From the IMG/VR virus record IMGVR_UViG_3300021389_000111, positions 1-28,963 of that record: a DNA stretch of 28,963 nt; one strand, 5' to 3'. Of the stretch, positions 1-28,963 are shown piece after piece; the first letter of the stretch is position 1, and each line of letters starts with the position of its first letter. The notes below the pieces were generated by a model. The model did no database searches. It had not been told where the DNA came from and saw only the letters and a program-made list of their open reading frames with translations. The DNA comes from a virus. The translations under genes were made by a program, and so were the position numbers.

Positions 1-266
1 CCATTAGCTGAATCATCATAATTTGCTTTTCCGCCACTAATAGTCCAAGAAGCATTTTTTGTCCAATCAGTATCAGTAGCGAAATCTCCGTTGGTAACTA
101 ACTCACTTCCGAACAATTCTGAAGTTTCTATAAATCCAGTTGGTGCTATTCTAGTAGCAGAACTATTACGAGTAAAGTCAAAGTCTCCTACTCCATCTGA
201 TGGGAGTACAGAATAAAACTTGTCTCCTTGTGCTGCTGGTATTAATGCTAATTTTGGTTTTGCCAT
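1..266 (-). CDS. Tail fibre / receptor-binding-like protein, N-terminal part (cut by window edge)
   Basis: The ORF starts at ATG 264-266 and runs off the left edge, so only 88 residues are visible. Near residue 30 it has DFTRNSSATRIAP followed by GFIETSE. This matches the DFTRASSGT...GLIETV stretch of the fibre gene at 27694-28914. It is followed by LVTNGDFATDTDW, nearly the same as NGDFATDSDW in the neighbour at 279-824. Such NGDF...W segments begin carbohydrate-binding-like jelly-roll modules in many phage fibres. The leader ACGTATAAAAAATTAAGAC is A-rich, and the gene follows the 181-aa gene after 12 bases. The role in host binding is inferred from these shared modules and from the position at the end of the late block. 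The C-terminus is unknown. Confidence 0.6.
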   Translation of the reverse strand, partial: MAKPKLALIPAAQGDKFYSVLPSDGVGDFDFTRNSSATRIAPTGFIETSELFGSELVTNGDFATDTDWTKNASWTISGGKANYDDSAN

Positions 267-278
267 TGTCTTAATTTT

Positions 279-824
279 TTATACGTCTAATATTTGTGTT
301 TCGTGAATCCAATCTGCTAAACACTTAACTGCTTCTACATTGTCTGCTCTTACTATTTGTACTGATATGTTTGTTATTAAGCCAGAAAAATCTGCTGTTT
401 TAAATATTTGAAAATCATTTTGGTCATAAGTTCCATATAAGGTATAAGCGCCATTTGAAGTGATTGATGAAGAAGTAGTGCTTCCAAAATCAACAAGTAC
501 CAAACCAGAACCTCCATAATTAGATACACCTAAACTAACTTTAACAAATTTTCCATTTAGTGTGTTTGTTTGCGTTAATTTATTAGCAGTACCACTTCCA
601 GATGATGCAACTGCATTACCATTTCCATAACTCCAACCATTTCCAAAAATCCAATCACTATCCGTTGCAAAATCTCCATTAACAACTTGATTAGGTTGTT
701 GGCTAGTAAGCATTTCAAATTGACTACCAAAAAAGTCTGGCTTACCAATAACTGAAGGTGCTGTTTGTATAGCGTTTCCCCACCAAGTATAATTGTAATA
801 TAATCCCCAAGTTCCAGTATCCAT
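279..824 (-). CDS. Fibre-associated protein with NGDF-type carbohydrate-binding-like module
   Basis: A 181-aa protein starting at ATG 824 after the A-rich leader ATAAAACAAAGAAGT. The first 45 residues are Trp/Tyr rich. From about residue 48 it reads VVNGDFATDSDW, then a Gly/Ser/Asn-rich beta-strand pattern (GNGWSYGNGNAVASSG), with VLVDFG and a terminal ILDV. This looks like a single jelly-roll carbohydrate-binding-like module (CBM4/9 style). The NGDFATD.DW motif recurs in the next gene (1-266), so the two are paralogous or exchange modules. A distal-tail or fibre role fits the position after the connector gene, but no enzymatic motif is visible. It could also be a head decoration protein. Confidence 0.6.
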   Translation of the reverse strand: MDTGTWGLYYNYTWWGNAIQTAPSVIGKPDFFGSQFEMLTSQQPNQVVNGDFATDSDWIFGNGWSYGNGNAVASSGSGTANKLTQTNTLNGKFVKVSLGVSNYGGSGLVLVDFGSTTSSSITSNGAYTLYGTYDQNDFQIFKTADFSGLITNISVQIVRADNVEAVKCLADWIHETQILDV

Positions 825-899
825 TACTTCTTTGTTTTATAGTTATAATTTATTTCTATGTCTAGTGTGTTCGTTTGTGTCCACATATTTCTTTTTTAG

Positions 900-922
900 A
901 TATTGTACTAACTTTACAATAT
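900..922. repeat. Perfect inverted repeat in the gap before the fibre genes
   Basis: ATATTGTA (900-907) and TACAATAT (915-922) are perfect 8-bp arms around a 7-base loop. They lie in the 119-bp gap between the connector gene (944-1459) and the 181-aa gene. In the direction of the genes the hairpin is not followed by a T-run. On the plus strand it is followed by CTCTTTTTTTTG. It may be an operator, a mRNA end-stabilising stem or a terminator for antisense transcription. I see no full promoter in the gap. Confidence 0.4.
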
Positions 923-943
923 TCTCTTTTTTTTGTTTATATC

Positions 944-1459
944 TTATAATACCCATCCACCAAAATCTGCGTTAGAAGTGTCTGGATATGTATCATCTTG
1001 AGTATTTGCGTTGTACTCTGGATACGTATTTTGATTATATACCATAAAGTCTATAAAGTTATTAGTGTAAAATTGTGCTATGTCTCTATATTTTTCTACT
1101 AAATAATCAACCTCATCTTTGTCTACTGTTACACTACTTTCTGATGTGTGTTTATATACGCCACCATTAGCTACTGTGTAAGCAGCAAAAGGCATATAGC
1201 ATACTAATGCCCAATAAATAGTCATAGGCTTCACATACGTCTCTAAAAGTGTCTTATAAGCAGCGTTAGCTGGGTCGTTTATAGTTCCAGCTATAATTAA
1301 TGCTTGTATCTTTTCTAAAAGTTTAGTTCCTAAATAATTTTGTACCTCTGTATCTTGTGCAATCTCTACCATATAGATAAACTTGTCTGGGTCTACATTA
1401 CCAGAAAGTACAGAATACCTTTTAATGTCTTTAGTTGTTATAAATAATGCTTTTGCCAT
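944..1459 (-). CDS. Head-tail connector (adaptor) protein, DUF6712-like
   Basis: A 171-aa protein starting MAKALFITTKDIKRYSVLSGNVD. It has the ordered, mostly helical pattern of a short adaptor: AQDTEVQNYLGTKLLEKIQ near residue 34, TINDPANAAYKTLLETYVKPM near 60-78, a central NGGVYKHTSESSVTVDKDEVDYLVEK, and a terminal FGGWVL. I recognise this layout from Bacteroidota phages, where the protein is usually annotated as a gp6-like head-tail connector or DUF6712. It sits 8 bases after the portal gene, as an adaptor that docks below the portal would. The family call is from memory; the neck role is inferred from gene position. Confidence 0.68.
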   Translation of the reverse strand: MAKALFITTKDIKRYSVLSGNVDPDKFIYMVEIAQDTEVQNYLGTKLLEKIQALIIAGTINDPANAAYKTLLETYVKPMTIYWALVCYMPFAAYTVANGGVYKHTSESSVTVDKDEVDYLVEKYRDIAQFYTNNFIDFMVYNQNTYPEYNANTQDDTYPDTSNADFGGWVL

Positions 1460-1467
1460 TTCTTATC

Positions 1468-3279
1468 TTATTTAGGGTATGCTCCTCTATTAGGCATATT
1501 CTCTGGCGCAATTCCAGCTTGTTTAGAACCTCTTGGGTTTTTCATATAACTTTTAGGAATAGTTCTTGTCTTTTTATAGTTTCCTAAATTCTCTGATGGC
1601 TCTGTATTGCTTTCTAGCCTATATAAGACCTTTTTCCATTTGTGTCTACAGTAAATACCACCTTTGAACTTAAACAAGTCGTAAGACCTACCTTTATGCC
1701 CTAATTCTCTATTAACACCCTCTCTACTTGCTCTGTCTATGTCCTCTATTGTCCATACAGTACCAGCACTTGCCATATTCATCATATTTCTGCAAAAGTC
1801 TCTTTGAGAACTACTTGCTTTTGATGAACCTATTGCGTAAGTGTATCTTATTTTATATAATCCGTTTTTAGAATCTAAATAACTAAAAGAACTTCCTTTT
1901 TTCTTGGAATCTATTTCATCTTTTAAACCTAACAGACCTTTTACTTTAGATAGTGTGCTTTTCTTTTCGTTTATTAAGTAATTTGCCCAATCTTCGTTGT
2001 CTATGTCTTCTTCCTCGTCTATTTCATCAACAAACACATATTCTTCTGACATTTGTTCTCCACTCTCTGCTAAATGACCTAATATGTTCTCTGATTCTTC
2101 TTCTGTTAATTCTTCTTCTGAATCTGATGAGCAACAAGTCTTACTTAACTCATATCCAGTTTCTTCTTCAATGATTTCTTCATTAACTATGTCAATATCA
2201 CTAAAGTCAAGAGGTTTAAGCGTTTTAAAGTATAAATCTAATGCTATATCATTAACTGATAAGATTGCATCTATACACTCTATTACTTGGTCTTGAAAGC
2301 ATTGTATAACTATGTTGTCAAATAGTTGTGTAGCGTTCTTTATTTCTTCTGCATTGTTTCCTAGTCCATCATTACCTTCACGTATTCCTAGAAGCATTGG
2401 AGATGTAACCCTATGACCAACGATTAATTTTCTAAAGCACTCATCAGCTAAATACTGATAATGTGCTGGTGCATCGTTTAAAGGAATGTCATCTATTGTA
2501 GTTTTAGATTCAGAGTTGTTATTAAAAGCAACGATTACTTTTTCTCCTCTGCTTCCAGTTAGTTTGTTTAGTACATCGCTCTTTATTGATTGCATTTTTT
2601 CTTGGTCTGGTACTCCGTTGTTAAAATTAACCACTTTAGTGCCACTAAATCCATTTATACAATCATTTATAAGGTAATCTCCTATTTCGTCCTCTAACAC
2701 AGCGTAAGGCATCGCAGAAGACCAATCTGGACTACTATAATAGTACTTACCAGCTTCATAAGGCTTTAAAACGTACATTTCAACGCCATTTGCTTTACCA
2801 AACCCAAACGCTGGTATTCTTTCTGGTTTTTCTGTTGGTTTTAAGTTACCCCAGTTGTTTGAGTAGTACCATCCTTCTATTTCTCCTTCATCATTGCATT
2901 TTTCAGCTCTTAATGTTTCCATTGGAAAGTGATGTACTTCTTTTACTCTACCATCTTGATAAACTAACTGAAATGCAGCCATTCCTAATACTTTGTAGTC
3001 ATTTATGAATTTTCTTAAATCAGACTTCTTAAATAATGACATCATTTGAGCATATTGCTCTGGTCTTTTGTCTGCATCGTGTGCTGCAAGACCTTTACCA
3101 TAAATCATATTAGAAATACCTATAGTAATTGCTCTACAAGTCGTTGAGTTGTTGTTTACATCAATTATGTAATTAAAGTAGTCGTTATCTACCCCATACT
3201 GTACCCAATCTTTATTCTTTAACTCTACAACTTCTGGAGCTGTGTAGGCTGCAAGTTTTGTTACGAAAAATTCGCTCAT
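1468..3279 (-). CDS. Portal protein with C-terminal extension
   Basis: A 603-aa protein forming the dodecameric DNA gate at the capsid vertex. The first 370 residues read as a portal: WVQYGVDNDYFNYIIDV near 26, ISNMIYGKGL near 55, then ASN/GLU-rich clip segments, and VTSPMLLGIREGNDGLGNNAEEIKNA near 290-315, the usual stem region before the crown helices. Residues 375-440 are very acidic (EEIIEEETGY, SEEELTEEESEN, DEIDEEED). From 441, TLSKVKGLLGLKDEID resembles the scaffold N-terminus. Residues 480-560 contain FCRNMMN, GHKGRSYDLFKFKGG and YCRHKWKK, a Cys/His domain seen on some portal or protease partners. It overlaps the 111-aa gene by ATGA. The extension makes it longer than many portals (about 400-500 aa). 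Confidence 0.85.
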   Translation of the reverse strand: MSEFFVTKLAAYTAPEVVELKNKDWVQYGVDNDYFNYIIDVNNNSTTCRAITIGISNMIYGKGLAAHDADKRPEQYAQMMSLFKKSDLRKFINDYKVLGMAAFQLVYQDGRVKEVHHFPMETLRAEKCNDEGEIEGWYYSNNWGNLKPTEKPERIPAFGFGKANGVEMYVLKPYEAGKYYYSSPDWSSAMPYAVLEDEIGDYLINDCINGFSGTKVVNFNNGVPDQEKMQSIKSDVLNKLTGSRGEKVIVAFNNNSESKTTIDDIPLNDAPAHYQYLADECFRKLIVGHRVTSPMLLGIREGNDGLGNNAEEIKNATQLFDNIVIQCFQDQVIECIDAILSVNDIALDLYFKTLKPLDFSDIDIVNEEIIEEETGYELSKTCCSSDSEEELTEEESENILGHLAESGEQMSEEYVFVDEIDEEEDIDNEDWANYLINEKKSTLSKVKGLLGLKDEIDSKKKGSSFSYLDSKNGLYKIRYTYAIGSSKASSSQRDFCRNMMNMASAGTVWTIEDIDRASREGVNRELGHKGRSYDLFKFKGGIYCRHKWKKVLYRLESNTEPSENLGNYKKTRTIPKSYMKNPRGSKQAGIAPENMPNRGAYPK

Positions 3280-3611
3280 ATTACTACGTATTCGTTAGTT
3301 GTTGCGTGTTCTGTATAAACATCTTTATTAATACTATATGTACTAATAGTTTGGTCTGTACAAAATATATTGTCTTTATAAACTACGCTTGTTCCATTTA
3401 AAACAGATAGTGTATAAAATGTTCCTTCTTTTAAAGCTGGACTAAACGTTACATTACCCTCTAAATAGTATTTATTTTTAGTAAATGTTAAACTAGAGTA
3501 TGTTACTGGTGTGTTTGTGTCTTGGTCTGTAATAATAACACTATCAGCAGAATATTCTCTAGGAATAAACTTTAATTGTTGTGCAGTTGTATTAGTATTT
3601 AGTATTATCAT
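3276..3611 (-). CDS. Conserved phage structural protein, unknown function
   Basis: A 111-aa protein, start MIILNTNTTAQQLKFIPREY at ATG 3611. A longer reading from TTG 3644 would add MPFFRYLKKLL, but those codons cross the T-rich leader CTTTTTTCGTT, so I prefer ATG 3611. The chain alternates beta-type segments (SVIITD, YYLEGNVTFS, FYTLSVLNGTSVVYKDNIFC), suggesting a small beta-sandwich. It ends EYVVI and overlaps the portal start by ATGA, so translation is probably coupled. Similar proteins (IPREY..., FYNL.VLNG) occur near portals in Bacteroidota phages, by memory. No catalytic motif is seen. A head or neck component is likely but unproven. Confidence 0.6.
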   Translation of the reverse strand: MIILNTNTTAQQLKFIPREYSADSVIITDQDTNTPVTYSSLTFTKNKYYLEGNVTFSPALKEGTFYTLSVLNGTSVVYKDNIFCTDQTISTYSINKDVYTEHATTNEYVVI

Positions 3612-3656
3612 TAAAAGCTTTTTTAAATAACGAAAAAAGGGCAAAAGTGTTTTATA

Positions 3657-3686
3657 TAAAAAAAGGGTACTCGTTAGAATACCCTT
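3657..3686 (-). terminator. Intrinsic terminator after the tail-tube gene
   Basis: On the minus strand, AAGGGTA (3680-3686) pairs with TACCCTT (3663-3669) around a 10-base loop and is followed by a T7 run (3658-3664, partly shared with the stem). It lies 24 bases past the stop of the tail-tube gene (3710). The minus-strand order is hairpin, T-run, A/T-rich leader, then the 111-aa gene. Confidence 0.75.
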
Positions 3687-3709
3687 AATTTAAGAAAAAT
3701 GTATAAAAA

Positions 3710-4240
3710 TTAAGTTCCTACTACTACAACAGTATTAGTTGTATCTCCAATAATTGAAGAAGCTACAAAATATGCTGGTTGTTTTTCAGTTCCAGTAAAT
3801 GTTATGTTATAGCCATTTAAATCTCCCATAGCTGCTCCAGTAGCTGTATTAACAGCACATTCACATCCATTTTCAATTCCAGCTAAAAAGTAATTCCCAT
3901 TATAATCTTGTACGATTACTTGAGGTCTTCCATAACTTAATAATTTTAATTCTTTACGAGTAGCAAGGTCTTGTTTCTTTAAAACTATCGTTCCAGTTTG
4001 TGTCCAGAATGACGTTCCATTTTCCCTTGAGTTCTCGTTTGTTTGTTCGAAAGAGTTAGCTCCTTTTAAGTCGTATTTGTAAAAAGTTAAAGGAGATGCA
4101 AAAGCAGTAATCTCATCATCAGTTCCAAAAGTAGCAGTTCCTAATAAACCACTTGTATAATTTGAGATGTAGATTGCTATTATCCCTCCAACCGAGTCTT
4201 TACAAGGCTCTAATCTTCCAGCAGTAATATCACAAGACAT
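3710..4240 (-). CDS. Major tail protein (tail tube)-like
   Basis: A 176-aa protein, MSCDITAGRLEPCKDSVGGI..., with TFYKYDLKGANSFEQ near 55-68, SRENGTSFWTQTGTIVLKKQD near 72-92, LLSYGRPQVIVQDYNGNYFLAG near 100-122 and AAMGDLNGYNITFTGTEKQPAYF near 140-160. This combination is familiar from Bacteroidota siphoviruses, where it is a major structural protein next to the capsid gene and best fits the tail tube subunit. It is flanked on both sides by terminators, which suits a protein needed in high copy. Assignment as tube rather than another abundant virion protein is an inference from size, beta-rich pattern and neighbours. Confidence 0.62.
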   Translation of the reverse strand: MSCDITAGRLEPCKDSVGGIIAIYISNYTSGLLGTATFGTDDEITAFASPLTFYKYDLKGANSFEQTNENSRENGTSFWTQTGTIVLKKQDLATRKELKLLSYGRPQVIVQDYNGNYFLAGIENGCECAVNTATGAAMGDLNGYNITFTGTEKQPAYFVASSIIGDTTNTVVVVGT

Positions 4241-4268
4241 ATGTTTAAGTTTTTTGAGTTAATAATAT

Positions 4269-4292
4269 AAAGGGAGGTTTTACCCTCCCCTT
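4269..4292 (-). terminator. Terminator/attenuator hairpin after the major capsid gene
   Basis: The minus strand reads AAGGGGAGG, loop GTAAAA, CCTCCCTTT (9 bp with one G-U pair), followed by ATATTATT. The G+C-rich stem stands out in this A+T-rich DNA. The T-run is short and broken, so it may act as a partial terminator or mRNA-stabilising stem 11 bases after the capsid stop. Confidence 0.65.
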
Positions 4293-4303
4293 ATTTAGTT
4301 TAA

Positions 4304-5266
4304 TTATCCAGCGTAGTAAACTACGTCAGCACCTACTCCTATTGCAGCAGCAGCAGTAAATCTCATTACAAGTCTTACGTTTTGACTTCCATCAATTGGA
4401 GTCATATCAATTACTCTTACTTCGTTGTAATCGTTAAGTAATCCAGTTGCAAAGAAAAGGTTACTAGATTGAGCAGCCATCATTGTATCATCTGACATTC
4501 CTCTACCTACAAAGATTGGAATACCACCAAATGATAAGCTTCCTCCTCCGTACCATTGAGTACCTTTGTTATCAGAACCAGCGTTTGATGTTGCAGCTAC
4601 AGCAAATCCACCTAAAGCTCTAATGTATAATTTAGCAGCTTTGTTAGATACGTATAACTTTAAATCTTCTTTTCCGTAAAGTGCGTTTGGAATTAAATCC
4701 ACAACTCTTTGCATTTCATCAATGATGTTAGCAGCAGTTAAAGGAACTGGCGAAGATACATCTAATACTGTTGCATCAGCAGCAGCAAGAGTTTCTAATC
4801 CGTTGTATTCTCCAGCTTGCGCTCCACCTAAATTTCCAGTCCAGATATTAGTTTCGTTTGCAGCAGCAACTTTAGATGCTACGTGTCCTACTAAATAATC
4901 AGCGAATGATGTAGGTAATCCGTTTGGATTGAATGCAGAATATCCCATTTGGATTGACTCCCAAGTGTTGATAAAGTCAGACTTACATAATTGTAAGTTT
5001 ACTTGGAATTCTTCTGGTTGAATAACTACTTCAGTTAAGTTTACGTTTGAAGAAGCAGAAAAATCACAAGTTCCATCTGCGATTAAGCTACCAGTTTCAA
5101 TTCTTTGAATAACTGATTTAAATTTTACGTTTGGCATAACTTCTACGCCTCCGTCTTCAATTGTTGAAGCGCTTAATAAAGCAGCGCTAATGTACTTTCC
5201 AGCAAATTCTCCAGCATAAGTTGAAGTAATGTTTACTGTAGTCGCAAGGTCTATCTTATTTGACAT
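4304..5266 (-). CDS. Major capsid protein, HK97-like
   Basis: A 320-aa protein forming the icosahedral shell. The sequence runs MSNKIDLATTVNITSTYAGEFAGKYISAALL and shows the E-loop/P-domain style of HK97-fold capsids: NVKFKSVIQRIETGSLIADGTC near 47-68, VVIQPEEFQVNLQLCKSDF near 80-98, a central Ala/Gly-rich part, LKLYVSNKAAKLYIRALGG near 202-220, GGIPIFVGRGMSDDTMMAAQSSNLFFATGL near 246-276, and VRLVMRFTAAAAIGVGADVVYYAG at the end. It follows an acidic scaffold-like gene by 18 bases and precedes a strong hairpin and the tail-tube gene. The length is normal for this class. No N-terminal delta domain is obvious; the scaffold is a separate gene. Confidence 0.82.
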   Translation of the reverse strand: MSNKIDLATTVNITSTYAGEFAGKYISAALLSASTIEDGGVEVMPNVKFKSVIQRIETGSLIADGTCDFSASSNVNLTEVVIQPEEFQVNLQLCKSDFINTWESIQMGYSAFNPNGLPTSFADYLVGHVASKVAAANETNIWTGNLGGAQAGEYNGLETLAAADATVLDVSSPVPLTAANIIDEMQRVVDLIPNALYGKEDLKLYVSNKAAKLYIRALGGFAVAATSNAGSDNKGTQWYGGGSLSFGGIPIFVGRGMSDDTMMAAQSSNLFFATGLLNDYNEVRVIDMTPIDGSQNVRLVMRFTAAAAIGVGADVVYYAG

Positions 5267-5284
5267 AATTTTGGTTTTTAATTT

Positions 5285-5845
5285 TTAGTTTTTAAATAAT
5301 TTAGCAAATACTCTATCTTGAGTACTCATTGGTTTGTTTTGAGCGTAAAGGTTCATTTCTACTTCTCCTTTAGACTCTGGATTGTGTTTAATTGGTTTTA
5401 CATCAGCAGATAATTCCACTTCAGTTTCTTCAGAACTATAATCATCTTTTTCGCTAAAACGTGATTTTAAATCAGCGATAGCATCTTCAAGATTTTTAAT
5501 TCTTATTTCCATACCTTTCCAGTCTTGTACGTCAGCTTCTTCAGCAGCTTCAACTTCTTCCACAACTGGTGCTTCTACAACTTCTTCTACTACTTCTTCA
5601 ACTGCTTCTTTAACTTCAGAGATAATACCATCTTCTTCAACGATAACTGTAAAGCCATCATCTAAAAGGTACTCTCCCTTTGGTACTGCAATTCTTTCAT
5701 CTTCATCAGTAATGATAAAGATTTCTTTACCAGCTTCAAAAGAATCAGCTTCAAAGCGAGTTCCGTTTTCCAACTTTCTCTCCTCTAACTGAACTTCTAA
5801 ACCTAGTAATGTCTTAACTTTGTTAAGGGTTTCTTTAGAGTTCAT
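5285..5845 (-). CDS. Scaffolding-like acidic protein
   Basis: A 186-aa, Glu-rich protein directly before the capsid gene. Residues 1-35 (ETLNKVKTLLGLEVQLEER) are helical; about 40-75 is a small beta part (EIFIITDEDERIAVPKGEY, GFTVIVEEDGIISEV). Residues 78-105 are almost all E, V and A (VEEVVEEVVEAPVVEE), and 108-135 form a coiled coil (WKGMEIRIKNLEDAIADLKSRF). The C-terminus is basic (TQDRVFAKLFKN), as in scaffolds that bind the capsid interior. Position between the protease and capsid genes supports a capsid-assembly scaffold. The KVK.LLGL segment recurs at portal residues 441-456, so it may be a shared docking site. Confidence 0.68.
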   Translation of the reverse strand: MNSKETLNKVKTLLGLEVQLEERKLENGTRFEADSFEAGKEIFIITDEDERIAVPKGEYLLDDGFTVIVEEDGIISEVKEAVEEVVEEVVEAPVVEEVEAAEEADVQDWKGMEIRIKNLEDAIADLKSRFSEKDDYSSEETEVELSADVKPIKHNPESKGEVEMNLYAQNKPMSTQDRVFAKLFKN

Positions 5846-5878
5846 ATATATTAATTTTAAGTATTTACTTTTTTATAA

Positions 5879-5912
5879 AACGAATTACTATATTTAGTGT
5901 TGTAAATTCGTT
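5879..5912 (-). other. Stem-loop between the Cys-rich gene and the scaffold gene
   Basis: On the minus strand AACGAATT (5905-5912) and AATTCGTT (5879-5886) are perfect 8-bp arms, with an inner ACTA/TAGT pair in the 18-base loop, followed by TTATAAAAAAG. The 5' arm overlaps the stop codon of the 127-aa gene. It could be a weak terminator, or a 5' leader structure for the scaffold mRNA. The distal arm is part of the repeated TTCGTTTTATAAAAAA leader element. Confidence 0.45.
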
Positions 5913-6294
5913 ATGGATGTGCTGTTAAACAAGCTGTACAATCGTTATAAAGCGTTGCAGTATCTACGTGTTGTTCTCCACTTGGTTTAACTTCTAATAC
6001 TGTATAACAGTTGCTATGACCAGTATTTTCAAATTCTAAATAATACACATTACCTACAACTAATTGTTGATTATGTAAATGTATTTCTTTTTGCATACTA
6101 TGACCACATCTTTGTACTTTGTAATAATACTCATCTCCTATAGGAGTTTCTCCACTTGTTTTACCTATACCTTGATTTTGTAAATCTCCATTACAACATT
6201 TAGAGTTATAAGTATTGTCTTTACATAAACATCCTCTTTTACCTCCTTGTGGAGATGTTCTACTTTTTGTTGGTCTCTGATTCCTTGAGTACAT
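5911..6294 (-). CDS. Conserved Cys-rich phage protein, unknown function
   Basis: A 127-aa protein, MYSRNQRPTKSRTSPQGGKRG, then CLCKDNTYNSKCCNGDLQNQGIG near 22-44. It has YYYKVQRCGHSMQKEIHL near 56-73 and a C-terminal NDCTACLTAHP. Eight or so cysteines in short clusters suggest metal binding or disulfide cross-links. The second half alternates strands (VYYLEFENTGHSNCYTVLEV) and may be a small beta domain. The start overlaps the end of the protease gene by 35 bases, and a stem-loop covers its stop codon. Similar proteins occur in Bacteroidota phage head modules, from memory; a minor capsid or decoration role is possible but not shown. Confidence 0.55.
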   Translation of the reverse strand: MYSRNQRPTKSRTSPQGGKRGCLCKDNTYNSKCCNGDLQNQGIGKTSGETPIGDEYYYKVQRCGHSMQKEIHLHNQQLVVGNVYYLEFENTGHSNCYTVLEVKPSGEQHVDTATLYNDCTACLTAHP

Positions 6295-6877
6295 CTATTA
6301 TATCGTTTAGTAGTTTATCGTCTTCGCTTAATTGGTCTTGTTGTTTATCTTGTGGTCTATTTAGTTTGTCTGCAAAGTAGCCTTCTATTGAAAATCCTTT
6401 TACTTTACCTTCTTTTACATAGTTGTTCCAAATATCATCGTTATCTACTTTCATTGCAACCATCCAAGTACCTAAAGGCATATCTAAACCATACTTACGA
6501 GATTTATCGTGAACATCATCCTCTACTAACCAAGATTCAACTATAGTCATACCAGATAGTTTTTCTTCTGTGTGTTCTAATGTTGCTTGTCCTTGATTAC
6601 CTCGTTTTAAAAACATTTGTGATGCTTTTGCTACTGTATCTTTAGAGAAGTAGATGTAAAACTCATTTTCTCCATTCTTACGATAAATAGGTCGTTCTGG
6701 TATAAGTGCTGCACCTATAAGTAGTCTTTTTTCTTTACTTATTTCTGCAAGTCTTATTTGCTCTTGGTTTTTAAGTGCTATAAAATCTTCTTCTATTGCT
6801 GGAGACTCTACTACTGATATAGCTTCTATGCCAGATAGTTCTTCGTTCTCATCTATTATTAATTCTATAATTTCCAT
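6260..6877 (-). CDS. XkdF-like prohead serine protease (Peptidase_S78_2 type)
   Basis: A 205-aa protein expected to mature the prohead by cleaving scaffold. Family signatures: AISVVESPAIEEDFIAL near 19-35, LLIGAALIPERPIYR near 52-66, EFYIYFSKDTVAKASQMFLKRG near 72-93, ATLEHTEEKLSGMTIVESWLVED near 98-120, then GTWMVAMKVDND and VKGFSIEGYF near 159-168. H102 and S115 are the likely catalytic pair by analogy with S78 proteases. The tail after 172 is Gln/Asp rich and probably dispensable. The leader AAACGTTTATAAAAAAAGAACT fits the recurring leader motif. It lies upstream of the scaffold and capsid genes as expected, but unusually just after the tape measure gene. Confidence 0.78.
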   Translation of the reverse strand: MEIIELIIDENEELSGIEAISVVESPAIEEDFIALKNQEQIRLAEISKEKRLLIGAALIPERPIYRKNGENEFYIYFSKDTVAKASQMFLKRGNQGQATLEHTEEKLSGMTIVESWLVEDDVHDKSRKYGLDMPLGTWMVAMKVDNDDIWNNYVKEGKVKGFSIEGYFADKLNRPQDKQQDQLSEDDKLLNDIIDVLKESETNKK

Positions 6878-6918
6878 AGTTCTTTTTTTATAAACGTTTA
6901 ATTTAGTTTTTTGTTTTA

Positions 6919-8760
6919 TTATCCTAGTGATGCTCCTTGTACTATATTGTTTTGTAAGCTTTGTGCAGTTGTAACATCTTGACTCACAACAAATGCTTGT
7001 ACTGGTGCTTGTTGTCCTAATGCAGAAGCTATTTGGTTTGTTGTACTTGTACCTAATATATCAAACGATGGTGTTTGTGGTGCAGTAGGTGTTGGAATAC
7101 TTGGTGTTGCCACAGAAGTACTTGCTCCTCCACCTCTTAATCCAGCTGGTGGCTCTGGTGGTTTAGTTGATGCTATTTGTTTAACGTTTCTTATACCAGT
7201 AGCAATTATTGATGCTGCACCTACAAATCCAAATAATCCTCCTTGTGAAAGAGCTTTATTTGCTCCAGCAAACGTATCTTGTATTGCTTGTACTATAGCA
7301 ATAGATTTACCGAATTTAGAATTTTGACCAACTATGTTTGCTATATCTCCTAATGTTTGTTTGATTTGAGCTTGTTTTGCTTCTGCTAATTCCTTTTCTA
7401 TTTTAACTTGTTGATTAGCGTTTGCTTGTTGATAATCTAATAATTCATTGTTAGCATCTATATAAGATTGTGTACCTTGTTCAAAGTTATCTCTTTTGTT
7501 TTTAAGCCTTAATGTTTCAGCTTCTTCTTCTGCTTTTAAATTTGCTAAAGTAGTTTGTAATCTAGTAACAGCGTTTTCATCCATTTCTGCTTCAAACAAT
7601 CTTTGTTCGTTTTGCCTAATTGCAGTAGCTTCATCATTTACTAAATCTAGTTCTATTTTTTCTTTTAATAAAGCAACTCTGTTAGATTCTTGTTCAGACA
7701 TAAAGCCTTCAATCTGTGCTTCTACAGCTTTAACTTCATTTTTAGCTTCAGCTAATATTAATGCGTTTTCATCACTTGCATTTTTATCAAATTGTGCTTG
7801 TGCAGATGCTTGTATTAAACGAGCATTTTCAAGCATTAATTTTTCTTGTTCTTCTAATGTGGCTTTAAGTTTATCATTAGCTACTATTCTTTGTTCAATA
7901 GAAATTAAATCATTATCTCTTATTTGTCTTTGTTGTTCGGCTTGTCTGTCATATTGCTCAATTAACCCTTGATTTTCAACTCTTGCTAATTCAGCAGATT
8001 TCTTTAATGCTACATTTGTTTTTGCAGTTTCAATTGCAGCTTCAATACTTATGTCTTTAACTCCTTCAATTACTTGTTTTGATATATTACCAATTTCTGT
8101 AACTGCTTCTCCAAAATTTGTAACAATACTTTTACCAGCAGATATAGCTTCATTGGCTGTGTCTGCTAGACTTTGCTTTGTTTCAAATATAGATTCATTA
8201 AGTCTTTTAATTGTTTCTGGGTCTTCATCTCCAAAGAAGGATTCTTCCCAAGCTAATTGTGCTGATAGTAAACCTAATCTAATTCCATCAAAAGCTAATT
8301 TTAAAGGTGTAATAGAAATAGTTAATAAACTTTTTATGACTTTACCTAAAGCATCAAAATTCTCTGTAGCACTTGCTACACTTTTATAAACATTAACTAT
8401 AACATCAGCGACTTGACTTCCAATAATAGATAAAGTTTCAAACACAGTATTAAACGTATCTAGTACTTCTTGATTCTCTTTTAAAGCATTATATAAAAAT
8501 GTAAACCCAGATACTATTATTCCTATACCAGCAGCTAAATAAGCCTTACCAATACCTCTTAAACCTAAACCTATAGCTTTTAAACCACCACTTGCAATAG
8601 TCTTTCCAGCTTGACCTACTTTTTTTACGCCTTTTTCAATTGCAGATAATTCCTTTTTGGCTGTTTTACCAGTATCCTTTAAAGCATCGTCTACCTTTTC
8701 AACATTTTTTACTGCTCCACTAGAATCTACCTCAAATTCTATTTTGTATTTTTCTGCCAT
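6919..8760 (-). CDS. Tail tape measure protein
   Basis: A 613-aa protein that sets tail length and is threaded in the tail tube. Residues 1-60 (KYKIEFEVDSSGAVKNVEKVDDALKD) match the start of tape measures. Hydrophobic Gly/Ala-rich helices at 60-90 (GLGLRGIGKAYLAAGIGIIVSGFTFLY) are membrane-active. A long coiled coil covers about 240-490 with many QEKL/AEAK heptads. AIQDTFAGANKALSQGGLFGFVGAASIIATGIRNVKQIAS near 505-545 is typical of the C-terminal membrane segment, followed by a Pro/Thr-rich tail. At about 1.5 angstrom per residue it predicts a tail near 90 nm. Its start overlaps a 50-aa gene by 22 bases. Confidence 0.83.
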   Translation of the reverse strand: MAEKYKIEFEVDSSGAVKNVEKVDDALKDTGKTAKKELSAIEKGVKKVGQAGKTIASGGLKAIGLGLRGIGKAYLAAGIGIIVSGFTFLYNALKENQEVLDTFNTVFETLSIIGSQVADVIVNVYKSVASATENFDALGKVIKSLLTISITPLKLAFDGIRLGLLSAQLAWEESFFGDEDPETIKRLNESIFETKQSLADTANEAISAGKSIVTNFGEAVTEIGNISKQVIEGVKDISIEAAIETAKTNVALKKSAELARVENQGLIEQYDRQAEQQRQIRDNDLISIEQRIVANDKLKATLEEQEKLMLENARLIQASAQAQFDKNASDENALILAEAKNEVKAVEAQIEGFMSEQESNRVALLKEKIELDLVNDEATAIRQNEQRLFEAEMDENAVTRLQTTLANLKAEEEAETLRLKNKRDNFEQGTQSYIDANNELLDYQQANANQQVKIEKELAEAKQAQIKQTLGDIANIVGQNSKFGKSIAIVQAIQDTFAGANKALSQGGLFGFVGAASIIATGIRNVKQIASTKPPEPPAGLRGGGASTSVATPSIPTPTAPQTPSFDILGTSTTNQIASALGQQAPVQAFVVSQDVTTAQSLQNNIVQGASLG

Positions 8761-8891
8761 TTTGTATGTCTTTTAATTTGTTTGAATCCTTCTTTAAATG
8801 TTTCTGGCATTTTGTTTTTGCCTTTTGCTATTTCTATAGTTTCACTTACTCCGTAAAACTCATCTATGTTTAATAATTTTATTACTATCAT
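8739..8891 (-). CDS. Small conserved-position protein upstream of tape measure
   Basis: A 50-aa ORF, MIVIKLLNIDEFYGVSETIEIAKG..., ending KRHTKWQKNTK. Its ATG (8891) overlaps the stop of the 689-aa gene as TAATG, and its last 22 bases overlap the tape measure start in another frame, so translation of three genes is probably coupled. It is basic at the C-terminus and has no membrane segment. Genes directly before a tape measure are often tail chaperones, but the sequence is too short to tell. The call rests on the tight overlaps at both ends. Confidence 0.5.
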   Translation of the reverse strand: MIVIKLLNIDEFYGVSETIEIAKGKNKMPETFKEGFKQIKRHTKWQKNTK

Positions 8892-10960
8892 TATGTTAAT
8901 ACGCTTGGTGTGTAATCACTTTGTTTGGTTATTAATTCCAATTCACTTTTGTTAGTTAGCAAATTAGTTCTTATGCTATTTATAAAGTACTCTTGTCCGT
9001 TTACAATAAACACATCATTTAGTTCATAATTTAAAACTATTGATGAGGGTAATTGAGCAGTAAACTTTACAACTCTAGCTTGTTCTTCAAAAAGCTTAAC
9101 TATGTATTGAGAATAAAATCTATTGAACAAACTATTTTCATTTACATTACCAGTATATTCGTTATACTCAATTCCAAAGTTTAAAGTATGATTTCTGTCT
9201 GGACTAACATTAGAAGGCGCATTGTATTCTTCTATTACAAGAGAAGTAACTGGATAATCTGCTACATCAATTAAATCATTGAAAAACATATACGGACTAC
9301 CTAATGTTGTTTTACTTTCGGCATCTACCCACCAACCATAAACAATTCCAGTCAAATCATCATTCTCATCAATTATGTTTATTAATTGACTACGTTGTCC
9401 GTCTACTTGTATATCATAGCTTTGACCATCGTATTTTTCTGGTGCTGAATAGTTAAGGTTTCCAAACTGTTGGCTAAACTGATTTAAGTATCTTAAAGAT
9501 GTTTGCGTAACAGATGTAGAATAATTAAAGTTAATTCTTGAATATGGTATTGGTCTGTCTATATTGTTAGAATCTACAACTATGTATTTAGAAATATCGT
9601 GAGTATTGCCAGTAGACATAAAGTCATCAAATGTTTCTACATATATTTTACTAGAACCCCTTTTAGTATATGCAGTTAAATTAAACATCTTAAACAAAGT
9701 AGTCATAAAGTCAAGGACTTTCATATTAGGTATATAGTCTTGTATAAATATATTTTGCTCTAAATTAAAAGCATTATAAGAATAGTTACCAGAATCTACT
9801 GGTGTTCCATCTTTTAGTGTTCGTGTTATAAGCATTGTTTCTGCATCAAATACTCCTACTGTTGGAGTATTAAATCTAAACTCTATATCATAAGTTCTAG
9901 ATGACAAAGTACCACTATCTAAATCTCTTAATGTAACATTGTAATTACTAGGTGGTGTTATTCTTGTTTGATAATCCAACAATTCGTTTGTAAGTTTATC
10001 TATTGATATAATCTCTAACTCAACTCCAGCATTACTATCTAAAACTAACCTAATTGAATAATTATATTCATCACTTATTACTAGATTACCTCCACTTAAA
10101 TAATCAACACCAGAAACAAATGTAAAATCTGCAAATGTTAATTTCCTTGACCTTTGTTGAAAATCAATACCAAATAAAGGTGTAGTAGTTTCTGGATTTG
10201 TTATAGGTGTTTTCTCTCTATGTAGCCATAAATACAATTCATCAAATACATCACTATCAAAAAAACTTGTTATACCAGTTTCATCTGCCATATTAAACTC
10301 TATATTGTATTGAGTCTGTATTGCTTCTATAATACGTTTGCATTTTATTGCTGGTTTTAATTCTCTTTGTAATAGATTCCAATTTACATTATGTAGGTTA
10401 GGTGTAGTTATTGTGTTTGTAGAATCATAACTATAATAGTTTTGTAAAGTGATTAAAGGCAAAGTAATATTTCTGTTAGCAGTAGAAGTAGCTTTTAATC
10501 CAGTACTTTGTAAACCATCTTTAAAAGCATTTAAAACATCACTATTATTATATTTTATATCATAAGCATTTAAAGGATTTAAAGCGCTTAATGTTTCATC
10601 TCCAAATATATCTTTAAGACTTGAAGTATTCCCAAAGAACACCACCTTGTAAGCGTGTGCTTTATTGTTTTTCATAGATACAGAATCTAATCTAATCTTG
10701 CCTACTTTAAAATCTGCTCCATCTAGTTTTATAATAGCATCTACTCTAAACCTAGCATCATATCCATTTACTATATCGTTGTTGTAGTAATGCTTAAATA
10801 TCTTATTGTTAGTAGAGGATGCTGGTAAGTTGAACTGCTGACTAAAAGGAGTAAACACTAAAGCAATATCACGAATGTTTTGTTGTGTGTCAGTAAGAGT
10901 AATTGCTTCATCTTTAAATAAATCAACTCTAACATTATCTATATATAATTCTAAATTCAT
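8891..10960 (-). CDS. Distal tail / baseplate-like structural protein
   Basis: A 689-aa protein, one of the two largest tail proteins. It begins MNLELYIDNVRVDLFKDEAITLTDT, then FTPFSQQFNLPASSTNNKIFKHYYN near 37-61, FRVDAIIKLDGADFKVGKIRLDSVSMK near 72-98 and YKVVFFGNTSSLKDIFGDETLS near 104-125. From about 415 it has FIQDYIPNMKVLDFMTTLFKMFNLTAYTK, a segment typical of hub/Tal-like proteins, and C-terminal INSIRTNLLTNKSELELITKQS. I recognise it as a conserved Bacteroidota siphovirus tail gene, usually unnamed. It likely forms the tail tip hub, since it sits between another tail protein and the tape measure. No lytic or receptor domain is visible. Confidence 0.62.
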   Translation of the reverse strand: MNLELYIDNVRVDLFKDEAITLTDTQQNIRDIALVFTPFSQQFNLPASSTNNKIFKHYYNNDIVNGYDARFRVDAIIKLDGADFKVGKIRLDSVSMKNNKAHAYKVVFFGNTSSLKDIFGDETLSALNPLNAYDIKYNNSDVLNAFKDGLQSTGLKATSTANRNITLPLITLQNYYSYDSTNTITTPNLHNVNWNLLQRELKPAIKCKRIIEAIQTQYNIEFNMADETGITSFFDSDVFDELYLWLHREKTPITNPETTTPLFGIDFQQRSRKLTFADFTFVSGVDYLSGGNLVISDEYNYSIRLVLDSNAGVELEIISIDKLTNELLDYQTRITPPSNYNVTLRDLDSGTLSSRTYDIEFRFNTPTVGVFDAETMLITRTLKDGTPVDSGNYSYNAFNLEQNIFIQDYIPNMKVLDFMTTLFKMFNLTAYTKRGSSKIYVETFDDFMSTGNTHDISKYIVVDSNNIDRPIPYSRINFNYSTSVTQTSLRYLNQFSQQFGNLNYSAPEKYDGQSYDIQVDGQRSQLINIIDENDDLTGIVYGWWVDAESKTTLGSPYMFFNDLIDVADYPVTSLVIEEYNAPSNVSPDRNHTLNFGIEYNEYTGNVNENSLFNRFYSQYIVKLFEEQARVVKFTAQLPSSIVLNYELNDVFIVNGQEYFINSIRTNLLTNKSELELITKQSDYTPSVLT

Positions 10961-12103
10961 TTATCTTATGTTGTTTATAGTATCAAATGCAAAACTTACA
11001 TCTATTGTGTAGTTTATTAAACTATCAGTAAGACTTGTTTTGTAGTCTATATTGTTGTTCTCTATATTTACAGCTAGTGTTTTTTCTTTGTATTCTATCC
11101 ATACTTTATCACTTAAAAATAGTTGTCTGAATATTTCGTTATTGCTTTCTGGATAATAACCACTATTTAAAGTAAGTCTTTGGTTTGCGTTTTTAGATAG
11201 TAATCTAACTTGTGCGTTATACGTTTCGTATGTTCCGTTGTTTATTATGTTAGATTTGTATTTGTCTTTTTCAGTAGTCATTGCAAGTTTAGAATTCTTA
11301 AACATCCATATATCTTGATATGCTCCAAACTTATTTATAAAGGTTAGTTTATAAGGTGTGTATTTACATTCGTCTATGTTGTCTATTTTAATTATAGTCA
11401 ATCCCTCAACACCACTAACTAAAACCTCATCAACTGGGAATAACTCAAAGTCATCTTCAAACTCGTTAATACAAGCATTGTCTTCAAATGTACCTCCATC
11501 TAATTCTACTCTTTCTTCAAAGCTATCTGCACCATTAACACCATTACTTACATAAACAATCTGGTCTTGTATTTTAAGACCAACGCTAGGAAGCCAAGAA
11601 TATACTTGTTGTCCTTTATATAAAAATGCAACAGAGTTAGTGTTTTCATTATCTACTGGTATTCTTATAGGAGCATCGTGTAGTTTTAGTATTGTTGTGT
11701 TTGATTGTAAGTAGCCTTGTAGTAGTTGAGGGTTTGCACCTTCTTCAAAATATCCATAACCATAAAATGCTCTTACTCCTAATGTATCAACTGGTGTTTG
11801 TACTCCAGTAGTTAATGTTTCTGTTACTCTATAATCAACGTAAGAGGTTGTGTAATCTTCTGTTGCATTTAAATCATTTGGATATACTCCATTAAATGCT
11901 GCTGGTATGTAGTCTTTTATTAACTCTGCTATTTCAAAGTTTACTTTTTCGTTTATAGCTGTTGAGGTTAATGTGTATTGTGGGCTTCCTAGCCAAGTTG
12001 TTTCTGCTGCTCCTACATATATTCTTATCTCAAGCTTTGCGCTTACCAAGTTAGTAGTTGATAGGTTTACGAAGTAAGGACTTCTTACGTTTATTTTACT
12101 CAT
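10961..12103 (-). CDS. Tail (distal) structural protein, conserved
   Basis: A 380-aa protein, start MSKINVRSPYFVNLSTTNLVSAKLEIRIYVG. It is beta-rich with VNFEIAELIKDYIP near 53-66, VDYRVTETLTTG near 88-100, and a mid-chain acidic stretch (CINEFEDDFELFPVDEV, near 210-226). KLTFINKFGAYQDIWMFKNSK near 253-273, then LTLNSGYYPESNNEIFRQLFLSDKVWIEY near 310-340 are the conserved parts I recall from related phages. It ends one base before the 689-aa gene begins and overlaps the gp10-like gene by 8 bases. A distal-tail partner of the 689-aa protein is the best guess. No enzymatic motif is seen. Confidence 0.58.
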   Translation of the reverse strand: MSKINVRSPYFVNLSTTNLVSAKLEIRIYVGAAETTWLGSPQYTLTSTAINEKVNFEIAELIKDYIPAAFNGVYPNDLNATEDYTTSYVDYRVTETLTTGVQTPVDTLGVRAFYGYGYFEEGANPQLLQGYLQSNTTILKLHDAPIRIPVDNENTNSVAFLYKGQQVYSWLPSVGLKIQDQIVYVSNGVNGADSFEERVELDGGTFEDNACINEFEDDFELFPVDEVLVSGVEGLTIIKIDNIDECKYTPYKLTFINKFGAYQDIWMFKNSKLAMTTEKDKYKSNIINNGTYETYNAQVRLLSKNANQRLTLNSGYYPESNNEIFRQLFLSDKVWIEYKEKTLAVNIENNNIDYKTSLTDSLINYTIDVSFAFDTINNIR

Positions 12104-12629
12104 TGTTGTTGTCTTTAAATATGTCTGTTATGTCTTGTGCAAATGCTTTACTTAATAATTCTGGATATCTATCAAAGGCTGCTAAAAATGGTTTAGTAAA
12201 AAACATACTTGGTTTTATTCCTTGTGCAAATATGCTTCTTTGTAATATAAATCCTATTGTTCTATAATTACCTTTTTTAAACTTTCCTTCTTTATCTCTT
12301 AATCTTATGTTTCTTTTTTTAGCCCAATCAGCTATAGGTTGCATAGGTGGTCTTTTGTTTTTAAAACTATAAGGACTATTACCTCCTTTTTGTTTACCAC
12401 CTTTAACTAAACTAGGATTAGCACCTTTAACACCTTTATCTAAAAATGTTCCGTACTCATCCATTATAAATGCTAAATCAAAGTTTCCATTATTTTCTTC
12501 TAATTTGTAATGAATACTATTATACAAGTCTTTACTTACATTATGTTTTTGTTTAGTAAGATTAGACCTTGATTGTTGTACTACATACTTACCAAAAGAT
12601 TGTAACTCTGTTTGCAAGTTCTTTAACAT
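12096..12629 (-). CDS. HK97 gp10-like neck / tail completion protein
   Basis: A 177-aa basic protein. Its N-terminal helix (LKNLQTELQSFGKYVVQQSRSNLTKQ) followed by SKDLYNSIHYKLEENNGNFDLAFIMDEYGTFLDKGVKG near 32-70 has the layout of gp10-like neck proteins: long helix, strands, then the EYGTFLDKGV signature. Further on it has PMQPIADWAKKRNIRL near 95-110 and SIFAQGIKPSMFFTKPFLAAF near 132-152, a conserved C-terminal pattern of the family. It overlaps the preceding gene by 7 bases and the following one by 8. It probably helps join the tail to the head. Confidence 0.68.
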   Translation of the reverse strand: MLKNLQTELQSFGKYVVQQSRSNLTKQKHNVSKDLYNSIHYKLEENNGNFDLAFIMDEYGTFLDKGVKGANPSLVKGGKQKGGNSPYSFKNKRPPMQPIADWAKKRNIRLRDKEGKFKKGNYRTIGFILQRSIFAQGIKPSMFFTKPFLAAFDRYPELLSKAFAQDITDIFKDNNNE

Positions 12630-13087
12630 ATAGTCATATCGTTAGGAATTAGCACATCAAATGTAACTGTCCATCCAGCTAACTTGTTTTCAAATCTATC
12701 TACAAAAGGTTCTAATGTAGGGTCTCCACTTAATTGGTATTTGTCTACATATAAGTCTCCTCTTAATAATAACTCTAGTAATCTATTAGCTACTGCTAGT
12801 TGTGTATTAAATACATCTTGTTCATTGTTGTTACCTCTAAACTCTTGTGGTATTCCCTCTGCAAATTTCTTATTCTCATCTACTATATCCATACATAATA
12901 GAGATATGTTGAAGCTCCATACGTTACCTTGCATAGTTGCACTATTTACCATAAAGTGTGATAAGGGAAATATAGTCTGTTTGTTTAAGTCTACATCGTA
13001 TATGTCTCCATAGGTAACTGTATTGACAAAGTCATCTAGTTGTAGTGTTTGTCTTATCTTTTCGGATAGATTATAAAATCCTTGCAT
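12623..13087 (-). CDS. Tail terminator-like protein
   Basis: A 154-aa protein. Signature parts are YGDIYDVDLNKQTIFPLSHFMVNSATM near 25-51, VWSFNISLLCMDIVDENK near 56-73, and NEQDVFNTQLAVANRLLELLLRGDLY near 87-112, closing with DRFENKLAGWTVTFDVLIPND. The alternating strands and paired helices resemble tail terminator (lambda gpU-like) proteins, and homologues with this wording occur in Bacteroidota siphoviruses. It starts 1 base after the -1 frame stop of the chaperone-like gene (13089), which itself suggests that the -1 frame is translated. It is followed with overlap by the gp10-like gene. Confidence 0.62.
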   Translation of the reverse strand: MQGFYNLSEKIRQTLQLDDFVNTVTYGDIYDVDLNKQTIFPLSHFMVNSATMQGNVWSFNISLLCMDIVDENKKFAEGIPQEFRGNNNEQDVFNTQLAVANRLLELLLRGDLYVDKYQLSGDPTLEPFVDRFENKLAGWTVTFDVLIPNDMTIC

Positions 13088-13088
13088 A

Positions 13089-13813
13089 TTATTGTGATTT
13101 ACGTTTTATCATTCTTGTTTCTAATTCTGCTTTTTCTTTTTCAAATGCCAAGTACATTAAACACTGGTGTAACGGAAGTCTTGCAACTTCTTTAAATCTT
13201 GTAATGTCTCCTTGAGCAAGTGTATATAGTTCTGAATAGCTTCCCCATTTTCTTGAGAAATTTGACCTATCATCTGTTCCTTCACTACTTCTTTCTCCAA
13301 ATAACTCGGTATATAGTTCAGCAATTCGTTGGTTAAATTGTAAAAAAAAACCATAGCACCTAATACAACACTTAATGGCATTTGTTTCATTACCTCGCTG
13401 TACTTGTGGCTTCCTTCATATTCTTCTATTAAGTACTTATGTCCTTGCTTTTGTTTAAGTGGTCTAAATAGTACAGCCATTGCTTTATGCATATTACCCC
13501 ATTCATTTATATAGCTTGTAACGTCTTTATTTTCTCCATAGGTAATCTCATCTAGGTTTGGTATAAAACCATAAGAAACACCATTTAAATAGAACGTAGG
13601 GATAAACTTATGTTCTTGGTCGAATAGTTTATTGATGTGATTGATTAAGTAATCTACATCTTTGTCTTTAATCTTGCCTAGCTCTTTTGTGTTTATGTTG
13701 AGGATGCATTTAAGTAAATCATCATTACTTGGATTCTCTATAAGTAAGAAATCTTGATAGTCTTTTAACTGAACTTCTTTTAGTGTACTAGGTATAGAAA
13801 CTTCTAATTGCAT
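13089..13813 (-). CDS. Predicted -1 frameshift fusion form of the tail assembly chaperone-like gene
   Basis: Slipping back one base at T9 (13342-13350) joins residues 1-157 to 84 codons in the -1 frame, giving a 241-aa protein ending at TAA 13089-13091. The added part contains KWGSYSELYTLAQGDIT, RFKEVARLPLHQCLMYLAF and EKEKAELETRM: a compact helical domain that ends just before the tail terminator gene at 13087. The frame has no stop over 252 bases in A+T-rich DNA and shows clear amphipathic patterns. The alternatives are a homopolymer miscount in the assembly or a real frameshift mutation. In either case the -1 domain belongs to this gene. Confidence 0.62.
13157..13813 (-). CDS. Tail assembly chaperone-like protein, 0-frame product
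   Basis: A 218-aa protein. Residues 88-150 (GFIPNLDEITYGENKDV, MHKAMAVLFRPL, YLIEEYEGSHKYSEVMKQMPLSVVLGAMVFF) are conserved in Bacteroidota phages by memory. A T9 run after residue 155 (13342-13350) gives the heptamer T TTT TTT in frame. The 0-frame continues as a helical, coiled-coil-like tail (LLKETLQDLKKLQDF) and stops at 13157. The -1 frame stays open to 13089 and is also protein-like, so two products are expected, as for lambda gpG and gpGT. It opens a transcription unit just after a strong terminator, with leader TTCGTTTTATAAAAAACACTTT. The chaperone role is inferred from the frameshift and the tail neighbours. Confidence 0.7.
   Translation of the reverse strand: MQLEVSIPSTLKEVQLKDYQDFLLIENPSNDDLLKCILNINTKELGKIKDKDVDYLINHINKLFDQEHKFIPTFYLNGVSYGFIPNLDEITYGENKDVTSYINEWGNMHKAMAVLFRPLKQKQGHKYLIEEYEGSHKYSEVMKQMPLSVVLGAMVFFYNLTNELLNYIPSYLEKEVVKEQMIGQISQENGEAIQNYIHLLKETLQDLKKLQDFRYTSV
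13342..13350 (-). other. Predicted -1 ribosomal frameshift site (T9 run)
   Basis: On the minus strand the text is ATG GTT TTT TTT TAC. The in-frame heptamer T TTT TTT allows both tRNA-Phe to re-pair after a one-base backward slip, and the next codon becomes TTA. It could equally permit polymerase slippage on the run. No clear stimulatory stem was found just downstream. Confidence 0.6.
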
Positions 13814-13833
13814 AAAGTGTTTTTTATAAAACG

Positions 13834-13864
13834 AAAAAAGGATTACTTTGTATAAAGCAACCCT
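13834..13864 (-). terminator. Strong intrinsic terminator before the chaperone-like gene
   Basis: Minus strand: AGGGTTGCTTT (13854-13864), loop ATAC, AAAGTAATCCT (13839-13849), an 11-bp stem with two G-U pairs, then TTTTTCG. It lies 24 bases past the stop of the 71-aa gene and 20 bases before the chaperone-like start, dividing the packaging transcript from the tail transcript. Confidence 0.82.
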
Positions 13865-13888
13865 CTTTTCTAACTATTAACCTAAAAA

Positions 13889-14104
13889 TTATCTTAATGT
13901 CTTATATAGGTATAAGTACAGTTCTTGTATCTTATCTCCTAACTTTTTGTCTTGTCTGTATGTTTCATTTCCTATTTGTATTCTTCCTTCTCTATGTATC
14001 TCTAATTTAACTTCTGGTCTTCTTGTTCTTGTTAATGGTTTTACTATTACCTTGATGTCATTCTTAAAACACCAGCTCATTGCTTCTCTTACGTTTCTTG
14101 TCAT
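13889..14104 (-). CDS. Small basic protein, unknown function
   Basis: A 71-aa basic protein: MTRNVREAMSWCFKNDIKVIVKPL, TRTRRPEVKLEIHREGRIQIG, then a helical KIQELYLYLYKTLR end. The predicted order is helix, strands, helix. It is the third of three small genes after TerL and starts with an ATGA overlap to the 59-aa membrane protein gene, so the two are probably translated together. It is followed by a strong terminator. Nucleic-acid binding is possible from the Arg/Lys content, but there is no recognisable domain. Confidence 0.6.
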   Translation of the reverse strand: MTRNVREAMSWCFKNDIKVIVKPLTRTRRPEVKLEIHREGRIQIGNETYRQDKKLGDKIQELYLYLYKTLR

Positions 14105-14280
14105 TTAAACAAGTTAATCATTATTGCTGGAATAAACATAGTAGCTAATAAACAAATTATTTGATATATTCTTGTATATAGTTTTCTATAGTATATTGTA
14201 TCTGTGTATTCTTTTAATGTGTATATTTTTGTTGTGTTGTTTTTTGTTACTATTACTTCGCCTTGTTTTACCTCTACCAT
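14101..14280 (-). CDS. Small single-span membrane protein
   Basis: A 59-aa ORF, MVEVKQGEVIVTKNNTTKIYTLKEYTDTIYY..., with a hydrophobic C-terminal span YQIICLLATMFIPAIMINLF (about residues 39-58). Arg/Lys precede the span. Stop TGA overlaps the ATG of the next gene (ATGA). It sits between a 36-aa membrane peptide and the 71-aa gene, all three in the same orientation behind a promoter-like site. It might be a host-membrane effector or a minor holin, but nothing in the sequence proves it. Support is the overlap and the clear membrane pattern. Confidence 0.55.
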   Translation of the reverse strand: MVEVKQGEVIVTKNNTTKIYTLKEYTDTIYYRKLYTRIYQIICLLATMFIPAIMINLFK

Positions 14281-14282
14281 AT

Positions 14283-14393
14283 CTAAAATATTAAGTTATG
14301 TATAATAGATTCAAGAGATAATAATACTACACTTGCAATTAATAATACAAATGAGAATAATGATAATGTTAAGTAGTGTTTTAGTTTTTTCAT
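14283..14393 (-). CDS. 36-aa membrane peptide
   Basis: ORF MKKLKHYLTLSLFSF..., stop TAG at 14283. It has a basic start (MKKLKHY) and one hydrophobic span (about residues 9-27). The leader TTAAACAACAAAACA before ATG matches the A-rich leaders of other early genes. It lies 2 bases before the 59-aa gene and right behind the promoter-like site at 14417-14447. No function can be named. The short length makes the call moderate. Confidence 0.45.
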   Translation of the reverse strand: MKKLKHYLTLSLFSFVLLIASVVLLSLESIIHNLIF

Positions 14394-14416
14394 TGTTTTG
14401 TTGTTTAATTATACTG

Positions 14417-14447
14417 CAATATATAACTATTTATTTAATTAACAAAA
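14417..14447 (-). promoter_or_regulatory. Bacteroidota-type promoter behind TerL
   Basis: The minus strand holds TTTTG (14443-14447), 19 bases, then TATATTG (14417-14423), close to the Bacteroidota -33 TTTG and -7 TAnnTTTG boxes. The stretch TTGTTAATTAAATAAA here is repeated exactly in the promoter at 23371-23401, with the same 19-base spacing. It would drive the 36-, 59- and 71-aa genes. Confidence 0.6.
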
Positions 14448-14463
14448 TTATTAATAACTTTTT

Positions 14464-15627
14464 TTAGTAAATGTAATATTGACCCTTATTAGGATTCTCT
14501 AATTGTGAAGTAATAGCATACCTCATCGCATCAATACAATGGTTAAAAGCATCTATAGGTTTGTTAAGTGTTTCTCCTTCTTTGTTTTTTAACCAAATGT
14601 AGTTCTGTAGTTCTTTAATTAGGTTATGACTTCTATTAGTTATATAGATTTCATTTTGATTGATGAGGTTGATACCATACACTATTGAGTCTTTACCTTT
14701 CTTTACTGGCATTACCATATGACCATAGCTTGATAACTCTGCAATACTTTTAGGTTCTGCTGAATCTGCATATATGATTTCTTTTGCTTGGTGTGTTTTA
14801 AGTAAGTTGCTTATCTGACTATTTAGTAATCCTCTTTGGTAAATAACCTCATCAAATATATAAGCGTTGTTGTATTTGTAAAGTGCTATTAAAGTAGAAG
14901 GGTCATTAGTATATCCAAAATCCATACCATAACAAAGTAGTCTTGCTTCGTCTGGTAAGTCAATAGGTTTCCAATCTTTTATACAAGCACCTTCTAAACT
15001 TCCTATCTCTCCTAGTCCGTAAACATTCCACCAGTTATTCCAATAGGTAGATGTCTTTGCTTTGTATTTAGCTTTCTCTATGTCGTTTATAATTGTGTCT
15101 GGTAATGCTTCGTTGTCTAAATACGTTAGCTTTATAAAGTCAGCATCATCTTTGCCTTGTAGTTCTGTATGCGCCCAGAATGATGAGGTAGGGTTAAAGT
15201 CAATCCATATCTCTCCAGATGTTCTTATTGCTAATTGGTTGTATGCTTCGTAAGGTATGTTGTTAGCTTCATTTACATATAGTGTGTGTCTTCTTGCTCC
15301 TCTTAACTTGTCTGCTGATTCAACACTAAAGAACTCTATGTAACTTCCGTTTGCAAACTTATACTTAAGCATTGACTTATTGTATTGTATATCATTATAA
15401 CGATTGGTCATCATCATAATCTTTAGGAAGTCTTTTAAAGCACCTCTACGCAAATGTGGTATAGATTCACTAACTACGCTTATTTCTACGTTAGGAGTTT
15501 TTATAGCTCTATCTATGAGGATAGGTAGTATACCAAACGTTTTACCAGCAGATGTTCCACCTTGAACTATCTTTTTACGTTTCTTAAGTTTAAGAAGTTT
15601 TTTAATTGCAGTTGTTACTACAAACAT
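14464..15627 (-). CDS. terL: Terminase large subunit
   Basis: A 387-aa ATP-driven packaging motor and nuclease. Walker A is QGGTSAGKT (22-30); Walker B is LYVNEA with E120 as catalytic base; a coupling motif WIDFNPTSSFW lies near 141-151. The RNase-H-like nuclease carries D236 (YGMDFGYTNDPS), D288 (IIYADSAEPKS) and D359/D366 (DAFNHCIDAMRYA). The start is at ATG 15627, overlapping the small subunit stop as TAATG. It is somewhat shorter than many TerL (400-550 aa), but all motifs are present. The next gene lies behind a separate promoter-like site rather than in tight overlap. Confidence 0.92.
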   Translation of the reverse strand: MFVVTTAIKKLLKLKKRKKIVQGGTSAGKTFGILPILIDRAIKTPNVEISVVSESIPHLRRGALKDFLKIMMMTNRYNDIQYNKSMLKYKFANGSYIEFFSVESADKLRGARRHTLYVNEANNIPYEAYNQLAIRTSGEIWIDFNPTSSFWAHTELQGKDDADFIKLTYLDNEALPDTIINDIEKAKYKAKTSTYWNNWWNVYGLGEIGSLEGACIKDWKPIDLPDEARLLCYGMDFGYTNDPSTLIALYKYNNAYIFDEVIYQRGLLNSQISNLLKTHQAKEIIYADSAEPKSIAELSSYGHMVMPVKKGKDSIVYGINLINQNEIYITNRSHNLIKELQNYIWLKNKEGETLNKPIDAFNHCIDAMRYAITSQLENPNKGQYYIY

Positions 15628-15872
15628 TAATCAATAATATTAAATAAAGGTTGTTCAGTATTTAATGTAATGTCTTTTGTTTCTCTTGGTTTACCAGCAT
15701 AGTAGTGATAGAACATTTGTATAAACTTAAATTCTCCAGATTCTATTCCTTTTTTTAGAGCTGCATAAGCTTGAGGTTCAAGTGGTGTTAGTCTTTCAAT
15801 TAACTTTACCTCTTCTGCTTTAGGCTTTCTACCAGCTGTTGTATGTCCTCCGTTGTTTTTCCTTTTATCCAT
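15627..15872 (-). CDS. terS: Terminase small subunit-like
   Basis: An 81-aa protein, MDKRKNNGGHTTAGRKPKAEEVKLIERLTPLEPQAY..., closing with KPRETKDITLNTEQPLFNIID. The basic GRKPKAEE start, the helical centre (AALKKGIESGEFKFIQMFYHYYAGKP) and the terminal strand match short small-terminase proteins of Bacteroidota phages. It lies directly before TerL (TAATG overlap), which is the main support. It is shorter than lambda-type TerS, and lacks an obvious full HTH. It follows the DnaA-like gene after a 59-base gap with the leader TTTGTTATATAAAAAATAATT. Confidence 0.72.
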   Translation of the reverse strand: MDKRKNNGGHTTAGRKPKAEEVKLIERLTPLEPQAYAALKKGIESGEFKFIQMFYHYYAGKPRETKDITLNTEQPLFNIID

Positions 15873-15931
15873 AATTAAAAAAGATTATTATTAATTATTT
15901 TTTATATAACAAATATCTTTTCTTTTTGTTA

Positions 15932-16402
15932 TTAGTAAGTCTTAAGCATTTTAACCATTGCATCTATTCTTAGGTTAGCTACGTCTAGTTTTTCTTCAGG
16001 TATTTCTTTAATTATTTTAACTAAAGAGTTATATTCTTTTTTTGTTTTAGCGTCTTTTATACTATCGTATTTACTTTGTAATTTATAGTAGTCTTCTTTT
16101 AATGTATTGTATCTATCTTCTACAGGTATGTATTCTTCACTATTTTTTATTTTTCTATATACTTCCATATACTCTGGATTATATATTTCAAATGTAGGAA
16201 ATACGTTATTAATACCGTGTAATACTGTTGCGTGATTTAATTTAAGTGTATCTCCTATTTCTTTTAAAGATAAATGTGTTCTGTCTCTACATATTTTAAA
16301 ATATATAGCTCTAGCGTAAACATTTTTTCTTTTTCTACTTTTAGCATTTATTTCTATGTTTAGTTCTGTTTCTATCAATTGTTTAATTTGTTGCGTTGTC
16401 AT
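15932..16402 (-). CDS. DnaA domain IV-like DNA-binding protein
   Basis: A 156-aa protein. Residues 22-67, with SRKRKNVYARAIYF and LSLKEIGDTLKLNHATVLH, read as the C-terminal helix-turn-helix of DnaA (the signature helix has the form L...L.R.HATVLH). No ATPase domain is present, since the protein is too short. The second half is a Lys/Glu-rich helical tail (YYKLQSKYDSIKDAKTKKEY). It may bind DnaA-box-like sites to help replication start, regulate transcription, or act with TerS, whose gene follows. It overlaps the 76-aa gene by 20 bases. The domain call is confident, the role is not. Confidence 0.7.
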   Translation of the reverse strand: MTTQQIKQLIETELNIEINAKSRKRKNVYARAIYFKICRDRTHLSLKEIGDTLKLNHATVLHGINNVFPTFEIYNPEYMEVYRKIKNSEEYIPVEDRYNTLKEDYYKLQSKYDSIKDAKTKKEYNSLVKIIKEIPEEKLDVANLRIDAMVKMLKTY

Positions 16403-16613
16403 TTATTTCGTTTATATGTTTTATTATTTCTAAATATATTAAAAATTCTATATATTGTATAGCTAAATTAATACCAGCACATTGTAAATACATTTCTTTA
16501 TCTTCATAATCATTTAAGATAATTTTTAGTTCTTCTAAGTCTGTACCTTTTTCGTAATCGTATAATGCAAGGTTGTAAAACTCTTTAACTAAATCCTTAT
16601 CTTTTTTTTTCAT
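16383..16613 (-). CDS. Small acidic helical protein, unknown function
   Basis: A 76-aa protein, MKKKDKDLVKEFYNLALYDYEKGTDLEELK..., with mostly helical sequence and a hydrophobic run (AIQYIEFLIYLEII) near residues 50-63. It overlaps the DnaA-like gene by 20 bases and the upstream 139-aa gene by 4 (ATGA), so it is probably made with them. It has no recognisable motif, though the hydrophobic run could be a dimer interface. No function is proposed. Confidence 0.55.
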   Translation of the reverse strand: MKKKDKDLVKEFYNLALYDYEKGTDLEELKIILNDYEDKEMYLQCAGINLAIQYIEFLIYLEIIKHINEINDNATN

Positions 16614-17029
16614 ATAGATAATACTTCTTGCAATAAATTCTCTGGTTTAACGTATGAAGAGTTTTTGTATTTAAAGCTTTGTATAATATTATCTAATATA
16701 TATTGTTTTGTTCTAAAGTTTTCTATGTATGCGTATTCGTTTTTTAATTGTACAAAAATATAGTAATCACTATTTAAATGATTATTTATCTTATCTGTAG
16801 AGCAATTAAATGTATAAGATTTTTTACTTGTTGTTTTAACTTGATATTTAAAACCTTTTTCATCAGCATAGTCTATTTTGTTATAATCTCTGTCGGCTTT
16901 TTGTTTAAACAATTGTTCGTCATTATAATTTACTTTGAACCAGTGTTCAAATACTTTTTCGCCTATATAACCTACTGATTGTTTTTTTAAGTTATCTGGT
17001 ATTTTAATTTTTGCTAAATATGTTCTCAT
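16610..17029 (-). CDS. Putative PD-(D/E)XK-type nuclease
   Basis: A 139-aa protein. KKQSVGYIGEKVFEHWFK near 15-32 gives a helix with a conserved-looking Glu. DRDYNKIDYADEKGFKYQVKTT near 46-67 resembles the D-x(n)-(E/Q)XK core: D53 followed by a beta hairpin and Q63-V-K65. Then SKKSYTFNCSTDKI and YYIFVQL. That layout fits small restriction-like endonucleases. It overlaps genes on both sides by 4 bases (ATGA) within a nucleotide-metabolism cluster, so it could degrade host DNA or resolve branches. The core is only partly canonical (QVK rather than EVK). Confidence 0.5.
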   Translation of the reverse strand: MRTYLAKIKIPDNLKKQSVGYIGEKVFEHWFKVNYNDEQLFKQKADRDYNKIDYADEKGFKYQVKTTSKKSYTFNCSTDKINNHLNSDYYIFVQLKNEYAYIENFRTKQYILDNIIQSFKYKNSSYVKPENLLQEVLSI

Positions 17030-17340
17030 TCGGTTCCTGCTATTATATGATCTGTATTTTTTACAAAGTTGTTATTTATCATTTTCCCTTTTCTATTTGC
17101 TATTTCTAACCAAGCGCCTTCTATTGCTGATTCTATTTTAAATCCTCCAAGTTCTGATAAAGAAGTTAATACTACAATAATATCTCCAACCGCGTCTGAC
17201 ATTTCTAACTTGTCTTGTTTTAATATTGCTTCTGCTAATTCGCCGCATTCCTCTTGAAGTTTTATGTATTGTGTTTTTACATCTCCTTTATCTAATATGC
17301 CTTTGTTTTTAGCCCAATTTCTTATTTCGTTAAATTTCAT
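17026..17340 (-). CDS. MazG-like nucleotide pyrophosphohydrolase
   Basis: A 104-aa all-alpha NTP-pyrophosphatase. The metal-binding set is visible: E30, E31 and E34 in KLQEECGELAEAI, then E46, D49 and D53 in EMSDAVGDIIVVL, matching the EExxE...ExxD layout of MazG-type enzymes. It converts (d)NTP to (d)NMP and PPi; the substrate cannot be read from sequence. It overlaps the thymidylate-synthase-fold gene by 4 bases (ATGA), and that partnership recalls T4 gp56 (dCTPase, same superfamily) with gp42. The alternative is a housecleaning or ppGpp-lowering MazG. Confidence 0.75.
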   Translation of the reverse strand: MKFNEIRNWAKNKGILDKGDVKTQYIKLQEECGELAEAILKQDKLEMSDAVGDIIVVLTSLSELGGFKIESAIEGAWLEIANRKGKMINNNFVKNTDHIIAGTE

Positions 17341-17993
17341 TTTATTTTATTTTTTATGTTATTATATAAATGTAAGTTGTGTGCAAAATGGTAATAAGAA
17401 CCTATTTCAATAGTTAACCTATTAGCAACTAATTGTTGTAACATTGAAAATTGATATTGATCATTACAAAAACCATACCAGATATCATTAGAACGCATAA
17501 GAACTGACATATTTAATTTATTATCTAATATTGTAAATTGTACTGCATAAGTACAAGGAGTATCTTTTTGATACGAAGTCCATTCTTTCGCATCGTATAT
17601 ACTTATTGCTGCTTGCCTTGTGTTATTGTTTTGTCTAAGTTTAGCGCATACATAATCTATTTGATTATTACGTTGCCATTGATAACCATAATTAGAATTA
17701 ACATTACGATTACTATCAGCCATTTTTTCCCATATAGGCGGTATTTTACCATATATTTGACCTAACTTATCAATACTACGATCACCAGACTTATACCATT
17801 CCCATTCAGCTTTAGCATATTGTAAACTCCAATTTCGTTCTTTATTTGTAATATGATTATCTATAGGGTTTTGTATTGTAAAACCTACATTAAACAAAGC
17901 TTTTGTATCATCATAGTCTACGCCATAAACTAATATTCTATTAAGTTGATAAACATAAGCTTCTTCTGCGTTTTCAAAAATTGTTTTAATCAT
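17337..17993 (-). CDS. Thymidylate-synthase-fold pyrimidine (hydroxy)methylase, dCMP-type
   Basis: A 218-aa protein aligning by eye to E. coli ThyA. E63 (AEWEWYKSGD), W88, YGYQW at 102-106, nucleophile C147 (TPCTYAVQF), R167 and D170 (MRSNDIWYG), H208 and Y210 (NLHLY) are kept. The ThyA Asn177 position, which selects dUMP, is D178 here (GFCNDQYQF). Asp at this site is the hallmark of dCMP hydroxymethylase (T4 gp42), and Asn-to-Asp in ThyA shifts specificity to dCMP. It should modify dCMP with methylene-tetrahydrofolate, giving 5-hydroxymethyl or 5-methyl dCMP. The MazG-like gene overlaps it. Plain thymidylate synthase remains possible. Confidence 0.72.
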   Translation of the reverse strand: MIKTIFENAEEAYVYQLNRILVYGVDYDDTKALFNVGFTIQNPIDNHITNKERNWSLQYAKAEWEWYKSGDRSIDKLGQIYGKIPPIWEKMADSNRNVNSNYGYQWQRNNQIDYVCAKLRQNNNTRQAAISIYDAKEWTSYQKDTPCTYAVQFTILDNKLNMSVLMRSNDIWYGFCNDQYQFSMLQQLVANRLTIEIGSYYHFAHNLHLYNNIKNKIK

Positions 17994-17994
17994 T

Positions 17995-18213
17995 TTATAA
18001 TTTATCTTTTAATAATTCTTTAACTGATTCTAAATATAACAAAGCATCCATCAATTCTTCTTGTACATCTATTACAAATCTATTTACATCTTTTATTTCT
18101 CCTTTTATTTCTTCCATCATAGTACCTCCATATTTTTGTTGTCCTATAATACTACGTTGGTCTATTTTACTTATTACTTGTCTAACTATTTCGTCTTTTG
18201 TTTTTATTTTCAT
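17995..18213 (-). CDS. Small all-alpha NTP-pyrophosphatase-like protein
   Basis: A 72-aa helical protein. QRSIIGQQKYGGTMMEE near 19-35 and FVIDVQEELMDALLYLESVKELL near 46-68 resemble the short phage proteins related to MazG or dATP/dGTP diphosphohydrolase, where QEELMDALLYLE is the second metal helix. It is too short for a full MazG bundle, so it may act as a dimer or have lost activity. It overlaps the exonuclease gene by 4 bases and lies 1 base before the thymidylate-synthase-fold gene. Confidence 0.55.
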   Translation of the reverse strand: MKIKTKDEIVRQVISKIDQRSIIGQQKYGGTMMEEIKGEIKDVNRFVIDVQEELMDALLYLESVKELLKDKL

Positions 18214-18896
18214 TTTGTTCTTAATTTTAAAAGGTTATAACATTGTATGTATTTTAATTTTGCTTTTGATTTATATATTGTTTTAAATAACTCGTATGTC
18301 TTTTTAGTAAATTGATAATGTGTCTTGCAATCTTTAAACAATTTCTTTGCATATGCCTTTCCATAACCCTTACAGTAGTTTACATTGTCTGAACTATCTC
18401 CTACTATCATTTGCTCGTAGAAGTTATATAAGGCTTCGTAAGGACTTATATCTATTATCTCTTGGTGTTTGTAGTGATAGTTATACATAAGGCAAGGTAG
18501 TTGCTTATAATCTTTGTCAAGTGATACTATTATTACGTTGTTGTGTCCTAACTCGTCTGTAAGTGTTTTCCAATACGTTGCAACCAAATCATCTGTCTCT
18601 ACACCATAAGAACTTTTTGTGCTATATATCTCTTGGATATGTTCGTGCATCTCATATAGTAATTTAGGATGTTCTTGCTTTTTTCTGTTTGCTTTATAAT
18701 TAGGGTCTAGTAGTTTTCTAAAATTACCCTTACTATTGTTAAAAGTAATTACTCTTTCTATTTGGTAGGTTTCTTCTAGTCTATTTACAATTGACATAAA
18801 TATCTCATCAAACTTTCCTATAGCTTCATCTAGTATGTCATCAACACCACAGCAAGAAGAATACACTAAACTGTCTGCATCAAATAAAACTACCAT
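18210..18896 (-). CDS. 5'-3' exonuclease / flap endonuclease (FEN family)
   Basis: A 228-aa PIN-like nuclease. The first acidic site is VVLFDADSLVY (D6, D8). A basic arch follows, with NFRKLLDPNYKANRK near 58-72. Then come VETDDLVATYW near 99-109, IIVSLDKDYKQLP near 122-134 and the helix-hairpin DNA-binding part QMIVGDSSDNVNYCKGYGKAYAKKLF near 163-188. This is the domain order of T5/T7-type 5' nucleases that remove primers or degrade host DNA. It overlaps the upstream 73-aa gene by 7 bases. Length is somewhat below T5 FEN (291 aa). Confidence 0.85.
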   Translation of the reverse strand: MVVLFDADSLVYSSCCGVDDILDEAIGKFDEIFMSIVNRLEETYQIERVITFNNSKGNFRKLLDPNYKANRKKQEHPKLLYEMHEHIQEIYSTKSSYGVETDDLVATYWKTLTDELGHNNVIIVSLDKDYKQLPCLMYNYHYKHQEIIDISPYEALYNFYEQMIVGDSSDNVNYCKGYGKAYAKKLFKDCKTHYQFTKKTYELFKTIYKSKAKLKYIQCYNLLKLRTK

Positions 18897-19111
18897 TGTT
18901 CTTCAATTATTTCTATAGCTTGATTCTCTAGCTCATCAATTACTTCTTGTTCTAGTATGTCTATAATGTCTTGTCCTCCACATAACACTTTAAAACAATT
19001 AAAATCACTACTGAAATCTGGATACATATAACTTCCATCTTGTCCTTTTTGATATTCTCCTACAACAACTAATGCTATGTTATCATATTCTACTGTTATT
19101 TCTTTTTTCAT
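18890..19111 (-). CDS. Small acidic phage protein, unknown function
   Basis: A 73-aa protein, MKKEITVEYDNIALVVVGEYQKGQ, then DGSYMYPDFSSDFNC and an acidic helical end (IDILEQEVIDELENQAIEIIEEQW). The first half forms strands and the second a helix. It is the first gene behind a promoter-like site (19128-19135), with leader GCACAAAACAAAACAAA, and overlaps the exonuclease gene by 7 bases. Similar short proteins occur in phage replication blocks, from memory. No function can be named. Confidence 0.6.
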   Translation of the reverse strand: MKKEITVEYDNIALVVVGEYQKGQDGSYMYPDFSSDFNCFKVLCGGQDIIDILEQEVIDELENQAIEIIEEQW

Positions 19112-19127
19112 TTTGTTTTGTTTTGTG

Positions 19128-19135
19128 CAAATATA
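19128..19135 (-). promoter_or_regulatory. -7-type promoter box before the exonuclease operon
   Basis: The minus strand reads TATATTTG, a perfect TAnnTTTG box, 16 bases before ATG 19111. No clear TTTG lies 19-21 bases upstream, so only half of the promoter is convincing. The leader that follows (ACAAAACAAAACAAA) is the same as at 23347. Confidence 0.5.
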
Positions 19136-19155
19136 AACAATTTTGTTAATATATA

Positions 19156-19308
19156 CTAGTCTTCTTTGTAATCTTTTGTTGCTTTAGTTAAAAATTTATC
19201 TATGCCATCTATTCTTTTAGATAGTTTTTCTATCGCTACATATAAAGTAGCTACTGTTGATTCTAGTATCTTAAACCTTTCTTTAGTTGTGTATTTTTTA
19301 TTTTTCAT
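19156..19308 (-). CDS. Small coiled-coil protein
   Basis: A 50-aa ORF, MKNKKYTTKERFKILESTV..., with a heptad-like helix (LYVAIEKLSKRIDGIDKFL). Its ATG (19308) overlaps the stop of the metallophosphoesterase gene by ATGA, so it should be translated with it. It ends just before the promoter-like site at 19128-19135. A basic start and helical body suggest a dimeric coiled coil. The function is unknown. Confidence 0.55.
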   Translation of the reverse strand: MKNKKYTTKERFKILESTVATLYVAIEKLSKRIDGIDKFLTKATKDYKED

Positions 19309-20015
19309 AATTCCATTAGTTCATTAATTACTGTATGCCCTCCTAACACTACTGCGCAAGCAATAGCTGGTTTCTTTCCTCTTTTAGCATATGCCATAGC
19401 ATAAGCAGTTGCATCTATTCCACAACCTACTTGACTACCAAATACTTTAAAGTTTTGGCCTACATACCACTCTGTATAACACTGGGTATGTAAGTGTCCT
19501 TGAATAGTACTTTGCATATCAGCTCTACATTTAGTTCTTGCAGTTCCAGCTTCTCCGTGTATATACTGCACACCATCAATTACAACTCTATCAACAAACT
19601 TCCATTGTGGCACTTCTAGTACATCTTTGTAAGCTTTTATCCATTTCTTTGGTACTGCACTTGTTTGTGCTTTACGCATTATAAGTCTATCGTGATTCCC
19701 TATAGTAACGTGAGCTTTAGGAAAAGCATTGTACCAGTTAGCTATTTTACTTATTGCAAGTTCTAACTCTTGACCTCCACCTAAACCATCGGCATCTGAT
19801 TCGTGGTAACTACTGTAATGGTTGTCTATAACATCCCCTATAAATATAACTGTATTACAATTATATTTAGCATAGGTTTCTTGACAATGCTCGAGATATC
19901 CATCTAAACAAAATGGCTCGTGTAAGTCTCCTATAACAAGCACTCTTGTTTCTTTCTTTGTTATGTTCTCGTAAGCTGCTTTTTTGTTTCCGTTAATACG
20001 TGGTCTAATTTCCAT
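19305..20015 (-). CDS. Calcineurin-like metallophosphoesterase
   Basis: A 236-aa enzyme with all metal motifs in order: GDLHEP (D30, H32), GDVID (D61), GNHDR (N107-H108-D109), IHGEAG (H153) and GHLHT (H174, H176). It should hydrolyse phosphate esters, as nuclease or phosphatase; the substrate is not evident. The C-terminus has a Gly/Ala-rich part (GSQVGCGIDATAYAMAYAKRG) common in phage-encoded members. It overlaps the upstream 136-aa gene by 11 bases, and the 50-aa gene by 4. Related enzymes sit in phage replication blocks and may process DNA ends. Confidence 0.85.
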   Translation of the reverse strand: MEIRPRINGNKKAAYENITKKETRVLVIGDLHEPFCLDGYLEHCQETYAKYNCNTVIFIGDVIDNHYSSYHESDADGLGGGQELELAISKIANWYNAFPKAHVTIGNHDRLIMRKAQTSAVPKKWIKAYKDVLEVPQWKFVDRVVIDGVQYIHGEAGTARTKCRADMQSTIQGHLHTQCYTEWYVGQNFKVFGSQVGCGIDATAYAMAYAKRGKKPAIACAVVLGGHTVINELMEL

Positions 20016-20415
20016 AAGTTTTATATAAAGAGTTTAGTTCATTAGTTATAGTTCTTATACAACTCCCACAAGATGTCATTACTTTTTTATCGTTAAATAC
20101 TCTGTTGTATATTTTTAGTAATTGTTTTTGTTCTGATGGGTTTACTCTTGTTCTGTTTAATGCAAACCATTCTTTTAAATAAACGTATTCATTTTCTAGT
20201 AAACACTTTGGTCTTTTATATCTAAATGCCTTGTTAAGAGCTACTTGCCTTTCATCACAGCCACAATCTTCTCCAGCTATAAACTTCACAGCTTTAGCTA
20301 TTCCAGTAGCTTTAGTTATCTTGGCAATAGTATCTCCTAGACCTTTTGATTGTTTGTCGTAATTTGCTTTCCATTCTTTGTACTCTTTAGTACGTTTGTC
20401 TTTTGGTGGTTTCAT
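20005..20415 (-). CDS. Conserved phage protein with CGC and CxxC motifs
   Basis: A 136-aa basic protein. KGLGDTIAKITKATGIAKAVKFIAGEDCGCDERQVALNKAF lies near 24-64, and SCGSCIRTITNELNSLYKTYG at the end. The two Cys clusters could bind zinc, making it a small DNA-binding protein. The GLGDT...EDCGCDER stretch is familiar from Bacteroidota phages, without a known role. It overlaps the sigma factor gene by 4 bases (ATGA) and the metallophosphoesterase gene by 11, so it is part of one operon with them. Confidence 0.6.
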   Translation of the reverse strand: MKPPKDKRTKEYKEWKANYDKQSKGLGDTIAKITKATGIAKAVKFIAGEDCGCDERQVALNKAFRYKRPKCLLENEYVYLKEWFALNRTRVNPSEQKQLLKIYNRVFNDKKVMTSCGSCIRTITNELNSLYKTYGN

Positions 20416-20984
20416 ATTAAATTATAGTCTTCGTTTTTAAAATCTTCATAGTCTTCACTAAACTTATCTCTCATTTTATCTTTCCCTTTTTTTAGTGTGT
20501 GAAATATATTAACAGAACTAATAGACGTGTCTTTTGCCATACCTCTTATGCTTAGCTCTGTATCTCTATATAATTTATAAATACTTTTATCATACCAATG
20601 CCATTTTTCTAATTCTTCATCCATTTTTTTACATAATTTCCAAAAAGCTTTTTCTTTATCTAAATTATCATTAACTGTAAACTTATCAAGATCTTTGTCT
20701 GGTATTTCTATAAAATCTTTATCTTTAAAAAACTCTTCTATTTGTATTTTATTTATTTTGTTTTTTGAGTTTATATAACTTAAAAAAACAGAACGTATTA
20801 CAAAATACATATAACCTTTTGAAATAATTCCATTATTAAATAATTTTTCTTCACTTGCATACATATGTAATTTTATATAAGATTCTTGTACTACGTCTTC
20901 AGCATAGTCTTTTGCTCCTAATGTTTTTGCTATTTGTACCCACTCTTTATGATATTTTGCTACTTTATTTAACCAATTTGCCAT
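20412..20984 (-). CDS. Phage-encoded sigma-70-like (ECF-type) factor
   Basis: A 190-aa protein. Residues 25-62 (GAKDYAEDVVQESYIKLHMYASEE) match sigma region 2.1-2.2 (DAEDVVQE.Y.K..), followed by SKGYMYFVIRSVFLSYINSK near 55-74 as regions 2.3-2.4. Near 132-175, IYKLYRDTELSIRGMAKDTSISSVNIFHTLKKGKDKMR is a region 4 helix-turn-helix. Regions 1 and 3 are absent, as in ECF factors. It probably redirects host RNA polymerase to phage promoters, perhaps the late genes. It overlaps the 136-aa gene by 4 bases and lies 1 base after the helicase gene. Region 4 is the less certain part. Confidence 0.75.
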   Translation of the reverse strand: MANWLNKVAKYHKEWVQIAKTLGAKDYAEDVVQESYIKLHMYASEEKLFNNGIISKGYMYFVIRSVFLSYINSKNKINKIQIEEFFKDKDFIEIPDKDLDKFTVNDNLDKEKAFWKLCKKMDEELEKWHWYDKSIYKLYRDTELSIRGMAKDTSISSVNIFHTLKKGKDKMRDKFSEDYEDFKNEDYNLI

Positions 20985-20985
20985 A

Positions 20986-21828
20986 CTAAAAACTTACACC
21001 TTTTAAGGGATTATATAAATCTCCAACTATCTCTGGTAGACCTACGTCATTAACTTTAAAGCTAAATGTTTCAAAAGCAAAACCTCTGCTTCGTTTACAT
21101 TTAACTGTTATCCAATCCTTGTTTACTGTGTTTCGTTCTATTTGTATTTGTTGCTCACTCTTCTTCTCTAACGCACTACCTAAATTTCCAGTGGGTTTGT
21201 CGCTACCAAAATTACTATGTATTACAGTAATTATATGACAATTAAACTTCTGCGACCATTCCATTAATTTTTGTGCTACAAAATTAGATTGCTCCATCGA
21301 ATTTACATCAGAGCATAAATCGGCAATTCCATCTACTACGACTAAACCTACTTTACCTTTCTCTATTTTTTCTTTTAAATAATATTCTATAAATGCTACT
21401 CTATTTTTATATCCTACTGTTCTTAATCCAAAAGTATGATAACAAGCAGTATCTACATTGTTATTCATTGAAATAGCTCTTTTCATTGTTCTACTTGCGT
21501 GAAACTTACCTTGCTCTGTGTCAAAATGTATAAGGCATTTATCTCCCCTATGTCCTCTTAAATCTCCACCAAACTTATTTGAACCTCCTAAATAAACAGA
21601 AGCTAAAAGACTTATAAAAAAACTTTTACCAGTTTTAGGAGCTGCTTGTACAAAACTAAAGTTGCCATACGTTCCAATCGGAATTGGCAAGGTCTTTGTG
21701 CCTTTAGGTGTTTGTATAGTTGTTTCTCCCATAGATATTGCTACTGGTGGATATTCTACTATGTCATTAGTATTTATTACACACTCTTCTTCCAAGAGTT
21801 GCATAAACATTTTCTGTTCTTCGGTCAT
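20986..21828 (-). CDS. RecA/AAA-type replicative helicase-like ATPase
   Basis: A 280-aa RecA-fold ATPase (AAA_25/RepA-like). Walker A is QAAPKTGKS near 61-69, Walker B GLVVVDGIADL near 161-171, with DTEQGKFHASRTMKRA near 103-118 and sensor-like IITVIHSNFG near 205-215. Start ATG 21828 is used. A TTG at 21858 would extend it by 10 residues through a terminator hairpin and is rejected. ATG 21810, after GAAGAACAGAAA, is a possible better start. It sits between SSB and the sigma factor gene. It likely unwinds DNA at the fork or assists recombination. Compared with DnaB it lacks the N-terminal domain. Confidence 0.78.
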   Translation of the reverse strand: MTEEQKMFMQLLEEECVINTNDIVEYPPVAISMGETTIQTPKGTKTLPIPIGTYGNFSFVQAAPKTGKSFFISLLASVYLGGSNKFGGDLRGHRGDKCLIHFDTEQGKFHASRTMKRAISMNNNVDTACYHTFGLRTVGYKNRVAFIEYYLKEKIEKGKVGLVVVDGIADLCSDVNSMEQSNFVAQKLMEWSQKFNCHIITVIHSNFGSDKPTGNLGSALEKKSEQQIQIERNTVNKDWITVKCKRSRGFAFETFSFKVNDVGLPEIVGDLYNPLKGVSF

Positions 21829-21855
21829 AAAAAAAGGAGGGCTTTTACACCCTCC
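21829..21855 (-). terminator. Intrinsic terminator/attenuator abutting the helicase start codon
   Basis: Minus strand: GGAGGG (21850-21855), loop TGTAAAAG, CCCTCC (21836-21841), T7 (21829-21835), directly followed by ATG of the helicase. It lies 6 bases past the SSB stop. Read-through is needed to make the helicase from the SSB transcript. Confidence 0.75.
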
Positions 21856-21861
21856 CAAATA

Positions 21862-22155
21862 TTAAAATGGTAAATCTACATTGTTGTCGTTGTCTTGTGG
21901 TTGAGCTTCTTGCTGTGCTTTAGTGGACTTGCCATCAGTCCATAATACACGACCATTTCCGATGTATTGCTTTGGCTTTTTAGCTTCTCTTTCTTCTTTT
22001 GTTTGTGAATCAAAAGCTGATACGTTTTGACCGAATTGATTAGTATCATCGTTTACACTTATTGTAAAGTTATAGTAAACTCCTTTTTTTCCTTTTACAA
22101 ATTTTTCTTTTGGTAGATTTTCTACGTTAATGTTTAAATTGATTAGTGATGCCAT
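21862..22155 (-). CDS. ssb: Single-stranded DNA-binding protein-like
   Basis: A 97-aa protein, MASLINLNINVENLPKEKFVKGKKG, with strands YNFTISVNDDTNQFG and ending in a flexible acidic tip DNDNNVDLPF. That tip is the classic SSB C-terminus (acidic residues then PF) that docks replication partners. The body is short for an OB fold (about 80 residues before the tail) but plausible; the QYIGNGRVLW segment could be a further strand. It lies between the annealing-type gene (3 bases) and the helicase gene, behind which is a terminator. The symbol is given on the tail motif and context. Confidence 0.7.
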   Translation of the reverse strand: MASLINLNINVENLPKEKFVKGKKGVYYNFTISVNDDTNQFGQNVSAFDSQTKEEREAKKPKQYIGNGRVLWTDGKSTKAQQEAQPQDNDNNVDLPF

Positions 22156-22158
22156 TGT

Positions 22159-22617
22159 TTATTTATTTAAATTAATTAATTTTTCTTTATCTATTTTATT
22201 TGTTTTTTTGAAATCTTCCGATTCATCTTCTCCAAATACTCCTAATTGGTAAAAGCCAGTTAATTTTAATACAGCTCTTGATAATGCTCTTTTTTCTGCC
22301 ATTTCGACTACATACCAACTTTGGCAATTACCTTCTTTAAATGAAGCCCCTTTTAATGCTGACCCAAAACTTTCTATTAAAGTATTTGGTTTTGTTTGCA
22401 CAAAAGCGTTTGCTTTAATTACTGAAAAGTTTATTTCGCATTTTATAACTTCATAATTTATAGTTATGTTTTCTTTTGCTTGAATCTTTTCAATTCCTGA
22501 TCTTGTAATTATAGTAAAAGTTTTTTTGTTATCTCCATATCCAATATCTTTTGTAAATATATCCTCTGGAGTTAATTCATACTTTTTATACAATCCTTTT
22601 AATTTTTCTCTGTTCAT
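22159..22617 (-). CDS. Putative DNA-annealing/recombination accessory protein
   Basis: A 152-aa protein. INFSVIKANAFVQTKPNTLIESFGSALKGASFKEGNCQSWYVVEMAEKRALSRAVLKLTGFYQLGVFGEDE covers about 62-135. The pattern E S F G then AEKRALSRAVLKL...EDE is shared by phage proteins next to recombinase or SSB genes (ERF/Sak neighbours), from memory. The first 60 residues include TFTIITRSGIEKIQ. It is followed by SSB after 3 bases and preceded by a small coiled-coil gene. An ssDNA-annealing role fits but the fold is not proven. It has the A-rich leader TAAAACAAA. Confidence 0.55.
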   Translation of the reverse strand: MNREKLKGLYKKYELTPEDIFTKDIGYGDNKKTFTIITRSGIEKIQAKENITINYEVIKCEINFSVIKANAFVQTKPNTLIESFGSALKGASFKEGNCQSWYVVEMAEKRALSRAVLKLTGFYQLGVFGEDESEDFKKTNKIDKEKLINLNK

Positions 22618-22623
22618 TTTGTT

Positions 22624-22878
22624 TTAGTTTATAATTTCTTTTACATTATTTTTAAACTCGTAAAAGTCCAAAGTTTGTTTTCTTATTTCTTGTTTAATGT
22701 TACTGTTGTTTAATCTTAATTCTCTGTTTTCTATGTGCATTGAGTTTATATAGAAATACATTTCACTTAACGCTTTCATATATTTATCAGCTTCTTTAGG
22801 TTTAGTTTTGTTAAACTTTAATAATAAGTTAGCTAATAGTTCATAGTTAGTATGAAAGTTAATCTCTTGTAAAGTCAT
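22624..22878 (-). CDS. Small helical protein, unknown function
   Basis: An 84-aa protein, MTLQEINFHTNYELLANLLLKFNKTKPKEADKYMKALSEMYFYINSMHIENRELRLNN..., entirely helical with a coiled-coil tendency in its second half (IKQEIRKQTLDFYEFKNNVKEI). It overlaps the upstream 69-aa gene by 20 bases. It is the third of four small genes behind the promoter at 23371-23401, before the annealing-type gene. No function is recognised. Confidence 0.55.
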   Translation of the reverse strand: MTLQEINFHTNYELLANLLLKFNKTKPKEADKYMKALSEMYFYINSMHIENRELRLNNSNIKQEIRKQTLDFYEFKNNVKEIIN

Positions 22879-23068
22879 TTAGTACTTCTTTTTTTACTAT
22901 ATCTTTATATGATTCTGGACAATCCTCATCACATAACTCAAATATAAATGTTTCTAAATTAGTTATTCTTTTATTTGCTCTACATAGTTCTTTTTGTAAT
23001 GCATCTATTTGCATATTTTTAAAAGTGTATAAGTCTTTTACTGTTTCGTGTATAGTTTCGTTTTTCAT
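22859..23068 (-). CDS. Small coiled-coil protein, unknown function
   Basis: A 69-aa protein, MKNETIHETVKDLYTFKNMQIDALQKELCRANKRITNLETF..., then an acidic stretch CDEDCPESYKDIVKKE. Residues 15-42 follow a heptad pattern. Start ATG 23068 overlaps the stop of the 50-aa gene (ATGA). It overlaps the next gene by 20 bases, so the operon is translationally coupled. No recognisable domain is present. Confidence 0.55.
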   Translation of the reverse strand: MKNETIHETVKDLYTFKNMQIDALQKELCRANKRITNLETFIFELCDEDCPESYKDIVKKEVLNDFTRD

Positions 23069-23217
23069 AAGTTTGTAAAATTATTAATTTCTATTCCTAC
23101 TCCAGAGCCATTAACTTTTTCTAAAATACATTTGTTAAATAAAGAATATCTGTATGCTTTAAAATAATCTTTTTCTCTAATAATCTGACTGTCTTGTGTT
23201 GTTATTCTGTAATGCAT
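23065..23217 (-). CDS. Small protein, unknown function
   Basis: A 50-aa ORF, MHYRITTQDSQIIREKDYFKAYRYS..., ending GVGIEINNFTNL. Its stop TGA overlaps the ATG of the 69-aa gene (ATGA), which is strong support for a real gene. It lies 7 bases after the 40-aa gene. The predicted structure is short strands around a helix; nothing else can be said. Confidence 0.5.
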   Translation of the reverse strand: MHYRITTQDSQIIREKDYFKAYRYSLFNKCILEKVNGSGVGIEINNFTNL

Positions 23218-23224
23218 AGTTTTT

Positions 23225-23347
23225 TTATTTTATTTCTTTAAAATTTTCAATATATAAATTGTCAAATAAATCTGTTGGATAACCTAATGCTTGTAGTAAT
23301 TGGACATTAGATAAATAGTTTTCTTGTAATTTGTTTAAGTTTTTCAT
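23225..23347 (-). CDS. Small leader-proximal protein
   Basis: A 40-aa ORF, MKNLNKLQENYLSNVQLLQALGYP..., ending NLYIENFKEIK. It starts at ATG 23347, 24 bases from the -7 box of the promoter at 23371-23401, with leader AAAACAAAACAAA. It is the first gene of the replication operon. The sequence is helical and acidic. No function is known. Confidence 0.5.
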   Translation of the reverse strand: MKNLNKLQENYLSNVQLLQALGYPTDLFDNLYIENFKEIK

Positions 23348-23370
23348 TTTGTTTTGTTTTAATGTTATAT

Positions 23371-23401
23371 GTAAATATAATACTTTTTATTTAATTAACA
23401 A
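23371..23401 (-). promoter_or_regulatory. Bacteroidota-type promoter for the replication operon
   Basis: Minus strand: TTG (23399-23401), 19 bases, TATATTTAC (23371-23379). It shares TTGTTAATTAAATAAA and the spacing with the promoter at 14417-14447. It sits between the terminator at 23432-23466 and the 40-aa gene, so it starts a new transcript. Confidence 0.68.
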
Positions 23402-23431
23402 CTATGTTTATAAAATAATTTAAAATAAAGC

Positions 23432-23466
23432 AAAAAAAAAGAGGCTAACCGAAGCCAACCCCTTTT
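23432..23466 (-). terminator. Strong intrinsic terminator with UUCG loop
   Basis: Minus strand: AAAAGGGGTTGGC, loop TTCG, GTTAGCCTCTTTT, up to 13 bp with several G-U pairs, running into T9. The C(UUCG)G loop is the stable tetraloop. It ends the NinG transcript 24 bases past its stop codon. Confidence 0.88.
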
Positions 23467-23489
23467 CAGAAAACAAAACAAAACAAGAA

Positions 23490-23714
23490 TTATTTTAAGT
23501 TAGTTAGTAATTTATTGTAATATTCTATCATTTCTTTTATTCTAATATCACTAAATTTTGTGATTTCTCTGCTTTTTTGTTGTAATGCTTCAGCAGTTCC
23601 TTTTCCATAAGCATCTTCTAAATACATTCCAAATTTAAATTGTTCACCATATTTGTAAACATTACAGCTACCGACATTGACTTTGCACATTAGTCTCATC
23701 CCACCTTGTCGCAT
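23490..23714 (-). CDS. NinG-like, C-terminal ORF
   Basis: A 74-aa open frame. Only residues from about 16 on (SCNVYKYGEQFKFGMYLEDAYGKGTAEALQQKS...) resemble NinG; the first 15 (MRQGGMRLMCKVNVG) are an out-of-frame reading of the DNA that encodes ATRWDETNVQSQC in the other frame. Independent start at ATG 23714 or 23690 is possible but unlikely to give a working protein. Confidence 0.5.
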   Translation of the reverse strand: MRQGGMRLMCKVNVGSCNVYKYGEQFKFGMYLEDAYGKGTAEALQQKSREITKFSDIRIKEMIEYYNKLLTNLK

Positions 23715-23889
23715 AATGCTTTCTACTTATAAAATGTCCAGCTTGCATCTCTCCACCTTTCCAAAAATCTTCTTTACCACAAGTTACACATTTTGTAACT
23801 CCATTTACTGCAAATCTTCTTCTTATATATTGACTAAAAACATTATCAAGTTTTTTAATTAAATTTTTTCTTGATGGTTTTTTAGGCAT
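23668..23889 (-). CDS. NinG-like, N-terminal ORF
   Basis: A 73-aa ORF carrying the zinc-type motif CVTC (about 34-37), AGHF and RKHYATRWDETN, and ending in QCR before TAG. It alone lacks the last Cys pair (QC..CN) and the C-terminal helices. ATG 23889 overlaps the stop of the 49-aa gene as TAATG. Confidence 0.6.
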   Translation of the reverse strand: MPKKPSRKNLIKKLDNVFSQYIRRRFAVNGVTKCVTCGKEDFWKGGEMQAGHFISRKHYATRWDETNVQSQCR

Positions 23890-24038
23890 TATATTATCTC
23901 ATTATCTATTTGCTGAATCAAGTATCTTAAATCTTCTTTAGAAAATTTTCCTTCTATCGTTTCTTTGTATGTAGATAGTTTTAAATCGTAGTATTCAGTT
24001 TGATTTTCGTGTCTTCTAATTTTTACTGCTATGTTCAT
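23889..24038 (-). CDS. Small protein at the start of the NinG operon
   Basis: A 49-aa ORF, MNIAVKIRRHENQTEYYDLKLST..., ending LRYLIQQIDNEII. The stop TAA overlaps the NinG ATG (TAATG). It starts 4 bases after the promoter-like box at 24043-24050, so the mRNA may be nearly leaderless. It is predicted as strands followed by a helix. No function is known. Confidence 0.5.
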   Translation of the reverse strand: MNIAVKIRRHENQTEYYDLKLSTYKETIEGKFSKEDLRYLIQQIDNEII

Positions 24039-24235
24039 AGTATAAATATAACATTTTTTTATTTAAAAAAAAAGTAATAACTTTGAATTTTTTAATTATT
24101 AGTATTTTTATATAAATATATACATAAATAAATATAAAGAAAGATAAATATATATAACAAAATTATTATAAATATAAATTATAAATATTAAATTAGAAAT
24201 ATAAAGATATATGAAGAATATTCAATTTTATCTGG
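24039..24235. other. Extremely A+T-rich intergenic region, possible origin or promoter nest
   Basis: This is the longest gap in the window (about 197 bp). It is almost purely A and T, with many ATAAATATA-type repeats. It separates the lysis block from the early operon. It holds promoter-like sites. An easily melted origin is possible, but no iterons or DnaA boxes were recognised. No ORF of sensible length fits it. Confidence 0.5.
24043..24050 (-). promoter_or_regulatory. Promoter-like -7 box for the NinG operon
   Basis: Minus strand TATATTTA, close to TAnnTTTG, 5 bases before ATG 24038. The -33 region is a T-run without TTG. A second candidate lies upstream: TTG (24158-24160), 21 bases, TATATTTA (24129-24136), which would give a longer leader. 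Confidence 0.42.
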
Positions 24236-24643
24236 CTACTTTCTGGTTTTTTCGTAAGACCTTCCACCAAAATAAGCACCGACTATTAAAGACAATAGTC
24301 CAGTAATGTTTTCTAAAGAATAATCTAAATACCAACCCACAACATAAGCAACTGAAAAGAACATTAATGTAAGTGGTCTTATATTTTTAGATAGTTTATT
24401 ATCAGAATTTAAATCTGCTTCCCATCGTTTAGTTACCTCTTGCATCTCTATCATATCCATTTCTAGTAGTTTTAAAGCCTTTTCTTTGTCTTCTTGTGGT
24501 AATGACTCATCTTTGTCTATAAGTCCTTTAACGATACCTAAAACGCCATTAGAAGGTAATGCATCTCCTAGTGTATTTACAATACCAGAACCATTGTTAA
24601 GTAAAAACTTACCTACTTTTGTATCTTTAAACTTCTTCGCCAT
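24236..24643 (-). CDS. Holin, 3TM-superfamily type
   Basis: A 135-aa protein. A helical cytoplasmic start (KVGKFLLNNGSGIVNTLGDALPSNG) leads to acidic DMIEMQEVTKRWEADLNSDNKLSKNIRPLTLMF near 60-92, the typical lead-in of the phage 3TM holin family (R W E A D ... S K N I R P L). Two membrane spans follow (LTLMFFSVAYVVGWYLDY, ITGLLSLIVGAYF), ending GGRSYEKTRK. It should permeabilise the inner membrane and let the endolysin out. The start overlaps the 50-aa gene by 17 bases and sits last in the lysis block. Confidence 0.78.
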   Translation of the reverse strand: MAKKFKDTKVGKFLLNNGSGIVNTLGDALPSNGVLGIVKGLIDKDESLPQEDKEKALKLLEMDMIEMQEVTKRWEADLNSDNKLSKNIRPLTLMFFSVAYVVGWYLDYSLENITGLLSLIVGAYFGGRSYEKTRK

Positions 24644-24779
24644 AACCCCATTTAAAATGTAAACAAATAAATATTAAGTAGATATTTAATTCTTCGTTAT
24701 CTTCTTCATCTAATGCTGGATAGTATTCAAAGCCTAACATTAAACCTCTTTCTAAAATAAAACTAAATCCAAATATCAT
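24627..24779 (-). CDS. Small conserved lysis-block protein
   Basis: A 50-aa ORF, MIFGFSFILERGLMLGFEYYPALDEEDNEELNIYL..., then IFICLHFKWGYGEEV. It has two hydrophobic segments around an acidic centre. I recall the YPALDEE...NIYL.FICLHFKW pattern from other Bacteroidota phages, always near holin and endolysin genes. It overlaps the holin gene by 17 bases and starts 1 base from the endolysin stop. It may modulate the holin. No enzymatic motif is seen. Confidence 0.6.
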   Translation of the reverse strand: MIFGFSFILERGLMLGFEYYPALDEEDNEELNIYLIFICLHFKWGYGEEV

Positions 24780-24780
24780 A

Positions 24781-25164
24781 TTATAATTTTTTTTGATAAT
24801 CCCATCTAGCTCTTTCTCCTCTTATATCGTAGTGAACAAAAGAATCATATAAACCTAAACCACCTTGTAACATATCTCCATTACTTATAAGTCTTTCTAT
24901 TGTGTTGTAGACTTCTAAAGGTGTCATTCCTTTTACAGCAATATCACTTGCTCTACCCATTATATGTTGGCTAGATTTTACCCCACCGATAGAAGCATTG
25001 TATTCTTCAGACCTATATGCACTATTAATATGTATTGGTTTTCCTAACTCATCTCTTAATACTTGTAATTGATTAGCAACCTTAACCATATTATGATATA
25101 TGTTTATAGGCATTTCACTTCCATCATTGCAATCAAACTCCTCTTTAGTAAAATTCTTTGTCAT
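24781..25164 (-). CDS. Endolysin, D-Ala-D-Ala-type peptidase (M15A)
   Basis: A 127-aa peptidase cutting cell-wall peptides. Residues 47-75 hold SAYRSEEYNASIGGVKSSQHIMGRASDI, with zinc ligands H67 and D74; the third ligand and catalytic partner lie in LYDSFVHYDIRG (H111, D113). This is the S-x-H-x-x-G-x-A-x-D layout of peptidase M15_3. No separate cell-wall-binding domain and no signal peptide are present, so export depends on the holin. The N-terminus (NFTKEEFDCNDGSEMP) is typical. It lies 3 bases after the beta-barrel-like gene. Confidence 0.88.
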   Translation of the reverse strand: MTKNFTKEEFDCNDGSEMPINIYHNMVKVANQLQVLRDELGKPIHINSAYRSEEYNASIGGVKSSQHIMGRASDIAVKGMTPLEVYNTIERLISNGDMLQGGLGLYDSFVHYDIRGERARWDYQKKL

Positions 25165-25167
25165 TTA

Positions 25168-26235
25168 TTATATTTTAAAGTTAATACCAGCTTTAATTAC
25201 TTTTATTTCTCTATCCCAATACCTTTGCATAGTTATCTCGCTGAATAGTCCTAGTTTTTTATTTAGTCTTACACCAAATACTCCTCCATATTTATAATCT
25301 ATCCAGTTGTCTTTACCTATAAAGTTTCCATAAGAATATCTTTCATCTCCTTTTTGTAGTTTGTGATGAGGTAATATATTTCCATAAGCGTGTACCCAGA
25401 AGTTCTTTCTGTAATGATAGAAGTCTAAACCTATAACACTTGATAAATCTGCAAAACTACCTATCATTGCTAGTTGCTCTTTATTGTATTGATTTACTAA
25501 CTGTCCGTATATGTTGTTTCTATAATCTAAATCAGAATTGCTTATTAATTCTCCTTGTGCATTATACCAAAAGTAATCATAACCAGTTTCTCCAGTCATT
25601 AAGTTTTCATAACTATATAAAGCATCTGTATGATTAAAGTAATCGTAAGATAAGTTCCACCAAGCATTTTCTTCTAAATACTTTTGTATTGGGTTTACAC
25701 CATAGGCTTTCTCGTATGTTCTATAAACACCACCAACGCTTAAAGATAGTTTCTTACCTATTGGTATTCTAACTCTTAAATCTAATGATTTGTAGTCTAT
25801 ATCTACTAATTCGTTTTTATTAGCTTCTGCTTTAGCAATCCACCATTTAGATAAGTAACGAACAAATAGTTGTTTATTCTTAAACTCCATTGATTGTTGT
25901 CTACCTTCTTGGTATTCAAATAAGTATTCTAAACCTTTTACGTTTCCTATGTTAGAGTTTAAAGAATTGTTTTGTTCTTCTCCATCATAGAACCTTTCTT
26001 TATCTTCATACCCAAAGTGAGCTAGTTTTCTAAAGCCAAATGTTTTTATTTCATCTGCTGGATTTCTTTTTGTTGTTTCTATTAACTCGCTGTTTTGTGT
26101 AACGTAAAACATCTTATCTCCTTGAATAGAATTGCTTTGACTATATGCTCCATATAAAGTAGCATATTTAAAAACATCCTTAAATATATCTGCTTGAGCG
26201 TTTATTGTAAATAGTAATAATAATAAATATTTCAT
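25168..26235 (-). CDS. Secreted beta-barrel-like (outer membrane) protein
   Basis: A 355-aa protein. MKYLLLLLFTINAQADIF is a signal peptide. The mature part is rich in Tyr, Trp, Asn and Asp, with repeated amphipathic strands (KQLFVRYLSKWWIAKAEAN, LSLSVGGVYRTYEKAYG, YGGVFGVRLNKKLGLFSEITMQRY) and ends with an aromatic-type strand (VIKAGINFKI), as outer-membrane barrels do. It lies between the endolysin and the thioredoxin-like gene. An exported phage protein this size is unusual. It may assist release from the outer membrane or block superinfection. The barrel is inferred from the pattern only. Confidence 0.6.
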   Translation of the reverse strand: MKYLLLLLFTINAQADIFKDVFKYATLYGAYSQSNSIQGDKMFYVTQNSELIETTKRNPADEIKTFGFRKLAHFGYEDKERFYDGEEQNNSLNSNIGNVKGLEYLFEYQEGRQQSMEFKNKQLFVRYLSKWWIAKAEANKNELVDIDYKSLDLRVRIPIGKKLSLSVGGVYRTYEKAYGVNPIQKYLEENAWWNLSYDYFNHTDALYSYENLMTGETGYDYFWYNAQGELISNSDLDYRNNIYGQLVNQYNKEQLAMIGSFADLSSVIGLDFYHYRKNFWVHAYGNILPHHKLQKGDERYSYGNFIGKDNWIDYKYGGVFGVRLNKKLGLFSEITMQRYWDREIKVIKAGINFKI

Positions 26236-26238
26236 AGC

Positions 26239-26592
26239 TTAAAATTTATCTTGTAATAGTTCGTCTATATGTTCTTGAATTCTTTCTGTAGTGCTTTCTG
26301 GTAGTTTCATAGATAAACCAGCTTCTATTTTTTCTATTAGCTCTCCGTTGTTATAAAGGCAAATAGTAGGTAAGTAAATTATCTTTTCGTTTGAGTGTAT
26401 CTTTTTATCTTTGCTTAAATAAAAAGTATGGATATTATGTTCCTTAAATGGTTTTAAGGAGAAGTCATCATTCTTTATAAACTCTGCTGTATATAATACA
26501 ACACTAATGTCATCTTTATAAGATTGACTATGAGTTACAGAAAATACAAATAGGGCAATCGCTACACATAATTTATTTTTTAGATATTTCAT
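26239..26592 (-). CDS. Secreted thioredoxin-like protein
   Basis: A 117-aa protein with a signal peptide (MKYLKNKLCVAIALFVFSVTHSQS). The mature part looks like a small thioredoxin fold without a CxxC: DISVVLYTAEFIKNDDFSLKPF near 28-49, HTFYLSKDKKI near 55-65, then LPTICLYNNGELIEKIEAG near 74-92 (the cis-Pro strand) and a final helix. Without the active cysteines it would not exchange disulfides; it may be a periplasmic binding partner. It overlaps the 92-aa gene by 20 bases and is followed by the beta-barrel-like gene after 3 bases. Confidence 0.62.
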   Translation of the reverse strand: MKYLKNKLCVAIALFVFSVTHSQSYKDDISVVLYTAEFIKNDDFSLKPFKEHNIHTFYLSKDKKIHSNEKIIYLPTICLYNNGELIEKIEAGLSMKLPESTTERIQEHIDELLQDKF

Positions 26593-26851
26593 ATAATCTC
26601 ATTTCTAATAGTTTCAAAGTTTCCTTCATCTCTTGCACATCTTCTTGAGTTGTAATTATAGCTTCTCTAATAATTTGGTCTTTATACTGAAACTCTGTAG
26701 AGGTTACCTCTGGCTCTGGAAGTGTCATAGCTTTTGCAATGTCAGCTTGTAAAACGAAGTACATTGAGGATAAACTAATAGCAAATCCTACAATCATTCC
26801 TATTGTTTTTAAATCTAAAGTTACTTTTGTATCTTCTCCAATCTGTGTCAT
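26573..26851 (-). CDS. Membrane protein with coiled coil (spanin- or holin-like)
   Basis: A 92-aa protein, MTQIGEDTKVTLDLKTIG, then one membrane span (MIVGFAISLSSMYFVLQA, about 19-36). A periplasmic part follows, ending in a coiled coil (EDVQEMKETLKLLEMRLYEISKK). One span plus a coiled coil is the layout of inner-membrane spanins, and it is placed with secreted proteins in the lysis block. It overlaps the upstream gene by 4 bases (ATGA), the downstream one by 20. The spanin role is a guess from topology; it could also be a second holin. Confidence 0.55.
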   Translation of the reverse strand: MTQIGEDTKVTLDLKTIGMIVGFAISLSSMYFVLQADIAKAMTLPEPEVTSTEFQYKDQIIREAIITTQEDVQEMKETLKLLEMRLYEISKK

Positions 26852-27282
26852 TTTTTATCTATTTCTTTAAGTTTACTTATTGCCCAATTAACTCCAGCGC
26901 TTCCACCCCAAGCATCCCACATTAATCCTCCACATCCTTCTGAATAAGGAACATCTTTGTTTTGTTGATGTCTTTTAAAACTTGCCATTCTTGATATAGT
27001 ATCTCTGCTTATGTTTTCTCTCCTAGCTAATTGTCCAGCTCTTGTCCAACCTACTCTAGTTCCACAATCACTTCCATTCTTTTCTTTCCACTCTACAGCT
27101 CTTTTAGCGTTGTTTACTGCACCATCTGGATAATCGTTATAGCTTTCTAATTCTACCTTTTTAAAAGCATCATAACAAATAGCAATAGCTTCATCTTTTT
27201 TGTGATAAGGCATAAGCATAGGAACGCAACGAATCATAAAATCGCTTTGCTTTTCTGCTGGTTTAGGCTTTGGTATTGGCAT
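26848..27282 (-). CDS. Conserved phage protein (NAKRAVEWKE / WDAWGG family), unknown role
   Basis: A 144-aa protein. Signatures are KQSDFMIRCVPMLM near 12-25, NNAKRAVEWKEKNGSDCGTRVGWTRAGQLARRENISRDTISRMASFKRHQQ near 58-108, and YSEGCGGLMWDAWGGSAGVNWAISKL near 113-138. I have seen this block, often fused or near XkdF-type proteases in phage genomes, but no function is established to my knowledge. It is basic and may bind DNA or another virion part. It overlaps the 133-aa gene stop as TAATG and the 92-aa gene by ATGA. Confidence 0.6.
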   Translation of the reverse strand: MPIPKPKPAEKQSDFMIRCVPMLMPYHKKDEAIAICYDAFKKVELESYNDYPDGAVNNAKRAVEWKEKNGSDCGTRVGWTRAGQLARRENISRDTISRMASFKRHQQNKDVPYSEGCGGLMWDAWGGSAGVNWAISKLKEIDKK

Positions 27283-27683
27283 TATAGTTTATTACCTTGA
27301 TATGTTACACCAAAGAATCCGTGAACTCCTTCATCTTCTAAATCTATTGCTTTAGACTTCCATCCATAAGGGTGGTCTACTGAAGTTACTGCTGGTGTTA
27401 CTACCATACCATCTTCATCTAAAACAGCTTCTTGTTCTACTGTAGTTATTTCTGGTTCGTTCCATAGTACATCAACAGAATATTTGTCTGATAATACTGG
27501 AGCTTTAGTTTCGTTTCCTTCTTCATCATATTCTCCTTGTTCTAAAACTATGTGTCCTAGCTTAACAATAGTGTGTTTATGCGAAGGATGTGAATTACCA
27601 TCTTCATCAGTTGAATGAGGTAAAGCTGCTATTTTAGATAAAGCACTTGCTTCATCATCAAATTCATATTTTGAAATTTTCAT
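27282..27683 (-). CDS. Conserved tail-associated protein, unknown function
   Basis: A 133-aa acidic protein, MKISKYEFDDEASALSKIAALPHSTDEDGN..., with YSVDVLWNEPEITTVEQEA near 68-86, and a conserved end VDHPYGWKSKAIDLEDEGVHGFFGVTYQGNKL. The PYGWKS...DLE..GVH.FFGV motif is recalled from proteins that follow fibres in Bacteroidota phages. It lies 10 bases after the LamG fibre gene and overlaps the 144-aa gene as TAATG. It may be a fibre chaperone or tail accessory. Confidence 0.58.
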   Translation of the reverse strand: MKISKYEFDDEASALSKIAALPHSTDEDGNSHPSHKHTIVKLGHIVLEQGEYDEEGNETKAPVLSDKYSVDVLWNEPEITTVEQEAVLDEDGMVVTPAVTSVDHPYGWKSKAIDLEDEGVHGFFGVTYQGNKL

Positions 27684-27693
27684 ATTTATTAAT

Positions 27694-28914
27694 TTATATT
27701 GTTGTTAATGCTGCTAATTCGCTATTTGATAATCTTGTGTTGTATAGTTTAAAATCTTGATAACTTCCAGATTGTTCATTGCCAAGAGAATTACCTAAAT
27801 AAAGGTCATTTAAAGATGATGGTACTGTTGCATTTCCAGAAGATGCTACTAAAACTCCGTTTATATATAAAGCATTGTCTCCACTTTTATATGCAAATGC
27901 AATTTTATTTAAAATATTTAAATTAATTGAACTGCTTATTACCAATAAAACACCATTTACATCTACTCTAATTTGGTTTGAAGAAGTAAAGTATATTTGA
28001 TAGTACGAAGAACCACTTGTATACGCAAGAGCAATACTCCTTGTTCCACTTGGTAATAAACTATTACTTTCAAAATACATAACGCCCTCTGTTAGTCCTA
28101 TAACACCATCTGGAGGAGTTTGACTACAAGCATCAGCCACTCTCGTTACAGCACTTCCACTTGTTGGTATATAAGAAGTAGCGTAGCTTCCTTCTTCTAG
28201 TTGAGCTCCGAATATGAAAAACCCACTTCCATTAGGAATAACTCTTGAGCCATTAACAACACCACCACTATAAGCATCATCTAACATATAAATAGTAAAT
28301 CCAGCAGTTCCATTGCTACCTATTTGACTGACTACTTTTAACCTTAAATAATCGCCAACTTCTTCATAAGTTAAAGTCATTGAAACTTCACTAATTATTG
28401 TTTTAGTTTCTAAATTAAAACTTGCATAAGCACCCGTTTGAGCATCTTCTCGTATTCCAAGTTTAGTTATTTCCCCTTTTTTTACAAAAAATGAAAATGA
28501 GTGATTAGTTAATGCTGTCGCTGCTATATATTTTCTTAATAAATGGGTTGAGTTTGCTCCATCTCCAATTAATTTAAAAGCATTTAAAGTTCCATCTGGA
28601 GAAGCAAAACCACTTACTACACTTGTACCACTTTTAGTCCAATAAGCATCGCTAAAATCTTGACTATATAAATATTTATTAGTCCTACTCGGCTCTAACA
28701 ATAAAGCACCTTTAGTATTTCCTTGAAAGTCAATTCTTGGTATTCCACTACCTACTGTTTCTATTAAACCAGATTGATTAACTGTTGTTCCACTTGATGC
28801 TCTTGTAAAGTCAAATGGTAGAGGTTTAAAGTTAGCGTTCTCGTCATTATACGCAAGAGCTGTTCCGTTACCAGTTGCCCATTGTCCATTACCAAATTTT
28901 AATGTATTAGCCAT
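27694..28914 (-). CDS. Tail fibre with C-terminal LamG/concanavalin-like domain
   Basis: A 406-aa protein. An N-terminal adaptor (FDFTRASSGTTVNQSGLIETV, IDFQGNTKGALLLEPSRTNKY near 35-80) leads to a first jelly-roll module (SQDFSDAYWTKSGTSV near 84-100 to SGFFIFGAQLEEGSYATSYIPTSGSAVTR near 226-256). The C-terminus is a LamG/concanavalin-type domain (VMYFESNSLLP, RSIALAY, NKIAFAYKSGDNALYINGVLVASSG, LNDLYLGN, FKLYNTRLSNSELAAL). It probably binds a surface polysaccharide. The shared DFTR...IET adaptor links it to the gene at 1-266. Start ATG 28914 follows ATTTAAACATAATATACA. Confidence 0.74.
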   Translation of the reverse strand: MANTLKFGNGQWATGNGTALAYNDENANFKPLPFDFTRASSGTTVNQSGLIETVGSGIPRIDFQGNTKGALLLEPSRTNKYLYSQDFSDAYWTKSGTSVVSGFASPDGTLNAFKLIGDGANSTHLLRKYIAATALTNHSFSFFVKKGEITKLGIREDAQTGAYASFNLETKTIISEVSMTLTYEEVGDYLRLKVVSQIGSNGTAGFTIYMLDDAYSGGVVNGSRVIPNGSGFFIFGAQLEEGSYATSYIPTSGSAVTRVADACSQTPPDGVIGLTEGVMYFESNSLLPSGTRSIALAYTSGSSYYQIYFTSSNQIRVDVNGVLLVISSSINLNILNKIAFAYKSGDNALYINGVLVASSGNATVPSSLNDLYLGNSLGNEQSGSYQDFKLYNTRLSNSELAALTTI

Positions 28915-28963
28915 TGTATATTATGTTTAAATTTAATTCGTTTACCATAGACACCCAGTTTCT
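28915..28963 (-). other. Leader of the fibre gene at the right edge
   Basis: 49 bases upstream of the LamG fibre gene. They hold an A+T-rich leader. On the minus strand a frame ending GCLW-stop (TAA 28942-28944) enters from the edge, which would fit the end of a preceding gene. Confidence 0.35.

Follow-up and report, generated by a model that had tools for sequence, protein, structure and literature searches.

A three-gene envelope module usually found beside the endolysin of uncultured phages, a candidate for outer-membrane disruption without a lipoprotein spanin

Introduction

How phages without recognisable spanins open the outer membrane of their hosts is an open question. Kongari et al. 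2018 (PMC6139136) counted 91 genomes without recognisable spanins among 677, listed among such phages two that infect the flavobacterium Croceibacter, and raised the possibility, without an example, that an outer-membrane protein acts as an o-spanin. The sequence studied here, called the window, is a single virus record (28,963 bases). In it, an initial annotation had noticed two signal-peptide proteins next to an endolysin and had suggested that they disrupt the outer membrane in place of spanins, or alter the host surface. What might such proteins do beside a lysin, and do they stand alone? We describe a gene module, A-T-B, which is a concrete and abundant candidate for the opening of the outer membrane.

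Results

All the window genes treated here are on the minus strand. The two secreted open reading frames (ORFs) singled out by the initial annotation are gene B (25168-26235; 355 aa), with a signal peptide and a predicted 12-stranded outer-membrane beta-barrel, and gene T (26239-26592; 117 aa), with a signal peptide and, according to profiles, a thioredoxin-fold domain without CxxC. Both evolve as genes, their dN/dS against near relatives being well below 1 (0.06-0.15 for B, 0.07-0.17 for T). That description of the lysis cassette gave T and B at the right coordinates and had left a third envelope gene unlisted: gene A (26573-26851; 92 aa; dN/dS 0.04-0.07) lies upstream of T, overlaps it by 20 bp in the window, and encodes one transmembrane (TM) segment (about residues 16-35) followed by a C-terminal coiled coil, which makes it a candidate i-spanin-like component of the inner membrane. 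A Peptidase M15 endolysin (24781-25164; 127 aa; PF08291, E 1.4e-20; PHROG endolysin, E 1.1e-35) lies 3 bp downstream of B, and a small ORF of 50 aa (24627-24779) separates it from a holin-like protein of 135 aa (24236-24643; phrog_3427 holin, E 8.6e-14), whose homologue in Nonlabens phage P12024S carries a holin annotation.

The same Nonlabens phage is the nearest isolate for the endolysin and the holin-like gene of the window, while for the terminase the nearest isolates are Flavobacterium phages (54% identity). The signal peptides found here frequently end in A-x-Q, which we take to be the Bacteroidota style, and the host of the window phage is likely flavobacterial. Two smaller features were seen in the comparison with locus L171: it carries a 47-aa look-alike of the 50-aa ORF at the same position, and its NinG-like gene is a single ORF of 123 aa, whereas that of the window (23490-23889) consists of two overlapping ORFs (73 and 74 aa), a split due to a frameshift or to an assembly error.

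Profiles of the A, T and B families were each run on all fetched IMG/VR loci. These loci had the highest scores in each scan, and beyond them there could be remote relatives that lack the partners. Among them, and judging completeness only where at least 3 kb was available on either side of the anchor gene, the three genes occurred together without exception: at 84 of 84 loci with B as anchor, 83 of 83 with A and 82 of 82 with T in a first set of 149 dereplicated loci, and at 148/148, 152/152 and 153/153 by anchor when distant relatives were included (244 dereplicated loci). A, T and B are a strict module. The commonest gene orders are B-A-T (102 loci) and A-T-B (86 loci), and A and T overlap or lie at most 10 bp apart in 236 of 237 cases. 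Extra copies of A or T exist at some loci; in L101 (11160-11785), as in L024, L104, L109 and L147, a diverged second A-T pair gives the arrangement A-T-B-A'-T'. Apparent exceptions with A-T or T without B, L140 and L171 among them, were set aside, being too near contig ends to be judged.

Relatives of B are encoded by at least 584 stretches of IMG/VR, in records as long as 213 kb. In contrast, tblastn against 50,697 isolate phage records found no B (three variants), T or A (one B-A-T-type query each), and the module may have escaped notice for that reason; a full-text search of related work, which covered few subscription papers, turned up no account of a module like this. The scan of 84,980 GTDB genomes with B gave one match, on contig DQLC01000007.1 (L110). 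This metagenome-assembled genome is labelled Alphaproteobacteria, but the contig has its genes arranged as in the B-A-T phages and is probably viral and wrongly binned.

Linkage to endolysins was counted at the loci with enough sequence (186, of which 78 are A-T-B and 108 B-A-T). At 139 of these 186 loci (70/78 for A-T-B and 69/108 for B-A-T) the module is followed within 2 kb by an M15 endolysin, and at a few others the endolysin slot is taken by an unrelated hydrolase, namely Amidase_2 in L057 and L339, and PG_binding_1 with Amidase_2 in L323. That the module stays while the type of lysin changes argues for a link with lysis over a merely inherited gene order. A distribution scattered with regard to lysis genes, which had been named as a result that would speak against a lysis role, is not what was seen, even if roughly one locus in four is without M15 within 2 kb. 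The placement in a lysis cassette is found at most loci and not in all large phages, many of which have no lysin adjoining the module; in L169, some 18 kb separate the M15 gene from it.

A family of 203-209 aa without Pfam match and with an H...S-x-G-C pattern was observed at 9 loci (L086:7490-8119 and L262:6209-6820 among them), either occupying the endolysin slot or lying immediately after it. Judged by eye, these proteins and the DUF5675 proteins of L301 and L353 are possible lysins. Neither M15, nor an amidase of the L057 type, nor a 203-aa candidate lies within 2 kb at 37 loci (31 B-A-T and 6 A-T-B), to which L323, L339, L301 and L353 belong. In Nonlabens phages with a related endolysin and holin, neither T nor B is seen upstream of that endolysin.

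The AlphaFold2 model of B has 12 strands (mean pLDDT 77, pTM 0.69). A C-terminal end resembling the beta-signal (G-x-x-phi-x-phi) is present in 214 of 216 unique homologues, and a signal-peptide-like N-terminus in 117 of 119, as counted with a pattern written for this analysis. B thus has the signal peptide, the modelled fold and the C-terminal signal of an outer-membrane barrel, as the initial annotation had supposed, and is predicted to be one. When the model was compared with solved structures (VIA-align 2), 12-stranded outer-membrane barrels were nearest (Z 12-14): the barrel domains of EstA and NalP, KdgM, NanC, Tsx, LpxR and OMPLA. The Foldseek TM-scores against PDB barrels are low (0.20-0.36) and are taken only as a hint of fold class. 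B matches these barrels in predicted strand number and differs from them in being phage-encoded, with fixed partners, a large conserved insertion and no sequence relation; it has no match in PHROGs or Pfam, a sequence profile against the PDB was also empty, and the best viral match is the unnamed protein A0A516LKJ4 (E 2.5e-26, 28% identity). The insertion, between strands 7 and 8, comprises 86 residues (175-260) and is helical, confidently modelled and conserved, while strand 2 is followed by a long turn for which the model is poor. If, as in most such barrels, the N-terminus is periplasmic, L1, L4 (the 86 residues) and L5 would be the long loops on the outside.

Since the sugar-acid porins KdgM and NanC are among the closest solved barrels (Z about 14), B could be a porin-like channel with an auxiliary metabolic function, which changes uptake or permeability during infection. 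B is however unrelated in sequence to any porin of Pfam or the PDB, the single GTDB match reveals no host source, and a channel would leave A, T and the linkage to lysins unexplained; we regard this reading as very improbable. The main rival to a lysis role is superinfection exclusion or surface alteration, where B would mask or block a receptor or change the cell surface, T being its partner in the periplasm and A an anchor in the inner membrane. Phage-encoded outer-membrane proteins serving such purposes are known, and a barrel of outer-membrane type, with long loops that presumably face outward, in a module that is not always beside a lysin, would suit this role. Its usual place beside unrelated families of endolysins and its obligatory inner-membrane partner A are, in contrast, unexpected for a receptor blocker, and we regard this explanation as rather unlikely.

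Structure prediction, successful for B, gave no confident model of T (AlphaFold2 on a shallow alignment of ten close rows, pLDDT 35), and the thioredoxin fold claimed for T therefore leans on profiles. Pfam Thioredoxin was matched by 16 of 27 close homologues (best E 2.4e-4), and the T protein of L256 exceeds the gathering score (26.1 vs 23.5). A first alignment against the PDB was marginal (E 0.001), whereas a wider profile, which adds the T proteins of larger phages, matched many thioredoxins (E about 2e-8). The proline (cis-Pro) motif is kept in 232 of 237 homologues (P75 in the window), as in thioredoxins. T departs from thioredoxins by its signal peptide, by a conserved C-terminal Phe or Tyr (227 of 237; Phe in the window) and by the CxxC motif, which is present in 0 of 237; FNxxNCF or FSAEF is found at the position of WCGPC. 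T is thus predicted to have a thioredoxin fold and, as CxxC is missing throughout, probably acts in binding or as an adaptor rather than as an oxidoreductase. The initial description of a cysteine-free thioredoxin-like protein holds for the fold, but mature T keeps one cysteine, C78, and only the CxxC is missing. Against the soluble folds that had been considered as a counter-case, B is a predicted barrel and T a predicted thioredoxin fold that is exported.

The features of an i-spanin, an N-terminal TM segment and a coiled coil, are seen in A: among 232 unique homologues, 231 have the TM segment near the N-terminus, and the tail has a coiled-coil-like periodicity of 3.5 residues (median z 2.1). 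The coiled coil would lie in the periplasm, an orientation that the charge bias for an N-in topology backs weakly (151/232). At about 55 residues, the part that would lie in the periplasm is short if it must span this compartment unaided. The Rz-like PHROG 739 matched A weakly in two records, yet the same profile matches 14 of 14 control genomes.

Sequence distances were compared in 70 A-T-B phages. Those of T and B are correlated (r 0.71) and stay so when the endolysin is taken into account (partial r 0.69), whereas those of B and the endolysin are not once T is given (partial r 0.03). Adjacency alone was considered as the cause and rejected, since B lies about as near to the endolysin as to T and yet shows no correlation with it given T. 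The correlated divergence is compatible with T and B interacting, and together with the missing correlation between B and the endolysin it points to an autonomous unit.

These distances bear on a further reading, in which the module would sense the state of the envelope or of the infection and time lysis via the holin or endolysin, without breaking the outer membrane, A being perhaps a holin or antiholin. In its favour, the 'holin' PHROG 1296 gives matches to 14 of 20 A proteins (best E 6.9e-5), and a separate holin-like gene downstream of the endolysin leaves A room for a second role. A CsgG-type outer-membrane pore of phage Melnitz has also been proposed, as a proposal only, to control lysis (PMC9004378); like B, it is a phage-encoded outer-membrane protein, but it is a curli-type pore with clear bacterial homologues, and its fold and partners differ from those of B (PMC9004378). 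The PHROG 1296 match, however, covers mainly the TM segment where the alignment was read (residues 15-41 in the window, 16-51 in L068), and many unrelated coiled-coil families match A too. A as a plain holin was considered, but these matches are short and unspecific; given also that T and B appear to diverge as a unit of their own, a purely regulatory module seems unlikely.

If the module acts in lysis, is a conventional spanin also present? A strict six-frame lipobox scan, which had no positive control, gave no candidate for the window or for any of ten relatives (32-37 kb). In the same records, relaxed rules, which pick up three lipoprotein-like genes at other loci, yielded scattered candidates only and no conserved lipobox gene; these records may be incomplete, and a spanin could lie elsewhere. 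The signals of T and B resemble those of signal peptidase I and have no lipobox, so that the lipoprotein feature of an o-spanin is absent and the module falls outside the two-component spanin family as defined. The pattern of unimolecular spanins such as T1 gp11 (an N-terminal lipobox with a C-terminal TM segment) is likewise absent from the module, and none is conserved in the records scanned; what would be shared with these proteins is the proposed role in outer-membrane disruption.

The resemblance to two-component spanins such as lambda Rz/Rz1 lies in the architecture: an inner-membrane protein with a TM segment and coiled coil, an exported partner at the outer membrane, overlapping genes, and a place beside the endolysin and holin-like genes. 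The differences are that a predicted barrel takes the place of the lipoprotein at the outer membrane, that a third, obligatory protein of predicted thioredoxin fold is added, and that no specific sequence relation was found. Moreover, most two-component spanins have cysteines for intermolecular disulfides, whereas most A proteins have none (213/232; cysteine is present in 19/232). By analogy, the A-T-B module may work like a two-component spanin.

Discussion

Our results are consistent with A-T-B being a trans-envelope lysis module that does the job of spanins with a barrel replacing the lipoprotein, a reading to which we give a probability of a little under one half. A would sit in the inner membrane, its coiled coil reaching into the periplasm, B would be inserted in the outer membrane, and the exported T, having lost its redox site, would bridge A to the barrel. 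Cutting of the peptidoglycan by the endolysin would then free the A-T-B bridge, which would join or destabilise both membranes, as Rz/Rz1 do, except that a barrel would stand where they have the o-spanin lipoprotein. The membrane topology of A, the physical complex, its timing and the disruption of the outer membrane are what we infer from the genes. The earlier suggestion that the spanins are replaced thus keeps its conditional form, and can now draw on a three-gene module, on its linkage to unrelated endolysins and on the lack of a conserved lipoprotein in the records scanned.

Several observations count against this lysis bridge. The 86-residue insertion of B, outward-facing in the usual topology, is not explained by a membrane-bridging role. 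The 37 loci without a nearby lysin of the types considered, the distant M15 gene of L169 and the Nonlabens phages without T or B also weigh against it, as do the short periplasmic part of A, its weak N-in charge bias and its few cysteines.

It is also possible, though we would say so with somewhat less assurance than for the lysis module itself, that A and B joined by a redox-dead T represent an undescribed class of lysis machine, breaking the outer membrane without a lipoprotein spanin, probably in Bacteroidota hosts, and widespread in uncultured phages. T would moreover be a case of a thioredoxin-fold protein without redox site as an obligatory partner in a membrane module.

Finally, a small gene matching PHROG 26616 ('lipoprotein') was seen in or near the module (L005:7032-7319; L228:5694-6080), with profile matches at 52 dereplicated loci (27 B-A-T and 25 A-T-B); it may be an optional fourth part.
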